DNA of 64,000 nucleotides from Emcibacter nanhaiensis (GTDB lineage: Bacteria; Pseudomonadota; Alphaproteobacteria; Sphingomonadales; Emcibacteraceae). How positions within the stretch are numbered: the stretch's first letter is position 1; every line of letters starts with the position of its first letter. The translations under genes and the position numbers were made by a program. Below are positions 1 to 64,000 of the stretch, piece by piece. The notes beneath the pieces are model-generated. The model did not search any database. It saw only the letters and a program-made list of their open reading frames with translations, and was not told the origin of the DNA. The stretch is from NCBI RefSeq assembly GCF_006385175.1, contig NZ_VFIY01000018.1, positions 496,001 to 560,000 of the forward strand. The letters run 5' to 3'.

Positions 1-1
1 C

Positions 2-367
2 GTGGCAGAACAGTGGAAAAATGATCAGCCCATTTACCTTCAACTGAAGGAACAGGTTCGCACCATGATTCTGGAAGGGATCCTGGCGGAAGGCGAAGCT
101 CTTCCTTCAGTTCGCAAGGTAGCCGTGGAATATCAGATCAATCCCATCACCGCCTCCAAAGCCTATAGCGAACTGGTTGATGAAGGACTGATCGAAAAAA
201 GAAGAGGTCTTGGAATGTTTGTCCTCGAAGGCGCCCGTGAAAGTCTGCTCAAAGCAGAACAACAGAAATTCCTCAAAGAGGAATGGCCGGAAATCATGAA
301 ACGCATCGCCCGTCTGGGCCTTGACCCGAAAAAACTGGTGGCGGAAACCACCGAAGATAACGCGTAA
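2..367 (+). CDS. GntR-family transcriptional regulator, YtrA type
   Basis: A 121-residue DNA-binding regulator. The N-terminal winged helix reads QPIYLQLKEQ, then LPSVRKVAVEYQINPITASK (recognition-helix region) and EKRRGLGMFV (wing). It lacks the large C-terminal effector domain of FadR/HutC proteins, which is typical of the short YtrA subgroup. That subgroup usually represses an adjacent ABC exporter in response to membrane stress or antibiotics. The GTG at position 2 gives a natural YtrA-like N-terminus, although the window edge hides any ribosome-binding site. The stop lies 11 bp before the ABC ATPase gene, so they are probably co-transcribed and autoregulated. The inducer is unknown. Confidence 0.9.
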   Translation: MAEQWKNDQPIYLQLKEQVRTMILEGILAEGEALPSVRKVAVEYQINPITASKAYSELVDEGLIEKRRGLGMFVLEGARESLLKAEQQKFLKEEWPEIMKRIARLGLDPKKLVAETTEDNA

Positions 368-378
368 GGGGTAATAGA

Positions 379-1233
379 ATGACCAAATTGATTAAAGCCC
401 GGAACCTGAGAAAATCCTTCGGTCCCTTTGAAGCCCTCAAAGGTGTGGATCTGGATATCGAACGGGGTCACATCATTGGCATTATCGGCGCCAACGGCGC
501 CGGCAAAACCACCCTGATCAATGCCATCCTCGGCCTCACCGACTATGACGGTGAGCTGGAAGTCATGGGCCTGCCTCCCTATGCCCAGCGGGATGAACTG
601 ATGAAAGACGTCTGTTTCATTTCAGATGTGGCCATCCTGCCGAAATGGATGACTGTCATCCAGGCCATTGACTTTGTGGAAGGCGTGCATCCCAAGTTTG
701 ACCGCCAGAAGGCCATTCATTTCCTCGCCGACACAACAGTACCGCTGAACAAGAAGATCCGTCAGCTGTCCAAGGGCATGATCGTTCAGGTCCACCTGGC
801 CCTGGTCATGGCCATTGACGCCAGCCTGCTGGTCCTGGATGAGCCGACCCTGGGTCTCGATATCCTGAACCGGAAGAAATTCTATAGCCAGCTGCTGGAG
901 GATTATTTCGACGAGGAAAAAACAATCCTGATCACCACCCATCAGGTGGACGAGATCGAAAATATCCTGTCCGACGTGATCTTTATCCGCGAAGGGCGGA
1001 TCATGGAACAGTCCTCCATGGAGGAAATCAGCCAGCACTGGTTCGTTCTGCATCCGACAACGGACAATATTGATGCCGCCCGCGCCCTGGGCCCGCAGCA
1101 GGTGCAGAGCACACTGGGCCGGACTGCAATGGTTTTCAATAACCGCCCACGCAGTGAACTTGAACACCTTGGTGACGTCAGCCGGCTCAGCCTGTCCGAC
1201 CTGTTTGTCACCCTGATGACCCGGGACGCCTAG
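379..1233 (+). CDS. ABC transporter ATP-binding protein (YtrB/ABC-2 exporter type)
   Basis: Nucleotide-binding subunit of an ABC-2 type exporter, 284 residues. Walker A is GANGAGKTT at residues 37-45. Walker B is LLVLDEPTLGLD, followed by the switch segment ILITTHQVDEIE. The signature motif is degenerate (LSKGM instead of LSGGQ), as in several YtrB/CcmA-like ATPases. The C-terminal ~60 residues form a small accessory domain. It sits directly after the GntR gene (preceded by AAGGGG) and before a small membrane protein and the permease. This suggests one regulator-exporter operon of the bacitracin or envelope-stress type. The substrate cannot be read from the sequence. Confidence 0.93.
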   Translation: MTKLIKARNLRKSFGPFEALKGVDLDIERGHIIGIIGANGAGKTTLINAILGLTDYDGELEVMGLPPYAQRDELMKDVCFISDVAILPKWMTVIQAIDFVEGVHPKFDRQKAIHFLADTTVPLNKKIRQLSKGMIVQVHLALVMAIDASLLVLDEPTLGLDILNRKKFYSQLLEDYFDEEKTILITTHQVDEIENILSDVIFIREGRIMEQSSMEEISQHWFVLHPTTDNIDAARALGPQQVQSTLGRTAMVFNNRPRSELEHLGDVSRLSLSDLFVTLMTRDA

Positions 1234-1255
1234 TCCCGGGACGAGGAGAAGAACA

Positions 1256-1540
1256 ATGAGCAGCATTTTTGCAAGCAGCATTCCCCCTCAGAGTTTCATC
1301 GGTCTCGTCAAAGACCTGGAAATGGAACGGGTGCGCATCCAGAAGCTTAAACCGCTGCATAATTTCATTAATGCGGGACTTGCCACACTGCTGCTGGCGA
1401 TTGCCATCGTCGGCATCAACAGCCTGAACGACGCCCGGGCCGAAAACGCCCGGACCGGCATGGCCCACAAACAGATTAACGACCAGGTGGTGGTCTGCAG
1501 CCTGGACAACTGTCGCAGGACACAGACCCTGGATGCCTGA
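1256..1540 (+). CDS. Small single-pass membrane protein of the ABC operon
   Basis: A 94-residue protein I do not recognise. It has a charged N-terminal half (DLEMERVRIQKLK) and one predicted transmembrane segment (approximately residues 38-56, FINAGLATLLLAIAIVGIN). The hydrophilic C-terminal tail carries two cysteines (VVCSLDNC). A good ribosome-binding site (GAGGAGAAGAACA) precedes the ATG. It lies between the ATPase and permease genes with short gaps, so it is probably translated with them. It may be an accessory or regulatory subunit of the exporter; this is inferred from position only. Confidence 0.7.
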   Translation: MSSIFASSIPPQSFIGLVKDLEMERVRIQKLKPLHNFINAGLATLLLAIAIVGINSLNDARAENARTGMAHKQINDQVVVCSLDNCRRTQTLDA

Positions 1541-1568
1541 AGACATCCGATATTCACGGAGAAAAGAA

Positions 1569-2504
1569 ATGATAAGTGATATTGTCAAAGTTACCGGTTA
1601 CAGCCCGTTCAAGACCCTGCTTCTCAGGGAATTCTGGGAAAACCGTCGCAGTATGTTTTACGGGCCGATGGTCACCAGCAGCATTTTTGTCGGGCTTATC
1701 CTGATCGTCTTGTTTTCCGCCTATTTCGGCCTGGGACAGATCGGCGTACACTCAGATGAAATCGAAATTTCGGACCTCGCCGGTTTCGCCAACGAAGATC
1801 TGGAAACACGCCGGAAAGCGATCGGCATCTTTTTGATGGGATCATCGATCCTGACCATCATCGTAGCCTGGTTCAGCATGGTCTTTAACAGCCTTGGCAG
1901 CCTGTATGACGAGCGCAAGGACAACAGCATCCTGTTCTGGAAATCCATGCCGGTTTCCGACACCCAGACCGTGCTGTCAAAAATGCTCAGCAACGTCTTT
2001 ATTACGCCGCTGATCGCCCTTGGCTTTATCTTTGCCACCCAGATTATTGTCCTGGCGATCCTGTGCCTGATCGGCCTGATCGCGGGCCAGAACCCCTGGG
2101 AGCTGTTTATTGTGCCGGCCAACCTGCCCAATCTGTTTGCCCGCGAACTGACGATGGTAATTATGTATTGCCTGTGGGCGCTGCCCGTCTTCGCCTACCT
2201 GATGCTGGCTTCTACGGTCGCCAAACGCACGCCGCTGCTGACCGCCATTGTTCCGGTCGCCGTCATCATTGTTGTTGAACTTTACCTGTACGGCCACTCA
2301 TACCTTGGCCATGGCATCCTGGAACACATCAGTGCCGAAAAAATGTTCGACCTGGTCCGGATGGGTGACGATGAAGTAGTCAACCTGAAAGACACCCTGG
2401 TCCTTATCAAATCCGCCGCCCTGCCGTCCTTCTGGTTCGGGCTGGCCGCCGCCGCCGCCATGCTCTGGGGCGCCATCCAGCTGCGCAAACGCAGCAACCA
2501 GTGA
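1569..2504 (+). CDS. ABC-2 type transporter permease
   Basis: Integral membrane subunit of the exporter, 311 residues from this start. About six hydrophobic segments are visible, including SSIFVGLILIVLFSAYFGL, LTIIVAWFSMVFNSL, ALGFIFATQIIVLAILCLIG and ALPSFWFGLAAAAAMLWG. The motif DERKDNSILFWKSMPVS after the second segment is typical of ABC-2 permeases paired with YtrB-like ATPases. I chose ATG 1569 because GGAGAAAAG lies just upstream. The in-frame ATG at 1533 overlaps the previous gene and lacks such a site. A strong terminator follows at 2555. Confidence 0.9.
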   Translation: MISDIVKVTGYSPFKTLLLREFWENRRSMFYGPMVTSSIFVGLILIVLFSAYFGLGQIGVHSDEIEISDLAGFANEDLETRRKAIGIFLMGSSILTIIVAWFSMVFNSLGSLYDERKDNSILFWKSMPVSDTQTVLSKMLSNVFITPLIALGFIFATQIIVLAILCLIGLIAGQNPWELFIVPANLPNLFARELTMVIMYCLWALPVFAYLMLASTVAKRTPLLTAIVPVAVIIVVELYLYGHSYLGHGILEHISAEKMFDLVRMGDDEVVNLKDTLVLIKSAALPSFWFGLAAAAAMLWGAIQLRKRSNQ

Positions 2505-2554
2505 GGCGGCAAAATCGAGATCCTATTGGGAGCTAACTCCTGATATCTTCCACT

Positions 2555-2583
2555 GCCCCGGCTTTGCGCCGGGGCTTTTTTTT
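2555..2583 (+). terminator. Rho-independent terminator of the GntR-ABC operon
   Basis: A perfect 8-bp GC-rich stem (GCCCCGGC / GCCGGGGC) with a 5-nt loop is followed by a run of eight or more T. It ends the exporter operon. Confidence 0.92.
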
Positions 2584-2766
2584 GCCGCCTGCAACAAGGC
2601 CTCCCGACGCGGCAGGCTTTACTCTTGGCCCAAACTATTTTAAGATCAAACTAGTTCTATATTTTCATATAGTTAGCCAGATTAACCATTCCCTAATCCG
2701 TATCCCTTAAAATAGAACTTTAATCATAACAGTATTGTATAAATAGTATTTACGAGGAAATCTAAC
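2584..2766 (+). promoter_or_regulatory. Upstream region of the TonB receptor gene with AT-rich dyad
   Basis: This AT-rich non-coding stretch must hold the promoter of the TonB-receptor operon. It contains a perfect 6-bp inverted repeat CTATAT-TTTC-ATATAG at 2657-2672 and a TTAACCAT element at 2682-2689. TTAACCAT is the half-site form of the CtrA consensus. The dyad is a candidate operator, but no known iron or Fur-type box is recognisable. GAGGA at 2754-2758 is the ribosome-binding site for the GTG at 2767. Confidence 0.35.
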
Positions 2767-5028
2767 GTGTACCGTTGTAATGGTGTTGCCATGCCAACCA
2801 CTCGCAAGCGCTCTGTTGAGCACTGTAAAATCGCCCTGCTGATGTCTGCCGTCATTGCGGCAACAGCATGCCCCCCGCTTTACGCCCGGACAATAGATGA
2901 TGTGGATGACGAAACTGCCTATGAGGAAATCGTCGTCACCTCGCAGAAGCGCGCCCAGAGCCTGTCGGATGTCCCCATCTCCATATCTGCCTTCAATGCG
3001 GACAACATCCAGCAGAGCGGCATCAACCAGCTCAGGGAAATTTCCGATTTCATCCCCAACATGCTGATCACGGCCAACAATGATTTCAATTCCCAGATCA
3101 CCATCCGCGGGGTCGGTGCCAACAGCCGGAACATCGGTTTTGACACCCGCGTCGGCGTCTATCTGGACGGAGTGTATCTTGGCCAGTCCCCCGCCATCAA
3201 TCAGGAGCTGATCGATCTGGAACGGGTCGAAGTCCTGCGCGGCCCCCAGGGCACCCTGTTTGGCAAGAATAACGTTGCCGGTGCCCTGCTTCTGGTGTCC
3301 AAGGCACCCGCGGATACGCTGCAGGGCCGCGTCGGCGGCAATGTCGGCTCCCTGGGAACCGTGGAAGTGGACGGCAATATTTCCATCCCGCTCAGCGACC
3401 GGGTACGCACCAAATTTTCCCTGCTGCGGCAGACCCGCGACGGCACGCTGCTGAACATTCTTGACGGCAAAAAGCTGAATGATCGGGATTCCTACGCGTA
3501 TCGCGCCCAGCTTGCGGTCGATTTGTCGGATAACCTGGATGTTAACTTCTCTTTTGACGGCCTGAACTCGGACCATCTCGCCTTCCTTGGCGAAAACCTC
3601 AGCGACAGCCTGGGCCTGACCGTCGACCCCAACGCACCGGAAGACCGCGAGGTCAGCTTCAACATTGACCCGCTGGAGAAGCGCGACCTGTACGGCGGCA
3701 ACATGACCGTTAATTATCGCTTCGCCGGGGACTATGCCCTGAAGTCCATTACCGCCTACCGGGACAATGACGTTCACTACCGCAACGATACCGACTATTC
3801 GCCGCTGGACCTGGTCTATATTGATTATTTCGACCATTACAAACAGTTCACTCAGGAATTTCAGCTGATCTCGCCGGATCTGGGGAGCCTGCGGTATGTC
3901 GCCGGCCTCTATTATTACCACCAGAAAGCGGATACCAACCGGATTGTCACCAACGGCGCCCATTCCTTCTTCCTCGGTAACGTCCCGGGGACAACGGTGA
4001 CCAACGACGGCACCGTCACCACCAACAGTTATGCGGCCTATGCGGATTTCGACATTGACCTGGCCGATCGGCTGACCCTGAATGTGGGCGGCCGCTACAC
4101 CTATGAGAAAAAGGATGTGGACTGGAGCCTGAACGGCGATAATTCCGGTATCTTCATGATCGCCACAAACAGTCTTGTTGACGACCGCAGCGACGACTAT
4201 CTGTCGACACGCGCCAGCCTGTCCTATGAAGTTTCCGACCAGTTGAACGTCTATGCCTCCTATGGCAGCGGCTTCAAGAGCGGCGGCTATAACCTTGACT
4301 ATGTCCGCGCCCCGGATTTCATGGAAGGGCTGGAATATGGCAAGGAAACCGTCCAGAGCTTTGAGCTTGGCCTCAAAGGCGCCCTTCTGGACAACCGGCT
4401 GATTGTCAACCTGTCCGCCTTCCTGGCCAATTATGACGACTACCAGGTCAATCAGTTCATTGATATCGGCGGCGGCTTTACCTCCATTAGTATCCGCAAT
4501 GCCGCCAAGGTGGAAACCAAGGGCCTGGAAGCGGAACTGACCTGGCGACCAGTGGACGGTCTCGAGCTGCAGGGAGCGGCGGGCCTGCTGGACGCCAGCT
4601 TTGACGCTTTCCCGGGTGGCGGCGCCCAGGGGGGAGACGTCTCCGGCAACGACCTGATCCGGGCACCGGAATTCACTTTTGCCGCCAGCGCCCAGTATGA
4701 AATCCCGCTCAGCCCCATTGACGCCCGGCTTCTGCTGCGCGCAGAAGTGACCCATGCGAGCAGTTTCTACACCACCGAGGACAATGTCAGCACGGCAACC
4801 CTGGCGGACATGAGTGTGGTGCCGTTTGGTCAGGTCGAAGCCCTGACCCTGGTTAACGCCCGCGCCGGCCTGTTGTCGGACAACGAGAGCTGGGAAATCT
4901 ATGTCTGGGCCCGCAACCTGTTTAACGAAAAACAGGCGATCGACTATTTCCGGGACTTTTTCGGCACCATCGTCAGCACGCCCAATGATCCCCGGATCTA
5001 CGGCGTGGAGCTTGTCTGGAATTTTTAG
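2767..5028 (+). CDS. TonB-dependent outer-membrane receptor
   Basis: Outer-membrane active transporter of 753 residues. A signal peptide (MSAVIAATACPPLYA) precedes a TonB-box-like EEIVVTSQKR. The plug domain follows (SDVPISISAF, ITIRGVGANSR, VEVLRGPQGTLFGKNNVAGA), then a ~22-strand barrel ending in the aromatic residue F. The barrel style (YASYGSGFKSGGYN, NARAGLLSDN) is that of the Sphingomonadales/Caulobacterales receptor expansion that imports diverse organic substrates. The GTG start is favoured over the ATG at 2791 because GAGGA sits 8 nt upstream. It leads an operon with a secreted hydrolase and an M20 peptidase. This suggests uptake of an ester- or amide-type nutrient that the later genes cleave. 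Confidence 0.95.
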   Translation: MYRCNGVAMPTTRKRSVEHCKIALLMSAVIAATACPPLYARTIDDVDDETAYEEIVVTSQKRAQSLSDVPISISAFNADNIQQSGINQLREISDFIPNMLITANNDFNSQITIRGVGANSRNIGFDTRVGVYLDGVYLGQSPAINQELIDLERVEVLRGPQGTLFGKNNVAGALLLVSKAPADTLQGRVGGNVGSLGTVEVDGNISIPLSDRVRTKFSLLRQTRDGTLLNILDGKKLNDRDSYAYRAQLAVDLSDNLDVNFSFDGLNSDHLAFLGENLSDSLGLTVDPNAPEDREVSFNIDPLEKRDLYGGNMTVNYRFAGDYALKSITAYRDNDVHYRNDTDYSPLDLVYIDYFDHYKQFTQEFQLISPDLGSLRYVAGLYYYHQKADTNRIVTNGAHSFFLGNVPGTTVTNDGTVTTNSYAAYADFDIDLADRLTLNVGGRYTYEKKDVDWSLNGDNSGIFMIATNSLVDDRSDDYLSTRASLSYEVSDQLNVYASYGSGFKSGGYNLDYVRAPDFMEGLEYGKETVQSFELGLKGALLDNRLIVNLSAFLANYDDYQVNQFIDIGGGFTSISIRNAAKVETKGLEAELTWRPVDGLELQGAAGLLDASFDAFPGGGAQGGDVSGNDLIRAPEFTFAASAQYEIPLSPIDARLLLRAEVTHASSFYTTEDNVSTATLADMSVVPFGQVEALTLVNARAGLLSDNESWEIYVWARNLFNEKQAIDYFRDFFGTIVSTPNDPRIYGVELVWNF

Positions 5029-5055
5029 CAAAATGGATGATCGGCACATAGTAGG

Positions 5056-6165
5056 ATGACAGTTTATCTGCGGCTCGCGGCCATCGGCTGCCTTGTTCTG
5101 GCGACATGCCTTTTGCCCGTAACATTGCGGGCGGAACAAGCCGCGGAGACGACGATAGAAATTCCGGATTTCCCAGCCTATCCCGCGCCGAAGGAAGTTC
5201 TTCAGGAAAACGACCGGGGGACGCTGTATTTCCCGTCGCGAACGCCCACCGACTTCCGCTGGCTGTTTAACCGGAACGCCCCGCGCTACCCGACAACAGT
5301 ACAGGGCGATCTGTATCTGCCAGAAAACGCCTCGGCAGAAAATCCGGTGCCGGCCGTCATCATTTTACACGGCAGCGGCGACGTCAGGGAAAACCGGGAA
5401 ATGGCCTATGCCAGGCTGCTGCAGTCCCGGGGTATTGCCGCCGTTGTGGTCCATTCCTTCGCCGCCCGCGGCCTCAGCCAGGAAATCCCCTATGTGAGCC
5501 GGGTGCTGGCCATGAGCCACGTGGATCTCATGACCGATGCCTATGCGGCACTTAAATTCCTCAACCGCCACCCGGCCGTCCGGGCGGACAAAATCGGCCT
5601 GCTGGGCTTTTCCTATGGCGGTATGGCGACCCGGGCCGCCATCGACAGGCGCATGTATGACCTGCTGGCCGACGGGGTGCCGCCCTTTGCCGTGCATATT
5701 GATTTCTATGGCCCCTGTCACACCAGACTGAATACCAGGAAAACCACTGGTGCGCCTTATGTCAGTATCCGCGGCACCGAAGATGCCTCCAACGACCCGG
5801 CCGCCTGCGCCGCCCGGGCCAAAACGCTGGAACAAGCCGGCAGCCCGGTCATCAGCGAGTGGATCGAGGGGGCCGGCCACGCCTGGGAATTCTACCACGA
5901 ACGTCAGTTCGTCCCGACCCTCAACGCCGCCCCCTGTGAGCTGGTGTTGACCGGTGACGGCCAGTGGCAACTGGGCGACCGGGTTATGGACTCACCGGCC
6001 GATGCCGATCGGGCGGAACGGATCCGCGTCCGCCGCGAAATGGTCGGGGCCATGCGTGAAGAATGCATGAGCAAGGGCTATATCATGGGCAATGATCCCA
6101 AAAGCGCCGGGATCGCCCGCAAACTGCTGCTGCATTATGTGGAAAAATACCTGCAGACCGAGTAG
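5056..6165 (+). CDS. Secreted dienelactone-hydrolase-like alpha/beta hydrolase
   Basis: Probable periplasmic hydrolase of 369 residues with an N-terminal signal peptide ending near TLRAEQA. The alpha/beta-hydrolase fold is shown by PAVIILHGSGDVRENR (oxyanion region), the nucleophile elbow GFSYGGMATRA, an Asp-containing segment YVSIRGTEDASN and the catalytic-His segment GAGHAWEFYH. This arrangement is typical of the dienelactone hydrolase family, which cleaves esters or lactones. It starts 27 bp after the TonB receptor and is followed by an M20 peptidase, so it probably processes the imported substrate. The precise substrate is unknown. Confidence 0.85.
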   Translation: MTVYLRLAAIGCLVLATCLLPVTLRAEQAAETTIEIPDFPAYPAPKEVLQENDRGTLYFPSRTPTDFRWLFNRNAPRYPTTVQGDLYLPENASAENPVPAVIILHGSGDVRENREMAYARLLQSRGIAAVVVHSFAARGLSQEIPYVSRVLAMSHVDLMTDAYAALKFLNRHPAVRADKIGLLGFSYGGMATRAAIDRRMYDLLADGVPPFAVHIDFYGPCHTRLNTRKTTGAPYVSIRGTEDASNDPAACAARAKTLEQAGSPVISEWIEGAGHAWEFYHERQFVPTLNAAPCELVLTGDGQWQLGDRVMDSPADADRAERIRVRREMVGAMREECMSKGYIMGNDPKSAGIARKLLLHYVEKYLQTE

Positions 6166-6198
6166 ACTGCCCCGAACTGACATTCCGGGGAAAAATAT

Positions 6199-7656
6199 AT
6201 GAAATTCTATCTGCTGCTGGCCGCCGTTGCTCTATTTATCGCCTGGCTTACTGTCCCGCCCCTGTTTCTGTCCCCGCTTAAGGGCGTCGCCCCCGCTGCC
6301 GAAGCCGTCAACCTGCCGCCGCCCGAGCAAAGCCTGGACCGGCTGTCCCGGGCGATCCGGATCCCGACGGTTTCCGCCGAAGAGGAGGCCAAGGTCGACA
6401 CCGCCCCCTTTGACGACTTCCACCGCTTTCTCGAGCAGAATTTTCCGCTGATCCATCAAAAAATGGAAAAGCAGGTGCTGGCCGGCCATACCCTGGTCTA
6501 CAAATGGCCGGGCCGCAATCCGGCCCTGAAACCGGTCCTGCTGATGAACCATATGGATGTGGTGCCGGTGCTAAACCCGGAGCTGTGGCAACAGCCGCCC
6601 TTCGGCGGCGTCATTGCCGACGGTTACATCTGGGGCCGCGGCAGCCTTGACGACAAGAGCGGCCTGATGGCCCAGATGGAAGCGGCGGAAATCCTGACCG
6701 CCCAGGGGTATGCGCCGGAACGCAGCATCTATTTCCTGTTCGGTCATGACGAGGAACGGGGCGGCAAATCAGGCGGCGCCGCCACCGCCGCCCGCTGGTT
6801 CGCCGACCAGGGCATCCGTTTCGAGTTTGTATTGGACGAGGGCATGGTCATTGCCGACGGCCTGTTGCCGGGGGTCGAGATCCCGGTCGCCATGATCGGC
6901 ATTGCGGAAAAAGGCTATATGGACCTGAAACTCACCGCCCGCAGCGAGGGCGGCCATTCCAGTATGCCGGAGCCGGGCAGCAGCATCGAGCGGCTGTCCC
7001 GGGCGCTGGACAAGCTCTATGACCATCCGCTGCCGCAGCAGATGATGTATATCGAAATGCTGGGCAAAAACCTGAAAGCGCATATGCCCTACGGCATGAA
7101 GGTGGCGTTCCATAATTACGGCCTGCTCAAGCCGCTGCTGAAAAAGGGCCTCGGCAACAACAGCACCCTGTCGCCCTTCATGCGCACGACCACCGCGCCG
7201 ACCATCCTCAGGGCCGGGGAAAAATCCAATGTGATCCCGGCGGAAGCCTCGGCCGTGGTCAATTTCCGCATCATCCCCGGCGAAAGCAGTGACGACGTGG
7301 TCAGGATGGTGGCCGACATCATCGACGATCCCCATATCCGGCTCGAAAAGCTGACGGCGTCCGAGCCGTCGCCGGTGTCCGACCCCGACAGCGCCAGCTT
7401 CCAACTGATCCGCCAGACCATCCTGGAGACCGCCGGCGACGAGGACATCGCCACCACCCCGCAGCTGGTGACCGCCGCCACCGACAGCCGCTTCCTGCGC
7501 GACGTCACCGACAATACCTACCGTTTCCAGTATGTGCATGTGACACCGGCGCTGCGCCCCGCCTATCACGGCCAGGACGAACGGCTCAGGACCGATGACT
7601 ACGCCAAAATGATTGAATTTTATGTCCGGCTGATGAAAAACACGGACGGGATGTAA
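6199..7656 (+). CDS. M20/M28-family metallopeptidase (carboxypeptidase S-like)
   Basis: Zinc-dependent exopeptidase or aminoacylase of 485 residues with an N-terminal membrane anchor or signal (LLLAAVALFIAWLTV). Metal ligands are recognisable in order: LLMNHMDVVPV (His, Asp), GRGSLDDKSG (bridging Asp), GHDEERGGKSG (Glu-Glu, general base and ligand), VLDEGM (Asp) and AYHGQDERL (last His). A lid/dimerisation domain lies in the middle (GGHSSMPEPGSS). The layout matches the CPS1-like branch of M20 peptidases. GGGGAAAAATAT precedes the ATG. It ends the TonB-receptor operon and probably releases amino acids from imported peptides or N-acyl compounds. Confidence 0.92.
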   Translation: MKFYLLLAAVALFIAWLTVPPLFLSPLKGVAPAAEAVNLPPPEQSLDRLSRAIRIPTVSAEEEAKVDTAPFDDFHRFLEQNFPLIHQKMEKQVLAGHTLVYKWPGRNPALKPVLLMNHMDVVPVLNPELWQQPPFGGVIADGYIWGRGSLDDKSGLMAQMEAAEILTAQGYAPERSIYFLFGHDEERGGKSGGAATAARWFADQGIRFEFVLDEGMVIADGLLPGVEIPVAMIGIAEKGYMDLKLTARSEGGHSSMPEPGSSIERLSRALDKLYDHPLPQQMMYIEMLGKNLKAHMPYGMKVAFHNYGLLKPLLKKGLGNNSTLSPFMRTTTAPTILRAGEKSNVIPAEASAVVNFRIIPGESSDDVVRMVADIIDDPHIRLEKLTASEPSPVSDPDSASFQLIRQTILETAGDEDIATTPQLVTAATDSRFLRDVTDNTYRFQYVHVTPALRPAYHGQDERLRTDDYAKMIEFYVRLMKNTDGM

Positions 7657-7694
7657 ACTCCCGGCCGTGTTTTCCCCTCCCCCAAAAGCTTGCC

Positions 7695-8870
7695 TCAGAG
7701 CGGGATATTTTCCGCCCGGATGTTAAGGCCCTCGGCTTTCAGGTCAGCAAGCCAGCGACGGCACAATGCGGGATCGCTGATCGCGGCATGGACGCCGGGG
7801 CGGAAGTCGCCCGCAAGCACACTCTCGGCCGCCCGGGCCACGGTCAGCGACACGGTGCGGGCCATGGCGGTCTGCCAGCCGGAACCTTTTTCATCCAGCG
7901 CCAGCGCCGCGCGCCAGGGGTTTTGCTCCCCGGCGTCAATCTCCAGCGCCACATAAAGCACCACCCGGTCCTCCTCACCCTCACCGTAGCTGTGCGCCGC
8001 CTGCAGCTGGGCCGACAGCTGTTTGAGCGCCTCCAGGTCGGCGCTTTCCACCTGGGTGAAGATCTCCGCCCAGGCCTGTTTCCAGCCTTCGAGCCGCAGG
8101 GTGCCGCGCACGAAATCCTTAAGCCCCGCTTCGCCGTCCAGGCCATAGTCCTCGATATAGGGCAGGCTGTTGCGGTTGGGATAGACCTCGAAGGTTTCGC
8201 CGGCAATGTCGAGCCGGCTCACCGCCTCCCAAGCCTTGTCCACCACTTGTTCCGCCCCGCCCGCGAGGAAGCGGGCCTGGTTCTTGAGCGCCGTCAGCAC
8301 GCCGAGCGGGGTCCAGCTGAATTTATAGGTAAAGGCGTCGGGTTCGGCCGGCACGCCGCCGCAGTAGGAGACGAATTTCATCGGCAGATCCTTGCCCAGC
8401 AGTCCGGCCGACTGCGCCGCCGCCACCACCAGATGGGCGAACAGATGATCGATGCCGGGATCAAGCCCGACCTCGTTGACCAGCGCCACCCCGGCTTCGC
8501 GGGCCGGGCCGTCGAGCGCCTGCATCTCCGGTGAGACATAGCTGGAGGTCACCACATGGCAGCCGCGCGCAAGCACCAGCTCGGCGAGATCCGCATGCAG
8601 CGCGGCGGGCAGCATGGAGACCACCACATCGCCCGGCGTGAGGCTGGCGCGGAACTCCTCCACCAGCTGTTCGTCGTCCAGATTAAGACGGCGCCAGCCG
8701 ATGTCGAGGCTGGCGAGAAGCCGGAGTTCCTTGACCCGGTCCGGGCTCACGTCCCACACGGTCAGGTCGGCATGCTGGCGGGCCAGGGCGACGATGCCGG
8801 GACCGGAGGACAATCCGGCGCCGACCCAATGCAGTGACGGCCTGTCAGGAACTGCTGGTGATGGAGTCAT
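7695..8870 (-). CDS. Saccharopine dehydrogenase, glutamate-forming type (saccharopine reductase)
   Basis: Second enzyme of the saccharopine route of lysine degradation, 391 residues. It is expected to oxidise saccharopine to glutamate and 2-aminoadipate semialdehyde. The Rossmann motif is VGAGLSSGPGIVALA near the N-terminus. It is followed by DVVVSMLPAALHADLAE, VTSSYVSPEM and NEVGLDPGIDHLFAH, all hallmarks of the LYS9-type C-terminal catalytic domain. AGGGGATAGC precedes the ATG. It lies 30 bp downstream of the lysine-forming saccharopine dehydrogenase gene on the same strand. In plants and animals these two activities are fused as LKR/SDH; here they are separate genes in one operon. Confidence 0.9.
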   Translation of the reverse strand: MTPSPAVPDRPSLHWVGAGLSSGPGIVALARQHADLTVWDVSPDRVKELRLLASLDIGWRRLNLDDEQLVEEFRASLTPGDVVVSMLPAALHADLAELVLARGCHVVTSSYVSPEMQALDGPAREAGVALVNEVGLDPGIDHLFAHLVVAAAQSAGLLGKDLPMKFVSYCGGVPAEPDAFTYKFSWTPLGVLTALKNQARFLAGGAEQVVDKAWEAVSRLDIAGETFEVYPNRNSLPYIEDYGLDGEAGLKDFVRGTLRLEGWKQAWAEIFTQVESADLEALKQLSAQLQAAHSYGEGEEDRVVLYVALEIDAGEQNPWRAALALDEKGSGWQTAMARTVSLTVARAAESVLAGDFRPGVHAAISDPALCRRWLADLKAEGLNIRAENIPL

Positions 8871-8900
8871 GCTATCCCCTGTTTTTATCGTTGTCCCGGC

Positions 8901-9974
8901 CTAGGCGGACAGGCTGTCGCAGGCGCTCTCATAGGCGCCGAGCGCGGCCCGCCATACCGGGTTGGCGTCCAGCTTATCCACCGCCTTGAGGTAAGGCAAC
9001 AGCAGGCCGGCAAATTCCTCGCTCGCTTCGCGCGGCAGCAGGCTGGGCAGATTGTCGATGGCAATCAGGTCGATGGCGCCGCCGTTGACCCCGGCCCTGA
9101 CCACCGGATGGTCCCAGCTGGTCGGCGCGGCATAGAGCGGCAGCGGGTTGAAGTCGGAGAAGGGATCGCAGGACACGTCGGAAATGACGCTGAGCCGCTG
9201 GTTCCGGGCCAGATCCTCCAGGCGCACGAACGGCGGGATGGCGTTGTCAACGAACACACAGTTGATCAGGATGTCATGGGCGAGGAGCGCGTCCCGGTCG
9301 AGCTCCCGGGTTTCGTCCCGGCCCCAGCAGGTCACCTCGACACCGTGGCGCGCGAGCAGTTCGCAGGCGCCCTTGCCGCTGCGGCCCCTGGCGCCGATCA
9401 CCAGCACCTTCGGGCTCGGTCCGTCGGCCTTGCGGGCGCGGATATCCTCGTCCAGCAGCCCGGCATTGTCCCAGGGACTGAGGCCGGTGGCATTGAGGCC
9501 CTTGCGGCCGGCGGTCTTGTCATACCATTGCATCAGCGCCAGCGCCGCGCCCATATAGCCGGCCCAGTAGCCGAAGGCCACCACCCGTCGGCCGTTCCCG
9601 TCGACCATATATTCGATGTCCAGCAGTTTGCCGCCGCCGCTCTGGAACCGGCCCAGCAGCTCCTGCCAGCCGTTCTGCTGCTTGAAGGCATGGGCGAAAT
9701 AGATGTGATTGTTTTTGAGCACCGCGGGGGCGTGCGGCAGTTCCTTGAGGCCGAGGATCGTGAAATCGGCGGGGGCGTTGACCCAGCTGCCGCTCGCGGC
9801 CATTGTGCAGCCCGCCGCTTCATAGTCACTGTCCGGGAAAATGCGCTTCGCTGAGCGCTCCACCACCACATTATACCCAATATCGATCAGTTGTTTGGCG
9901 CCGGACGGCAGCAGCGGCGTGCGCCGCTCGGTTTCGCGATCCTCGTCGCGCAGCCAGATGGTGAACCTGGACAT
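8901..9974 (-). CDS. Saccharopine dehydrogenase, lysine-forming type (LYS1-like)
   Basis: Lysine-2-oxoglutarate reductase / saccharopine dehydrogenase homologue, 357 residues, related to alanine dehydrogenase/PNT. The N-terminal domain starts IWLRDEDRETERRTPLLP, followed by ILGLKELPHAPAVL and YFAHAFKQQNGWQELL. The NAD-binding segment is VLVIGARGRSGKGACELL, and the C-terminal part has NGGAIDLIAIDNLPSLLPRE. These match the LYS1 family. With the neighbouring glutamate-forming enzyme it completes the first two steps of lysine catabolism. No regulator gene adjoins it. The ATG is preceded by AAAAAGAAGGAACGAT. Confidence 0.9.
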   Translation of the reverse strand: MSRFTIWLRDEDRETERRTPLLPSGAKQLIDIGYNVVVERSAKRIFPDSDYEAAGCTMAASGSWVNAPADFTILGLKELPHAPAVLKNNHIYFAHAFKQQNGWQELLGRFQSGGGKLLDIEYMVDGNGRRVVAFGYWAGYMGAALALMQWYDKTAGRKGLNATGLSPWDNAGLLDEDIRARKADGPSPKVLVIGARGRSGKGACELLARHGVEVTCWGRDETRELDRDALLAHDILINCVFVDNAIPPFVRLEDLARNQRLSVISDVSCDPFSDFNPLPLYAAPTSWDHPVVRAGVNGGAIDLIAIDNLPSLLPREASEEFAGLLLPYLKAVDKLDANPVWRAALGAYESACDSLSA

Positions 9975-10257
9975 GGCAATCGTTCCTTCTTTTTATATCC
10001 CCCCAGAATCTTAAGGGAGGGCTGTAATGCCCTTATGAAACGAGTTTCCGTCAATTTTCCGCCGATTCAAACCCCCGATCCGTCGAATCGCCCGGCATTT
10101 TGCGTGGATTTGGCGGTTTTATCCGGTGATTTAACAATTTTTGTATCATCATTTCATAGAGTAACAAAGCCTCCCTAAAAACCTTAGACAAAATTTAAGC
10201 ACCCATATAAATTGAAACTTGAAAAAATATTCAATTATTAGTGGGGAAAATGCCGTG

Positions 10258-11679
10258 ATGAAAACCATTATAATCACTGACGAAGAATATTTGGATTATG
10301 CAGACCGCGATGAATCACATTTCTTTGATTTAAAATCTCGCGAAATCTCCCCACAAAAAATTCAGAGGGCTGCTGTGGCATTTTCTAATGCTGATGGGGG
10401 TGAAATAGTCGTCGGCATCAAAGACAAAAAAACCGGCCTTCCTCCTGAAGATAGATGGGAAGCCATTCCAAATATCGAAACGCTCAATGACCATCTACAA
10501 GTCCTTTTTGCCGTTGATCCTCCTTTGGAAATTCAATACGAAATCATAAAAAGAGACAGCTGCGATGGTTACGCTCTAAGAATATTGATTGAAAAAGGTT
10601 CTCTCGTTTGTACCACAGCTGATGGGAAGGTTTATGTGAGACAAGGTTCTCAATCTTTGCCTTTGCAAAGCGCAGAGAGGATACAACAACTCACCTTCGC
10701 AAAAGGGGCAAAGTCTTATGAAGACATGTGCATTGAAGAGTGCGCTCCGGAACAAATAGTAGATTCTGAAGAACTTGCTTCCTTTTTATTAGATTACTCC
10801 CCAAAGACTGACCCTTTGGAGTTCGTAATAAACCAGAATCTACTAGATTACAAAACATGGCACCCGAGAATAGCATCAGCACTACTATTTCACGACATAC
10901 CCAGCGCCGTTGTACCGAGAAAATGTGCGATAAAAATAACTCGATATGAAACAAAAGAAGATGATCCGGAAAGAGACCACCTTGCCAATCAATACACTAT
11001 TGAGGGTCCCTCATATAAAATTATCCATGAATCCGTAACCAAAATCACCGAAATAATGTCTGCAATCGACGTTTGGACTGCTGATGGACGAAAAAGACTT
11101 GAGTATCCCCCGGAAGCTATCTGGGAGACAGTTGTTAATGCTGTAATCCACCGAGACTATTCGATCTCAGATGACATTCAGATTCTCATTTTTGATGACC
11201 GCATCGAAATCTTAAGTCCCGGAAAATTACCAGGATATGTAAATGTCGAAAATATCTTAGATGCTCGTTTTTCTAGAAACCCAAAAATGGTTAGAACATT
11301 AAACCGGTACAAAGATCCACCTAACCGAGACTTGGGCGAGGGCCTAAATACAACATTCCAAAAGATGAAGGAGTTTGGTTTAAAAAATCCCATTATTGAA
11401 GAAAAAGGGAACTACCTCAGTGTAATACTGCCACATGCTCCCCTCGCCGCGCCTACGGTTGCAATAATGAAATTCTTGGAAAGCCACGAGGAAATTACTA
11501 ACAAACAAGCCAGAGATATAACAGGTATAAAATCAGAGAATCTTATGAAGATCGAATTCTACAAATTGCGGGATGAGGGCCATATCGAGCTGGTACCTGG
11601 AAAAACGTCTGGTCCTAGATCAGCTTGGCACCTTACTAACAAAGGAAAGGCCTACAACAAAAGCAAAAAGACTAATTAA
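10258..11679 (+). CDS. AlbA_2/Schlafen-domain ATP-binding regulator-like protein
   Basis: A 473-residue protein with an N-terminal AlbA_2 (Schlafen-type) domain: ESHFFDLKSREISPQKIQRA, AVAFSNADGGEIVVGIKD and GKVYVRQGSQSLPL. A GHKL-like ATPase segment follows (PPEAIWETVVNAVIHRDYS, RIEILSPGKLPG, GEGLNTTFQKMKEFGL), then a C-terminal winged-helix. Such proteins are often annotated as putative transcriptional regulators and are frequent in defence and accessory islands. ATG 10258 is chosen because GTGGGGA lies about 10 nt upstream; the TTG at 10219 is unsupported. Base composition is clearly more AT-rich than the neighbours, and it ends 7 bp from a convergent gene. Recent acquisition is likely. Its molecular role is unknown. 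Confidence 0.85.
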   Translation: MKTIIITDEEYLDYADRDESHFFDLKSREISPQKIQRAAVAFSNADGGEIVVGIKDKKTGLPPEDRWEAIPNIETLNDHLQVLFAVDPPLEIQYEIIKRDSCDGYALRILIEKGSLVCTTADGKVYVRQGSQSLPLQSAERIQQLTFAKGAKSYEDMCIEECAPEQIVDSEELASFLLDYSPKTDPLEFVINQNLLDYKTWHPRIASALLFHDIPSAVVPRKCAIKITRYETKEDDPERDHLANQYTIEGPSYKIIHESVTKITEIMSAIDVWTADGRKRLEYPPEAIWETVVNAVIHRDYSISDDIQILIFDDRIEILSPGKLPGYVNVENILDARFSRNPKMVRTLNRYKDPPNRDLGEGLNTTFQKMKEFGLKNPIIEEKGNYLSVILPHAPLAAPTVAIMKFLESHEEITNKQARDITGIKSENLMKIEFYKLRDEGHIELVPGKTSGPRSAWHLTNKGKAYNKSKKTN

Positions 11680-11686
11680 TGTTGCC

Positions 11687-11998
11687 CTACCCGTAGAACT
11701 CGAACCCGCCCGCATCATTGTCGAGCTCGGCGCGGACGGTGAGATATTCGAGCGCGTGACGCGTGGCCATGCCCTGCATCATCCGGTCCCAGTCGTCGTT
11801 GAAAAAACCCTCGGCCAGGGCGCGGGAGGTCCATTCATAGATGCCGATCGCCTCTCCACTATCGGAAACGGTGAAATATTTATGGCGCAGCCCCTCCGCC
11901 CCCGCATAGACATGCATGATGCCGTCGAGGAATTTTTTATACTCCACCGACGGGCGTTTTTCCTTCGGGGTAAAGCGCACCAGCGTCACGCATTTCAT
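11687..11998 (-). CDS. Small dimeric alpha/beta-barrel (ABM-like) protein
   Basis: A 103-residue protein starting MKCVTLVRFTPKEK. Its middle section (KKFLDGIMHVYAGAEGLRHKYFTVSDSG, IYEWTSRALAEGFFNDDW) resembles YdhR/antibiotic-biosynthesis-monooxygenase type ferredoxin-like folds. ATG 11998 is selected because AAGGAGG lies 5 nt upstream; the longer in-frame start has no such signal. The function is unknown. It is convergent with the AT-rich AlbA_2 gene. Confidence 0.65.
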   Translation of the reverse strand: MKCVTLVRFTPKEKRPSVEYKKFLDGIMHVYAGAEGLRHKYFTVSDSGEAIGIYEWTSRALAEGFFNDDWDRMMQGMATRHALEYLTVRAELDNDAGGFEFYG

Positions 11999-12076
11999 GG
12001 CAGCCTCCTTCTGTTCCGGGCCTGCCATTGTGGCCCGGCACGGTGCATGGCTTCAAGTAAAAAGAAAGGGTGAGCG

Positions 12077-13264
12077 CTACTGCTCCGTCGCCCGGGCCAG
12101 GTCCCGGCAATAGTGGGTCACAATCGTCTGCCAGGTCGCGTTGGCGTCAAAATTCGCCACCAGGCCGTCGGCCTCCGGATCGCGGATCGCCTGCAGCCCG
12201 AACAGTACCAGATAACGCGGCGTGTATCCGGGCGGGCCGATCAGGGTCAGACTGCTGCAGAACGCGCGATGCTCGTCGCTGCCCCAGCCGATCTTTTTTG
12301 AATAGTCTGTGAATTCACGCACGACCTCCGGCGACAGGGCGGCCATCATGTCCATTTGCAGCACATCAATCCCGGCCACGGCGGTCTTGTCGGCGACCCG
12401 CTGGGCGTCAAAAATACTGTAGGCCTCGGCCAGCAACCGCAGATTGGCGGCCTGCTCATAGTTACCCTGCTGCGCGCAGGCGGCCGCCGCGGCATAAATG
12501 GTTGGCGGGATATCCCTGCTGCTGAGCTCATCGATCGACACACAGCCAAGCTGATACCTGGGCAGCAGAGCGGTCGGGATCGGCCGGTACATCATATAAG
12601 GGGCAAACCTGGAGTCATTGAGCGGACCCTCGACCGGCGCATGATAGGTAAAGCTCTCTTCGTCCTCCCGGCCGTTTTTTATGAAGTCAAACCAGTCGTC
12701 GGCCAGCTGCAGCCCGGCCTCGATATTCTCCGGCGGCGTACCATGTTTCGCCAGCGTCACCAGATAATCGCCGCCCTTGACGCCGTTGCGGCGGGCGATG
12801 TCCGCCCACATTACGCCGAAGCCGCTGGTGCTTTCGATCATCCGGCCGGACATATACAACAGCGCCAGTTCCTTCTGGGCCTCGGTCACGCCCTGCAGGG
12901 CGGCCTCGTAATACCAGCGGGCGGCCGCCCGGTAATCGCGGTTTACCCCGCGGCCTTGCGTGTACATTTCGCCGATCCCCTGCTGGGCGTCCCGGTCGCC
13001 CAGCATCGCCGCACGCTCCAGGTAAAAGGCGCCTTTCTGCTCGTCCGGCTCGCCCGCCAGCCCCTTGAGGTAAATCTCGGCGAGCCGGCCGGCCACCGCC
13101 CAGTTGCCGTCCCTCTGGAACAGCCGGCTGTATTCGTCACGCGCGGCGGCATAGTCGCCGGCGGCCCAGGCGGCATCACCCGCCGCCTGGTCGGCCCGGG
13201 CTGCGGTGAGCGACAGGGACAGCGGAAAAAGGACGGCAAACAATGGTAAGAACACACGGAACAT
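12077..13264 (-). CDS. Secreted Sel1/TPR-repeat protein
   Basis: A 395-residue protein with a signal peptide (MFRVFLPLFAVLFPLSLSLTA, cleaved near ARA). Sel1-like repeats follow, including AAWAAGDYAAARDEYSRLF, GAFYLERAAMLGDRDAQQGI, GEMYTQGRGVNRDYRAAARW and YYEAALQGVTEAQKELALLY. The C-terminal ~200 residues show no family I recognise. Sel1 repeats are protein-protein interaction solenoids, often periplasmic in alphaproteobacteria. ATG 13264 is used because a signal peptide begins there and AGGGGG lies 8-9 nt upstream. A TTAA-N7-TTAA box 60 bp upstream suggests CtrA control. Confidence 0.85.
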   Translation of the reverse strand: MFRVFLPLFAVLFPLSLSLTAARADQAAGDAAWAAGDYAAARDEYSRLFQRDGNWAVAGRLAEIYLKGLAGEPDEQKGAFYLERAAMLGDRDAQQGIGEMYTQGRGVNRDYRAAARWYYEAALQGVTEAQKELALLYMSGRMIESTSGFGVMWADIARRNGVKGGDYLVTLAKHGTPPENIEAGLQLADDWFDFIKNGREDEESFTYHAPVEGPLNDSRFAPYMMYRPIPTALLPRYQLGCVSIDELSSRDIPPTIYAAAAACAQQGNYEQAANLRLLAEAYSIFDAQRVADKTAVAGIDVLQMDMMAALSPEVVREFTDYSKKIGWGSDEHRAFCSSLTLIGPPGYTPRYLVLFGLQAIRDPEADGLVANFDANATWQTIVTHYCRDLARATEQ

Positions 13265-13323
13265 CAACAAGACCCCCTGGATACGGTACGAAATACAAAG
13301 GGCCACTATAGTCCCGCCGCCGG

Positions 13324-13338
13324 TTAACAAAAGGTTAA
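13324..13338. promoter_or_regulatory. CtrA-like box (TTAA-N7-TTAA)
   Basis: TTAACAAAAGGTTAA matches the full CtrA consensus TTAA-N7-TTAA. It lies 60-74 nt upstream of the Sel1-repeat gene start, a position compatible with activation at a -35 region. Confidence 0.55.
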
Positions 13339-13390
13339 TCACCGGAGGGAGGAAACGGGCCAGGCTGGACGAGCCCCCACGACCAGACCG

Positions 13391-13888
13391 CTAGGCATCC
13401 AGCCCGAAGGCTTCGTGATGGCTGAGTTCGCCTGACGGCATACTGTCCGCGAAGGGCAGCGCCAGCACAACCTCATCCGGCACGCCGGGGAAGTTCAGGC
13501 CGGGCCAGGCGCGAAAACCGAACCGCCCGTAATAGGCCGGATTACCGACCAGGGCGACGCCCGCCATCCCGGCGGTGCGCAGCTGCTGCAACGCTTCGTT
13601 CATCAGCGCAGATCCGATGCCCTGCAACTGGACCTCGGGCAGAACCGCCACCGGGCCGATCAGCGCCCAGTTCTCCTCGTCGCCGATCACTGTGGCGGAG
13701 ACGGCGAGATGGCCGACGATGGTACCGTCCTGTTCGGCGACCAGCGACAGCATCAGGGCGTCGGCTGCGCGCAGCCGTTCGACGATCTGCGCCTCGGTGC
13801 CGCTGGAGACCCGCGCCGTTTTGAACGCGGCCTCGATGACAAAGCCGATGCGGTCGATATCGTCCGGTGTTTCTTTGCGAATGAGCAT
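13391..13888 (-). CDS. GNAT-family N-acetyltransferase
   Basis: A 165-residue acetyltransferase. The N-terminus is MLIRKETPDDIDRIGFVIE. The acetyl-CoA binding motif A is IGPVAVLPEVQLQGIGSALM (R/Q-x-x-G-x-G/A as QLQGIG). The C-terminal segment (GVALVGNPAYYGRFGF) is typical of YhbS-like GNATs. ATG 13888 is preferred because AGGGAA lies 6 nt upstream and it begins the conserved fold. The acetyl acceptor is unknown. It is divergent from the higBA-type locus. Confidence 0.88.
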   Translation of the reverse strand: MLIRKETPDDIDRIGFVIEAAFKTARVSSGTEAQIVERLRAADALMLSLVAEQDGTIVGHLAVSATVIGDEENWALIGPVAVLPEVQLQGIGSALMNEALQQLRTAGMAGVALVGNPAYYGRFGFRAWPGLNFPGVPDEVVLALPFADSMPSGELSHHEAFGLDA

Positions 13889-13971
13889 ATCGGGTTCCCT
13901 GATCCCTCTGTTGTTCCGACGGGCATTGTGCCTTACGGGGCCGGATCGGGACAAGGGGAAATGCTCATTAA

Positions 13972-14021
13972 TACGCCAGGCGTACTACAATCTTGACATA
14001 ATACGCCCTACGTATCATACT
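13972..14021 (+). promoter_or_regulatory. Promoter and paired operators of the higBA-type locus
   Basis: A TTGACA (-35, 13993-13998) is followed after 17 nt by CATACT (-10, 14016-14021). Two inverted repeats flank or overlap it: TACGCC-A-GGCGTA at 13972-13984 and ATACG-CCCTA-CGTAT at 14001-14015. Such paired palindromes are the usual binding sites of a HigA antitoxin-repressor, so autoregulation is likely. Confidence 0.6.
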
Positions 14022-14027
14022 CCGTTA

Positions 14028-14201
14028 ATGATAAAAAGCTTCAGATGCGGGGAAACGGAAAAGCTGTTTGCGACCGGACGGTCGCGCAAGTTCGGCAACA
14101 TCAAATCCGTGGCCCTGCGCAAGTTGGATATGATCGAGGCGGCGACGAGCCTGCAGGACCTGCGCAGCCCGCCCGGCAACCGGCTGGAAGCATTAAGATG
14201 A
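14028..14201 (+). pseudogene. HigB-type toxin gene, 3'-truncated
   Basis: Encodes only 57 residues: MIKSFRCGETEKLFATG, then RSRKFGNIKSVALRKLDMI and SPPGNRLEALR. This matches the N-terminal part of RelE-superfamily HigB toxins, which are about 90-95 residues. In the family, RLEAL is normally followed by G-D-(R/K)-x-G-x-(H/Y)-S-I-R-I-N and the last beta-strands; here a stop follows immediately. The stop overlaps the antitoxin ATG (ATGA at 14198-14201). A deletion of roughly 35 codons between the two genes is the simplest explanation. The product is probably not an active ribonuclease. Confidence 0.7.
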
Positions 14202-14494
14202 GTAAACACATGACACGTATTACCACACATCCGGGGGAAATTTTGAAGGAAGAGTTTCTGGTGCCGATGGAACTGTCGGCGCGGCAGCTGGCGCTGGCCA
14301 TCGACATTCCCGCCAACCGGATCACGGAAATCCTGCGCGGGCGGCGCAGTGTCACTGCCGACACCGCGCTCAGGCTAGCTCGTTACTTCAACACCTCGGC
14401 GGAATTCTGGATGAACCTGCAGGTGGCCCATGACCTGTCGAAGGCGGCGGCGGAGAGTAAAAAGGAGCTCAAGCGGATCAAACCCGCGGTTTGA
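14198..14494 (+). CDS. higA: HigA-type antitoxin / XRE regulator
   Basis: A 98-residue HigA-family antitoxin with a helix-turn-helix. The characteristic start TRITTHPGEILKEEFLVPM is followed by LSARQLALAIDIPANRITEI, RGRRSVTADTALRLARYF and TSAEFWMNLQVAHDLSKA. Its ATG overlaps the stop of the truncated toxin gene, so translation is coupled. It is expected to bind the two palindromes upstream of the operon. With the toxin damaged, it may now act only as a DNA-binding repressor; that is inference. Confidence 0.92.
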   Translation: MSKHMTRITTHPGEILKEEFLVPMELSARQLALAIDIPANRITEILRGRRSVTADTALRLARYFNTSAEFWMNLQVAHDLSKAAAESKKELKRIKPAV

Positions 14495-14496
14495 GG

Positions 14497-15162
14497 TTAC
14501 TTCCCGTTCATCACCGCCATCAGTTCGTCGACGATTTCGTCCTTGTGTGCGCAGTCGGCGGCGAAGGCGAAAGTAAACGTGATCTCAAATAAATCTGTCG
14601 CCGGTCCCTTACTCACCCCTGTTCCAACAATATGGCCACGTCGCAACGCCACCCTTGTCATTTTACTGCTTCCTTCGCGAAGTACTTCCCACGGCCCCAT
14701 CTCGTCGTGCAGGACTACTTCGCAAGCAGGGGCACGTGAGGTAGGGGCTCTTTTAGCCAGCTCTACCATCTTCTCCGGGTTGTCCCTAGAATGAATGGTT
14801 TCGTTCCAATGAGGCACATATTGCAGATACTCATGCAATGGACTTTGTCCGGGTTCAGTCATCTTAAGGCTGGCTGAAAGAAAGGGAAAATCAGTTTCGG
14901 CAATTACATTCCGGACTTTCGCGCCTTCCTCTTCGTTCAGTGTCAGGACATATACGCCATTAAAGTTATCATATTCACTATAGAGCCAAGACCTCGGGTC
15001 CGGCCCCAGCGCTTCATAGATCCGCGTCGTCGCCGCGTAAAATTGCTCCCGGGTCGGCTCCGTCTTCCAGTCAAAGCGGATAAATTCAACCGCCCCTTCC
15101 TCCGCCCGGGCGAAGAGAGGCAGGATCAGGAATAGAAGAAAAACTGCAAAAAGACGTTTCAT
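14497..15162 (-). CDS. Secreted protein of unknown function
   Basis: A 221-residue protein with a signal peptide (MKRLFAVFLLFLILPLFARA). I recognise no family. The body contains EFIRFDWKTEPTREQFYAAT, SWLYSEYDNFNGVYVLTLNE and a C-terminal ITFTFAFAADCAHKDEIVDE. ATG 15162 is preceded by GGGGGAG. The codons in the central part are somewhat more AT-rich than in the flanking genes. It converges on higA with a 2-bp gap. Confidence 0.65.
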   Translation of the reverse strand: MKRLFAVFLLFLILPLFARAEEGAVEFIRFDWKTEPTREQFYAATTRIYEALGPDPRSWLYSEYDNFNGVYVLTLNEEEGAKVRNVIAETDFPFLSASLKMTEPGQSPLHEYLQYVPHWNETIHSRDNPEKMVELAKRAPTSRAPACEVVLHDEMGPWEVLREGSSKMTRVALRRGHIVGTGVSKGPATDLFEITFTFAFAADCAHKDEIVDELMAVMNGK

Positions 15163-15231
15163 CGGCTCCCCCAAAGCATATCGGAGGATAGTCTAGCACC
15201 ATTACAAGCAGGATGGCAAAGCGGAAGGAAT

Positions 15232-15308
15232 TGGTGGGCCAGGCAGGACTTGAACCCGCGACCAAACCGTTATGAGCGGTTCGCTCTAACCAACTGAGCT
15301 ACTGGCCC
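15232..15308 (-). tRNA. tRNA with CAU anticodon (Ile2 or elongator Met)
   Basis: The minus strand folds as a 77-nt cloverleaf. The acceptor stem is GGGCCAG/CTGGCCC, the D-arm GCTC...GAGC, and the anticodon stem AACCG/CGGTT with loop CTCATAA (anticodon CAU). The T-arm is GCGGG-TTCAAGT-CCTGC, with an encoded ACCA end. TTTGGTCGC...TTCAAGTCC resembles the lysidine-modified tRNA-Ile2, but elongator Met cannot be excluded by eye. The initiator type is excluded because the acceptor is fully paired and the three G-C pairs of the anticodon stem are absent. Confidence 0.93.
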
Positions 15309-15403
15309 CCCGAGAGGAATATTGGTGAATAGCAGACGGGGGACAAGAAGGGCAAGCCGAAAGTATCGTCAACTTGGCCCCGAATGAAATTATTTCAGGT
15401 CGT

Positions 15404-15676
15404 CTATTTGAGTTTATCTATTTCTTGCGCCAGGTTATGGCTCTTGTCGGTGACGATCCGTTCCAGCACCTTGATGCGTTCCTCAAGCCCCTCGATGCGG
15501 TCGAGATAGGGCTTGATCTGCTGCTTGGAGTAATAATCGTCAGCCAGGCCCAGGTCATGAGCCAGATCGTCGAGATTGATCTTGCCGCCGTTCTGCTTCG
15601 CCTTGAGCCATTGTTTTATGATGCTGGCCACAAAGACGATCAGGACGATCAGCACCACCATTTCAAAAACCTGCAT
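15404..15676 (-). CDS. Small membrane protein, PspB-like
   Basis: A 90-residue protein with one N-terminal transmembrane helix ([19 protein letters not shown]), a short linker and a C-terminal coiled coil ([19 protein letters not shown]). This layout resembles phage-shock PspB-like proteins, but the similarity is architectural and I cannot assign it firmly. It lies 23 bp downstream of rpoD on the same strand and may be read from the same transcript. Confidence 0.7.
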
Positions 15677-15699
15677 GTCTATCCCCTTATATCAGCAGA

Positions 15700-17763
<2,064 letters not shown>

Positions 17764-17862
17764 ATTTACCTCAATATCCCAGACGTAGTATCTACTGTAC
17801 GCGGTAATTACCAAATTTGCCGGACCGCCACGAGTGGAAATCCGTTGTTCACATCAATTTCC

Positions 17863-19830
17863 TCAGGACGAGCTGCGCTTTCCCGAGGCAATTCCATATT
17901 CATCCATGCTGGCTTCGACTCTGCGGGCGTCTTCAATTTCTGCATTCAATGCCTGAAATCTTGCGAAAACCTCTTCCGTCATATTTTCTGCCAGTTCCTG
18001 CTCCACGGCCTGTTTTTCCTGCTCCAGAACAAACAAGCGTTTTCGATTGACTACATGCAGCCATCCCTGCTCCACATCCTGTGGGGCAGCATCGGGCCAC
18101 GCGAACCAATCGGCCTTGAGGACTTCCTGATCAAATATGACTTCTATTGCCTTGCCGAATCCCTGATCTGTCAGGTGGCGATGAAGGCTCTCTCTGTCAA
18201 GGTCCGAGTCGCGAATTGATATACGTATGATTTCATTACGGAGTTTGTCAAGCTCCTGTGATTCGAAATCACAGACGGCAAGTTCCTCATGATGCTGCTC
18301 CAGCAGCCAGGGATGGTTCAAAACCGTTAGAATCATTAGCCTTTCAAGGTCGAGCAGCACCCGGCCGCCGCTTTTTCCGCGGGCCGTATCCTTGAGGGTC
18401 CGCACCCCCTGTGGGGCTTCCCCGGCCGGACGGCGACGCCCCCAGGGCCGGTTTCTGCCGCCGGAGGCATAGCGATTCTCTCCCGAGTCCCTGTAGTTGG
18501 TCGGGGCGGAAGACATATTTTCCGGCTGGATTTCTTCACCCAGATGCTTTTCCAGCCGCTTGCGGAAATCATTCTGGTAATAGCCGCGAATGGTCTCATG
18601 CTTGATCTCGGCCAAGGTCTGCTGGATCTTCTGCTGCAGGCCGGCACGCTGTTCCGGGGTGTCGGTCGGATTTTCCCGGATCAGCATCTCCCACAGCACC
18701 GCCGCCAGCGGCTTGCCCTGTTCCAGCAGTTCCCCGAACGCCCGGGCGCCGTGGCCCTGGACGAAACTGTCCGGATCCTCGCCTTCCGGCAGATAGACAA
18801 AGCGCAGGGAATGGCCCGGCTTGAGAAGCGGCAGGGACCGCTCCACGACCCGCTCGGCGGCCTTGAGCCCGGCCCGGTCGCCGTCAAAGCACAGGATCGG
18901 CTCCGGCGCCAGACGCCACAGTTCACCGATCTGCTCCTCGGTCACCGCCGTGCCGAGCGGCGCCACCGCATATTCGAACCCGGCCTGGGCCAGGGCGATC
19001 ACATCCATATAGCCCTCGGCCACCAGCACCCGGCCCTGGTCGTAGGCCGCCTTGCGCGCCCCGGCCAGGTTATAAAGCAGCCGGCCTTTATGGAACAGCG
19101 GCGTTTCCGGGCTGTTGAGATATTTGGCCTTGGCGTCTGAGGACAGGGCCCGGCCGCCAAAGGCCACCACCCGGCCCTGCCGGTCAGTAATGGGGAACAT
19201 CACCCGGTGACGGAACCGGTCATAACTTTCCTTCCTGGTCCCGGGGGGATCATGGGGATCAGGTTCCGGCTTGATCAGCAGTCCGGCCTCCACCAGCATC
19301 TCCTCGGTGATGCCGTCCCGGGCCAGCATGGCGTCCTTCAGCGCCGTGCGGCTGTCCGGCGCATAGCCGAGCCGGAAAGCGCGGATGGTCGGTTCGGAAA
19401 GCCCCCGACGCAACAGATAGTCCAGACCTTCCTTGCCGGCGCGGGTTTTAAGCTGCGACTGGAACCAGTGGCAGGCGGCTTCCATCACATCATAGAGGTT
19501 TTTACGCTGTTCGGTTTTGGCCTTGTCCTCGGGGGTATATTCCGGCATCGGCAGGCCGGCCTGGGCGGCGAGCCGCTCCACCGCCTCGGGGAAGCTCAGC
19601 CCTTCGGTCTCGGTGACGAAACGGATCACATCGCCGTGGGCGCCGCACCCAAAGCAGTGGTAGAAGGCCTTGTCGTCGTTGACGGTAAAGGAAGGGGTCT
19701 TTTCATTATGGAACGGGCACAGGCCGGAATGCTCGCGGCCCTTGCGGACGAGGCGCACCTTGCGCCCCACCACTTCGCTGACCGGAAGGCGCGACCTGAT
19801 TTCTTCAAGAAAGTCCGGCGAAAAGCCCAT
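17863..19830 (-). CDS. dnaG: DNA primase DnaG
   Basis: Primase making RNA primers at the replication fork, 655 residues. The N-terminal CHC2 zinc finger has ligands C38, H41, C59 and C62 (GLCPFHNEK, YHCFGCGAHGD). The catalytic core contains YDRFRHRVMFPITDRQGRVV. The TOPRIM domain has VAEGYMDVIALAQAGF and ILCFDGDRAGLKAAER with the metal-binding acidic residues. The C-terminal third is the helicase-interaction region, ending in a charged helix. It sits about 100 bp upstream of rpoD and 83 bp after the yqeY-like gene on the same strand. Confidence 0.98.
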   Translation of the reverse strand: MGFSPDFLEEIRSRLPVSEVVGRKVRLVRKGREHSGLCPFHNEKTPSFTVNDDKAFYHCFGCGAHGDVIRFVTETEGLSFPEAVERLAAQAGLPMPEYTPEDKAKTEQRKNLYDVMEAACHWFQSQLKTRAGKEGLDYLLRRGLSEPTIRAFRLGYAPDSRTALKDAMLARDGITEEMLVEAGLLIKPEPDPHDPPGTRKESYDRFRHRVMFPITDRQGRVVAFGGRALSSDAKAKYLNSPETPLFHKGRLLYNLAGARKAAYDQGRVLVAEGYMDVIALAQAGFEYAVAPLGTAVTEEQIGELWRLAPEPILCFDGDRAGLKAAERVVERSLPLLKPGHSLRFVYLPEGEDPDSFVQGHGARAFGELLEQGKPLAAVLWEMLIRENPTDTPEQRAGLQQKIQQTLAEIKHETIRGYYQNDFRKRLEKHLGEEIQPENMSSAPTNYRDSGENRYASGGRNRPWGRRRPAGEAPQGVRTLKDTARGKSGGRVLLDLERLMILTVLNHPWLLEQHHEELAVCDFESQELDKLRNEIIRISIRDSDLDRESLHRHLTDQGFGKAIEVIFDQEVLKADWFAWPDAAPQDVEQGWLHVVNRKRLFVLEQEKQAVEQELAENMTEEVFARFQALNAEIEDARRVEASMDEYGIASGKRSSS

Positions 19831-19913
19831 TTAAATCTACCACCCCTGGTACCCGACCTGCCCCTCTTAAAACAGATAGGATTTCGGGCACATAAATCAA
19901 TCCCCGATAAGGC

Positions 19914-20369
19914 TCAGGATAAACTGTTTTTGGCGGTTGCGCTGGCCTTGGCAAAATCCATCTGGCCGGCATATTTGTCTTTCAACAGAGCCATGATCTT
20001 GCCGATGTCCTTGAGGCCGGAGGCTTCGGTTTCTGCAATGGCCTCTTTCACGGCAGCCGCAATTTCGTCATCGCCCATCTGGCGGGGCAGGAATTCGGAG
20101 ATGATTTCCATTTCATCTTTTTCCTGTTCCGCCAGTTCCAGGCGGCCGCCTTCTTCATAAGCCTTGATGCTTTCCTTGCGCTGCTTGACCATCTTGGACA
20201 GGATTTCGATGATGTCGTCATCACCAACCCCCTGGTCCCCCGCTTCCGTCCGCTTGCTGATATCACGATCCTTGATGGCGGCCAGAATGAGTCGAACCGT
20301 CGCCAGACGGCGCTTATCCTTGTCCTTCATCGCCTGTTTCATCGCGTCGTTGAGTTTTTCACGCAACAT
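19914..20369 (-). CDS. GatB/YqeY-domain protein
   Basis: A 151-residue YqeY-like protein. Characteristic features are LREKLNDAMKQAMKDKDKRR, LATVRLILAAIKDRDI, an ISEFLPRQMGDDEI segment and KDIGKIMALLKDKYAGQMDF. The domain resembles the tRNA-binding tail of GatB, though the cellular role of stand-alone YqeY proteins is not settled. It is first in the yqeY-dnaG-rpoD order and divergent from carA. The ATG lies close behind an AT-rich leader with a hairpin. Confidence 0.93.
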   Translation of the reverse strand: MLREKLNDAMKQAMKDKDKRRLATVRLILAAIKDRDISKRTEAGDQGVGDDDIIEILSKMVKQRKESIKAYEEGGRLELAEQEKDEMEIISEFLPRQMGDDEIAAAVKEAIAETEASGLKDIGKIMALLKDKYAGQMDFAKASATAKNSLS

Positions 20370-20678
20370 ATTGATTTTATATCCTTTTTTACAAAAAGGC
20401 CGACTTGATCATTAAAGGAACAGTCGGCTTTCTCTTTCAGGAAAGAAAAGACTCTATCGCATATGAGTTCAAAAAGCAACCTGAAATAAAGTTTTAACCC
20501 ATTGATTTTAAAGGATAATTTTTTAAAATCTTTTCCTTGACCTTGGAAGAGTGATTGCTTAAGTTCCGGTCAATTTGCGTCGGGGCCAGGGACAGGATAT
20601 GCTGTCCACACCAAGCCGCCCCGTAAGTCGCCTGACGAAAATCGCCTTATACTGTTTGACAAAGAAATAGAGCCGTTC
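20370..20678. other. Divergent intergenic region between yqeY and carA, with hairpin
   Basis: This 309-bp region contains no gene. A 7-bp inverted repeat (GCCGACT at 20399-20405, AGTCGGC at 20422-20428) has T-rich flanks on both strands, so it looks terminator- or attenuator-like in either direction. A weak sigma-70-like pair for carA is TTGACC (20537-20542) with TAAGTT (20560-20565), 17 nt apart. The remainder is AT-rich with no recognised riboswitch or operator. Confidence 0.4.
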
Positions 20679-21858
20679 ATGAACCACGATCAGACCGACC
20701 ATATCCCTCCGCACACGCAAATCACAGCCGCCCTTGTCCTTGCGGACGGCACCGTTTTCTGGGGCTACGGGATCGGCCAGGAAGCGGATGTGGTCGGAGA
20801 AGTCTGTTTCAACACCGCCATGACCGGATATCAGGAGATCCTGACCGATCCGTCCTATGCCGGTCAGATCATCACCTTTACCTTCCCCCATATCGGCAAT
20901 GTCGGCACCAATGACGAGGATATTGAAACCTCCCCGGAGCAAAACCCGGGCGGCGCGGCCCTTGGCCTGATCGTGCGCGAAGACATCACCAGCCCGTCCA
21001 ACTTCCGCGCGGGCGAACATCTGGACACCTGGTGCCGGGAACGGGGACTGACCGGCATTTCGGGTATTGATACCCGCAGGCTCACCCGCTACATCCGTCT
21101 CAACGGCGCCCCCAACGGCGTCGTTAGTTTTAACAAGGCCGGCAAATTCGATATCCCGGCCCTGGTTGAGAAGGCCAAAGCCTGGCCGGGACTGAACGGT
21201 ATGGATCTGGCGAAAACCGTGACCTGCCGGGAACCCTACAGCTGGGACGAAACCCGCTGGACCCTGGAAGACGGCTACGGCAAGCAGACCTCGCCCAAGG
21301 CCCATGTGGTGGCCATCGACTACGGGGTCAAACGAAACATCCTGCGCTGCCTGGCCAGCACCGGCGCAAAAATCACCGTGGTGCCGGCCACCACCAGCGC
21401 CGCCGACGTCCTGGCCCTGAAACCGGACGGAATTTTCCTCAGCAACGGCCCCGGGGATCCGGCCGCCACCGGCGAATATGCCATTCCGGTGATCAAGGAA
21501 CTGCTGGACAGCGGCATTCCCCTGTTCGGCATCTGCCTCGGCCACCAGATGCTGGCTCTGGCCATCGGCGCCAAAACCGTCAAGATGCACCAGGGCCATC
21601 GCGGCGCCAACCATCCCGTAATGGACTATAATACCAACAAGGTTGAAATCACCTCCATGAACCACGGCTTCATGGTGGATAAGGACAGCCTGCCCAATAA
21701 CGTAAAAGTCAGCCATATTTCCCTGTTCGACCAGACGCTCTGCGGACTGGAACTGGTGGACCGGCCGGCTTTTTCCGTCCAGCACCACCCGGAAGCCAGC
21801 CCGGGGCCCCAGGACAGCCACTATCTGTTTGACCGTTTCATGGAGATGATTGAGAAAC

Positions 21859-21866
<8 letters not shown>
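20679..21866 (+). CDS. carA: Carbamoyl-phosphate synthase small subunit
   Basis: Glutaminase subunit supplying ammonia to CarB for carbamoyl phosphate, which feeds pyrimidine and arginine synthesis; 395 residues. The N-terminal CPSase_sm_chain domain has [28 protein letters not shown] and [12 protein letters not shown]. The C-terminal class I amidotransferase has the nucleophile elbow [15 protein letters not shown] and the His-Glu part [15 protein letters not shown]. It overlaps the carB start by 8 bp, so the subunits are translationally coupled. Confidence 0.98.
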
Positions 21867-25158
<3,292 letters not shown>

Positions 25159-25268
25159 GCGAGTTTTCACGCCTGACCTGTCAGTATAGACCGAATGAAC
25201 TATCGCATTGCTCCCGGGAGGCAGGGGCTGTGCGAAGGATTTTTATTTGCCGAACAGAAAAAAGAGCG

Positions 25269-25742
25269 ATGGTAGAAAAAGTTCCAATGACCGCAGCCGG
25301 TCATCTCAAACTTGAAGCAGAGCTGAAACATCTCAAGCACGATGCCCGCCCCGCCGTCATCAAGGCGATTGAGGAAGCCCGCGCCCACGGAGATCTTTCG
25401 GAAAATGCCGAATATCATGCCGCCAAAGAACAGCAGGGCATGATCGAAGGCCGGATTCAGGAAATCGAGGACAAGATCAGCCGGGCCGAGGTGATCGACC
25501 CCGCCGATCTCAATGGCGACAAGGTGGTGTTTGCCTCCACCGTGACCATTGCTGACGAAGATGACAAGGAATTCACCTACCAGATCGTCGGTGTGGATGA
25601 AGTGGATGTGAGCAAGGGCAAGATCTCCCTCAGTTCTCCGCTCGGCCATGCCATGATCGGTCGCCGCGTCGGTGACGAGGTGGAAGTGAAAACCCCCCAG
25701 GGTGAAACCTATTACGAGATCGTCAAGATCGACTTCATTTAG
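25269..25742 (+). CDS. greA: Transcription elongation factor GreA
   Basis: A 157-residue factor that rescues backtracked RNA polymerase by stimulating transcript cleavage. The N-terminal coiled coil carries the acidic tip: [20 protein letters not shown]. The C-terminal FKBP-like domain has [20 protein letters not shown] and [23 protein letters not shown] 25269 gives the canonical [19 protein letters not shown] start; the GTG 39 bp upstream would add an atypical extension. A terminator follows 27 bp downstream. Confidence 0.97.
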
Positions 25743-25768
25743 GGGTTCCCCGGATCATATCAAAACAA

Positions 25769-25795
25769 AAGCCACCCCATCCGGTGGCTTTTTCT
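25769..25795 (+). terminator. Rho-independent terminator after greA
   Basis: An AAGCCACC/GGTGGCTT stem of 8 bp with a 6-nt loop is followed by a T-run. It lies between the greA end and the convergent Lrp gene, so it may work for both strands. Confidence 0.88.
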
Positions 25796-25820
25796 TTGCC
25801 TGAAACGGAGTGAAAGCGTC

Positions 25821-26291
25821 CTAGTCCACCGGCACGCCGTGCAGGTGCTTGCCGCAGCGAATGCTCAGCGATGTTTTCACGCTCGCCACATTGGGCGCCG
25901 GGGTCAGCTTGGTGGTCAGGAAGTTCTGGAACTGGGCCAGGTCCCGGGAGACTATTTTCAGGATAAAATCGATCTCGCCGTTCAGCATGAAGGCCTCGCG
26001 CACCAGCGGCCATTCATTGACCAGTTCCTCGAACGCCTTGAGGTCGCTTTCCGCCTGGCTGTGCAGCCCGACCATGGCGAACACCGTCAGGCCGTACCCA
26101 AGAGCCTCCGCATTAAGATCTGCGTGATACCCCTGGATATAGCCGGCATCCTCCAGCGCCCTTACGCGACGCAGGCAGGGCGGCGCCGTAATGCCGACAC
26201 GCTCCGCAAGCTCCACATTTGTCATGCGGCCGTCCTGCTGCAGGTTCTCCAGAATACGGCGATCGATTTCGTCCAGCTTCACCTGATGCAT
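25821..26291 (-). CDS. Lrp/AsnC-family transcriptional regulator
   Basis: A 156-residue regulator with an N-terminal HTH (LDEIDRRILENLQQDGRMTN, VELAERVGITAPPCLRRVRA). The C-terminal RAM/AsnC ligand domain contains GLTVFAMVGLHSQAESD, VREAFMLNGEIDFILKIVSR and VKTSLSIRCGKHLHGVPV. Such regulators sense amino acids and usually act on a nearby or divergent gene, but the gene to its right is a kinase 352 bp away. AAGGGGACCTT precedes the ATG. Its target is unknown; the distant saccharopine genes are one candidate, by inference only. Confidence 0.93.
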   Translation of the reverse strand: MHQVKLDEIDRRILENLQQDGRMTNVELAERVGITAPPCLRRVRALEDAGYIQGYHADLNAEALGYGLTVFAMVGLHSQAESDLKAFEELVNEWPLVREAFMLNGEIDFILKIVSRDLAQFQNFLTTKLTPAPNVASVKTSLSIRCGKHLHGVPVD

Positions 26292-26643
26292 AAGGTCCCC
26301 TTGGGTTTAACAACATTACTCGTTGATCTTTTTATACCGGATAACAACCGAAGCAGCAAGAAAATGTCGTGCTATTGATAGAATATATCCAATATTTTTA
26401 AATGAATATAATATTATGCATTTCAACTATTCACAAAAGAAAATCCCTTCCTGAAACGGACATTCCCCAAAAAGGTTATGTTAGATATTAAATCGACACC
26501 CCGCACCCGATTTTAACTGGTACTTTCGGGCGGAAAAAGTTATAGTCTCTGAACGGGGAAAACATGCATCCGGAAGATAAAATTTTAATAATTAACAGTG
26601 ATGCCTGCGCACTGTTAAGATTTACGCAGTAAAAGGGAATGCA
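26292..26643. other. AT-rich intergenic region before the DUF2336-PAS kinase
   Basis: This 352-bp region separates the divergent lrp and kinase genes. It is strongly AT-rich around 26380-26440. It holds a 22-codon open frame with a good ribosome-binding site (26564-26632) and, inside it, a perfect 9-bp inverted repeat TTAACAGTG-N9-CACTGTTAA (26592-26618). No full TTAA-N7-TTAA box was found here. Confidence 0.45.
26564..26632 (+). CDS. Possible 22-residue leader peptide upstream of the kinase
   Basis: An ATG at 26564 with CGGGGA about 6 nt upstream opens a 22-codon frame (start MHPEDKILIINSDA). It ends in TAA at 26630-26632. The stop overlaps the AAAAGGGA that serves as ribosome-binding site for the kinase GTG at 26644, so coupled translation is plausible. 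A 9-bp dyad lies within it. No homologue is known to me and it may be fortuitous. Confidence 0.3.
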   Translation: MHPEDKILIINSDACALLRFTQ

Positions 26644-28890
26644 GTGCCGAAAAGCGCTATGTACGATGACAGAATCCGGAATTTGCTAGAGTTGGCGCAG
26701 GATGACTCCCTGCAAAGCAGAACACTTCTGTTTTCCCATATCTGTGACCTTTTCCTGCAGCAACGTCCCCTGCAGTCTGACAAGCAGGCCCGTATGCTGC
26801 TCGACATCCTGCGCGAGCTTTTGGCCAATGTCCGCATCGAAACCCGCAAGGAAATCGCCAGCCTGATCGCCGACATGAACAATCCACCGCAGGAGCTGGT
26901 TAAACTGTTCAGCGAAGATGTCATTGACGTCTCCGCCCCGCTGCTGGAACGGGCGCCGATCCCCGACGACCAGCTGATGCATCTGGCCAAATTCGGCAGC
27001 GACGCCCATCGCCGGCATATCAGTCGTCGGTTTGGCCTGTCTCCGCTAATCCGGCAGGAACTGAGCCAGCAACAGCAGAAACATTACGAACAGGTCCGGC
27101 ACAAACTGAGCCTGAGCGAGCTTGAACAGCGGGAAGCCGACCGCCAGCCTGAACTGGACGAATCCACAACCGCAAGCATTCTCGAACTGATCAAGGCACA
27201 GAATATTTACGGCCAAAACCCCGATGAAGCTGCCGCGGAAACAGCTGCGGCCCCTGAACGCGCGCCATCGGGCCTGCCGCAACGGCAGGAAAAAACAACC
27301 ACCGGCCCGAAACTGGTGCTGGACAACAAGCTGGCCTTTTCCGACGAGGTGCCATCGTTTCTGAAACAAAAAAAGGAACCCGAGGAGCAACCTGCCGCCG
27401 ACCAGACGGAAACAGAGACCGACCAGACACCGTCCCAGATCAGCATGGCGGCCCTGTCCAAGGCCATCTTCAACCTGGAGGAGGAAGCCAGGCTGGCCAT
27501 GTCCTTCGGCAAGGAAAACAGTACCGACGCGGCAAAGCCGCAACGCCCTCCGCAGGATCACGCGCCGGACTACAGTGAAGCCGCCAACGACCTGGCCGAG
27601 CAGGAGACCGAACCGGAAGCGGAAACTGTGAAAGAGACTGCAGCAGAAGAACCGTCCAAGGCCCCGAAAGTCAGCCAGGCCGGCGCGCAAACCAGGGATT
27701 TTGTACGCGCCAACGCGGACTGGTTCTGGGAAATCAACCGCATGGGGACCATCAAGTTTCTTTCGGAAGAGGCCTTCACCGCCTTTGGCCGTCCGGCCAA
27801 CAGCATGATTGGCGAAGATTTTATTGAAATGTGTGAAATCACACCGGACCGGGATGACGATCTTTCGTTTGAATCCCTGTTCGAACGCCGTACCCCGTTC
27901 CGGGACGAGGCCTTCCTGATCCGTTCCGAAGGCGGGGAAAGCACCAAATGGCTGCTCAGCGGCATTGCCGTCTTTGATATCCAGACCGGCCGCTTTACCG
28001 GCTTCCGGGGCAGCGCCAGGGCCGCCGAAACGGCGCCGGAGCTGAATGTCCCGGCAACAGCGGTTGTCGACAGGCCGGAAAACCGGGAGATTTCCGAACC
28101 GGAAGCGCCCGCTGCGGCCACATCGACGCCGCAAAGCCGCAAAGACACCAGCGACAAGGAAGATCATATTGCTTCCGAACTGCTGCAGAACCTGTCCCAC
28201 GAATTCAGGACTCCCCTCAATGCCATCATCGGATTTTCCGAAATGATCGACATGGAAGCCTGGGGACCGGTCAATGAACAATATCGGGAACATACAAAAA
28301 ATATCCTGAGCGCTGCCAACCTGCTGAAAGACGCCGTCAACGACGTGCTGGATTCCGCCAAACTGGATTCAGGCCTGATTGAGGTCACCCCGGAATCTTT
28401 CTCCCTGAAAAGCATCATTGATGCCTGTGCCGAGAAGATCGCCCCGCTGGCCAAAAGCAAAAAGGTCAAATTCCACAGCAGCAGCGATAATATCGATGTC
28501 ATTCTCTATAATGACCGCCAGTGCCTCGAAATGTGCCTGAGCAAGCTGATTTCCAGTGCCATGAAAAAGGCCGGCGAAGGCGATACCCTGAATCTTTCCG
28601 TCCTGATGAGCAGCAATGCCCAGGTCAGAATCGAAGTCCCCCTTCTGGGACAGAAAATTAGCGAAAAAGATGCCGAAACATTGTTCCAGAAGGTTATCAA
28701 TGGAGCTTCTGAAACAAAAAAGTACGAAAAATCGGAAAAAATTTCGACCCCCAGACTGGCGCCGGGATACGGTCTATCCGTTGCCCGGGACCTTGCCCGG
28801 CTGATTGGCGGCGACCTTTCCTGCCATTGTCAGGACGGTTTTGTGACCCATCTGGTCCTGACAATTTCCAATTACCCCCACAATAGCTAA
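26644..28890 (+). CDS. DUF2336-PAS sensor histidine kinase with degenerate ATPase domain
   Basis: A 748-residue protein with no transmembrane segment. Residues ~10-140 resemble the helical DUF2336 domain (ELLANVRIETRKEIASLIAD, PDDQLMHLAKFGSDAHRRHI). A low-complexity acidic linker follows (~175-345), then a PAS domain (~350-460; ADWFWEINRMGTIKFLSEEA) and a HisKA domain with H519 (NLSHEFRTPLNAIIGFSEMI). The ATPase domain is damaged: the N-box is KLISSAMKKA without the Asn, and no DxGxG G1 box is visible, although GYGLSVARDL remains. It is an orphan upstream of the tad locus, so it may scaffold or accept phosphate rather than autophosphorylate. GTG start is chosen for AAAAGGGA. Confidence 0.85.
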   Translation: MPKSAMYDDRIRNLLELAQDDSLQSRTLLFSHICDLFLQQRPLQSDKQARMLLDILRELLANVRIETRKEIASLIADMNNPPQELVKLFSEDVIDVSAPLLERAPIPDDQLMHLAKFGSDAHRRHISRRFGLSPLIRQELSQQQQKHYEQVRHKLSLSELEQREADRQPELDESTTASILELIKAQNIYGQNPDEAAAETAAAPERAPSGLPQRQEKTTTGPKLVLDNKLAFSDEVPSFLKQKKEPEEQPAADQTETETDQTPSQISMAALSKAIFNLEEEARLAMSFGKENSTDAAKPQRPPQDHAPDYSEAANDLAEQETEPEAETVKETAAEEPSKAPKVSQAGAQTRDFVRANADWFWEINRMGTIKFLSEEAFTAFGRPANSMIGEDFIEMCEITPDRDDDLSFESLFERRTPFRDEAFLIRSEGGESTKWLLSGIAVFDIQTGRFTGFRGSARAAETAPELNVPATAVVDRPENREISEPEAPAAATSTPQSRKDTSDKEDHIASELLQNLSHEFRTPLNAIIGFSEMIDMEAWGPVNEQYREHTKNILSAANLLKDAVNDVLDSAKLDSGLIEVTPESFSLKSIIDACAEKIAPLAKSKKVKFHSSSDNIDVILYNDRQCLEMCLSKLISSAMKKAGEGDTLNLSVLMSSNAQVRIEVPLLGQKISEKDAETLFQKVINGASETKKYEKSEKISTPRLAPGYGLSVARDLARLIGGDLSCHCQDGFVTHLVLTISNYPHNS

Positions 28891-28903
28891 GCCTTTAATA
28901 TTC

Positions 28904-28930
28904 TTAACCCTTTCAAGGAATAAGGGTTAA
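28904..28930. repeat. 9-bp inverted repeat downstream of the kinase gene
   Basis: TTAACCCTT (28904-28912) and AAGGGTTAA (28922-28930) form a perfect dyad with a 9-nt spacer. No T-run follows, so it is not a typical terminator. Its right arm runs into TTAACCAT (28927-28934), a CtrA half-site form. It may be a protein-binding site of the flp promoter region. Confidence 0.5.
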
Positions 28931-29003
28931 CCATTTGCCCGCCTGACCCGTTCCGGGTCCCCTGCACAGGTAAAATTTTAACAGATTTTGATTAAATCAC
29001 AGT

Positions 29004-29018
29004 TTAACAACAAGTTAA
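29004..29018. promoter_or_regulatory. CtrA-like box (TTAA-N7-TTAA) upstream of flp1
   Basis: TTAACAACAAGTTAA is an exact TTAA-N7-TTAA match, 152 nt before the first pilin ATG. With the TTAACCAT at 28927 it suggests CtrA activation. This parallels Caulobacter, where pilA is known to be CtrA-activated. The intervening AT-rich stretch would contain the transcription start and a long leader. Confidence 0.6.
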
Positions 29019-29169
29019 TTTTTCTTCAATTTAATCCTTGTAAGTATTTGTAATAAAACAAGAAAAAAGGAAATCCATTAACTTTTTGTTCATAACTTCC
29101 GTGCATATTGATAGTCACAAATTTGGCATAGGAACCTTATTTAACTATTGGCACATTGGAGTAAACAAA

Positions 29170-29343
29170 ATGACTAAATTCTTTGCAAAACTGAAAAAAT
29201 CTGAAGCTGGTGCAACCGCTATTGAGTATGGCCTGATTGCTGCCCTGGTGGCTGTTGCTGCCATCGCTGGCCTGAGCGCTGTTGGTCAGTCTCTGGATAC
29301 CACTCTGAAAGGTGTTTCCAGCTCTCTGAACAACGCTGGCTAA
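29170..29343 (+). CDS. Flp/Fap-type pilin 1 (major Tad pilin)
   Basis: A 57-residue type IVb Flp pilin. A charged leader (MTKFFAKLKKSEAGA) precedes the processing site at Gly-Ala. The hydrophobic helix TAIEYGLIAALVAVAAIAGL with the conserved Glu at +5 follows, then a short polar tail. The ATG at 29170 is preceded by GGAGTAAACAAA; upstream in-frame codons are rejected because the pilin begins here. A strong terminator directly follows, which would make this the most abundant transcript of the locus. Prepilin peptidase CpaA is encoded downstream. Confidence 0.96.
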   Translation: MTKFFAKLKKSEAGATAIEYGLIAALVAVAAIAGLSAVGQSLDTTLKGVSSSLNNAG

Positions 29344-29364
29344 TTAGCACTTCAGAAAAGTTCC

Positions 29365-29405
29365 AAAAACGGCTTTGGCCCCACAAGGCCAAGGCCGTTT
29401 TTATT
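29365..29405 (+). terminator. Strong rho-independent terminator between the two pilin genes
   Basis: A long stem (AAAAACGGC-T-TTGGCC with GGCCAA-G-GCCGTTTTT, one T-G wobble) and 6-nt loop end in T-rich sequence. It should separate high-level flp1 transcription from flp2 and the cpa genes, by partial read-through or a second promoter. Confidence 0.9.
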
Positions 29406-29473
29406 TTCCCGAATACCTGTCCTGTTTTTATACCGGACATCCGCTGCAACAAATTTTTGAGAGGACCCACACC

Positions 29474-29656
29474 ATGAGCAAAAAAAACCTTTCAGAATTG
29501 AAAAAAAACCAGAAGGGCGCAACAGCCATTGAATATGGTTTGCTTGCGGCACTTATCACTCTTGCTGCCATTGGCGGCTTCAGCGCTTTCGCCGATTCAT
29601 TCCTGAACATGAGCAACACTACGGTTGCCGCCGTCCAGGAAGTTACCGGCAACTAA
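29474..29656 (+). CDS. Flp/Fap-type pilin 2
   Basis: A 60-residue second Flp pilin (MSKKNLSELKKNQKGA, then TAIEYGLLAALITLAAIGGF). It has the same Gly-Ala cleavage site and Glu+5 as pilin 1 but a different tail (NMSNTTVAAVQEVTGN). GAGAGGACCCACACC precedes the ATG. It is placed after the terminator of flp1 and before cpaA, so it may be expressed at a lower level as a minor or alternative pilin. Divergence in the tail argues against a very recent duplication. Confidence 0.95.
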   Translation: MSKKNLSELKKNQKGATAIEYGLLAALITLAAIGGFSAFADSFLNMSNTTVAAVQEVTGN

Positions 29657-29742
29657 GCGGCTTTCCATCCGGCATTAACCATTAAATCACCTTTCTCCAA
29701 TATGACTGTATGTACGACAATCTGACAGTCCAGGGGAAAATC

Positions 29743-30267
29743 GTGCTAACACTGAGTTCAGTCATCATATTTGCAGGCCTGATGGTCTGGGCCGCAATTT
29801 CCGATATCAGGCATTACCGCCTGTCAAACAGGCTCTGCCTGACTGTCCTGGCCCTCTACCCGATCCACCTGGCCGCCTTCTTCATCGACTATAATACATT
29901 TCCCCTCGCCCTGGCCGGCTGGTCCATCGTCATCGCACTTGTGATTTTCGGTGTCTGCCTGGTCTTTTTCGCCATGAATGTCATGGGCGGCGGCGATGTC
30001 AAGCTGATCCCTGTGGTTGCCTTGTGGGCCGGACCGGCGCTGGTTTTGAACTACCTGATGATCATGTCCCTGACCGGCGGGCTGCTGGCGGCACTTATTT
30101 TAGCAAAAAACAAATTTATCGCATCAAAAGCCGCCAAATCTTCAGAGAATATAAACTTCTCTATGGCACAAATGGAACATACAAAAGTCCCCTATGGAGT
30201 CGGCATCGCACTCGGGGGCCTATATGTCGCCATCCGGCTTTATATGTCATTGAACGGACGAGCGTAA
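29743..30267 (+). CDS. cpaA: Tad prepilin peptidase CpaA/TadV (A24 family)
   Basis: Inner-membrane aspartate protease that cleaves and methylates Flp pilins, about 174 residues. The first catalytic Asp is in WAAISDIRHYRLSNR and the second in the motif MGGGDVKLIPVVALW. Several hydrophobic helices surround them. GTG 29743 is preferred because AGGGGA lies 7 nt upstream. An ATG at 29710 in frame would add 11 residues but has no purine-rich site. A TTAACCAT element at 29675-29682 precedes the gene. Confidence 0.92.
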   Translation: MLTLSSVIIFAGLMVWAAISDIRHYRLSNRLCLTVLALYPIHLAAFFIDYNTFPLALAGWSIVIALVIFGVCLVFFAMNVMGGGDVKLIPVVALWAGPALVLNYLMIMSLTGGLLAALILAKNKFIASKAAKSSENINFSMAQMEHTKVPYGVGIALGGLYVAIRLYMSLNGRA

Positions 30268-30282
30268 CAAGGAAACAAGGTT

Positions 30283-31173
30283 ATGAATATCAATATGCGC
30301 AGCATCATTCTGGTTGGAATTGCCCTGGTCATCGCGGGAATTACCGCTTTCATGGCCCGCAGCCTGATCAAACCGGCTGCCGCTCCCCAGGCACAACAGC
30401 AGGTTGTAAAAGCGGCGCCGGCAAAAGTACAGGTGCTGGTAGCGGCCTTTGACCTTCATACCGGTCACTTCCTGAAAAAGGACGACCTCGTCTGGCAGTC
30501 CTGGCCGGATGACAGCCTGCATGAGAATTATGTTCGGAAAACCTCTGATTTCGACCTGGAACAATTCGCCGGCGCCGTGGTCAAAAACACCATCGTCGCA
30601 GGGGAACCCCTTACAGAATCGCGAATTGTCAGGCCCGGGAACAGTGGTTTTATGGCCGCCGTACTGCCGGTCGGCCAACGCGCTGTATCCATCCGGGTGA
30701 ACGCAACTTCCGGTATCTCCGGCTTTATCTTTCCCGGAGACCGCGTGGATATCCTTCTGACCCATAAAGTCTCTGCCGGCGGCAAAAGGAAGGCGCAGGC
30801 CAGTGAAACCGTTCTCCGTAATGTGCGGGTTCTGGCCATCGACCAGAGGATTGCAAACCCTACTCATACACCCGCCGTTGGTAAAACAGTTACCCTGGAA
30901 GTCTCACCCAAGGATGCCGAGAAAATCTCTCTGGTTGAGAAAATGGGCAGCCTGTCCCTGTCCCTGCGCAGCCTGGCCCAGAATGAAGGTTCAGATGTCG
31001 AACTGACATCTGCCAGCCCGGAAGACAACTCCGTCACCTGGGACAGCGAAGTCAGCCAGCTGCTGACAAGCAATACAGGAGCCCCTGCCGCCAAGGGCGG
31101 AAAGAGCTTCAATGTCAAAGTGGTAAGAGGAAATAAAGTTCAGCAACTGGGCTTTACAAAGCAAGGAAACTAA
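30283..31173 (+). CDS. cpaB: Tad pilus assembly protein CpaB/RcpC
   Basis: A 296-residue periplasmic protein with an N-terminal membrane anchor (SIILVGIALVIAGITAFMA). A SAF domain follows (VQVLVAAFDLHTGHFLKKDD, then GEPLTESRIV). The RcpC domain has RAVSIRVNATSGISGFIFPG and DRVDILLTH. It is thought to stabilise the secretin channel of the Tad system. It starts 16 bp after cpaA and ends 2 bp before cpaC, in one tight operon. Confidence 0.95.
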   Translation: MNINMRSIILVGIALVIAGITAFMARSLIKPAAAPQAQQQVVKAAPAKVQVLVAAFDLHTGHFLKKDDLVWQSWPDDSLHENYVRKTSDFDLEQFAGAVVKNTIVAGEPLTESRIVRPGNSGFMAAVLPVGQRAVSIRVNATSGISGFIFPGDRVDILLTHKVSAGGKRKAQASETVLRNVRVLAIDQRIANPTHTPAVGKTVTLEVSPKDAEKISLVEKMGSLSLSLRSLAQNEGSDVELTSASPEDNSVTWDSEVSQLLTSNTGAPAAKGGKSFNVKVVRGNKVQQLGFTKQGN

Positions 31174-31175
31174 TC

Positions 31176-32603
31176 ATGACAGCGCGTAAGAACATACGTC
31201 GCCGGATTGGCAAGACAATGAAGAAGTCGGTTTTTTGCCTGATCGCGGTATTCGGCCTGCTGATCGGCAGCCAGCCCCTGGTTGCAGCTGCTGCCACCCA
31301 GAAGGAACATATCCAGGTGGAAGTAAGCAAAGGGACGCTTCTGCGCCTGAAACAGCCGGCCTCCAACATCTTCATTGCGGATCCGTCCATCGCTGACATT
31401 CAGGTGAAATCCCCCACCCTGGTTTATATCCTTGGTAAAAAGCAAGGGGAAACCAGCCTGTACGGCGTCAATGACGAAGATGAAATTCTGCTGAGTGGCG
31501 AAATTTCCGTAACCCATAACCTGGGCAGTCTCGAAAACGCCCTGAAGACCGTTATGCCGGACGCCCGGATCAACGTGAAATCCTATGAAGGCCTTCTGGT
31601 GATGACCGGGCATGTGGAAAACCCGGACCAGGCAGAAGAAGCCCGCCGCATGGCCGCAGAGTTCGTCGGCAAGGATAATACCATCATCAACCGGCTGACC
31701 ATTGCGACACCGGTACAGGTCAATCTGCGCGTACGTATTGCAGAGGTTGGCCGTGACACCATGAAACAGCTCGGCTTCAACTGGCAGAACAGTTTTGTCA
31801 ATGGCAGTACCGCCATTGGTATGTTCCAGGGATCTCAGGTCTTTAGCGTTGTTGATGGAGTGAAAAATTTTGCATCTCTGGGCCGCGGCAACAACATTGC
31901 TGGCGGATTCACCAGCGGTAACTTTGACATCAATTTCATCATTGACGCCATGGAACAGGAAGGAGTCCTGTCTGTTCTGGCCGAACCGAACCTGACCACA
32001 CTTTCCGGAGAAAGCGCCAGCTTCCTGGCCGGTGGTGAATATCCGATTCCAGTGTACGAGGACCGCAGCCTTTCCATCCAATATAAGGAATATGGTGTTG
32101 CCCTGGATTTTCAGCCGGTTGTGCTTGAGAGCGGCAAAATCAGCATGCATATCAAGCCGGAAGTCAGTCAGCTGTCTTCTGCCGGTGCGGTAAACATTGA
32201 CGGTTTCGCCATTCCTGCGCTCACCACCAGACGGGCTGACACTACCGTTGAGGTGGGCTCCGGGCAGAGCTTTGCCATTGCCGGCCTGATCCAGAACAAT
32301 GTCTCCAACAATATCGCCAAATATCCCTGGCTCGGCGACATTCCGATCCTTGGCGCCCTGTTCCGTTCGACGGAATTCCAGCGCCAGGAAACTGAACTGG
32401 TGATCATCGTCACCCCCTATATTGTCAAGCCGCACAATGACAGCACCATGCCGTTGCCCAACGACAATCTCAGAGTGGCCAATGATATGGAACTTTTCCT
32501 GCACGGCCAGTCCTATGAACTGCGTGGTCCGGAAAGTTCTCCGGCCGCCCAGGGTAAGACCGGCGAAAAGATTAAGGGTGCTGCCGGCTTCATGCTGGAC
32601 TGA
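31176..32603 (+). CDS. cpaC: Tad outer-membrane secretin CpaC/RcpA
   Basis: Secretin forming the outer-membrane pore for the Flp pilus, 475 residues. The signal peptide is LIAVFGLLIGSQPLVAAAA. The N-terminal T2SS/T3SS-like domain has LRLKQPASNIFIADPSIADI. A BON-like repeat region and the secretin core follow (EGVLSVLAEPNLTTLSGE, SASFLAGGEYPIPV, PWLGDIPILGALFRS, TELVIIVTPYIV). An alternative ATG at 31218 would also keep the signal peptide. Its lipoprotein partner CpaD follows immediately. Confidence 0.96.
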   Translation: MTARKNIRRRIGKTMKKSVFCLIAVFGLLIGSQPLVAAAATQKEHIQVEVSKGTLLRLKQPASNIFIADPSIADIQVKSPTLVYILGKKQGETSLYGVNDEDEILLSGEISVTHNLGSLENALKTVMPDARINVKSYEGLLVMTGHVENPDQAEEARRMAAEFVGKDNTIINRLTIATPVQVNLRVRIAEVGRDTMKQLGFNWQNSFVNGSTAIGMFQGSQVFSVVDGVKNFASLGRGNNIAGGFTSGNFDINFIIDAMEQEGVLSVLAEPNLTTLSGESASFLAGGEYPIPVYEDRSLSIQYKEYGVALDFQPVVLESGKISMHIKPEVSQLSSAGAVNIDGFAIPALTTRRADTTVEVGSGQSFAIAGLIQNNVSNNIAKYPWLGDIPILGALFRSTEFQRQETELVIIVTPYIVKPHNDSTMPLPNDNLRVANDMELFLHGQSYELRGPESSPAAQGKTGEKIKGAAGFMLD

Positions 32604-32614
32604 GGAGGATACTG

Positions 32615-33283
32615 ATGACAAAAAATATTCTTAAACTGATCGCTGTCGCCTCTCTTCTGATGACCGCCGGATGCGCGGGACTTCATGAAAGCACCGGCCT
32701 GGAAAACCAGAAGCGCAACAAGGTCGAAATGGTGCGTGTGCCCTATATGATGACCTTTGCAGACAACAATTATCGCCTGGATTCAGATGAGGTCCGGGCC
32801 CTGATTGCCTTCCTCGGCAACAGCAATGTCGGGTACGGCGATGAACTCAGCATGGACTTTCCGCTGGAAAAAGACGGCAGCATGTCCGACCTGAACAAAA
32901 AACGCCTTTCCTACATTGCGGAAGTCCTGAAACGACATGGCATCATCATGTCCATGGAGGTCACACCTTACGGTGTCGCCCCCAAAACCAACCAGGCCCG
33001 TCTGCTTGTTTCCCGCTATGTGGTGACACCGCCACAGTGCGGAGACTGGTCACGTGCCAGTTCATCCAACTACAACAATGCCCCCATGCAGGACTTCGGC
33101 TGCTCGACCCAGGCCAATCTTGGCCTCATGGTCGCCAATCCGCGTGACCTGATCACCGGCAACCGTTCTGATCACCCGCACGCGGAGAAGACAGCCAAAG
33201 CAGTCAATGGGTATATGACGGGCACCGCCAAAAAATCTGCCGGATCAGCGACGGGCGGCAGCAGCAGCAGCGGTTCCAAATAA
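32615..33283 (+). CDS. cpaD: Tad pilus lipoprotein CpaD
   Basis: A 222-residue CpaD/TadC-pilotin-like lipoprotein. The lipobox is LLMTAGC with Cys at about residue 20. The body contains VRVPYMMTFADNNYRLDSDE and VVTPPQCGDWSRASSSNYNN, then DFGCSTQANLGLMVANPRDL, the hallmark of CpaD. The tail is Gly/Ser-rich. GAGGAGGATACTG precedes the ATG. It is required in other systems for outer-membrane localisation of the secretin. Confidence 0.95.
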   Translation: MTKNILKLIAVASLLMTAGCAGLHESTGLENQKRNKVEMVRVPYMMTFADNNYRLDSDEVRALIAFLGNSNVGYGDELSMDFPLEKDGSMSDLNKKRLSYIAEVLKRHGIIMSMEVTPYGVAPKTNQARLLVSRYVVTPPQCGDWSRASSSNYNNAPMQDFGCSTQANLGLMVANPRDLITGNRSDHPHAEKTAKAVNGYMTGTAKKSAGSATGGSSSSGSK

Positions 33284-33294
33284 GGGAATTTGAG

Positions 33295-34551
33295 ATGAGT
33301 GTAGCGAGCCTTTTGAAAAAAGAAGACAGTTCAGCCGAGAATATTTTCGGCGCCTTTGTCTGTGATGACGAGACCACCCAGGCTCTTGTGCCGGTCCTGA
33401 CGGAGCGAGGCTGGAATCCTGCCGGAATCAAAACGGGCGGAATCGAAAGCGCCATCAGAACCCTTTCGACCCTGCCCTCTCCCCAGTTCCTGGTTGTGGA
33501 TATTTCAAAATCCGCAGATCCCATGGACGACCTGACATCACTTGCGGAAGTGGTGGAACCCGGCACCATGGTGATTACCCTGGGAAATACCAATGATATC
33601 ACGCTTTACCGGGAACTGATTTCTTACGGAATTCATGACTATCTGGTTAAACCGGTAACCGCCGACCAGCTTCGGGACACTATATCGTCTGCCGAGCATG
33701 CCGCACGCATTCCCGAAGAAACAACGGTCGCTGCCACGGCAGAAGATACCGACAAACTGGTCGCGGTAGTAGGCGTGCGCGGCGGTGTGGGCACCAGCAC
33801 CGTGGCCACCAGCATGGCCTGGATACTGGCCCATGACAAGAAGCGTCCGACCGCGCTGCTGGATATGGATATTTATTTCGGCACCGGCGCCCTGTCCTTT
33901 GACCTGGAGCCGGGCCGCGGCCTGTGTGACGCCCTGGAAAACCCGAGCCGTGTAGACGGCCTGTTCATCGAGCGTGCCATGATCAAGGAAAGCGACAATT
34001 TGTCGATCCTCGGCTCCGAGGCACCGTTGAACGATCCCACCTATACGGATCCGGCGGCCCTGAGTCACCTGTTGACCGAGCTGAAAAACAACTTCAAATA
34101 TGTGGTGCTTGACCTGCCGAAGAACACGGTAGCCGACTACCCCCTACTGCTGTCCGAGGCCGACGAGATCATTCTTGTTTCCGACCTCAGCCTTGCCGCA
34201 ACCCGGGATACCATCCGCTTCCTGGCCTTCTGCAAAACCGTTGCGCCCGAAGCAGACGTCAAGGTGCTGCTGAATAAAGTGGCCGGGCCGGGACAGGTGG
34301 AAGTTGAGAAAAAAGACTTCGAAGCCTCCATCGAACGCGCCGTGGACTGGGAAATCCCCCTGGACAGCAAACTGATGATCCAGGTGTCCAAATCCGGCAA
34401 ACCGCTGCCCCAGGCGGCAAAACACAGCAAGCCGGTCAAGACTCTCAATCTGATCTGTGACGACCTTCTTGGCAACAGTGAAACAGAGGCCAGCGTGCCC
34501 TTCTGGAAAAAATTTGCACAGAATAAAAAAGAAGCCAGCAAGAAGAAATAA
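33295..34551 (+). CDS. cpaE: Tad pilus localisation ATPase CpaE/TadZ
   Basis: A 418-residue ParA/MinD-superfamily protein with an N-terminal receiver-like domain (ENIFGAFVCDDETTQALVPV, YGIHDYLVKPVTADQLRDTI). The ATPase domain follows. Its Walker A is deviant, GVRGGVGTSTVATSMAW, lacking the usual leading lysine of KGGVGKT. This is typical of TadZ. It directs the Tad machine to the cell pole in Caulobacter. It lies between cpaD and cpaF in the usual order. Confidence 0.95.
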   Translation: MSVASLLKKEDSSAENIFGAFVCDDETTQALVPVLTERGWNPAGIKTGGIESAIRTLSTLPSPQFLVVDISKSADPMDDLTSLAEVVEPGTMVITLGNTNDITLYRELISYGIHDYLVKPVTADQLRDTISSAEHAARIPEETTVAATAEDTDKLVAVVGVRGGVGTSTVATSMAWILAHDKKRPTALLDMDIYFGTGALSFDLEPGRGLCDALENPSRVDGLFIERAMIKESDNLSILGSEAPLNDPTYTDPAALSHLLTELKNNFKYVVLDLPKNTVADYPLLLSEADEIILVSDLSLAATRDTIRFLAFCKTVAPEADVKVLLNKVAGPGQVEVEKKDFEASIERAVDWEIPLDSKLMIQVSKSGKPLPQAAKHSKPVKTLNLICDDLLGNSETEASVPFWKKFAQNKKEASKKK

Positions 34552-34563
34552 TCGCGAGAAACC

Positions 34564-36294
34564 ATGAAACCAGCGTTCGGACGTAAAGCAGCACCAGGCA
34601 CAAAACCGGCCTTCCCCGCGGGGAAATCCGGCGGGCCGGCAGGATTCGGAAAAGGCGGCGATCAGCCCGAGATCGCAGCTTCCGCAGCCACGCCGGCGCC
34701 GGTTCCCCAGGAAAGCGGGTCCAATGCCAGCATGGTGGACCAGGCTTTTGACCTGATTGAACCTGTACTGCAGGAACGTATTGATCCTGCAGCGGCCCGT
34801 GAAATGGACCGCAACGAGGTCAGGAAGGCCATTGATGAACTGATCGACGAAATGAGCGCCAGCCACAGCCTCCAGCTCAATGAACTGGAGCGGCGGGATC
34901 TCCTGACGGTTCTCCTCAACGACCTTCTCACCTCTGAAAGCAAGGCGAGCCAGGAAGCCGAGGAAGAAGCGGAAAGCAGCGCCCGCAAACAGCGGGAAAC
35001 AAAGACCCAGAGCGCCGAGCAGATCCAGCAGGCCAGCCAGGACAGCATCATGGAGGCCAAGGATCGCCTGCAGCCCCTGTTGCTGGAATATATTGATGCC
35101 TCTGCCGCCAACGAGATGGACCGCGCAGAGCTGGCGGAACAGGTTAGTGAAGCCGTCAACGAGTTGATGGCGCAGGAAAAAATCAACCTGAACCTGCGCG
35201 AGCAGCGTGAACTGGTCAATATGCTGCTTCACGACATGCTCGGCCTCGGCCCCCTGGAACCGCTTCTCGAAGATGAAACCGTCACCGAGATCATGGTCAA
35301 CGGACCGAAACAGATTTATATCGAGAAAAACGGTAAACTGACCCTGTCAGATGTCACCTTCCGGGACAATCAGCATCTGATGAATATCTGTACCAGGATC
35401 GTGACGGCTGTCGGCCGGCGCGTGGACGAAACCACCCCGATCTGTGACGCCCGCCTGGCAGACGGCAGTCGTGTGAACATCATTATCCCGCCGCTGGCCA
35501 TCGACGGGGCCTCCATCTCGATCCGTAAGTTCGCCAAGCAGAAAATCACCATCGACAAAATGCTGGACTTCGGTTCCCTGTCCCCGCAAATGGCGACGGT
35601 TCTGAAAATTGCATCCGCCTGTCGCCTGAATATCCTGATTTCCGGCGGTACGGGTTCCGGTAAAACAACCATGCTGAACGCCCTGTCCCGCATGATTGAT
35701 ACCGGCGAGCGTGTCGTCACCATCGAGGATACGGCCGAGCTCCAGATGCAGCAGCCCCATGTGGTGCGCCTGGAAACCCGTCCGGCCAACCTGGAGGGCA
35801 AAGGGGAAATCAGCATGCGCGACCTGGTGAAAAACGCCCTGCGTATGCGTCCCGACCGCATCATCCTCGGTGAGGTCCGTGGCGCCGAGGCTTTCGACGT
35901 GCTGCAGGCCATGAACACGGGCCATGACGGCTCCATGTGTACGCTGCACGCCAACAACCCCCGCGAAGCCCTGACCCGTATGGAAAACATGATCGGTATG
36001 GCCGACCTGAAACTGCCGCCCAAGGCGGTTCGCGAACAGATCGCCGGCGCCGTGGACCTGATCGTACAGATTTCCCGTATGCGTGACGGGGGCCGCCGCA
36101 CCTGCGCCGTGACAGAGGTCGTGGGCATGGAAGGCGACATCATCACCACCCAGGACCTGTTCCTTTATGAATTTACCGGAGAGGATGCGGACGGAAAACT
36201 GATAGGCAACTTCAAGTCTACAGGCGTCCGTCCGCATTTTACCGAGAAAGCCGAATATTATGGCTTGCACCGGGCTCTCCTGGAAGCGTTATAG
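34564..36294 (+). CDS. cpaF: Tad secretion ATPase CpaF/TadA with duplicated N-terminal domain
   Basis: Hexameric motor ATPase of 576 residues. The catalytic part has ETVTEIMVNGPKQIYIEKNG, Walker A SGGTGSGKTT (360-369), ETRPANLEGKGEISMRDLVK and the His-box MNTGHDGSMCTLHANNPREA. Unusually, the N-terminal helical domain occurs twice. Residues 64-123 and 168-227 align without gaps over 60 positions with about 24 identities (both contain EMDR and end in LL-D-L), joined by a Glu-rich linker. The family normally has one copy. The N-terminal 50 residues are Pro/Gly/Ala-rich. Confidence 0.96.
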   Translation: MKPAFGRKAAPGTKPAFPAGKSGGPAGFGKGGDQPEIAASAATPAPVPQESGSNASMVDQAFDLIEPVLQERIDPAAAREMDRNEVRKAIDELIDEMSASHSLQLNELERRDLLTVLLNDLLTSESKASQEAEEEAESSARKQRETKTQSAEQIQQASQDSIMEAKDRLQPLLLEYIDASAANEMDRAELAEQVSEAVNELMAQEKINLNLREQRELVNMLLHDMLGLGPLEPLLEDETVTEIMVNGPKQIYIEKNGKLTLSDVTFRDNQHLMNICTRIVTAVGRRVDETTPICDARLADGSRVNIIIPPLAIDGASISIRKFAKQKITIDKMLDFGSLSPQMATVLKIASACRLNILISGGTGSGKTTMLNALSRMIDTGERVVTIEDTAELQMQQPHVVRLETRPANLEGKGEISMRDLVKNALRMRPDRIILGEVRGAEAFDVLQAMNTGHDGSMCTLHANNPREALTRMENMIGMADLKLPPKAVREQIAGAVDLIVQISRMRDGGRRTCAVTEVVGMEGDIITTQDLFLYEFTGEDADGKLIGNFKSTGVRPHFTEKAEYYGLHRALLEAL

Positions 36295-36303
36295 GATGGA
36301 ACC

Positions 36304-37287
36304 ATGACAGTAGATAACCCAACCATCGTAATGATCGGCATATTTACCGGGGTCTTTCTTGTCCTGGCGACCATTGCCCTTGCCGCCGGTCTGCTTGGCA
36401 ACAAGCAAAAGGTCATCCAGGGTCGCCTGCGCAAGGCCATTGGCCGACACCAGAAAAAGGGCCTGGGTTCGGAAAACGGGGCAAAAAAATCCCTGTTCAT
36501 CAAACAGGAAAAATCCTTTTTCGACCAGTTTGTGCCGCGTCCCGATGAACTGCGCAAGCGCCTGCGGAGAACCGGTTTTTCCATCCAGTTCAAACACTAT
36601 ATCCTGGCCAGCTTCGGCGTAGCCGTGGTCGTCAGCGTTTTGGTAAAATTATTCGGCGGGCTCAGCGCCGCACCGAGTATTATGGTCGGCCTTGCCGCCG
36701 GTCTGGCGATCCCGCATCTGGTGATCTCCTCCATGATCAAAAAACGCCTGACCAAATTTACCACCCAGTTTCCCGAAGCCATCGACCTGATCGTCAGGGG
36801 CCTGAAAGCCGGTCTCCCGGTGACGGAGTCCATCGGCAGCGTGGGCCGGGAAATGGATGATCCCATCGCCGTTGAATTTACCAAAATCATCGACGATATC
36901 CGCCTCGGCAAAACCCTGGATGAAGCGCTGTGGAAAGCCGCTGACCGCCTGGACACGCCGGAGTTCAAATTCTTTGTCATCAGCCTGTCCGTGCAGCAGG
37001 AAACCGGGGGCAACCTGGCGGAAACGCTGGAAAACCTGTCCATCATCCTGCGCGGCCGCAGCCAGCTGAAACTGAAGGTGAAAGCGATGTCGTCCGAAGG
37101 TAAGGCCAGTGCCTATATCATCGGCTCCCTGCCGTTCATCATGTGCGGCATTCTGACCATGCTGAACTATGACTATATGTCCGTCCTGTTTACCGACCCG
37201 CGCGGCCAGGTTGCCATGGTTGGCGGCCTGATCTGGATGGGAATCGGCATGTTCATCATTTCCAAACTGATTAATTTCGAGGTGTGA
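36304..37287 (+). CDS. tadB: Tad inner-membrane platform protein TadB
   Basis: A 327-residue T2SSF-domain protein. The N-terminal helix is IGIFTGVFLVLATIALAAGL. The platform domain has FPEAIDLIVRGLKAGLPVTE and GNLAETLENLSIILRGR. Terminal helices near IIGSLPFIMCGILTML close it. With TadC it forms the membrane platform driven by CpaF. It starts 9 bp after cpaF and its stop is 2 bp before the tadC ATG. Confidence 0.95.
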   Translation: MTVDNPTIVMIGIFTGVFLVLATIALAAGLLGNKQKVIQGRLRKAIGRHQKKGLGSENGAKKSLFIKQEKSFFDQFVPRPDELRKRLRRTGFSIQFKHYILASFGVAVVVSVLVKLFGGLSAAPSIMVGLAAGLAIPHLVISSMIKKRLTKFTTQFPEAIDLIVRGLKAGLPVTESIGSVGREMDDPIAVEFTKIIDDIRLGKTLDEALWKAADRLDTPEFKFFVISLSVQQETGGNLAETLENLSIILRGRSQLKLKVKAMSSEGKASAYIIGSLPFIMCGILTMLNYDYMSVLFTDPRGQVAMVGGLIWMGIGMFIISKLINFEV

Positions 37288-37289
37288 CC

Positions 37290-38261
37290 ATGGAACAACT
37301 TCTGCCCGCAGGGATCACCATAGAAGACATCATCACTGCTTTCGCAGGCTTATCCGCCTTTATGGTGGTCATGGCCATCTGGAGCACCGGCATCGTCAAG
37401 GATTCCATGCACGGTCGCCTCAAGGCGCTGCAGGACAGACGCTCCGACCTGAAACGCGGCTATGTGGCCCCGGTCAAGCGCCGCACCACCGTCAAGTCCA
37501 CCAAACACATGGGCCTGATGAACAAAGTGGTCAAAAGCCTGAACCTGCTGAAAAACGAACAGACGGAAAAATACCAGAAAAAGCTGGTCCAGGCCGGTTA
37601 CAGGGGCAAAGACGCCCTGGTGATTTTCATGTTCTGCAAGCTGGTGCTGCCGCTTCTGGTGGGGGTGATCGCCGTGGTCCTGATTTACGGGCTCGGCCTG
37701 TTCGACCTGTCCGCCATGATGAAGGCCTTTGCCTGCATCGGTTCGGTGCTGCTGGCGTCCTATTTCCCGGAAATCATCCTCAAGAATGCCACCGACAAGC
37801 GCAATACCGCCATGCAGAAATCCCTGCCCGACTTCCTCGACCTGCTGGTCATTTGTGCGGAAGCCGGCCTGACACTGGACTCCGCCCTGCAGCGTGTGGT
37901 CAGGGAACTTGGCAACACCTGCGCGGAACTGGCGGATGAGCTCGGTCTTACTGCTGTGGAACTGGGCTTTCTGCCGGACCGCAAGCAGGCCCTGATGAAC
38001 CTGTCCGAACGTGTCTCCCTGCCCTCCGTCAAGGCCGTGACCGCGACTCTGATCCAGTCCGAACGCTATGGTACGCCACTGGCTCAGTCGCTCAGGGTTC
38101 TGTCCAATGAATTCCGGCACGAACGGATCATGAAGGCCGAGGAGAAGGCCGCACGCCTGCCGGCGACCATGACGATTCCACTGATCCTGTTTATCCTGCC
38201 GACCCTGTTTGTGGTGCTGATGGGCCCTGCGACCTGCCAGTTGGCGGACAACCTGGTTTAA
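37290..38261 (+). CDS. tadC: Tad inner-membrane platform protein TadC
   Basis: A 323-residue T2SSF-domain protein paralogous to TadB. It has an N-terminal helix (IITAFAGLSAFMVVMAIW), then LPDFLDLLVICAEAGLTLDS and RMNL-like helices, and RHERIMKAEEKAARLPATMT. A final helix is IPLILFILPTLFVVLM. ATG 37290 (GAGGTGTGACC upstream) is preferred over the overlapping GTG at 37284. It closes the core machine genes before the TadE-like pseudopilins. Confidence 0.94.
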   Translation: MEQLLPAGITIEDIITAFAGLSAFMVVMAIWSTGIVKDSMHGRLKALQDRRSDLKRGYVAPVKRRTTVKSTKHMGLMNKVVKSLNLLKNEQTEKYQKKLVQAGYRGKDALVIFMFCKLVLPLLVGVIAVVLIYGLGLFDLSAMMKAFACIGSVLLASYFPEIILKNATDKRNTAMQKSLPDFLDLLVICAEAGLTLDSALQRVVRELGNTCAELADELGLTAVELGFLPDRKQALMNLSERVSLPSVKAVTATLIQSERYGTPLAQSLRVLSNEFRHERIMKAEEKAARLPATMTIPLILFILPTLFVVLMGPATCQLADNLV

Positions 38262-38330
38262 CCTGAAATAACAACGCAAGGAGAGCTTGTTAGTCAACGG
38301 CAATTTGCCAAAGAATGAGGAGCTCCAGAT

Positions 38331-38972
38331 ATGAATATGGCGAATGAACTGCGAAAAAGGCGAATGGGATGCCTTTTTGCAAACTTGAAAAAGGACGAAA
38401 AGGGGGCGGCCCTGATCGAGGCCGCTTTTGTCCTGCCGACCCTGTTGTTGATGATCATCGGCACCCTTGAAATCGGCGGTGTCATGCTGAGCAACACCCT
38501 TCTCGAAGGCGCCATTGCCGATGCCTCCCGACAGGGGATCACCGGCTACACGGTGGACGGCATGACCCGCGAGGAATATATCACCCAGGTCCTGGAGGAC
38601 AGCACCTTCGGCTTTATCAAACTGGACAATCTGGTGATCACCAACAAAGTCTATGACAGCTTCACGGAAATCGCCACCGCCGAACCCTACACGGATGTGG
38701 ACGAGGACGGTTCTTACACCAACGGCGTGGACAGCTTTACCGACCTGAACTGCAATAACCACTGGGACTCAGATATCGGGGAAAGCGGTGTGGGCGGCCC
38801 CGGCGCCGTTGTGGTTTATACCGCCGAATATGACGCCGATTTCCTGACCGGTTTCTTTGCCCAGGCGATCGGCGATGAAGACGGCAGGATCCGTATCGAG
38901 GCCAGCACCGCGGTGAAGAACGAGCCCTATGGCTCCCCCACCGCCGACTGCAGCCCCCAAGTGAAAACCTGA
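38331..38972 (+). CDS. TadE-like minor pilin 1
   Basis: A 213-residue TadE-like pseudopilin. The N-terminal signature is KDEKGAALIEAAFVLPTLLL: positive charges, Gly-Ala cleavage site and Glu+5 before a hydrophobic helix. The remaining ~170 residues are soluble, periplasmic and rich in Asp/Thr (YTDVDEDGSYTNGVDSFTD). GAGGAGCTCCAGAT precedes the ATG. It follows tadC and is co-transcribed with another TadE-like gene. It presumably forms part of the pilus tip or assembly complex. Confidence 0.9.
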   Translation: MNMANELRKRRMGCLFANLKKDEKGAALIEAAFVLPTLLLMIIGTLEIGGVMLSNTLLEGAIADASRQGITGYTVDGMTREEYITQVLEDSTFGFIKLDNLVITNKVYDSFTEIATAEPYTDVDEDGSYTNGVDSFTDLNCNNHWDSDIGESGVGGPGAVVVYTAEYDADFLTGFFAQAIGDEDGRIRIEASTAVKNEPYGSPTADCSPQVKT

Positions 38973-38986
38973 GGAAGGAGACTGTC

Positions 38987-39595
38987 ATGAAAAATGGTAC
39001 CCTTGTCACGGGACTGTTCAGGCGGCTGTTCCGCAAGCAGGACGGCACGATCCTGATGGAATTTGCCTATACTTTTCCGATCATCCTGATGCTGCTGATT
39101 GGCGGTTTTGAAACTTTCCGCATCCTGTTGATCGAACGAAAGGTCAACCAGACGGTAAATGCGGTCTCCAACCTGGTGTCCCAGAATGAAATTCTGCCTG
39201 CGGAAATGATTACCGACACCTTCGACGCGGTCGACAATGTGATGGCGCCGTTCGATATCAACAGCGGTGGCCGGGTGATTGTTTCACGGTTCAAGGGCAC
39301 ACCGTCGGGGACACTGATCACTGACCAGTGCATCTCGGGAAACGGCATAATTGCCGAGAGCAAGTTCGGCAACCAGAATGAATATGCCGATCTTGAAAAC
39401 ATTCCGGGCACATTCACCCTGGCTGACGATGAAATCGCCATCGTGGCCGAAGTCTTTTTCAGGTACGAGCCCATGTTTGTGGACCTGAGCTTTATCTTCC
39501 CCACCAACCTGTACCAGCAACGGCAGGTCTACCAGATTTCGGTGCATAAACCGCGTTTCGGCGATACCGATTTCACCGAAGGCTGCCCGGCCTGA
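38987..39595 (+). CDS. TadE/TadG-like minor pilin 2
   Basis: A 202-residue TadE/TadG-like protein. It starts with a short cytoplasmic leader and FRKQDGTILMEFAYTFPIIL, in which Glu is within the hydrophobic segment as in pseudopilins. A periplasmic domain follows (VDNVMAPFDINSGGRVIVSR, LADDEIAIVAEVFFRYEPMF). A von Willebrand domain, typical of full TadG, is absent. It is the last tad gene here and converges with a TauE/SafE permease gene. No TadD or full-length TadG gene is in the window. Confidence 0.87.
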   Translation: MKNGTLVTGLFRRLFRKQDGTILMEFAYTFPIILMLLIGGFETFRILLIERKVNQTVNAVSNLVSQNEILPAEMITDTFDAVDNVMAPFDINSGGRVIVSRFKGTPSGTLITDQCISGNGIIAESKFGNQNEYADLENIPGTFTLADDEIAIVAEVFFRYEPMFVDLSFIFPTNLYQQRQVYQISVHKPRFGDTDFTEGCPA

Positions 39596-39610
39596 CCGGA
39601 AAGCTCGTAC

Positions 39611-40420
39611 TCAAAGTGACGTCACCAGCATGCGGATCGCCATAAAGCCGAGGATAAAGGCGAAGGTGATCCGCAGCTTGTCGTCATCCATCCGGTGGGC
39701 AACCCGGACCCCCAGCGGCGTCGCCAGCATGGTGGCGGGAATGACACAGAGAACCGCCATCATATTCACATAGCCCAGGCTATAGGGTGGCAGCCCCTCC
39801 GCCGACCAGCCGGTGATCATGAAACCGATCGCCCCCGGCAGGGCGATCAGAAAGCCGATGGCGGCGGAGGTTCCCACGGCCCGGTGAATGCTGTAGCCGA
39901 GCTTGCTGAGCACCGGGACGCTGAAGGTGCCGCCGCCGATCCCCATCAGGGCGGAGATGCTGCCGATAAAGAACCCGCTGATGACTTCGAGCACCCGGCC
40001 GTCGCCGTTTTTGGACGTCACCTCCCGGCGCACCACCGCCAGCCGGATAGCGACCAGGAGCGCCACCACCCCGAAGATCAGAGACAAGACCTGGCCCCGG
40101 AGACTATCCGCCAGGATGGATCCCACCATCACGCCGAGGATCACGGTCGGCGCCATATATTTCAAGAGCTGGAAATGCACCGCCCCCTTGCCGTGATGGG
40201 ACCGGGCCGAGACGATGGAGGTGGGGACAATAGTCGCCAGCGATGTTCCGACCGCCATATGCATGGTCAGTCCCGGTGCAATGCCGGCCTGTTCGAAAAT
40301 AAAATGCAGCACCGGCACCAGCACGATCCCGCCGCCAACCCCGAGCATCCCGGCCAGGACACCGGCGAAACCGGACGCCGCGACCAACAACACCACAAAA
40401 ACCCAGATATTCTCCAACAT
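39611..40420 (-). CDS. TauE/SafE-family membrane permease
   Basis: A 269-residue inner-membrane protein of the sulfite-exporter TauE/SafE (DUF81) family. About eight hydrophobic segments are visible. Motifs include MLGVGGGIVLVPVLHFIF, MAVGTSLATIVPTSIVSA and a second-half equivalent, LMGIGGGTFSVPVLSKLG, then RAVGTSAAIGFLIALPGAIG. ATG 40420 is preceded by AGAGGAGAAT; the longer upstream frame has no start signal. The family transports sulfonates or related anions, but the substrate is not readable here. It is divergent from the histidine kinase gene. Confidence 0.92.
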   Translation of the reverse strand: MLENIWVFVVLLVAASGFAGVLAGMLGVGGGIVLVPVLHFIFEQAGIAPGLTMHMAVGTSLATIVPTSIVSARSHHGKGAVHFQLLKYMAPTVILGVMVGSILADSLRGQVLSLIFGVVALLVAIRLAVVRREVTSKNGDGRVLEVISGFFIGSISALMGIGGGTFSVPVLSKLGYSIHRAVGTSAAIGFLIALPGAIGFMITGWSAEGLPPYSLGYVNMMAVLCVIPATMLATPLGVRVAHRMDDDKLRITFAFILGFMAIRMLVTSL

Positions 40421-40735
40421 ATTCTCCTCTGCGGCGCGCTCCTCCGCCGGCTCCCGACGTCCCCGACATCTCCGCGGCAAGGCTAGCAGCTGTGCCGGCA
40501 GAAATCCCGTCTTTTTTGACAAAATGCGAATTGTCAAAGGCTTTTTTAATCCGATGGTTAATGAATCGTTAATTTTTTAGTTGATTCGGGGATTCATTTA
40601 AGAGATGATTCTCCTAGTGATTTGAATCTTATTGGTGAATCTTGTCTGGCAAGAGGGAGAGTGCGGACTCTAGTTTTCTGTAAAAGTCAAACAGTTTCCA
40701 AAGGAAACAGGTAATTAGGGTCCGGATTAGATGTC
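40421..40735. other. Divergent intergenic region between tauE-like and kinase genes
   Basis: This 315-bp region has no gene. Its right part is AT-rich and carries the CtrA/GANTC element described separately. The 40421-40550 part holds TTTTTTGACAAAATGCG (40511 onward), where TTGACA could be a -35 for either a short transcript or the kinase. No terminator is seen. Confidence 0.45.
40558..40670. promoter_or_regulatory. CtrA-like box inside a cluster of seven GANTC (CcrM) sites
   Basis: TTAATGAATCGTTAA (40558-40572) is an exact TTAA-N7-TTAA box with a GANTC site (GAATC) in its spacer. Six further GANTC sites start at 40583, 40591, 40607, 40624, 40637 and 40666, so there are seven in 108 bp. GANTC is the CcrM methylation target in alphaproteobacteria. 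The element ends 66 bp before the kinase ATG and is a candidate methylation-sensitive, cell-cycle-regulated promoter. Confidence 0.55.
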
Positions 40736-41911
40736 ATGAATATAACAGCACGCGAGTTTAAAACATCAGGTGCAGATATGATTTCCCCATCGGAAGCCGT
40801 CGACAACAGTCGGTATAATCGGGAGTTCGGGCTGTTTGACTCCGTGTTCCATGAAGTCAGCGACGCGATCCTGATTATCTCCGCCGGCGACCAGTCCACT
40901 CCCTCCTACATCGAAGACATCAATCACCAGTTCGAACTGTTTACCGGCTACAGCCTGGAGGATGTGCGCGGCACCGACCTGTCCACCTATTTCGCCGACC
41001 ATATCCCGGAAAGCAAAATTGAATCCATCACCCGCGCCCTGGAAAGCCGCCAGTCAGCAATCTTTTATTGCCACTGGAAATGCCGCAACGGCGATGTGAT
41101 CGACGTCAACATGACCGTCCGCCCCATCAGCAGCGACGACGAATGCCCGCGCTTTATCTGCGTGCTCAGGGAAAGCCGCAGCGAGAAGAATGACCGGGAC
41201 GAGGCGGCGCGGGAAATCAAGCAGAAGCTGCTGGCCGCCATGCATCACAATTTCCGCACCCCGCTCAACGGCATCCTCGGCTATTCCGAGGTCATCATGA
41301 CGGAAATGCTCGGCCCGATCGGCAAGGACTCCTACCGGGAATATGCCAAGGATATCCACGGCGCCGGCCAGAACCTGCTGTTCCTGATCGACAATCTGCT
41401 GGATCTCAAGGAACTGGAAACCACCGAGTTCGAGCTCTGTGAATCCATGTTCGACCTCAGCGACCTGGTCGATGACTGCCTGTCCGCCATGACCGAACCG
41501 GCCGCCAAAAAGGATATTACCCTGAAAAAATGCGTCGCCAAAGGGCTTCCGCTCATTCACGGCGACCGGGAGCGGCTGGAAAAAGTCATCTACAGCCTGC
41601 TGGAAAATTCCCTGAAATTCACCCCGGCGGGCGGCACCATCTGCCTGTGCGCGTCGCGGGAAAAGGACGGCACCTGCCAGATCACCTGCCAGGACAGCGG
41701 CAGCGGCATGACGGCGCAGCAGGTGGCCAAGGCCTTCAGCCATGACTCCCACCTGGCCGATATCTATTCCAACCCCACCACCGGCATCGGCTTCGGCCTC
41801 GCCTACGTCAAGAAGCTGATCGAGAAACACGACGGCACCGTCTCCATCGCTTCCAGCCCTGAAAGCGGCACCACCGTCTATGTCCACCTGCCGGCCGAGC
41901 GGTTGGTTTAG
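40736..41911 (+). CDS. PAS-domain sensor histidine kinase (intact catalytic core)
   Basis: A 391-residue soluble kinase. A PAS domain (~55-150) has YIEDINHQFELFTGYSLEDV. The HisKA domain has H171 (AAMHHNFRTPLNGILGYSEV). The ATPase domain keeps the N-box LLENSLKFTPAGG, the G1 box CQDSGSGMTAQQ and the G2 box TTGIGFGLAYVKKL, so it should autophosphorylate. No receiver or DNA-binding partner adjoins it. It lies beyond the tad locus, mirroring the damaged kinase on the other side. The preceding CtrA/GANTC element suggests cell-cycle control. The ATG at 40736 has a weak site; an ATG at 40778 is possible. Confidence 0.92.
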   Translation: MNITAREFKTSGADMISPSEAVDNSRYNREFGLFDSVFHEVSDAILIISAGDQSTPSYIEDINHQFELFTGYSLEDVRGTDLSTYFADHIPESKIESITRALESRQSAIFYCHWKCRNGDVIDVNMTVRPISSDDECPRFICVLRESRSEKNDRDEAAREIKQKLLAAMHHNFRTPLNGILGYSEVIMTEMLGPIGKDSYREYAKDIHGAGQNLLFLIDNLLDLKELETTEFELCESMFDLSDLVDDCLSAMTEPAAKKDITLKKCVAKGLPLIHGDRERLEKVIYSLLENSLKFTPAGGTICLCASREKDGTCQITCQDSGSGMTAQQVAKAFSHDSHLADIYSNPTTGIGFGLAYVKKLIEKHDGTVSIASSPESGTTVYVHLPAERLV

Positions 41912-41932
41912 GTCCTTCTTCTCAGATATTAC

Positions 41933-42147
41933 TTACAGCCCCGGGACATTCAAACCGCCATACTCACTCGACCTCAAATGCCTTCCCAAATCCTCACTTT
42001 CCCATATACCGCCCTTCAAATATGCGGAAACACCGAGAACATATCCGTCATGTTGTAAAAACACAGCGTATACACCGGTATCAGAGTAAACTTTTTTACG
42101 ACTGCACTTACAGCGCCATCCAATCTAATAATGTCTCCAACTTCCAT
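41933..42147 (-). pseudogene. Small gene with -1 frame change at an A-AAA-AAG heptamer
   Basis: AAAGGATCGAAC precedes an ATG at 42147 opening MEVGDIIRLDGAVSAVVKK. The frame then reaches a stop after 43 codons. Reading -1 from the heptamer A AAA AAG (42097-42091) continues as VYSDTGVYAVFLQHDGYVLG, then VSAYLKGGIWESEDLGRHLR and SSEYGGLNVPGL to a TAA at 41933, 71 residues in all. The second frame has no start of its own. The heptamer lies in the exact phase used in programmed -1 frameshifting (as in E. coli dnaX). A one-base deletion or a sequencing error in the A6 run is equally possible. I recognise no family. Confidence 0.55.
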
Positions 42148-42254
42148 GTTCGATCCTTTGATTTACCAGCGCATTATGTTCCAACGGCCTTCAATCTTGA
42201 TTTCAGAATCCTTCTAATGGCCCGCAAATGCGAGCGTGGCGCTATGCAGTATAT

Positions 42255-42608
42255 TCAACCTGCTAGCAAAGCCTCGGGCGGAACGCCCCAGTCCCGATAC
42301 AGCCGTTTCGCCTGGTTCATGGACAGGGGACGCTTGCGGCTCAATATCTCGGACGCCCTTGATTTTCCGATCAGGGCAGCAAAATCCTTCTGCTGATAGC
42401 CTCGCTGTTCCATAACGAACTCAATGGCGGTCACTGGGTCGGGATTATCAAGGGGAAACTGCGCTTCTTCATAGGCTATTACCAATGTTGTCAGCAGTTC
42501 CAGCTCATCGCCTTCTTCGGTGCCATATTCCGCATCCATCAGCGCGTCAATACGCGCCAGAGCGGCGTCATAATCTTCCTCGGAATGGATCGGTTTGATA
42601 TCAGCCAT
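42255..42608 (-). CDS. higA: HigA-type antitoxin with XRE helix-turn-helix
   Basis: A 117-residue antitoxin. The N-terminal part has the COG5499-type pattern ([37 protein letters not shown]). The C-terminal HTH has GYQQKDFAALIGKSRASEIL and SRKRPLSMNQAKRLYRDWGV. It follows the toxin gene by 18 bp on the same strand, the reversed (toxin-first) order typical of higBA. It probably represses the operon by binding the TTCCCAT-A-ATGGGAA palindromes upstream. Confidence 0.92.
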   Translation of the reverse strand: MADIKPIHSEEDYDAALARIDALMDAEYGTEEGDELELLTTLVIAYEEAQFPLDNPDPVTAIEFVMEQRGYQQKDFAALIGKSRASEILSRKRPLSMNQAKRLYRDWGVPPEALLAG

Positions 42609-42626
42609 GATAGATCTCCACAAAAC

Positions 42627-42920
42627 TCATACTTTTGTCACATCGATCTTGTCGTAGTCGCCATGGGTTCCAATGAATCGAATATAGCCCATACGATAAG
42701 GATAATTGAATTTCACCACCAGCCGGTAGCTTCCCCCGCAGATGTCAAAGACAACCCGGTTGTCTGCAACGATACTCGCTTTCGGAAGCTCGTTTTTCAC
42801 CTCCTGCGGACTACCCCAGTCCGCCCTTTTCACCAGATGCCACCAGGTCTCAAGCTGTCCTTTGGCATCCGGATGCTGTGCCGAAAAATCGACAAGTATC
42901 TTCCTGGCGACAATTCTCAT
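42627..42920 (-). CDS. higB: HigB-type mRNA interferase toxin
   Basis: A 97-residue HigB_toxin-family RNase starting MRIVARKILVDFSAQHPDAK. It has QLETWWHLVKRADWGSPQEV, NRVVFDICGGSYRLVVKFNY and MGYIRFIGTHGDYDKID, the full-length pattern of ribosome-dependent HigB. The C-terminal His-Gly-Asp-Tyr-Asp region is present, so it appears complete, unlike the truncated toxin at 14 kb. ATG 42920 begins the conserved N-terminus. Antitoxin follows. Confidence 0.93.
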   Translation of the reverse strand: MRIVARKILVDFSAQHPDAKGQLETWWHLVKRADWGSPQEVKNELPKASIVADNRVVFDICGGSYRLVVKFNYPYRMGYIRFIGTHGDYDKIDVTKV

Positions 42921-42928
42921 AGTTAAAG

Positions 42929-42977
42929 TTCCCATAATGGGAATAATAAGTCAAGAAAAAGTTCCCATATTGGAAAC
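42929..42977 (-). promoter_or_regulatory. Paired operators of the second higBA module
   Basis: TTCCCAT-A-ATGGGAA (42929-42943) is a perfect 7-bp dyad. A related imperfect copy, GTTCCCATATTGGAAAC, lies at 42961-42977, about three helical turns away. They sit directly upstream of higB and are probable HigA autoregulatory sites. TTGACT on the minus strand between them may be part of the promoter. Confidence 0.6.
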
Positions 42978-42984
42978 CTTAGAG

Positions 42985-43350
42985 CTAATTTGCGTGAGGC
43001 TCATAAAAGCCACCACCTAGGTTTTCATGGCCCCAGGCCATCAGGTCCCTGAGGATGCCCTCCAGCGACCGGCCCTTGTCGGTCAACTCGTAACGGTAGC
43101 GCACCGGGCGCTCCTGATAAGGCTCGCGCCGCACCAACCCCTGCTCGATCAGTTTTTTCAGCCGGCCTGACAGCAGGTTGGAGGGCGGGCCTTCGGCGCT
43201 CGCCTGCAGTTCCTGGAACGTGTGCTTACCATGCCACATCAGGTCGCGGATGATCAGAAGGGTCCATTTATCGCCCAGCAGGTCTAGGGTGCGGGCAACG
43301 GAACAGGCGGAGCGAAATTCCGAGTCTGTATTCTTCCTTGGATCAGTCAT
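42985..43350 (-). CDS. HxlR-family transcriptional regulator
   Basis: A 121-residue winged-helix regulator of the HxlR/MarR-like type. Features are CSVARTLDLLGDKWTLLIIR, DLMWHGKHTFQELQASAEGP and PSNLLSGRLKKLIEQGLVRR. A wing RPVRYRYELTDKGRSLEGIL follows. The N-terminal Cys (about residue 16) is positioned like the redox or aldehyde-sensing Cys of some HxlR proteins. It is divergent from a PLP-dependent cysteine-synthase-like gene, with inverted repeats between them. It probably controls that gene. Confidence 0.92.
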   Translation of the reverse strand: MTDPRKNTDSEFRSACSVARTLDLLGDKWTLLIIRDLMWHGKHTFQELQASAEGPPSNLLSGRLKKLIEQGLVRREPYQERPVRYRYELTDKGRSLEGILRDLMAWGHENLGGGFYEPHAN

Positions 43351-43390
43351 CTTTTTCCACCATTACTTACGATTTGAATCATTATAGCTT

Positions 43391-43444
43391 AGTTACTTCA
43401 CTTTTTAAAGTCTTTGCATTATAAGTCACTTTAATAAATAAAGT
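43391..43444. promoter_or_regulatory. Inverted repeats between hxlR-type and cysteine-synthase-like genes
   Basis: ACTTTA-ATAAA-TAAAGT (43428-43444) is a perfect 6-bp dyad. AGTTACTT (43391-43398) and AAGTAACT (43441-43448) form a wider inverted pair. They lie in the AT-rich divergent promoter region and are candidate operators for the HxlR regulator. Confidence 0.45.
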
Positions 43445-43470
43445 AACTAGTCAAAAAAAGGGGATATATC

Positions 43471-44400
43471 ATGATCAACAGCTCCATCCTTGACTGTATC
43501 GGCAATACGCCGCTGGTCCGGCTCGGCGCCATGGTGCCGGACGGCTGCGCCCGGATCCTGCTCAAGCTGGAAAGTGAAAATCCCACCGGCAGCATGAAGG
43601 ACCGCATGGCCCTGGCGATGATCGAGGCGGCGGAACAGGACGGCAGGCTCACGCCCGGCGGCAGTGTGGTGGAATATACCGGCGGCAGCACCGGCGTGTC
43701 GCTGGCTCTGGTCTGCGCCGCCAGGGGCTATCCGCTGCATATCGTCACCTCGGACGCCTTCAGCCTGGAGAAAAGAAATCACATGAAGGCGCTGGGGGCG
43801 GCGCTGACCATCGTGCCGAGCAAGGACGGCGGCATGGATGAGGCCCTGACCCGCAACATGATTGCGGCGGCCGGAGACATCGCGGACCGAACCGGCGCCT
43901 TCAGGACCGATCAGCTCAACAATACCGACCAGATTGCCGCCTATCACAAAATGGGTGAGGAAATCTGGAACCAGACCGGCGGCCGGATCGATGGTTTCGT
44001 CCAGTGCACCGGCACCAGCGCCTCGGTCCGCGGCAATGCGGAAGTCCTGCATCGGCATAATCCCGCCATTCATTGTGTGGCGGTGGAACCGGCGGAATCC
44101 CCAGTGCTGTCCGGCGGCCGCTCCGGCGTGCACAAGATCGAGGGCGCCGGGGTCGGCTTCCTGCCGCCGCTGTGGCAGCGGGAGATTGTGGATGATATTT
44201 ATGCGGTGAGCACGGAAGAAGCGATGCAGACCGCGCGCGAACTGGCCCGGCGGGAAGCCATCTTTGCCGGCACCTCGACCGGGGCCAATGTGGCAGCAGC
44301 GATCCGTCTTGGCCGCACACTCGCCCCGGACGCCACCATTGTCACGGTGATGTGCGATTCCGGCATGAAATATCTGTCAACGGCGCTGTACGGGAACTGA
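43471..44400 (+). CDS. PLP-dependent cysteine synthase-like enzyme
   Basis: A 309-residue fold-type II PLP enzyme of the CysK/CBS family. The N-terminus ILDCIGNTPLVRLG is canonical. The PLP lysine is K43 in NPTGSMKDRMALAMI. The phosphate/substrate loop is EYTGGSTGVSLALVCA and the PLP-ring region TGTSASVRGNAEVL. The C-terminal part has AIFAGTSTGANVAAAIRL. The substrate loop differs from CysK (TSGNTG is TGGSTG here), so it may use another substrate. It is divergent from an HxlR regulator, and a DUF2849-like gene follows. Confidence 0.9.
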   Translation: MINSSILDCIGNTPLVRLGAMVPDGCARILLKLESENPTGSMKDRMALAMIEAAEQDGRLTPGGSVVEYTGGSTGVSLALVCAARGYPLHIVTSDAFSLEKRNHMKALGAALTIVPSKDGGMDEALTRNMIAAAGDIADRTGAFRTDQLNNTDQIAAYHKMGEEIWNQTGGRIDGFVQCTGTSASVRGNAEVLHRHNPAIHCVAVEPAESPVLSGGRSGVHKIEGAGVGFLPPLWQREIVDDIYAVSTEEAMQTARELARREAIFAGTSTGANVAAAIRLGRTLAPDATIVTVMCDSGMKYLSTALYGN

Positions 44401-44492
44401 TCCGGCTTGTTCCCTCTTGATCTCCCGGGCTATCTGGGCCATATCAGGGCAGGAGAAATTTACAGCGAAAATTTAAACAACAGGGCCACATC

Positions 44493-44768
44493 ATGAGCGA
44501 GAAACAGATCATCACTGCCAATCACCTGCAGAACGGGCTGAATGTCTATTATGTGGAAAGCGCCGACAGCGTAACCTGGGACCAGGATAGTGCTGCTGCC
44601 AGCCAGTTTGACAAGGAAGAGATCGAGGAAGCGCTGCACCGCGCCGCCGAGAGCGAGAAGAACAATGTGGTGGTCGGCATTTATGCCATTGCCGCCGATG
44701 ATGACAGCGCCCGGGAAAAAATCCGTGCACAGGGCCCGTCAATCAAATATGGTCATGAGGTAAACTAA
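44493..44768 (+). CDS. Small DUF2849-like protein
   Basis: A 91-residue protein (QIITANHLQNGLNVYYVES, EEIEEALHRAAESEKNNVVV, REKIRAQGPSIKYG). The start TANxLxxGxxVY and the end IRAQGPSI(K/R) resemble DUF2849. DUF2849 proteins are small alphaproteobacterial proteins usually found next to sulfite reductase. None is visible here, but a cysteine-synthase-like gene lies just upstream. Function is unknown. Confidence 0.7.
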   Translation: MSEKQIITANHLQNGLNVYYVESADSVTWDQDSAAASQFDKEEIEEALHRAAESEKNNVVVGIYAIAADDDSAREKIRAQGPSIKYGHEVN

Positions 44769-44789
44769 TCCTGTCCCAAGGAGTGCCCC

Positions 44790-45581
44790 ATGCTTGTTGA
44801 ACAGCTTTATGCCGACAACCCGTTGCGCAACTTCCATTACCTGATCGCCTGCCCGGAGACGCGGGAAGCGCTGGTCATCGATCCGCTGGATGTGGACCGC
44901 TGCCTGCATGCGGCGGAGAAGAACGGCTGGAAGATCACCCAGATCCTCAACACCCATGAACATTGGGACCATATCGGCGGCAACGAGGAGATGATCGAAA
45001 AGACCGGCGCCAAGGTGCTGGCCCATCATGGCGCCGCCGCCAAGATCGACCATCTCGACCGGGGGCTCAGCGCCGGGGATATTGTCGAAGTGGGCCGCAG
45101 CGTGAAGCTGAAAGTGCTGGATACCCCGGGACATACCATGAGCCATGTCTGCCTGCTGTCCAACAGCGACCAGCCGGGCCTGTTCTGCGGCGACACCCTG
45201 TTTAATGCCGGGGCCGGCAACTGCAAGAACGGCGGCCATCCCAACGAGCTGTATGACACTTTCTCGCACCAGCTCGCCACCCTGCCCGATGCCACCCGCA
45301 TCTATCCGGGCCATGATTATTTCGTCAATAACCTGCAGTTTACCCTCGATCGGGAGCCGGGCAATGAGGCCGCCAAACGCTATCTGTCAAAGCTGGAAGG
45401 CCAGGATCCGCATCACGCCTATGTCTCCTCGCTGGGCGAGGAAAAGACCTTCAATACCTTCTTCCGGCTCGACAATCCGGAAGTGATTGAACGGCTGCGG
45501 GAGAAATTCCCGGACCTCAGCGACACCCCCACGGAAAAAGAGGTTTTTATCGCCCTCCGGGAGCTCAGGAATAGCTGGTGA
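44790..45581 (+). CDS. gloB: Hydroxyacylglutathione hydrolase (glyoxalase II)
   Basis: A 263-residue metallo-beta-lactamase-fold thioesterase that hydrolyses S-lactoylglutathione. The binuclear metal motif THEHWDH is at residues 55-61 (H56, H58, D60, H61). Further ligands are in VLDTPGHTMSHVCLL (His), FCGDTLFNAGAGNC (Asp) and RIYPGHDYFVNNLQF (His). The C-terminal HAGH domain with FNTFFRLDNPEVIERLREKF is present. CAAGGAGTGCCCC precedes the ATG. It lies 21 bp after the DUF2849-like gene. Confidence 0.94.
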   Translation: MLVEQLYADNPLRNFHYLIACPETREALVIDPLDVDRCLHAAEKNGWKITQILNTHEHWDHIGGNEEMIEKTGAKVLAHHGAAAKIDHLDRGLSAGDIVEVGRSVKLKVLDTPGHTMSHVCLLSNSDQPGLFCGDTLFNAGAGNCKNGGHPNELYDTFSHQLATLPDATRIYPGHDYFVNNLQFTLDREPGNEAAKRYLSKLEGQDPHHAYVSSLGEEKTFNTFFRLDNPEVIERLREKFPDLSDTPTEKEVFIALRELRNSW

Positions 45582-45653
45582 AAAATTCAAACGCGTGTTA
45601 GATTTGCAGCTGCACCGACCAACTAGCTATCCAGAGAATGGAAGGAAAGAAAA

Positions 45654-45953
45654 GTGAGTCTTGAAGAACAAACCAATGTCGTCAAGGAAAAGCTGGCAGG
45701 GGCCGAAGGCTTCGGCAAAGTCGTGAAGGTTGATTTCGAGGGGGATGGCGTGATCGTGATTGACGCCACCGCAACGCCGCCCAGCGTCTCCAACGACGAC
45801 CGGGACGCGGACATGACCCTGATTGTCAGTGAAGAAAACTTCGCAGGCCTGATGGACGGGTCACTCAATCCGCAAATGGCCATGATGACCGGCAAAATCA
45901 AGATCCAGGGTGACATGAGCGTGGCGTTCAAGCTGGGTGAAATTTTCAGCTAA
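45654..45953 (+). CDS. SCP2 sterol-binding-like protein
   Basis: A 99-residue SCP2-domain protein that may carry lipid or acyl ligands in the cytoplasm. Typical segments are VIVIDATATPPSVSNDDRDA, DMTLIVSEENFAGLMDGSLN and PQMAMMTGKIKIQGDMSVAF. The GTG start is supported by AAGGAAAGAAAA upstream. A terminator follows 20 bp after the stop. Confidence 0.9.
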   Translation: MSLEEQTNVVKEKLAGAEGFGKVVKVDFEGDGVIVIDATATPPSVSNDDRDADMTLIVSEENFAGLMDGSLNPQMAMMTGKIKIQGDMSVAFKLGEIFS

Positions 45954-45973
45954 GACCCGCTATACCTGAACAA

Positions 45974-45999
45974 AAAAGGCGCCCGTTGAGGCGCCTTTT
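45974..45999. terminator. Bidirectional terminator between SCP2 and OmpA genes
   Basis: AAAAGGCGCC/GGCGCCTTTT forms a 10-bp stem with a 6-nt loop. A-runs and T-runs on both sides suit termination on both strands for the convergent genes. Confidence 0.9.
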
Positions 46000-46019
46000 C
46001 TAATTTATGCGGGATGGTC

Positions 46020-47147
46020 CTATTTCAGAACAATCGTGGCCCGGCGGTTGCGGGGCTCTTTCACACCGTCACCGGTTTCCACTTCGCAATCGCATTCGCC
46101 ATGGGACGCCATCACAATCATGTCGGCAGGCAGTCCCTCGGCTTCCAGGGCTTTTTTGACAGCTTCCGCGCGTTTCGCCGAAAGCTTGTCGTTATAGTCG
46201 TCCGCCCCTGACCGGTCGGTATAGCCGTCAACCATGACAACGATTTCCCCGGCCTTTTTCGCTTCGGCGGCGGCTTCGGCCACTTTGGTCCGGCCGGCGC
46301 CGTCCAGTTCGGAACTGTCAAAGGCGAAATAGACGATAAAAGGACCCTTGTCGAACATGGGACCGGCCGCCGGCTCCGGCATCGGTTCAGGGACCGGCAC
46401 CACTTCCGGCTCGGGTTCCGGCTCAACAACCGGGGCCGGTTCTACAGCAGCGGCCTGGATCGGCTGCGGCATTTCATCTGCGGCAGTTTTGGCCTTGCCG
46501 CCGAAACGATAGTAAAGACCAAGCATGAAATCATGAGCGTCATAGCTGGCCTTGAAATTTGTGTCACCGGATGACGTCAGGCCGATATCATCGGTTGCCA
46601 GGTAACGATATTTGGCAACCACGTCCAGACTATCCGTAGCCGGCACACGCACCCCGGCAAACGCCTGGTAGGCAAAGGCCGTTTTCTTGTTTGCCACATA
46701 GGCGATATTGGACCAGTTCACCCGACCGAAACCGAGACCGGCACCAATGAAGGGTTCAACGGCCTTGCCGTCCTCACGGTTGAAAACATCGACAACCACA
46801 TTGGCCATCAGCGTTGTCAGGCTGGAACTTCCACTGGCCGACCCGCTGGAAACCCCCAGCCCGCCGGCATTTGTAACCACCAGATTGTCCAGGTTGTGCC
46901 GATGAAAACCAAGTTCACCTTCCAGACGCAAGGTGCCATAGTCATACCCCAGGATCGCGCCAATCGCCGGACCGTCCTTGAATTCGTTTCTCAGGTTCAG
47001 GCCCGACGACGGGCTTGTCGCTTTTTCCGCACCAAGCAGGCTGTAGCCGGCTTCCAGTCCGGTGTACCAGTTACCGTCTTCAGCGTGGACAGAAGTCGCT
47101 GCTATGGCCGCCGTGCAGGCAGAAAGGGCGAGAATTTTCTTTAGCAT
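46020..47147 (-). CDS. OmpA-family outer-membrane protein
   Basis: A 375-residue porin-like protein. The signal peptide is MLKKILALSACTAAIAATSV with cleavage near HA-ED. An eight-stranded barrel (~25-215) starts NWYTGLEAGYSLLGA and includes FAYQAFAGVRVPATDSLDVV. A Pro/Glu hinge (PAPVVEPEPEPEVVPVPEP) precedes the OmpA C-terminal peptidoglycan-binding domain with VYFAFDSSELDGAGRTKVAE, VDGYTDRSGADDYNDKLSAK, RAEAV and EPRNRRATIVLK. It anchors the outer membrane to the wall. A TTAA-N7-TTAA box 47 bp upstream suggests CtrA control. Confidence 0.94.
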   Translation of the reverse strand: MLKKILALSACTAAIAATSVHAEDGNWYTGLEAGYSLLGAEKATSPSSGLNLRNEFKDGPAIGAILGYDYGTLRLEGELGFHRHNLDNLVVTNAGGLGVSSGSASGSSSLTTLMANVVVDVFNREDGKAVEPFIGAGLGFGRVNWSNIAYVANKKTAFAYQAFAGVRVPATDSLDVVAKYRYLATDDIGLTSSGDTNFKASYDAHDFMLGLYYRFGGKAKTAADEMPQPIQAAAVEPAPVVEPEPEPEVVPVPEPMPEPAAGPMFDKGPFIVYFAFDSSELDGAGRTKVAEAAAEAKKAGEIVVMVDGYTDRSGADDYNDKLSAKRAEAVKKALEAEGLPADMIVMASHGECDCEVETGDGVKEPRNRRATIVLK

Positions 47148-47193
47148 AGTCTTTTCACTCCCATGTGAATGTTTCTAAAATTTGAACTAAACA

Positions 47194-47208
47194 TTAACTT
47201 ATTCTTAA
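47194..47208. promoter_or_regulatory. CtrA-like box (TTAA-N7-TTAA) upstream of ompA-type gene
   Basis: TTAACTTATTCTTAA(C) is an exact full-site match, 47-61 nt upstream of the OmpA-family start. It lies just beyond the 3' end of the phage cluster, so the OmpA gene is the likely target. Confidence 0.6.
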
Positions 47209-47258
47209 CTATTTTCCACGGGATTATGTCATTTGTGCGAAAGTGTAAAGAAAAATAT

Positions 47259-47759
47259 TCAACTCTCGATAAGTCCATGGGCACGGCAAACCTGCAGCAG
47301 TGTATTTATCGTTGTTCTTGCTTCTGAATCAATTACTTGGCCACCAGATACATCTGCTATGGCCGAACCTCGATCACCCACAACCTGCTGTCCGTTGACG
47401 CTGATTTCCAGACCGTTCACCGCACCGGTTCGCCACATTCCGGACCGAAATATGGTTAACATGTCCAGATCCCTGACCTGGAAATGCATGCCCTCGACCG
47501 GCGCATAAAAACTCCAGGCACCGCCGAGCCAGTGGGCAATGTTATCCTCCTGCCCGGCCCAGTCGCCGGTCGCTCCGGACGCAACGATCCAGGCCTGTCC
47601 CTCTCCCGGTTCTGCCGGTGGCGCGGAAAGGTCCACTGCCTCCACGATTGGCTGGACAAACAGATCCAACATATTCAGCGCCATATTGTGGGTAATTTCC
47701 TTCTGCGCCTGACTTGCCATGATATAGGGCAGCGCCAGTTTCGTTGTCATGTCTGTCAT
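47259..47759 (-). CDS. DUF2793-type protein at the end of the GTA-like cluster
   Basis: A 166-residue protein. TKLALPYIMASQAQKEITHN at the start and GEGQAWIVASGATGDWAGQE, WSFYAPVEGMHFQVRDL later are characteristic of DUF2793. That family is found near the tail-tip genes of GTA-like clusters and alphaproteobacterial prophages. It probably belongs to the tail fibre or tip. It follows gp15 by 12 bp on the same strand and is the last gene of the cluster. Confidence 0.85.
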   Translation of the reverse strand: MTDMTTKLALPYIMASQAQKEITHNMALNMLDLFVQPIVEAVDLSAPPAEPGEGQAWIVASGATGDWAGQEDNIAHWLGGAWSFYAPVEGMHFQVRDLDMLTIFRSGMWRTGAVNGLEISVNGQQVVGDRGSAIADVSGGQVIDSEARTTINTLLQVCRAHGLIES

Positions 47760-47771
47760 TCTGAATTTCCT

Positions 47772-50036
47772 CTAGAGTGTCGCTTCCGCCGGAATTCCGC
47801 GACCGGCCTTGTCACTGATTTGATAAATGCGCGTTGAAATTTCCGCAGGAATTTCGCCAAAATCCGCCAATTGCTGGCCGGCCTCATAAATTACCCGAGG
47901 GTCTCCGCACTCCAGGGTGCGTATGACGTCCCCGTTCTTCAGGATTTCCACCGCGTATTTCTCAAAAGCTTCCCCCAGCGGCACATCCTGTCCGTCCCGC
48001 CAGGCCCCGCCAAACCGGCTGCGGCGAATCCAGTTTATATCCAGGTTGCCGAGACTGTCCCGAGTGCCTCGCACATGCACCGGAGAAAAAGGCTTGAGGC
48101 TCCGGCCTTCCACGGTCCGGACCTGATACTGAATATCCTCGAGACTCTGCCCGAAAGTCCGGGCGCCGAAAGAGAGCTCCTGGCCCATATCAGAAAGCAA
48201 CAGCTGCAGGGGGACAAGGCTCGTCCGGCTGACCAGGATAAAAGGGGCGCCGATTTCATGACCGGCGATCCGGTCTTCTGTCCCCCGCCGTCCCCGAAGC
48301 AGGCCACTCAGTTCATAGAGCCCCGGCTCCATGAGGCTGGCCGAGGTAAACTGAATGACCTCCCCGCCGATGATAGCCAGGTTGGCGCCGTTCAGCACGT
48401 CCGGCCAAGTCCGGTTTTCCAGAACATCCGCAGCATGGTCCAGCCGAACAAGCAGACGGCTGGCCTGGTCCGGGAAACAGGCCGGTCCCGGCGCAAGCTT
48501 GTTCTCGGTTACACCTGTCACCGCCGGCATGGCGGACGACGCCAGTTTGTCCGGCGATCCACTACCGTCCCGGGACAGATAAAGAGCCGCCCCGGGCCAG
48601 TATCCGGCCGCGTCGGCGTTGACTGCCGCCAATAGACAAACCGCCTGCTGCTCCTCGTCATCCAGCGCCGGAACATCGACAAGCAAGAGCCGGCTGTCCG
48701 CCAGCGGAACAATCTGTTGACCGGGGAAACCGCCGGTTTCCGCCGCAACCTCCCGGACCGGAAGGCTTTCCCCATCCCTGACCGCCAGGCAGTGCAATCC
48801 CTGTCCTGACAGTTCTGTTTCCAGAATCATTACCGTGTAATTCGAATTGCCGCGGGAAAGGTGGACAACATCACCCGGAGACAAATGACAATATCCCGGC
48901 GGCAGGTCAAAGCTGAGTTTTTCCCGGCGCCGCCAACGGTTGTCCAGTAGCGCTTCGGCCTGTGTCTTGGCCTCAACAGACGTTAACACCAGCGGCGCAA
49001 ATTTCTGTTCGGCGACTTCGCTCCGTCCGGTCTGGCGAAACGCCCGCTGCAGCCCGGTCTGGTAATCCCGCCCGCTGTCCAGATAGCTGACGGCAATTTC
49101 CCGGGGCAGGTCCAGTTCCTGTGCCCGGACGATCTGCAGCGGTGCCTGCCCCTCCCCGCTTTCCGTACGCAAAAGGACCTCGCCGGTGATTTCTTCCTCG
49201 ACATCCCGCCCCAAGGAACGACAGATCAAAACACCATCCTGTTCAACCATGTCAAAATCATAGAGCTCCGCCAGATCCTCCAGCACATCCCGTGGTCGGA
49301 ACTGACCGGACAGGACGTAACCGTTGACTTCCCCGTCAAGGCCTGTCGCCTCAACCTGGCTGAGGCCGGCCAATTCACAAACCTCCTCGACCAGTTTCGC
49401 CAGCGGCAGCGTGCCACCTTCATCTGCAATGATCTCAAACGTCAGGTTTGGTATCCGGTTGGCATATTCAGCCAGTTCAAGATCTTCAAACATGACATAG
49501 GCCAGGCCACGAAATGCCGTCGCATTATCCAGACCGTCCTCAGCCTCAAGCAGGGGGTCCGGATCCTGGTCGGCCAAACCCGTGTAGAGTCGCACCTTCC
49601 CGCCCGTCGCTACCTGGCCGCCGGCATCCCGCAATAGCTTGCCGTCCGCCCAGATCCGGCCGATGGAAGAAACCTGCCGGGCCGAAAGGCCCACGGCAAA
49701 GGAAGCGGAATAGGTATAGCTGACGGTCGTGACGGTCTGGCTGCTGCCCTTGCCGCCGACCGTCTCGCTGTCTTCATGCCGGGTTTCACTCAGGCCAGCA
49801 GACCAGATCAGGTTACCGGACAGGCGCATGGTGCCGAAGACCAAGGGCACCGCTTCCCCGTAAGACGCCGTCTGGACCGAAAGGTCAGACAGCCGCGCCC
49901 CTTCAACAGTGCGGGACGAGTGACTGCCAAACAGATACGCATCGACACTCCGACCGGCCAGCGCCCCGGCTATTCCCCCGAACGGTCCCGCAATCATTGT
50001 CCCAACGGCAGATAAAAGTAACGTGGCCAAATTCAA
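47772..50036 (-). CDS. GTA/phage tail-tip protein, gp15-like (short form)
   Basis: A 754-residue baseplate/tail-tip protein. The N-terminus LLLSAVGTMIAGPFGGIAGA is hydrophobic as in phage host-specificity proteins. It has SYGEAVPLVFGTMRLSGNLI, KLVEEVCELAGLSQVEATG (hub-like domain), and C-terminal VHVRGTRDSLGNLDINWIRR. RcGTA gp15 (the 'megatron') is about 1,300 residues and carries a TIM-barrel glycosidase-like domain that I do not see here. It overlaps gp14 by 4 bp, consistent with coupled translation. Confidence 0.85.
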   Translation of the reverse strand: MNLATLLLSAVGTMIAGPFGGIAGALAGRSVDAYLFGSHSSRTVEGARLSDLSVQTASYGEAVPLVFGTMRLSGNLIWSAGLSETRHEDSETVGGKGSSQTVTTVSYTYSASFAVGLSARQVSSIGRIWADGKLLRDAGGQVATGGKVRLYTGLADQDPDPLLEAEDGLDNATAFRGLAYVMFEDLELAEYANRIPNLTFEIIADEGGTLPLAKLVEEVCELAGLSQVEATGLDGEVNGYVLSGQFRPRDVLEDLAELYDFDMVEQDGVLICRSLGRDVEEEITGEVLLRTESGEGQAPLQIVRAQELDLPREIAVSYLDSGRDYQTGLQRAFRQTGRSEVAEQKFAPLVLTSVEAKTQAEALLDNRWRRREKLSFDLPPGYCHLSPGDVVHLSRGNSNYTVMILETELSGQGLHCLAVRDGESLPVREVAAETGGFPGQQIVPLADSRLLLVDVPALDDEEQQAVCLLAAVNADAAGYWPGAALYLSRDGSGSPDKLASSAMPAVTGVTENKLAPGPACFPDQASRLLVRLDHAADVLENRTWPDVLNGANLAIIGGEVIQFTSASLMEPGLYELSGLLRGRRGTEDRIAGHEIGAPFILVSRTSLVPLQLLLSDMGQELSFGARTFGQSLEDIQYQVRTVEGRSLKPFSPVHVRGTRDSLGNLDINWIRRSRFGGAWRDGQDVPLGEAFEKYAVEILKNGDVIRTLECGDPRVIYEAGQQLADFGEIPAEISTRIYQISDKAGRGIPAEATL

Positions 50037-50467
50037 TCTCCCAGGATTGGAAATCGGTAAATCGAAGCAATCCTGTCCGGATTGTATCCCTGTTCCACCA
50101 CAGCACCGCGCCGCGCATCCGCGTGAACCATGCCCCGATCAGTCAGGATGGCCGCATGCTGGATAATTCGCCGGGGACGGATCAGGAATATATCGCCGGG
50201 TTTTCCGGCATCTTTTGCCACCGGCAGAAGCCCCGCCGTCCGGGCTGCAGACTCGAGCTGGCCCCGTCCCGGCAGGGCAGTATAGGCGGGATTATCTCTC
50301 AGAATGCAGCCGATCTGGCGGCCCACAAAAAGCACAAGACCGACACAATCCAGGCCTTCCCCGGCTTTTTTTCCCGGAATCCTTCCCTGATGTCGAAAAA
50401 GACTTCCCACACAGAATCTTGCCGCTAGAATAGCTTCTTTTCTGAGAGGATCATTTATGACTTCCAT
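50033..50467 (-). CDS. NlpC/P60-type peptidase, GTA gp14-like
   Basis: A 144-residue cysteine peptidase of the tail tip that would open the recipient cell wall. The nucleophile is C41 in GLDCVGLVLFVGRQIG. The His region is IIQHAAILTDRGMVHADARR. The upstream in-frame extension (to 50833) is rejected because it runs antisense through another gene; ATG 50467 (GGAAAATCATCA upstream) gives the usual RcGTA gp14 length. It is separated from gp13 by an opposite-strand gene, which is unusual. Confidence 0.85.
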   Translation of the reverse strand: MEVINDPLRKEAILAARFCVGSLFRHQGRIPGKKAGEGLDCVGLVLFVGRQIGCILRDNPAYTALPGRGQLESAARTAGLLPVAKDAGKPGDIFLIRPRRIIQHAAILTDRGMVHADARRGAVVEQGYNPDRIASIYRFPILGD

Positions 50468-50513
50468 TGATGATTTTCCGGACCAATAAAATGAATGCAA
50501 GGGATGTCTAGTC

Positions 50514-51161
50514 ATGGAATTAAATGTTGTGGGGATGCACATACACGAACTGCGTAACCAGTGTCGCTTCATCGAAGCGAACGTGGGCGTGCTTAACCAG
50601 TCACTGGAAAAGCAGGCTCCGGTCGGGATCTTCTTCGCCCTGCAGGGCATTATGACTGCCGCCAACCAGCTGGCCCGCATCCTGTGGACACCCCGTAAAA
50701 AAGGCAAGGATCGGGCCACCAAACTGCGCGAAATGCTCGGCCTGCCGGAAAAACATCCGCTCAACAACGAGAATATCCTGACCATCTGGGACTTTTCTGA
50801 CGAAGCCAACGACCAGTGGATTGCCCAATCCAAGGACGCATATATTCTTTATGATTTCATTGGCGACATTGCCAACAGCCAGCATAAAGACGTGGAAATG
50901 AAGAATATTTTCCGCGCCTTCGACCTGGTCACAAAAATCTATACTTTCCGCGGCGTCGGCTACAATATGGACGCCCTGCTGAAAGCCATCGGCGACGTCA
51001 GCAACCGGGTCAACCAGATCCATGTGCGTATGTTCCCGGAACAGTGGAAACAGGTGGACGATAAAGGCAATCCGGTTGAGGCTGCGGAAACAGTTTCCGG
51101 AAATGCCGAACCTGCCACTGAAGAAAAAGAACCGGCCGCTGAAACTGCGGACAGCAAATAA
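50514..51161 (+). CDS. Opposite-strand protein of unknown function inside the GTA-like cluster
   Basis: A 215-residue predicted soluble helical protein that I do not recognise. Segments include HIHELRNQCRFIEANVGVLN, APVGIFFALQGIMTAANQLA and DFIGDIANSQHKDVEMKNIF, with an acidic, low-complexity C-terminus (PATEEKEPAAETADSK). AAGGGATGTCTAGTC precedes the ATG. It is the only plus-strand gene between the tail genes. Its stop is 2 bp from the gp13 stop (convergent) and its start is 46 bp from the gp14 start (divergent). This looks like an inserted accessory or 'moron' gene with its own promoter. Confidence 0.75.
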   Translation: MELNVVGMHIHELRNQCRFIEANVGVLNQSLEKQAPVGIFFALQGIMTAANQLARILWTPRKKGKDRATKLREMLGLPEKHPLNNENILTIWDFSDEANDQWIAQSKDAYILYDFIGDIANSQHKDVEMKNIFRAFDLVTKIYTFRGVGYNMDALLKAIGDVSNRVNQIHVRMFPEQWKQVDDKGNPVEAAETVSGNAEPATEEKEPAAETADSK

Positions 51162-51163
51162 TC

Positions 51164-52006
51164 CTATTTTAGTCCCGGGTAGTAGTAGAGACTGTCGCTG
51201 CCCGGGACCATCGGCTCTCCCCTGAAATTCCGAAAATTGTCAAACTTGTCACGACAGGTCACCGTTCGCTTGTCACACCCGGCCTGCGCCTTGAACCTGT
51301 CTCCAGCCTCAATGGGATTAGGCATCACCTCGCACAGGGCAAACGCACCTGAGCTATAGGTTTTTATTTCCACTTTGAGACCGGCGTTCCTCCCAGAAAT
51401 CCACCACAGCAGGCCATAGTCAAACCAGCCGTCCGGCTCGGTGATGTCATCAGCCGCGAAAGCCGCCGTCCCGGTCACTGCCGAGACCCTGCCCACCCTG
51501 CTGTGTTTCAACAGGTCGGCATGACATGTTGCGGACCCGAGGATCGCCCGGCACTCCGGGGAATATTGCTGACCGACGGTCTGCTGCAGCCGCTGCATCA
51601 GCCCCCTGATTTCAACCGTAAAATCAGTATCCGCCAAGGATATTTCACCAAGCCAGCCGGACCGCATGTCGATCCGGCCCATATCCGGCGCCGCCCAATT
51701 AACCCGGAATATTTCAACCCGCGCATGGTCGTAACGCCCGGCCAGGATATCCTGCTCGCTGATGGAATTATGGGACAGGATGGCGGTGATATCCAGATTG
51801 TCCACATTGAACGCGTTACTGCTGCTGATATCGGTAGGGATAAAGCCGCTGGTGGGGACAAAACGCTGCCCGTCCATAACAACCGGCCGGTCATGGCTGG
51901 TAAAGGCCCGGTGCACACCATCGGTCCGGGTCAGGACGCAACACCAGGCCAGGGTCAGCACTTCCTCCTGCAAATGCTGTCGAAGCTCTTGTGAAATCGT
52001 CTTCAT
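51164..52006 (-). CDS. GTA gp13-like tail hub protein (DUF2163/BR0599)
   Basis: A 280-residue hub protein. The N-terminal DUF2163 part has LAWCCVLTRTDGVHRAFTSH and DILAGRYDHARVEIFRVNW. The C-terminal part has VGQQYSPECRAILGSATCHA and FKAQAGCDKRTVTCRDKFDN, ending RNFRGEPMVPGSDSLYYYPG. Cysteines in CRAILGSATC and GCDKRTVTC match the set that binds an iron-sulfur cluster in the RcGTA hub structure. The start adjoins the gp12-like stop. Confidence 0.9.
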   Translation of the reverse strand: MKTISQELRQHLQEEVLTLAWCCVLTRTDGVHRAFTSHDRPVVMDGQRFVPTSGFIPTDISSSNAFNVDNLDITAILSHNSISEQDILAGRYDHARVEIFRVNWAAPDMGRIDMRSGWLGEISLADTDFTVEIRGLMQRLQQTVGQQYSPECRAILGSATCHADLLKHSRVGRVSAVTGTAAFAADDITEPDGWFDYGLLWWISGRNAGLKVEIKTYSSGAFALCEVMPNPIEAGDRFKAQAGCDKRTVTCRDKFDNFRNFRGEPMVPGSDSLYYYPGLK

Positions 52007-54355
52007 CTAGAGTCGCACTTCAATCAGGGAGATGGAGGGCATCTGGCCAGCCCTGAAAGTCTCCAGGGTCACGGACAGGCTGTCGTCGGCAAAGCGGACC
52101 GGCACGTCAAACTCGAAGCCGGCGCTAATGGTACTGTCCGCCAGCGGCGCTTCGTCAAGGGAAACCAAGCCGGTCGTCTCATCCAGCTGCCAGCCGTCGG
52201 CCAGCTCCACGCCGTTCACAGCCACCCGCACTGTCCCGGCCACCGGCTTAAAGATGGCTCGGGCCTGGGAATGCTCGCCGCTCTGGTAGATTTTTGCCAG
52301 TTGAAAATCCGTTTCCTCACCATCGCCGACGCCGATCACCTGATCAGTCGGAGCAACCTCGCCGGACGGCGGACAGCTTTTATAGTCGGTCCAGTCCCGG
52401 AACCGGAATCCGTAGGCGCGGCCGGCCCGTCCCCGGAAAAAGGCAATTAACGCCGCAAGATCATCCTCCGACCGGATGCCGCTGCCCACGTCAAAGGCCA
52501 GCCGGGCATCGGCCCATTCCCGGTTGCGTTGTTCAAAGCCGGAGGTCATTTCCGCCACCGCCGTGGAGAAGACCGGGCCGCCGCCGGCGCCGAAGCTGAT
52601 GTCCAGCGGGAACCGTACCTCATGAAATCCGCTCATATCCTGTTCCTGATCCTTGTTGTAGACAAAACCGTCCCGCACCACCTGGGGATAGGCCCAGACA
52701 AATATCTCGCCAAAGCCCCTGGCAAAACCGTCACCTGCCGCCAGGTCAATATTGCGCCAAAGATGCGTAGTTTCCGGCCGCAGGTTAAAACCGGCAAAAT
52801 AATACATATCCGGCAGGGCGTAGCCCAAGTCCCCTGTAATCTGCTCCAGAGACTGGCGGTGACGTTTCCATTGCCCGTCGACGATGAAGTCATAGTCCTC
52901 GATCTGGAAGAAATCGAAGGCGGGCGACTGCCAGAAGCCTGCCGGATAATTGACTGTCAGCAGCATGGGCGCCGCGGCCACCATCACCTGCGGGGCATAA
53001 AACAACAATCCCACTCTGGCGTCCGGCCAGTTGCCCCGGATCCCGTCGCGCAGTGCCAAGGTGGATTGCCCCAGCTTGGCGCCAAGCCAGTCGAGATAAA
53101 GCTGCTGATCCGGAGAAATTTCCTCGGTCGCGCTGACATGCTTTGCTGGCAGGCTGTTGCCGGTCTCCGCCACATAGAGCGCCGTGGTCACCGGGTCATA
53201 GAAATGCGGCACCCGGTCCTCGTCCAGGCTGACCCACCACCAGGGTTCGCCGATCTGCAACTCGACTTGCTGCCCCGCCTCATCCAGCAGGTCCGCCAGT
53301 GCCTCGAATACTGCGGCCAGATAGTCCAGCGCCCCCGCATTGGCCGGCGCCACCAGGCCCGACGGCGGTTCCCAGCCGGTCCGGGCCGGATCATTATCAT
53401 GGGCGCGCTGCTGCCAGTCGTCCGGAATATGCTCGGCCAAAATTTCATAAGACAGAGACAGGATCACCTGAAAGCCGAAGAATTGCGCCTGCTGCAGGTA
53501 GTTCCGGTGCCAGGTCGCTGCCGCCACATTCAGGGGAGCACCGGCCGGATCAACGACAAAACGCTGTTCGGTCCCCGACCAGAGGAGGCTGAAATAATGG
53601 CTCATGCCCACATAGTGGGTGATCCGGTCGCGGTAGCCGAGCTGGATCATGTTCCAGATCACCCGTTCCGGTGTCAGGTGATAGCAGTCATCATACCCGT
53701 TGCAGATCCGCAAATCATGGGGCAGTACATAACTGTTCCCCACCTTCAGGGTCGAGGTGCTGCCTTCCACCCGAAGGTCCGACACGGTCACCTGCCCCAC
53801 GACCGGCTGATCCAGCGGTTCCGAGGAACTGTCGTCATAGTCCGGCGCGACCAAACTAATGAACAGGCGGTCGATGTCGCCGGGCCAGACCGGATCGGCG
53901 TCCGCGGGCAGGGTAAAGCCGCCAGCCAGAGTATCGAAATCAAGCACGATTTCCGCGTCCTCGGCGGTACCGGTCGCGTAGTTGGCCAGGCGCACATACC
54001 AGGTGTGCGGCAGCCCCTGCTGATCCCGTCCTTCAATGGTCAGGGTCGGCCCGTGCAGGTGATCGAGGTCGGCGATGCCGCTACTCTGCCAGCGGAAGCT
54101 CAGCACCGTATGGCGATAATCCCTGCTTGTGCCATAGCGCAGCAGCGGATGATCATGCAGATCCTCGCTTTCCCAGATCAGGCCGCACAGATCTTCCTTG
54201 CGGTAAAACACCAGGTCACAGCGGAGCGCATCCACACCTTCGGTCACGACCGAGGCCACCATCGGCCGGGGGAAATTCACCGTCCAGTAGCGGGGTGAAA
54301 ACCGCCGGATCCAGTTCGTCTCCGCCTGATCATATTCCGTTGCCAGCCAGTACAT
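52007..54355 (-). CDS. GTA gp12-like distal tail protein fused to a 573-residue N-terminal region
   Basis: A 782-residue protein. Residues 574-782 (from MSGFHEVRFPLDISFGAG; FEQRNREWADARLAFDVGSG, GRAYGFRFRDWTDYK) match stand-alone gp12 (DUF2460/TIGR02217) of RcGTA, which is about 210 residues. Residues 1-573 are extra. They contain a barrel-like part with repeated beta-alpha segments and Trp/Glu-rich motifs (QFFGFQVILSLSYEILAEHI, VELQIGEPWWWVSLDED, FDFFQIEDYDFIVDGQW), suggesting a TIM-barrel or tail-sheath-like module. M574 is preceded by AGGAACAGGAT, so an internal start could also give free gp12. The stop abuts gp13. Confidence 0.8.
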   Translation of the reverse strand: MYWLATEYDQAETNWIRRFSPRYWTVNFPRPMVASVVTEGVDALRCDLVFYRKEDLCGLIWESEDLHDHPLLRYGTSRDYRHTVLSFRWQSSGIADLDHLHGPTLTIEGRDQQGLPHTWYVRLANYATGTAEDAEIVLDFDTLAGGFTLPADADPVWPGDIDRLFISLVAPDYDDSSSEPLDQPVVGQVTVSDLRVEGSTSTLKVGNSYVLPHDLRICNGYDDCYHLTPERVIWNMIQLGYRDRITHYVGMSHYFSLLWSGTEQRFVVDPAGAPLNVAAATWHRNYLQQAQFFGFQVILSLSYEILAEHIPDDWQQRAHDNDPARTGWEPPSGLVAPANAGALDYLAAVFEALADLLDEAGQQVELQIGEPWWWVSLDEDRVPHFYDPVTTALYVAETGNSLPAKHVSATEEISPDQQLYLDWLGAKLGQSTLALRDGIRGNWPDARVGLLFYAPQVMVAAAPMLLTVNYPAGFWQSPAFDFFQIEDYDFIVDGQWKRHRQSLEQITGDLGYALPDMYYFAGFNLRPETTHLWRNIDLAAGDGFARGFGEIFVWAYPQVVRDGFVYNKDQEQDMSGFHEVRFPLDISFGAGGGPVFSTAVAEMTSGFEQRNREWADARLAFDVGSGIRSEDDLAALIAFFRGRAGRAYGFRFRDWTDYKSCPPSGEVAPTDQVIGVGDGEETDFQLAKIYQSGEHSQARAIFKPVAGTVRVAVNGVELADGWQLDETTGLVSLDEAPLADSTISAGFEFDVPVRFADDSLSVTLETFRAGQMPSISLIEVRL

Positions 54356-54922
54356 TCAGAGGTTCCGTTCCGCCTTTTCCACCGCCCGGCGCACCGCGAC
54401 GGCAATCTGGCCGGCGCTTCTGCGCCCCGCCTCTGCCGGCTCCCGCCCCCCGTTCACATTGACAGTGATATTGGTCACCCGGGAGGCAGTGCCCCCGGCA
54501 GTGCCGTCATTTCTCAAGACCCGACCCGGAGTGTGCGGCATGAAAAGTTCGGGCCCTTTCTCACCGACAATGTAAGGCCGGTTCGGCGCCACTGTGCCGC
54601 CGCCTTCCCGGCCGAACAACAGACTGGATAAGCCGGTCACCAGCGACAGAGGGCCCGACGAGCCCGCACCGGACAGGCCGGCGGATACCATATGGCCGAA
54701 AATCTCATCCAGCACCGACAAGGCCGTCCGCCGGAGTCCCTCAAAACTGAGCTCACCGGTTCGGGCGAAACTGTCGAAGGCCGTGGTCATGCCGTCCATC
54801 ACGGACGATGTCGTGCTTTCCAGTGATCCGAGGTTCTGTTGCAGGCTCTGAACAGACTTGTCCAGGTCCGAAGTGTCCGCACGCAACCGAACGACCAGCG
54901 AGTCCAAAATGGTTTCCGTCAT
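54356..54922 (-). CDS. GTA gp11-like short tape-measure protein
   Basis: A 188-residue tape-measure protein. The N-terminal coiled coil is LRADTSDLDKSVQSLQQNLG, followed by SFARTGELSFEGLRRTALSV, LDEIFGHMVSAG and the conserved PYIVGEKGPELFMPHTPGRV. The C-terminal part is INVNGG-type beta. RcGTA gp11 is of similar short length, which matches the very short tail. It ends one base from the gp12 fusion and is the first gene after the internal terminator. Confidence 0.88.
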   Translation of the reverse strand: MTETILDSLVVRLRADTSDLDKSVQSLQQNLGSLESTTSSVMDGMTTAFDSFARTGELSFEGLRRTALSVLDEIFGHMVSAGLSGAGSSGPLSLVTGLSSLLFGREGGGTVAPNRPYIVGEKGPELFMPHTPGRVLRNDGTAGGTASRVTNITVNVNGGREPAEAGRRSAGQIAVAVRRAVEKAERNL

Positions 54923-54933
54923 AATTTCCCCAT

Positions 54934-54956
54934 AAAAAAAGCCCGCCGGAGCGGGC
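54934..54956 (-). terminator. Intrinsic terminator inside the GTA-like operon
   Basis: On the minus strand GCCCGC-TCCG-GCGGGC is followed by TTTTTTT. It lies between the small membrane-protein gene and the tape-measure gene, so it would reduce expression of the tail genes downstream unless anti-termination or a local promoter exists. Confidence 0.8.
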
Positions 54957-54980
54957 TGTTTACCTTGAGTGAAGTGAAAC

Positions 54981-55271
54981 TCAGCTGTTCTTGATGAACA
55001 GGATACTGATCCGGCCGGTCAGGAAGAAGCCGGCGGCAATGCCGATCAGTTCTTCCATAAATTCCAGATTGCCGTCATTGAAGCGCATAACCACCAGAAG
55101 CATGATCAGGATGCCGAGGGCCTGGAAGGCATTGCCTCCCCACCTCAGCCACTTGCGGGTTTTTATACCCGAAATACTCTTGGGCGCCTTTTGCTCAGGG
55201 ATGCCGGCCTTGCGGTCAGCGACCCGCTCGCGCAGGGATTTTCTCCGGGTCTGTGGTTTTTTCGTCAACAT
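54981..55271 (-). CDS. Small membrane protein inserted in the GTA-like operon
   Basis: A 96-residue protein I do not recognise. A basic N-terminus (MLTKKPQTRRKSLRERVADR) precedes two predicted helices, AFQALGILIMLLVVMRF and ELIGIAAGFFLTGRISILFI. ATG 55271 has GGGAGAGGA about 13 nt upstream; a TTG at 55319 overlapping the previous gene is less likely. It sits between gp10.1 and tape measure, where RcGTA has nothing, and is followed by its own terminator. That is the pattern of a phage moron. A holin-like role is possible but unsupported. Confidence 0.65.
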   Translation of the reverse strand: MLTKKPQTRRKSLRERVADRKAGIPEQKAPKSISGIKTRKWLRWGGNAFQALGILIMLLVVMRFNDGNLEFMEELIGIAAGFFLTGRISILFIKNS

Positions 55272-55302
55272 ACCGGGAATATGGTCCTCTCCCTGCACAA
55301 GG

Positions 55303-55524
55303 TCAATGGCTAGAGCCAAGTTTTTCCATCAGGCCGGTCAGTCCTGTCCGGTCAAGGGGGCGGTCCCCCGCCGCCTGATAGTCAAAATATTTTTGCCTGG
55401 CCTGCAGCACCAGCGCCAGATCCCAGGGCGTTACCTTCAGGAACTCCGACGGCATCCAGCCCAGCAATCCGAACGCCAGCATGGCCCAGACCGGGATGAT
55501 CCGGCCGTCCGCGGCCCCGGTCAC
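55303..55524 (-). CDS. GTA tail-assembly chaperone gp10.1-like (TAC_6)
   Basis: A 73-residue protein with AFGLLGWMPSEFLKVTPWDL and ALVLQARQKY, the signature of the small Phage_TAC_6 family next to gp10. It helps tape-measure folding. The GTG start overlaps the gp10 stop (GTGA). Confidence 0.85.
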   Translation of the reverse strand: MTGAADGRIIPVWAMLAFGLLGWMPSEFLKVTPWDLALVLQARQKYFDYQAAGDRPLDRTGLTGLMEKLGSSH

Positions 55525-55835
55525 GACTTTCCCGGCAGCACGGGTTCCCCGCCGCCGGTCAGGCAGATCGCCAGCAGGTCACGCACCGCTGCCATGACAT
55601 TAACAAGACCGGCCGACAGCACCATCTGCCCCAGGTCCTCGAAGACCGGCCGCTCGTCCATGGTCGCCCACAGAATGACGCTGACTTCCCTGAGGCCGAT
55701 GTCGCCGTCCGCCGCCCGGGAAGCGAGGCCGACCAGGCCGCCGAGGCGCTCCTCAATCTCGATGATGGCCCGGAAGCTGGGGACGCAGAGACGTTCCCTG
55801 CCGTCGAGGGTCAGCCTGACCTCGCGCCCGCGCAT
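55521..55835 (-). CDS. GTA gp10-like tail assembly protein
   Basis: A 104-residue GTA_gp10-family protein. It begins REVRLTLDGRERLCVPSFRA and contains IEIEERLGGLVGLASRAADG and LREVSVILWATMDERP. It works with gp10.1 in tail assembly. The ATG overlaps the major tail protein stop (ATGA), so they are coupled. Confidence 0.88.
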   Translation of the reverse strand: MRGREVRLTLDGRERLCVPSFRAIIEIEERLGGLVGLASRAADGDIGLREVSVILWATMDERPVFEDLGQMVLSAGLVNVMAAVRDLLAICLTGGGEPVLPGKS

Positions 55836-56251
55836 CAGTCCGCCGCCGCGAAGGTGACCGGACCGGAGCTTTCCAGCGCCAGGTTGTAGGTCCGCTCGCC
55901 GTTATAATCGCCGGCATAATCCAGACTGGTGACCTGGAAACCGCCACTGAAACTGTCGCCGCTTTCAAAAATGATGCGGTAATTGTCCACCGTTCCGGCC
56001 AGCGCCTTTTCCTGCATCAGCTGCTCGCTGTCGGAATTGGTAAAGACACCGGCCCCGCCCAGCGATACATGTCGGATGCCGGCGCCAGACAACAGCTCGC
56101 GCCAGCCGGACGAGCCCTTGTGGGTCACATCCACCACTTCGTTGCTGATCTTCAGCGATGTGGAACGCATGCCGCCAATGGCGGTGAAGGTTTCGGGATC
56201 TCCACCGTCGCCGATTTCCATCAGGAAGGCGCGGCCTTTTTCTATGGTCAT
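55835..56251 (-). CDS. Major tail tube protein, GTA gp9-like
   Basis: A 138-residue TP901-1-type tail tube protein. Characteristic segments are KGRAFLMEIGDGGDPETFTA, ISNEVVDVTHKGSSGWRELL, ADTD-like beta pairs and FQVTSLDYAGDYNGERTYNL. It polymerises into the tail tube. It lies between the tail terminator and gp10 genes as in RcGTA. Confidence 0.92.
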   Translation of the reverse strand: MTIEKGRAFLMEIGDGGDPETFTAIGGMRSTSLKISNEVVDVTHKGSSGWRELLSGAGIRHVSLGGAGVFTNSDSEQLMQEKALAGTVDNYRIIFESGDSFSGGFQVTSLDYAGDYNGERTYNLALESSGPVTFAAAD

Positions 56252-56252
56252 G

Positions 56253-56660
56253 TTATTCTCCTGGAATGATCCTGGCCCGGTAGCGCATTACTCCGTGGCG
56301 AATGCGACCGTCCGTTTCAAAAAATGTCTCGAAAAATATGAACTGCAGGGAGGCGACCTGGAGCCCGTCTCTCTGCAGCACCTCTGGCGTCAGCAGACCG
56401 TGCACCAGGTCGGCAAGTTCGCGAATTTCCAGATTGCCCCTGTGGCCGGACCAGAGATGCAGGTCAAACAGCACCTCCAGGCCCGTAAAGCTCTTGCTCG
56501 ACCAGTCCCGGACCGACATATCGCCGATGGCGAGATAGGGCAGGCTCATCCCTTCCGGCACATGATCGAATATACCGGACAACCGGCCTGCCAGCTCGAC
56601 GTTCCCCGAGAGCAGCTCATGGAGGGAGGCCTGCAGTAGATTCAAAGCTGTCAGAGTCAT
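56253..56660 (-). CDS. DUF3168 tail terminator, GTA gp8-like
   Basis: A 135-residue DUF3168 protein (LQASLHELLSGNVELAGRLS, YLAIGDMSVRDWSSKSFTG, VLFDLHLWSGHRGNLEIREL). It caps the tail tube in RcGTA. The start overlaps the HK97-gp10-like stop by 4 bp, and 1 bp separates it from the major tail gene. Confidence 0.9.
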   Translation of the reverse strand: MTLTALNLLQASLHELLSGNVELAGRLSGIFDHVPEGMSLPYLAIGDMSVRDWSSKSFTGLEVLFDLHLWSGHRGNLEIRELADLVHGLLTPEVLQRDGLQVASLQFIFFETFFETDGRIRHGVMRYRARIIPGE

Positions 56661-57004
56661 TGGCCGCCTCCATAACTTTCCGGCGACAGCTGGAAACGCA
56701 CCTTCACTTCTTCCGCCGCCGGGGTGAGGAAAGGCTTTGCGGCCATCCGGCTGGTGCCGAACTCCACATAGGGGGCATAGGAAAGTGACGCCATGACGTC
56801 ATAGCCGTTCTGTTGTTTCACCGTCTCGATACTTTCCGCCAGCGGACTGCTCGGATTTTCCGATTTCCGGTTGCGATAGACCCGGCACCGGGCGCCGGCG
56901 GCAATCTCCGTCGCCAGGCCCCGCACGAAAGCGGTCAGGCGGTTTTCGTAGTCCTGTCGGGCTATCGCCAGGCCCGCCTGCAGTTTATCTTGCCCTTCAA
57001 TCAT
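56657..57004 (-). CDS. HK97 gp10-like neck/tail-component protein
   Basis: A 115-residue protein of the HK97-gp10_like family. The signature DVMASLSYAPYVEFGTSRMA followed by AKPFLTPAAEEVKVRF is clear. The RcGTA cluster has no equivalent between gp7 and gp8, whereas siphophages of the HK97 type do. It overlaps both neighbours by a few bases, so it is an integral part of the operon and not a random insertion. Confidence 0.85.
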   Translation of the reverse strand: MIEGQDKLQAGLAIARQDYENRLTAFVRGLATEIAAGARCRVYRNRKSENPSSPLAESIETVKQQNGYDVMASLSYAPYVEFGTSRMAAKPFLTPAAEEVKVRFQLSPESYGGGQ

Positions 57005-57320
57005 GTACTTCTTCCTCCACCCGCAACAGGAGCCAGCGCCCCTGCCCGTCCGGGTCCTGCACAGTCAATATCCGGTAGTTGCGATTGTCATGACGAAGCC
57101 GGCGACAGTCTTCCAAGGTCGCATTGTGGCGCACACGAATGTCCCCCAGGCGCCTCTGCTGTTGCTGTCGGGATTCGGTGACTTCCGAGGCCGAAACCGG
57201 CGTGAACGCCGCCCAGACCGTGGCCACGTCCCGCCATGTTGAGGCAAGCCCGCCGCTGCCGTCCGGTGCCTGTTCCTCGGTCTGGAACGTCACCCGGTGG
57301 CGTAATTGCCGGTAGGTCAT
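56997..57320 (-). CDS. Head closure/adaptor protein, GTA gp7-like
   Basis: A 107-residue phage head-tail joining protein. It starts MTYRQLRHRVTFQTEEQA and contains GGLASTWRDVATVWAAFTPV and DIRVRHNATLEDCRRLRHDN, typical of the phage_H_T_join family (SPP1 gp16-like). ATG 57320 is used because it overlaps the connector stop as ATGA. Confidence 0.9.
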   Translation of the reverse strand: MTYRQLRHRVTFQTEEQAPDGSGGLASTWRDVATVWAAFTPVSASEVTESRQQQQRRLGDIRVRHNATLEDCRRLRHDNRNYRILTVQDPDGQGRWLLLRVEEEVHD

Positions 57321-57871
57321 AGCTTCACCCGGCGATAGGGCCGCCACAGGTCTTCAGCCAGCCGCCGGTCCCGAACAGCCTCCTCACCCTGCTGAAAGGC
57401 GGCTGCGATCCAGTGCAGCAGCCCCTGGCGGATATCGGCCGGCACCTCGTTCCAGCTTTCGCCATATCCGGCCGTGAAGCTGATCCGGATACCGGCCACC
57501 GGAATGTCCGGGTCAGGCCAGCCATGCCCCGGCGTACCAATCAGGCGCGGCCGGAAACTGTCCAGGTCCAGCAGCCAGCTTTCCGCCGCAAGGGGGACAT
57601 AGTCGCCGTCCCGGAATACCGCCACTTCTTCCACCGACCGGATGGGTGAGAACGGCAGGTAGACCGACCCGGCACCCCAGTCATTGCGGAAGCAGCGCCA
57701 GTGCTGGCTCACCAGCTTGCGGTCGATGAAAATTTCGCAGGCCAGCCGACCGGACCGGATCAGGCCCGAAAGCAGGCTGTCCTCATCCCCATGGTCGATT
57801 TTCAGGAATTCCTTCACCTCGGCCAGGGTGAGCGGTTCCGCCGCCGGCGGTATCATCAACTCAAGTTTCAT
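57317..57871 (-). CDS. Head-tail connector protein, GTA gp6-like
   Basis: A 184-residue connector (phiE125 gp8/gp6-like). It begins MIPPAAEPLTLAEVKEFLKI and includes LIRSGRLACEIFIDRKLVSQ and SFTAGYGESWNEVPADIRQG. The short C-terminal helix PYRRVKL is typical. It overlaps the fibre-adaptor-like gene by 4 bp, so the extra gene block upstream is translationally tied to it. Confidence 0.9.
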   Translation of the reverse strand: MKLELMIPPAAEPLTLAEVKEFLKIDHGDEDSLLSGLIRSGRLACEIFIDRKLVSQHWRCFRNDWGAGSVYLPFSPIRSVEEVAVFRDGDYVPLAAESWLLDLDSFRPRLIGTPGHGWPDPDIPVAGIRISFTAGYGESWNEVPADIRQGLLHWIAAAFQQGEEAVRDRRLAEDLWRPYRRVKL

Positions 57872-58158
57872 TGCTGTTCCACCCGGATGGTCAGGGAGCG
57901 CTCATCCGCGCGTCCCTGGCTGGTTGAAATATGATTGGTCAGCCGGTAAATCACCCCGGACTGGCCGCCGCTGACGAATACCGCCGTAACGCCCGTTTCC
58001 GGACCTGCTTCCTGATCAATCGCCAGACTGCTGTCCCCGTCATCCGGGAAAATACTCCAGCTGCTGGCAAGAATGTCTTCGCCGGCTTGCAGATAGTCCG
58101 CTCCCCAGTCGATGCTGAAATCGACCACCGCAGAGGGATCCTTGAGAAACACAGTCAT
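57868..58158 (-). CDS. Small phage protein resembling fibre-tail adaptors
   Basis: A 96-residue protein: VFLKDPSAVVDFSIDWGADY, LASSWSIFPDDGDSSLAIDQ and GVIYRLTNHISTSQGRADER. This repeating beta pattern is like the proteins annotated as phage fibre-tail adaptors in alphaproteobacterial phages. It is absent from RcGTA. It overlaps both neighbours, in one operon with the next two genes, which may form a head or neck fibre. Confidence 0.7.
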   Translation of the reverse strand: MTVFLKDPSAVVDFSIDWGADYLQAGEDILASSWSIFPDDGDSSLAIDQEAGPETGVTAVFVSGGQSGVIYRLTNHISTSQGRADERSLTIRVEQQ

Positions 58159-58541
58159 CAGACAGCCGGGTCCGCAATTTCAATGTCCCAGCCGTTGAAG
58201 GTCAGCTCGCTGGACGCCACCAGTTCCAGGGAGGTACAGGTGGTGACATAGAGCAGCCTTGAATTTGCCGTGTCCAGCAGCGCCACATGATCAGCGATAC
58301 CGCCCTGGTCCACCGTCACCCCCGACTTGGAGGCCACCGCCAGTTTACGTCCGCTGACATCGCCGTCAGACAAGGTAAAGTCTCCGGCACTCATGGCAAC
58401 GTCCGCCAGGAAATTGGCGCCGCCAACATTAGCCTCAGCGTATCCGGCCGGTTCTCCGGCACAGACCGTCATCAGGTCGCAGTTGCCCGCGATCTCGTTC
58501 AGCGCCGCATCAAGGACGCTGTCATCCACTTTTTTCGCCAT
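58158..58541 (-). CDS. Phage structural protein of unknown function
   Basis: A 127-residue protein (KKVDDSVLDAALNEIAGNCD, MSAGDFTLSDGDVSGRKLAV, DHVALLDTANSRLLYVTTCT). The mainly beta pattern with short Asp/Gly turns suggests a head-decoration or fibre protein. I recognise no firm family. It is part of the three-gene block between capsid and connector. Confidence 0.65.
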   Translation of the reverse strand: MAKKVDDSVLDAALNEIAGNCDLMTVCAGEPAGYAEANVGGANFLADVAMSAGDFTLSDGDVSGRKLAVASKSGVTVDQGGIADHVALLDTANSRLLYVTTCTSLELVASSELTFNGWDIEIADPAV

Positions 58542-58544
58542 TTT

Positions 58545-59573
58545 TCAAAGTCTCATCATTCGGTTCGAGGTGGGCGTGATCCGGCGTGCGGACCCCGCAA
58601 TAATTTCGGTCTTTCGCCGCCCGTCAGGACTGACCTGTCGGTCCAGCGCTGGTGCCGCGGCCAGCAGCAGAATGACTGCCGAAGACGCCAGCCCCTGCAA
58701 CGCCGCCTCAGCGTCCAGAAGCTGAAACTGCCCAAGCCACGGCGTCGCTGCCTGGTGACCAAGGGTTGCCGCGGCAGGCGACAACGAAACGCCGGAAAGC
58801 AAAACAATTCCCGGATCGGCCAACAGGTGTGTGCTGTCATTGGGGAAAATTTCCTGCCATTGCGTCAGAAGCGCGGCCCCGCTGGTCAGGCCATGGCTAC
58901 TACCATCCGTCCCCAGGATCGCAAGAGAGGTCAGGCCAACATTATCCGACCAGACATCCAGTGTGGCGGTCTGGGAGAAAAGTTCCAGTGCGGCGCCGGC
59001 ATCATGCTGGAAACGGACAAAATTAAATCCGCTGGAGGATTTATTGACCTGAATTCCGGCCAGACCGGCCCCATAGGTGCTATCCTGCGCCTGGGCTTTC
59101 AGTTCCCCATCGGCATAGAGACTGAGGCTGTCACCCACCGCCTCCAGCCGGATCACCACGCTGTTGTCATGATTACTCTGTGGACCGACACTGGCGAGGA
59201 CGGTTTCATTACCCTGATCCAGTCTCAGGATCTGGTAGCTGTTGTTCCCGGCGCTGTAGTTTGCCAGATACCCGCTGCCGCCATTTGCCGTGTCGCTGTA
59301 TCTGAGGAGCACCGCGTTGGGGGCCGTCACATAGGAAGATTCGATGGCCTGGTCGTCTGCGGGAAGTTCTGCGGTTGCCAGCAGATAGATCGCCTCCGCA
59401 CCGGACCACCAGGGTGAGGCAAGCCATTCAGCATCCCAGTCCACATAGACGGAGCTGCCCGGCCTGATTTCATCAATCCAGCCATCGCCCAGCAGGGACG
59501 GCAGATGGTCCTGCAGGGACACATCCGCCGTTTCCGTGTCAAACTGGTCCTCGAACAGGGTGGTCCAGGTCAT
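58545..59573 (-). CDS. Putative carbohydrate-binding or fibre-like phage protein
   Basis: A 342-residue protein. The first ~200 residues (WTTLFEDQFDTETADVSLQD, NSVVIRLEAVGDSLSLYADG, AGIQVNKSSSGFNFVRFQHD) read like a concanavalin/LamG-type jelly-roll, common in receptor-binding fibres. The C-terminal part is helical and hydrophobic. Its position, next to the capsid and not at the tail tip, is unusual and suggests a head fibre. Function is inferred only from fold-like pattern and context. Confidence 0.6.
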   Translation of the reverse strand: MTWTTLFEDQFDTETADVSLQDHLPSLLGDGWIDEIRPGSSVYVDWDAEWLASPWWSGAEAIYLLATAELPADDQAIESSYVTAPNAVLLRYSDTANGGSGYLANYSAGNNSYQILRLDQGNETVLASVGPQSNHDNSVVIRLEAVGDSLSLYADGELKAQAQDSTYGAGLAGIQVNKSSSGFNFVRFQHDAGAALELFSQTATLDVWSDNVGLTSLAILGTDGSSHGLTSGAALLTQWQEIFPNDSTHLLADPGIVLLSGVSLSPAAATLGHQAATPWLGQFQLLDAEAALQGLASSAVILLLAAAPALDRQVSPDGRRKTEIIAGSARRITPTSNRMMRL

Positions 59574-59602
59574 TGAATAATCCTGCTAACTCACAAACCA
59601 GA

Positions 59603-60808
59603 TCAGGCCGCGAACTGCAGCAGTTTGATGGCCTGATCGTTGGTCACGGCCCCGCCCACGCGCTTAGTGGTATAGAAATGGATATAGGGCTTGTGGCTGT
59701 AGGGGTCGCGCAGGATCCGGGTGCCCATTCGGTCGGTCACCGTATAAGCGCGGCGCATATTGGCGAAGGCAACGGACAGTGAGCCCGACGCCCGGTCCGG
59801 CATGTCGGCAACTTCCACCACCGGGTAGCCCAGCAGGCTGGAAGCCGCCCCGCTTTCCAGACCCGGCCGCCACAGATAATTGCCGTCCTGGTCCTTGAAT
59901 TTGCGGATTTCCGCCAGCAGGCCGGTATTGAGATAGAATTTTGCGCCAGTGCGATAGCCGGTCTTCATGCTGTGCACCAGATCGATCAGCACATCGGCCG
60001 GATCACTGGCCGCCCAGTCCCCATCCACGCCGCTGGCAATAGCCTGGATTTCACCGAAACTGCGGCTCGTATCCTCATTAGCGGAGGTGGTATAGGTCAG
60101 GAACCCCTTCGGTTTATTGACCCCGTCGCCGGCGACAAAGGCGGCATTTTCCTGGATCGCGAATTCCTCGGCCAGTTCCTCGCCGAGCCACTGTTCCACA
60201 TCGAAATGGGCATCATCCAGCATCACCTGGGTCGCCGCCGGATTGGCGTAAAGTTCGCCCAGCGGCGGATCGATTTCCGCCAGTTTCGGCGTGTCCGTTT
60301 CGGCCCGGGCGTCAGTTTCCGCCACCCAGCCGGAGGCGATGCCGCCCACATTGACCAGCTTCTTGTAGCGGGACGAGCCGATGCTGACCACCTTGGCGTC
60401 AGAGCGGATCGGCGACAGCAGGCGCAGGCGTTTCTCCAGCTCCCGGTCCAGCTCCTGCGGCACCGTATAACCGCCGTCTTCGCCACTCAGGCTGTTGAGC
60501 GCCTTTTCCTCCAACCCCGTCACCATGCCCTTGCGGATAAAGCCGTCATAAAAGGCGGCCTTGGTTTCCCGGTCGTTCTCCGGACGATCACCGTCGCCCA
60601 AAGCGGGGCGCCGGGAGGCGCTGTACAGGCGGTTCATTTTCTGCTGCAGGCCGTCCAGGTCCTGGTTGATCCGGGCCAGTTTTTCCTCGGTCAGCACATC
60701 AGTGCTGCCCTTTTCCTCCAGTTCCTTCAGCCGCTGGTCGTTGGCGGCTTTGAAGCTTTCGAAGGAGGAGGTCAGGTTTTCCAGGGCCTCTTTGGTTTCA
60801 AGTGTCAT
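59603..60808 (-). CDS. Major capsid protein, HK97 fold (GTA gp5-like)
   Basis: A 401-residue HK97-type capsid protein. The N-terminal ~110 residues form the delta/scaffold coiled coil (ENLTSSFESFKAANDQRLKE, LDGLQQKMNRLYSASRR). The mature part begins near LSGEDGGYTVPQELDRELE. It contains IQENAAFVAGDGVNKPKGFL, ASSLLGYPVVEVADM and DRMGTRILRDPYSHKPYIHF. The scaffold is removed by the neighbouring prohead protease. Confidence 0.95.
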   Translation of the reverse strand: MTLETKEALENLTSSFESFKAANDQRLKELEEKGSTDVLTEEKLARINQDLDGLQQKMNRLYSASRRPALGDGDRPENDRETKAAFYDGFIRKGMVTGLEEKALNSLSGEDGGYTVPQELDRELEKRLRLLSPIRSDAKVVSIGSSRYKKLVNVGGIASGWVAETDARAETDTPKLAEIDPPLGELYANPAATQVMLDDAHFDVEQWLGEELAEEFAIQENAAFVAGDGVNKPKGFLTYTTSANEDTSRSFGEIQAIASGVDGDWAASDPADVLIDLVHSMKTGYRTGAKFYLNTGLLAEIRKFKDQDGNYLWRPGLESGAASSLLGYPVVEVADMPDRASGSLSVAFANMRRAYTVTDRMGTRILRDPYSHKPYIHFYTTKRVGGAVTNDQAIKLLQFAA

Positions 60809-60816
60809 GATGTCGT

Positions 60817-61359
60817 TTACCTTTCCTGTGTCATGAGTTTGCTGAGATGGTGCATGGCGGCCAGCAGGCCCGCCTGGGCCGCGGACGGACCGCCAGAAGT
60901 CGGCCGTTCCTCCCCTTTCAGGGAGAGAATCCGTGCCTTGTCATTCATGGGGAATGTCACCAGCGAGACTTCCCACAGGTCCACCTCCCTGAGGATCCGG
61001 CTGCCGTCTACCCGACGATCCGCTTTCTGGGTATGGAACCCGATGGACAGGCCGTCGAGCGCCCCGCTCCTCACCAGGCCGTGTGCCTCTTCAGCCCTGC
61101 GGATGTTGGTCAATAGTCTGGCCCGGACGAACAGGCCGTAATGGTCCTCGAAAGCCTCTTCGATGACGCCCACCGGCTCGCGGGGGTCATGCTGCCACAA
61201 GAGCTTGATGCCCCGGGCGCCCCGATCCTGCAGAGACCTGCGGAAGGCACCGGGCACAACCAGGTCGTTGCCGTTGTCCACAACATTGAAGACGCTGGCA
61301 TAGCCTTCGAACCGACCGTCCGTTGTGGCCGGCCGATCGTCGGTCAGAAAATCTGTCAT
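60817..61359 (-). CDS. HK97-family prohead protease (GTA gp4-like)
   Basis: A 180-residue serine protease. FEGYASVFNVVDNGNDLVVP, LLWQHDPREPVGVIEEAFED (catalytic His region) and GALDGLSIGFHTQKADRRVD (Ser region) are typical of the U35 family. It matures the capsid. It lies 8 bp upstream of the capsid gene on the same strand. Confidence 0.94.
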   Translation of the reverse strand: MTDFLTDDRPATTDGRFEGYASVFNVVDNGNDLVVPGAFRRSLQDRGARGIKLLWQHDPREPVGVIEEAFEDHYGLFVRARLLTNIRRAEEAHGLVRSGALDGLSIGFHTQKADRRVDGSRILREVDLWEVSLVTFPMNDKARILSLKGEERPTSGGPSAAQAGLLAAMHHLSKLMTQER

Positions 61360-61381
61360 GAGTTTGTCCTGTTTCGGCTTC

Positions 61382-61699
61382 CTAGAGGGGGGAGCCGAGA
61401 TGAAGAAGTTTCATTTTCACCGCCAGTCCGAGGATCAGGCTGGTCAGTACAATCTTGATGACCCATTTGAGGATGATCTGGCGCACCGTCCTGCGGGTTT
61501 CCCGCCAGCTGTCGAGCAGGGCACGCAATTCATTCAGGTCGCCCTGGGCATTGCGGTCCTGCAGGCCCAGATCGGCCAGCGCCCGCGCGGCCCCTTCCTC
61601 GGTCGCCTTCTCAATCAGGTGATAGAGGGTTTCCCGGCTCACCCCCTCTTCCGAAGCCTGGCGGACAATATTCTGCAGGGACGGCGATGGTTCAGGCAT
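61382..61699 (-). CDS. Short GTA-cluster protein between portal and protease (g3.5/DUF6127-like)
   Basis: A 105-residue protein with SLQNIVRQASEEGVSRETLY, ATEEGAARALADLGLQDRNA and DLNELRALLDSWRETRRTV, then one C-terminal hydrophobic helix (WVIKIVLTSLILGLAVKM). This resembles the DUF6127-type proteins encoded at g3.5 in GTA clusters. ATG 61699 overlaps the portal stop by 8 bp. Function is unknown. Confidence 0.75.
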   Translation of the reverse strand: MPEPSPSLQNIVRQASEEGVSRETLYHLIEKATEEGAARALADLGLQDRNAQGDLNELRALLDSWRETRRTVRQIILKWVIKIVLTSLILGLAVKMKLLHLGSPL

Positions 61700-62900
61700 C
61701 TGGCTGTTCCGTCTTGTCCATAGGCCCGAGACCGACCGCCGCGCGTTTTTCATCCGTGGTCAGGAACTCGGCCGCACCGACCCGCTCCCACAACAGCTGG
61801 CGGTCATGGCTCAGGGCCGGTATCGCATCCTGGTCAAAGGCGAGGCGCAGATCCGGCCCATAATCAGGACAGAGCCAGCCGTTCAGGGCCGTGACCACCC
61901 GCTCCATCATCGGCAGCAGGGTCAGCCGCCACAGCGCCCGGTTGGCTTCCTGGAAATTGCTGTAGGTATTGTCGCCGGGAATGCCCAGCAACATGGGCGG
62001 AATACCGAACGCCAGGGCAATTTCCCGGGCGCTCACATGCTTGCCGTTGATGAAATCCATATCGGCTGGCGAGAAGGCCAGCTTCTGCCATTTGAGCCCG
62101 CCTTCCAGCACCATGGGACGGCCGGCATTCTTGGCCCCCTGGAAACTGTCGGCCAGTTCATTTTTCAGCCGTTCAAACTGATCGCTGGACAGGCTATCCT
62201 GGCCTTCCCGGCCCTCAAACACCAGTGCCCCGGACGGGCGGGCGGCATTATCAAACAGCGCCTTGTTCCAGTTGGAGGCGGCGTTATGCACATCCACCGC
62301 CATGGCGGCCGCTTCCAGCGGTGACAGGCCGTAAAGATCATCCAGCGGATGGAAATATTTGAGATGCAACAGCGGGCTCGACCCATCCACCGGATCGACC
62401 GGAAAGACATGGTCCCGGCCGCCCAGGCTGTAGACATAGGCCCGGGGCCATCCTGACCTGCCCTGGTCGAGGCGAATACGATCCGAGCGCAGGACATAGA
62501 GCTCCGATGGCAGTCCGTCGGCGCCGCGCACCGCCTCCACATAGCTGTTACCGGCAATATTGAGGAAAGAATAGAGGCTTTCCAGGAAGGTCATCCGTCC
62601 CTGCATGGGGTTGGGCCTGGTCAACAGATCCAGCAGCGGGTGATGATCCAGCCGCTGGCCGTCCCGGAACAGCAACAGTGGCACCGAGGCGGCACTTTCC
62701 GCCAGCAGCTTGACCGAGCGATGCGCCACCACATTCTTGCGGTAGCCTTCCTCCGCCAGCGACCGATAGGTGCGGTTGCTCCAGCGCGCCTCACCCATGC
62801 CAAGCCAGACCGTTTCCGATCCCTGCTGCAGGTGGGCGACCGCACTCGCCTTCTGTTCCCGGCGGGCAAATAACCCGCCCAGTTTAGAAAATGGATTCAT
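61692..62900 (-). CDS. Phage portal protein (GTA gp3-like)
   Basis: A 402-residue HK97-family portal. It has KNVVAHRSVKLLAESAASVP, PLLDLLTRPNPMQGRMTFLE, EALPSELYVL-like segments and FSPADMDFINGKHVSAREIA followed by FGIPPMLLGIPGDNTYSNFQ, the family hallmark. It is the DNA entry ring. A 137-bp gap separates it from the terminase gene, with no gene seen there. Confidence 0.95.
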   Translation of the reverse strand: MNPFSKLGGLFARREQKASAVAHLQQGSETVWLGMGEARWSNRTYRSLAEEGYRKNVVAHRSVKLLAESAASVPLLLFRDGQRLDHHPLLDLLTRPNPMQGRMTFLESLYSFLNIAGNSYVEAVRGADGLPSELYVLRSDRIRLDQGRSGWPRAYVYSLGGRDHVFPVDPVDGSSPLLHLKYFHPLDDLYGLSPLEAAAMAVDVHNAASNWNKALFDNAARPSGALVFEGREGQDSLSSDQFERLKNELADSFQGAKNAGRPMVLEGGLKWQKLAFSPADMDFINGKHVSAREIALAFGIPPMLLGIPGDNTYSNFQEANRALWRLTLLPMMERVVTALNGWLCPDYGPDLRLAFDQDAIPALSHDRQLLWERVGAAEFLTTDEKRAAVGLGPMDKTEQPDA

Positions 62901-63037
62901 GAATATTTCTCCGATGAGGGGATAACGAACGGCAAAGTCACTGCCTGCCCTGCACGTTGCTCAAAAGCTTCTGTCTCACTATTGCAGGAGCAGCACCTTG
63001 CCGCCGTTTCCCGGCCGGTCATGGGAGGAACCGGCCA

Positions 63038-64000
63038 CTAATAAATAATCTGCCTGATCCGCGGCCGGCTTTCCCGCCGCAGCAACAGGTCGGTGAGCGC
63101 CCAGACCAGGGCGTCAACCCGGTCCGGGCTCTTGCCCTTGCGCACTTCCGTCTGGCTGAAGCCGCACATTTCCTCTTCCAGTTCCGGAAAGATGCCGTGA
63201 TGGAAGATCCGGCCCTGCTCGTACAAGGCCGCCACCGGCTCGGCCCGGATCGTCTTGCCCCGGCTGGCCCGGACCGGCAGGTAGCTTACTTCCGGATCAA
63301 TCTGACGGATCAGGCTTTCCACCAGGTCGCCCCCGTTGTTGACTTCGGCCACCAGCCGGTCGGCATTGAATTCGTGATAGGCTTTGATCGCCCGGCTCGC
63401 CCAGTCCAGCGGGCCAACGCCATGGATGGTCTCGTCCCGGAGTACATAGCCTTGCCCGGCCAAGTCGCGGCCGGCGACGATAATGCCGCACTGGTCGGCG
63501 TCGGGACCGCTGCTCACCGGCGGGTCGACCGCCACCACGATGCGGGACAGTTCCGGCAGCCGGGCGATCCGACAACCGTCCAGCAGGTCCCGGCTCCACA
63601 GCGCCCCTTCGATATCGATCAGCAGTTCGCCGTATAGCTCCTGCCGGCCGATGCGCGTGCCTTCATAACGCTGGCGGATTTCCGCGAGAAATGCATCCGG
63701 CAGGTTGGCGCTGTTGTCATAGGTGTTGCCGCGGGTGACACAAACCTTTTCATCCTCCATCAGCTTGCGCAGCAGCGGAATGTTACGGGGCGTGGTGGTG
63801 ACCATGACCCGGGGCTGCTCCCCGAGCCGGAGCCCGAACAACAGATTGTCCCAGGTTTCCTCCACATGGCTCCATTTGGCGATCTCGTCGGCCCAGGCGA
63901 GGGCATGTTGCGGCCCGCGCAGTTGATCCGGCGCTTCCGAGGAATAAAGGAACGCCTGGATGCCGTTGGGCCAGACCAGGCGTTTTTTCGAGACCTCGAA
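63038..64000 (-). CDS. Terminase large subunit (GTA gp2-like), 5' end beyond window
   Basis: The frame is open to the window edge, so at least 320 codons belong to this gene. The visible part has PQHALAWADEIAKWSHVEET (Walker B-like DE), RVMVTTTPRNIPLLRKLMED (coupling motif), IVVAVDPPVSSGPDADQCGI (nuclease Asp) and VEALVWALTDLL-like end. This is a DNA-packaging motor ATPase-nuclease. The N-terminal Walker A lies outside the window. The GTG at 63865 is internal, not a start. Confidence 0.93.
   Translation of the reverse strand, partial: FEVSKKRLVWPNGIQAFLYSSEAPDQLRGPQHALAWADEIAKWSHVEETWDNLLFGLRLGEQPRVMVTTTPRNIPLLRKLMEDEKVCVTRGNTYDNSANLPDAFLAEIRQRYEGTRIGRQELYGELLIDIEGALWSRDLLDGCRIARLPELSRIVVAVDPPVSSGPDADQCGIIVAGRDLAGQGYVLRDETIHGVGPLDWASRAIKAYHEFNADRLVAEVNNGGDLVESLIRQIDPEVSYLPVRASRGKTIRAEPVAALYEQGRIFHHGIFPELEEEMCGFSQTEVRKGKSPDRVDALVWALTDLLLRRESRPRIRQIIY

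Follow-up and report, generated by a model that had tools for sequence, protein, structure and literature searches.

What regulatory role could explain the packing of seven GANTC sites and a CtrA box into the intergenic DNA before a histidine kinase gene? We analyzed a 64,000-nucleotide stretch of the Emcibacter nanhaiensis genome (hereafter, the window) and found these elements where the original prediction had placed them. Seven GANTC sites start within 108 bp (40563–40670; starts at 40563, 40583, 40591, 40607, 40624, 40637 and 40666), the first of them within the spacer of an exact TTAA-N7-TTAA box at 40558–40572, and the downstream ORF at 40736–41911 encodes a PAS-HisKA-HATPase protein according to Pfam. 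The density had been judged against a rate of one site per 256 bp; the clustering is real and the contrast sharper than that figure implies, as the window is itself GANTC-poor, with 98 sites versus 284 expected from dinucleotide shuffles. The low count agrees with the genome-wide avoidance and intergenic enrichment of GANTC known for alphaproteobacteria (PMC3973325). A 108-bp stretch with the frequency of the window as a whole would contain about 0.17 sites. In 20,000 dinucleotide shuffles, the 315-bp intergenic region never reached seven GANTC in 108 bp. When 98 sites were scattered at random over 64 kb, no more than five fell within 108 bp in any of 2,000 trials, and across the 780-kb contig seven control words sharing the palindromic pentamer form reached at most five in 108 bp. 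That contig, about one fifth of the genome, was ranked in full: the cluster before the kinase is its densest, and the runner-up, in the ftsZ promoter, is the sole other cluster to reach five GANTC in 150 bp. The rest of the genome was searched for three-site clusters beginning with GATTC or ending with GAATC. The TTAA-N7-TTAA pattern occurred four times in the window, with 0.24 occurrences expected.

To describe the parts of the region, we refer to orthologous sequences from the window's family, the Emcibacteraceae. Kinase orthologues, 50–68% identical within the family, are present in 26 of 32 family genomes (the window's own included); two are cut at a contig edge, leaving 24 readable 5' ends that come from a single family and are not independent. 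The counts below refer to these 24 orthologous promoters.

40558..40572, + strand: CtrA box TTAATGAATCGTTAA (TTAA-N7-TTAA), an exact match; both TTAA halves invariant in 24/24.
40563..40567, no strand: GANTC site 1 (GAATC), in the CtrA spacer; private, 1/24.
40573..40578, + strand: T-tract from the CtrA box towards the −35; near-invariant except in length.
40581..40586, + strand: putative −35, TTGATT; TTGA invariant in 24/24, with a rigid 17-bp spacer.
40583..40587, no strand: GANTC site 2, overlapping the −35 and reading TGATTCG, the extended motif published for GcrA; 13/24.
40591..40595, no strand: GANTC site 3, in the −35/−10 spacer; 23/24, as GATTC here and GAATC in 22 others.
40604..40609, + strand: putative −10, GATGAT; invariant in 24/24, a weak match to TATAAT.
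40607..40611, no strand: GANTC site 4 (TGATTCT), overlapping the −10; 23/24.
40624..40628, no strand: GANTC site 5, within the predicted leader; kept in 11/24, with GACTC in one.
40637..40641, no strand: GANTC site 6, also within the predicted leader; the alignment gives about 9/24, and sites turn over nearby.
40666..40670, no strand: GANTC site 7; private to the window's genome, 1/24.
40736..41911, + strand: PAS-HisKA-HATPase_c histidine kinase of 391 aa (Pfam), the gene presumably read from this promoter.

The kinase is preceded by the block GTTAACAAAAGGTTAATTTTTTAGTTGATTCGGCGAATCATTTAGAGGATGATTC or a near variant in all 24 genomes with a readable 5' end. A sequence model of the 55-bp core, which comprises the CtrA box, the T-tract and TTGAYY-N17-GATGAT, found exactly one match in each of the 24, always before the kinase, and no match in any of the six family genomes without the kinase. 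The window's genome contains no second copy of the element, the weaker matches consisting of the CtrA box and T-tract only. The mean majority column identity was 0.95 in the CtrA box, 0.87 in the core and 0.64 in the next 30 bp, compared with 0.45 upstream and 0.37 further downstream. The number of GANTC sites per promoter ranges from two to seven, every promoter has at least one TGATTCG, and the single promoters lacking site 3 and site 4 belong to different relatives. As the upstream neighbour of the kinase varies among genomes (TadC, TadF-like or TauE) while the kinase is constant, the element belongs to the kinase.

Beyond the Emcibacteraceae, a sample of 289 genomes of the class gave no other match. 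Across the order, other strong matches to the element model were limited to two genomes from a different family (L095 and L096; family f6, genus g39), where ftsZ is preceded by 36 bp with near identity to the element core; shared descent, transfer and convergence are all possible origins. The exact pattern TGATTCGNNGAATCAT had one further match, in a family f6 genome (L138), with dissimilar flanks. Some kinase orthologues of family f4 follow TadC and some have a CtrA box, but they lack the GANTC block.

The features listed above suggest that the region is probably a CcrM-methylated sigma70 promoter of the kinase, switched by GcrA and receiving an additional input from CtrA. TTGAYY and GATGAT lie exactly 17 bp apart in 24/24 genomes, but the interval between the CtrA box and the putative −35, 7–9 bp, slips by 1 bp among the promoters; a fixed spacer combined with a sliding box is what a promoter would show. 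Transcription is predicted to start near 40616, about 58 bp after the beginning of the CtrA box. GATGAT is a weak −10, and a consensus sigma70 scan called no promoter. In genus g5, five members lacking site 2 carry TTGACC, a better −35. A poor −10 suits GcrA, which contacts sigma region 2 as well as methylated DNA and accelerates open-complex formation (PMC7403470). For GcrA, PMC7987155 describes activation through an extended motif, YGAKTCK, with TGATTCG preferred, and reports no such preference for Brevundimonas. Together, the match to the GcrA motif and the placement of conserved sites on the putative −35, spacer and −10 point to GcrA and sigma70 rather than to occlusion by CtrA.

The regulators needed for such a promoter are encoded in the genome. 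The CtrA protein is 77% identical to a Caulobacter CtrA query, GcrA scores above the cut-off of PF07750 and was found in 32/32 family genomes, and CcrM matches NF050803 over the full model (E 6e-189), below the model's curated cut-off. An RNase HII-like ORF lies just upstream of ccrM, and a histidine kinase gene shortly downstream (L005, G000:C14:298578). Under the proposed mechanism, CcrM would methylate the GANTC sites, and GcrA, a sigma70 cofactor preferring methylated TGATTCG, would help RNA polymerase open the promoter despite its poor −10. Passage of the replication fork would leave the sites hemi-methylated and reset promoter strength. CtrA bound at its box, 8 bp upstream of the −35, may act as a second cell-cycle input, either activating or repressing, and kinase production would be confined to a set window of the cell cycle. 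A cell-cycle switch tying the kinase to replication is thus plausible.

Two considerations bear on how closely the mechanism may follow the Caulobacter model. The CtrA box ends 7–9 bp upstream of the putative −35 and lies neither over the −35, as in activation, nor over the −10, as in repression; in CtrA-activated promoters of Caulobacter, the box is found at −39 in ctrA P2 and at −49 in podJ P1, the usual activating position being near −35 to −39 (PMC4287350). Given a box outside the typical positions, CtrA input is plausible but of no standard class. The GcrA and CcrM regulons differ strongly even among close relatives (PMC7987155), which makes the transfer of the mechanism to Emcibacteraceae uncertain, and the literature searched yielded no transcription, methylation or binding data on this subject for the family.

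The TGAWTC words could instead form the operator of another regulator, either a palindrome-binding protein or a MucR-like repressor, with the GANTC sites as a by-product that is possibly shielded from methylation. Such a reading draws on TGATTCGGCGAATCA, a near-perfect palindrome, and on the shielding of GANTC by MucR at its target promoters in Caulobacter and Sinorhizobium (PMC5172544). We consider it unlikely: at sites 3 and 5 the variable N base changes while GA..TC is kept, the number of sites is as variable as given above, genus g5 has lost the palindrome and kept sites 3 and 4, and comparable clusters include those of ftsZ and ccrM. A methylated promoter remains the preferred reading of these sites.

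The original prediction had given the central role to site 1, whose methylation was proposed to gate CtrA binding and so to couple the kinase to replication. Its placement exactly within the box spacer is suggestive of competition between CtrA and CcrM, and a synthetic Caulobacter promoter with GANTC over CtrA boxes was hypomethylated, indicating that CtrA can exclude CcrM (PMC5172544). Yet site 1 is found in only one of 24 orthologous promoters, the others mostly reading TTAACAAAAGGTTAA or TTAACAAAAAGTTAA and the closest relative (L034) reading TTAATAAATGGTTAA, and the conserved sites 2–4 are left without explanation. With site 1 missing in the relatives, competition between CtrA and CcrM cannot account for the conservation of the cluster, and we regard gating at the box as quite improbable, although the two proteins may compete there in the window's genome alone. 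Other parts of the original prediction fared better. Conservation in relatives, proposed as a check, was confirmed by the core standing before the kinase in every readable family genome, and both ccrM and ctrA, whose absence had been named as an argument against the idea, are present. With CcrM, CtrA and GcrA encoded and the block conserved, the coupling of the kinase to replication stands as plausible, but not through site 1.

An RNA function for the element, as a leader hairpin or a small RNA in place of DNA-binding sites, is very improbable. A hairpin could form from TGATTCGGCGAATCA and the leader folds slightly better than its shuffles (z −1.4), but the leader is poorly conserved and an Rfam search of the window matched a tRNA only. 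No base pair showed a two-sided change and three pairs were broken in 1–3 of 13 sequences; the hairpin in the palindrome was rejected for this lack of covariation. Finally, chance clustering in an AT-rich stretch is hardly conceivable: the site-bearing DNA is indeed AT-richer than the flanking genes, but the shuffles, the top rank on 780 kb and the conservation in 24 genomes all oppose it, the last already refuting it, and chance can have produced only the private sites 1 and 7.

The kinase gene is the last of a tad pilus locus encoding a prepilin peptidase, CpaB, a secretin, an ATPase, two TadB/C-type proteins, TadE and a TadE-like protein, and from this position the kinase probably acts on pili or polarity. 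In its catalytic part the protein is similar to numerous families, including DivJ and PdhS, all far below the cut-offs, and its matches among solved structures were generic kinases and DivL. As specific identities, DivJ (NF050805, 126 bits versus a cut-off of 1000) and PdhS (NF041593, 122 bits versus a cut-off of 2000) were rejected, and the protein is classed as a PAS histidine kinase only. At the other end of the locus, a second TTAA-N7-TTAA box (29004–29018) lies in an AT-rich region before the ORF at 29086–29343 and precedes the two small Flp-type pilin ORFs that head the tad genes.

We also observed GANTC clusters elsewhere in the genome. The ftsA–ftsZ gap (L107, G000:C18, about 416566–416743) contains six to seven sites, along with repeated AAACGACTCGGA words that are present in other family genomes as well; it is a second conserved multi-GANTC promoter. 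About five sites lie in some 70 bp directly upstream of ccrM (L185, G000:C14, about 296062–296132), where TTGACGCGATTC is a possible −35/spacer and autoregulation by methylation is conceivable. Four sites in 47 bp stand before a small SnoaL-like ORF, preceded by repeated GTGTGTTA words (L183, G000:C14:194460–194506), and a CtrA box with four sites lies before a GlnB/PII-like gene (L188, G000:C15:256090–256117), the last site immediately before the start codon.

One could speculate that the dense arrays serve as a multi-site methylation sensor in Emcibacteraceae at a few cell-cycle genes, namely ftsZ, ccrM and the tad-linked kinase, a proposal that we put forward tentatively and think more doubtful than probable. 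If true, the kinase promoter, having sites on the −35, spacer and −10 simultaneously, would respond to fork passage cooperatively and sharply, and the kinase would be a hitherto unrecognized core node that connects replication with the control of pili or polarity. What is known of how adenine methylation affects promoter output in alphaproteobacteria comes largely from a handful of Caulobacter and Brevundimonas promoters, and the GcrA regulon is known to be rewired fast. With GANTC sites across its −35, spacer and −10 retained in 24 genomes, the kinase promoter offers a clean natural test of whether multiple GANTC sites work jointly, and our analysis names a kinase that selection seems to hold under GcrA-type and CtrA-type control.

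Several well-studied systems resemble the kinase promoter in part. The Caulobacter ftsZ and mipZ promoters are activated by CcrM and similarly carry conserved GANTC, the effect being proven for ftsZ (PMC3708114); the activity of the ftsZ promoter is CcrM-dependent and likewise controlled by CtrA, and ftsZ in the window's genome has a GANTC cluster of its own. In contrast to these two, as many as seven sites occur at the kinase promoter, of which three fall on the −35, spacer and −10, and the product is a histidine kinase encoded at a pilus locus. The likeness to GcrA–sigma70 promoters, characterized by YGAKTCK (PMC7987155), consists of the shared TGATTCG in 24/24, a site in the putative spacer and a gcrA gene throughout the family. 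In Caulobacter, a GANTC between the −10 and −35 marks start sites activated at 40–60 min of the cell cycle, and of 96 cell-cycle start sites bearing GANTC just 11 have more than one within 50 bp (PMC4287350). The kinase core promoter, in comparison, has two to three conserved GANTC, and in the window four sites precede the predicted start. The Caulobacter ctrA P1 and podJ promoters also combine inputs from CtrA and GANTC/GcrA on a regulatory or polarity gene (PMC4287350), but podJ has them on separate start sites, whereas at the kinase promoter a single 55-bp block combines them. CtrA control of the Caulobacter pilin is resembled by the box at 29004–29018. As start sites with multiple GANTC are rare in Caulobacter (PMC4287350), the dense tiling of a single promoter is the unusual part, and the kinase promoter is an unusually dense version of the familiar CcrM/GcrA promoter type.
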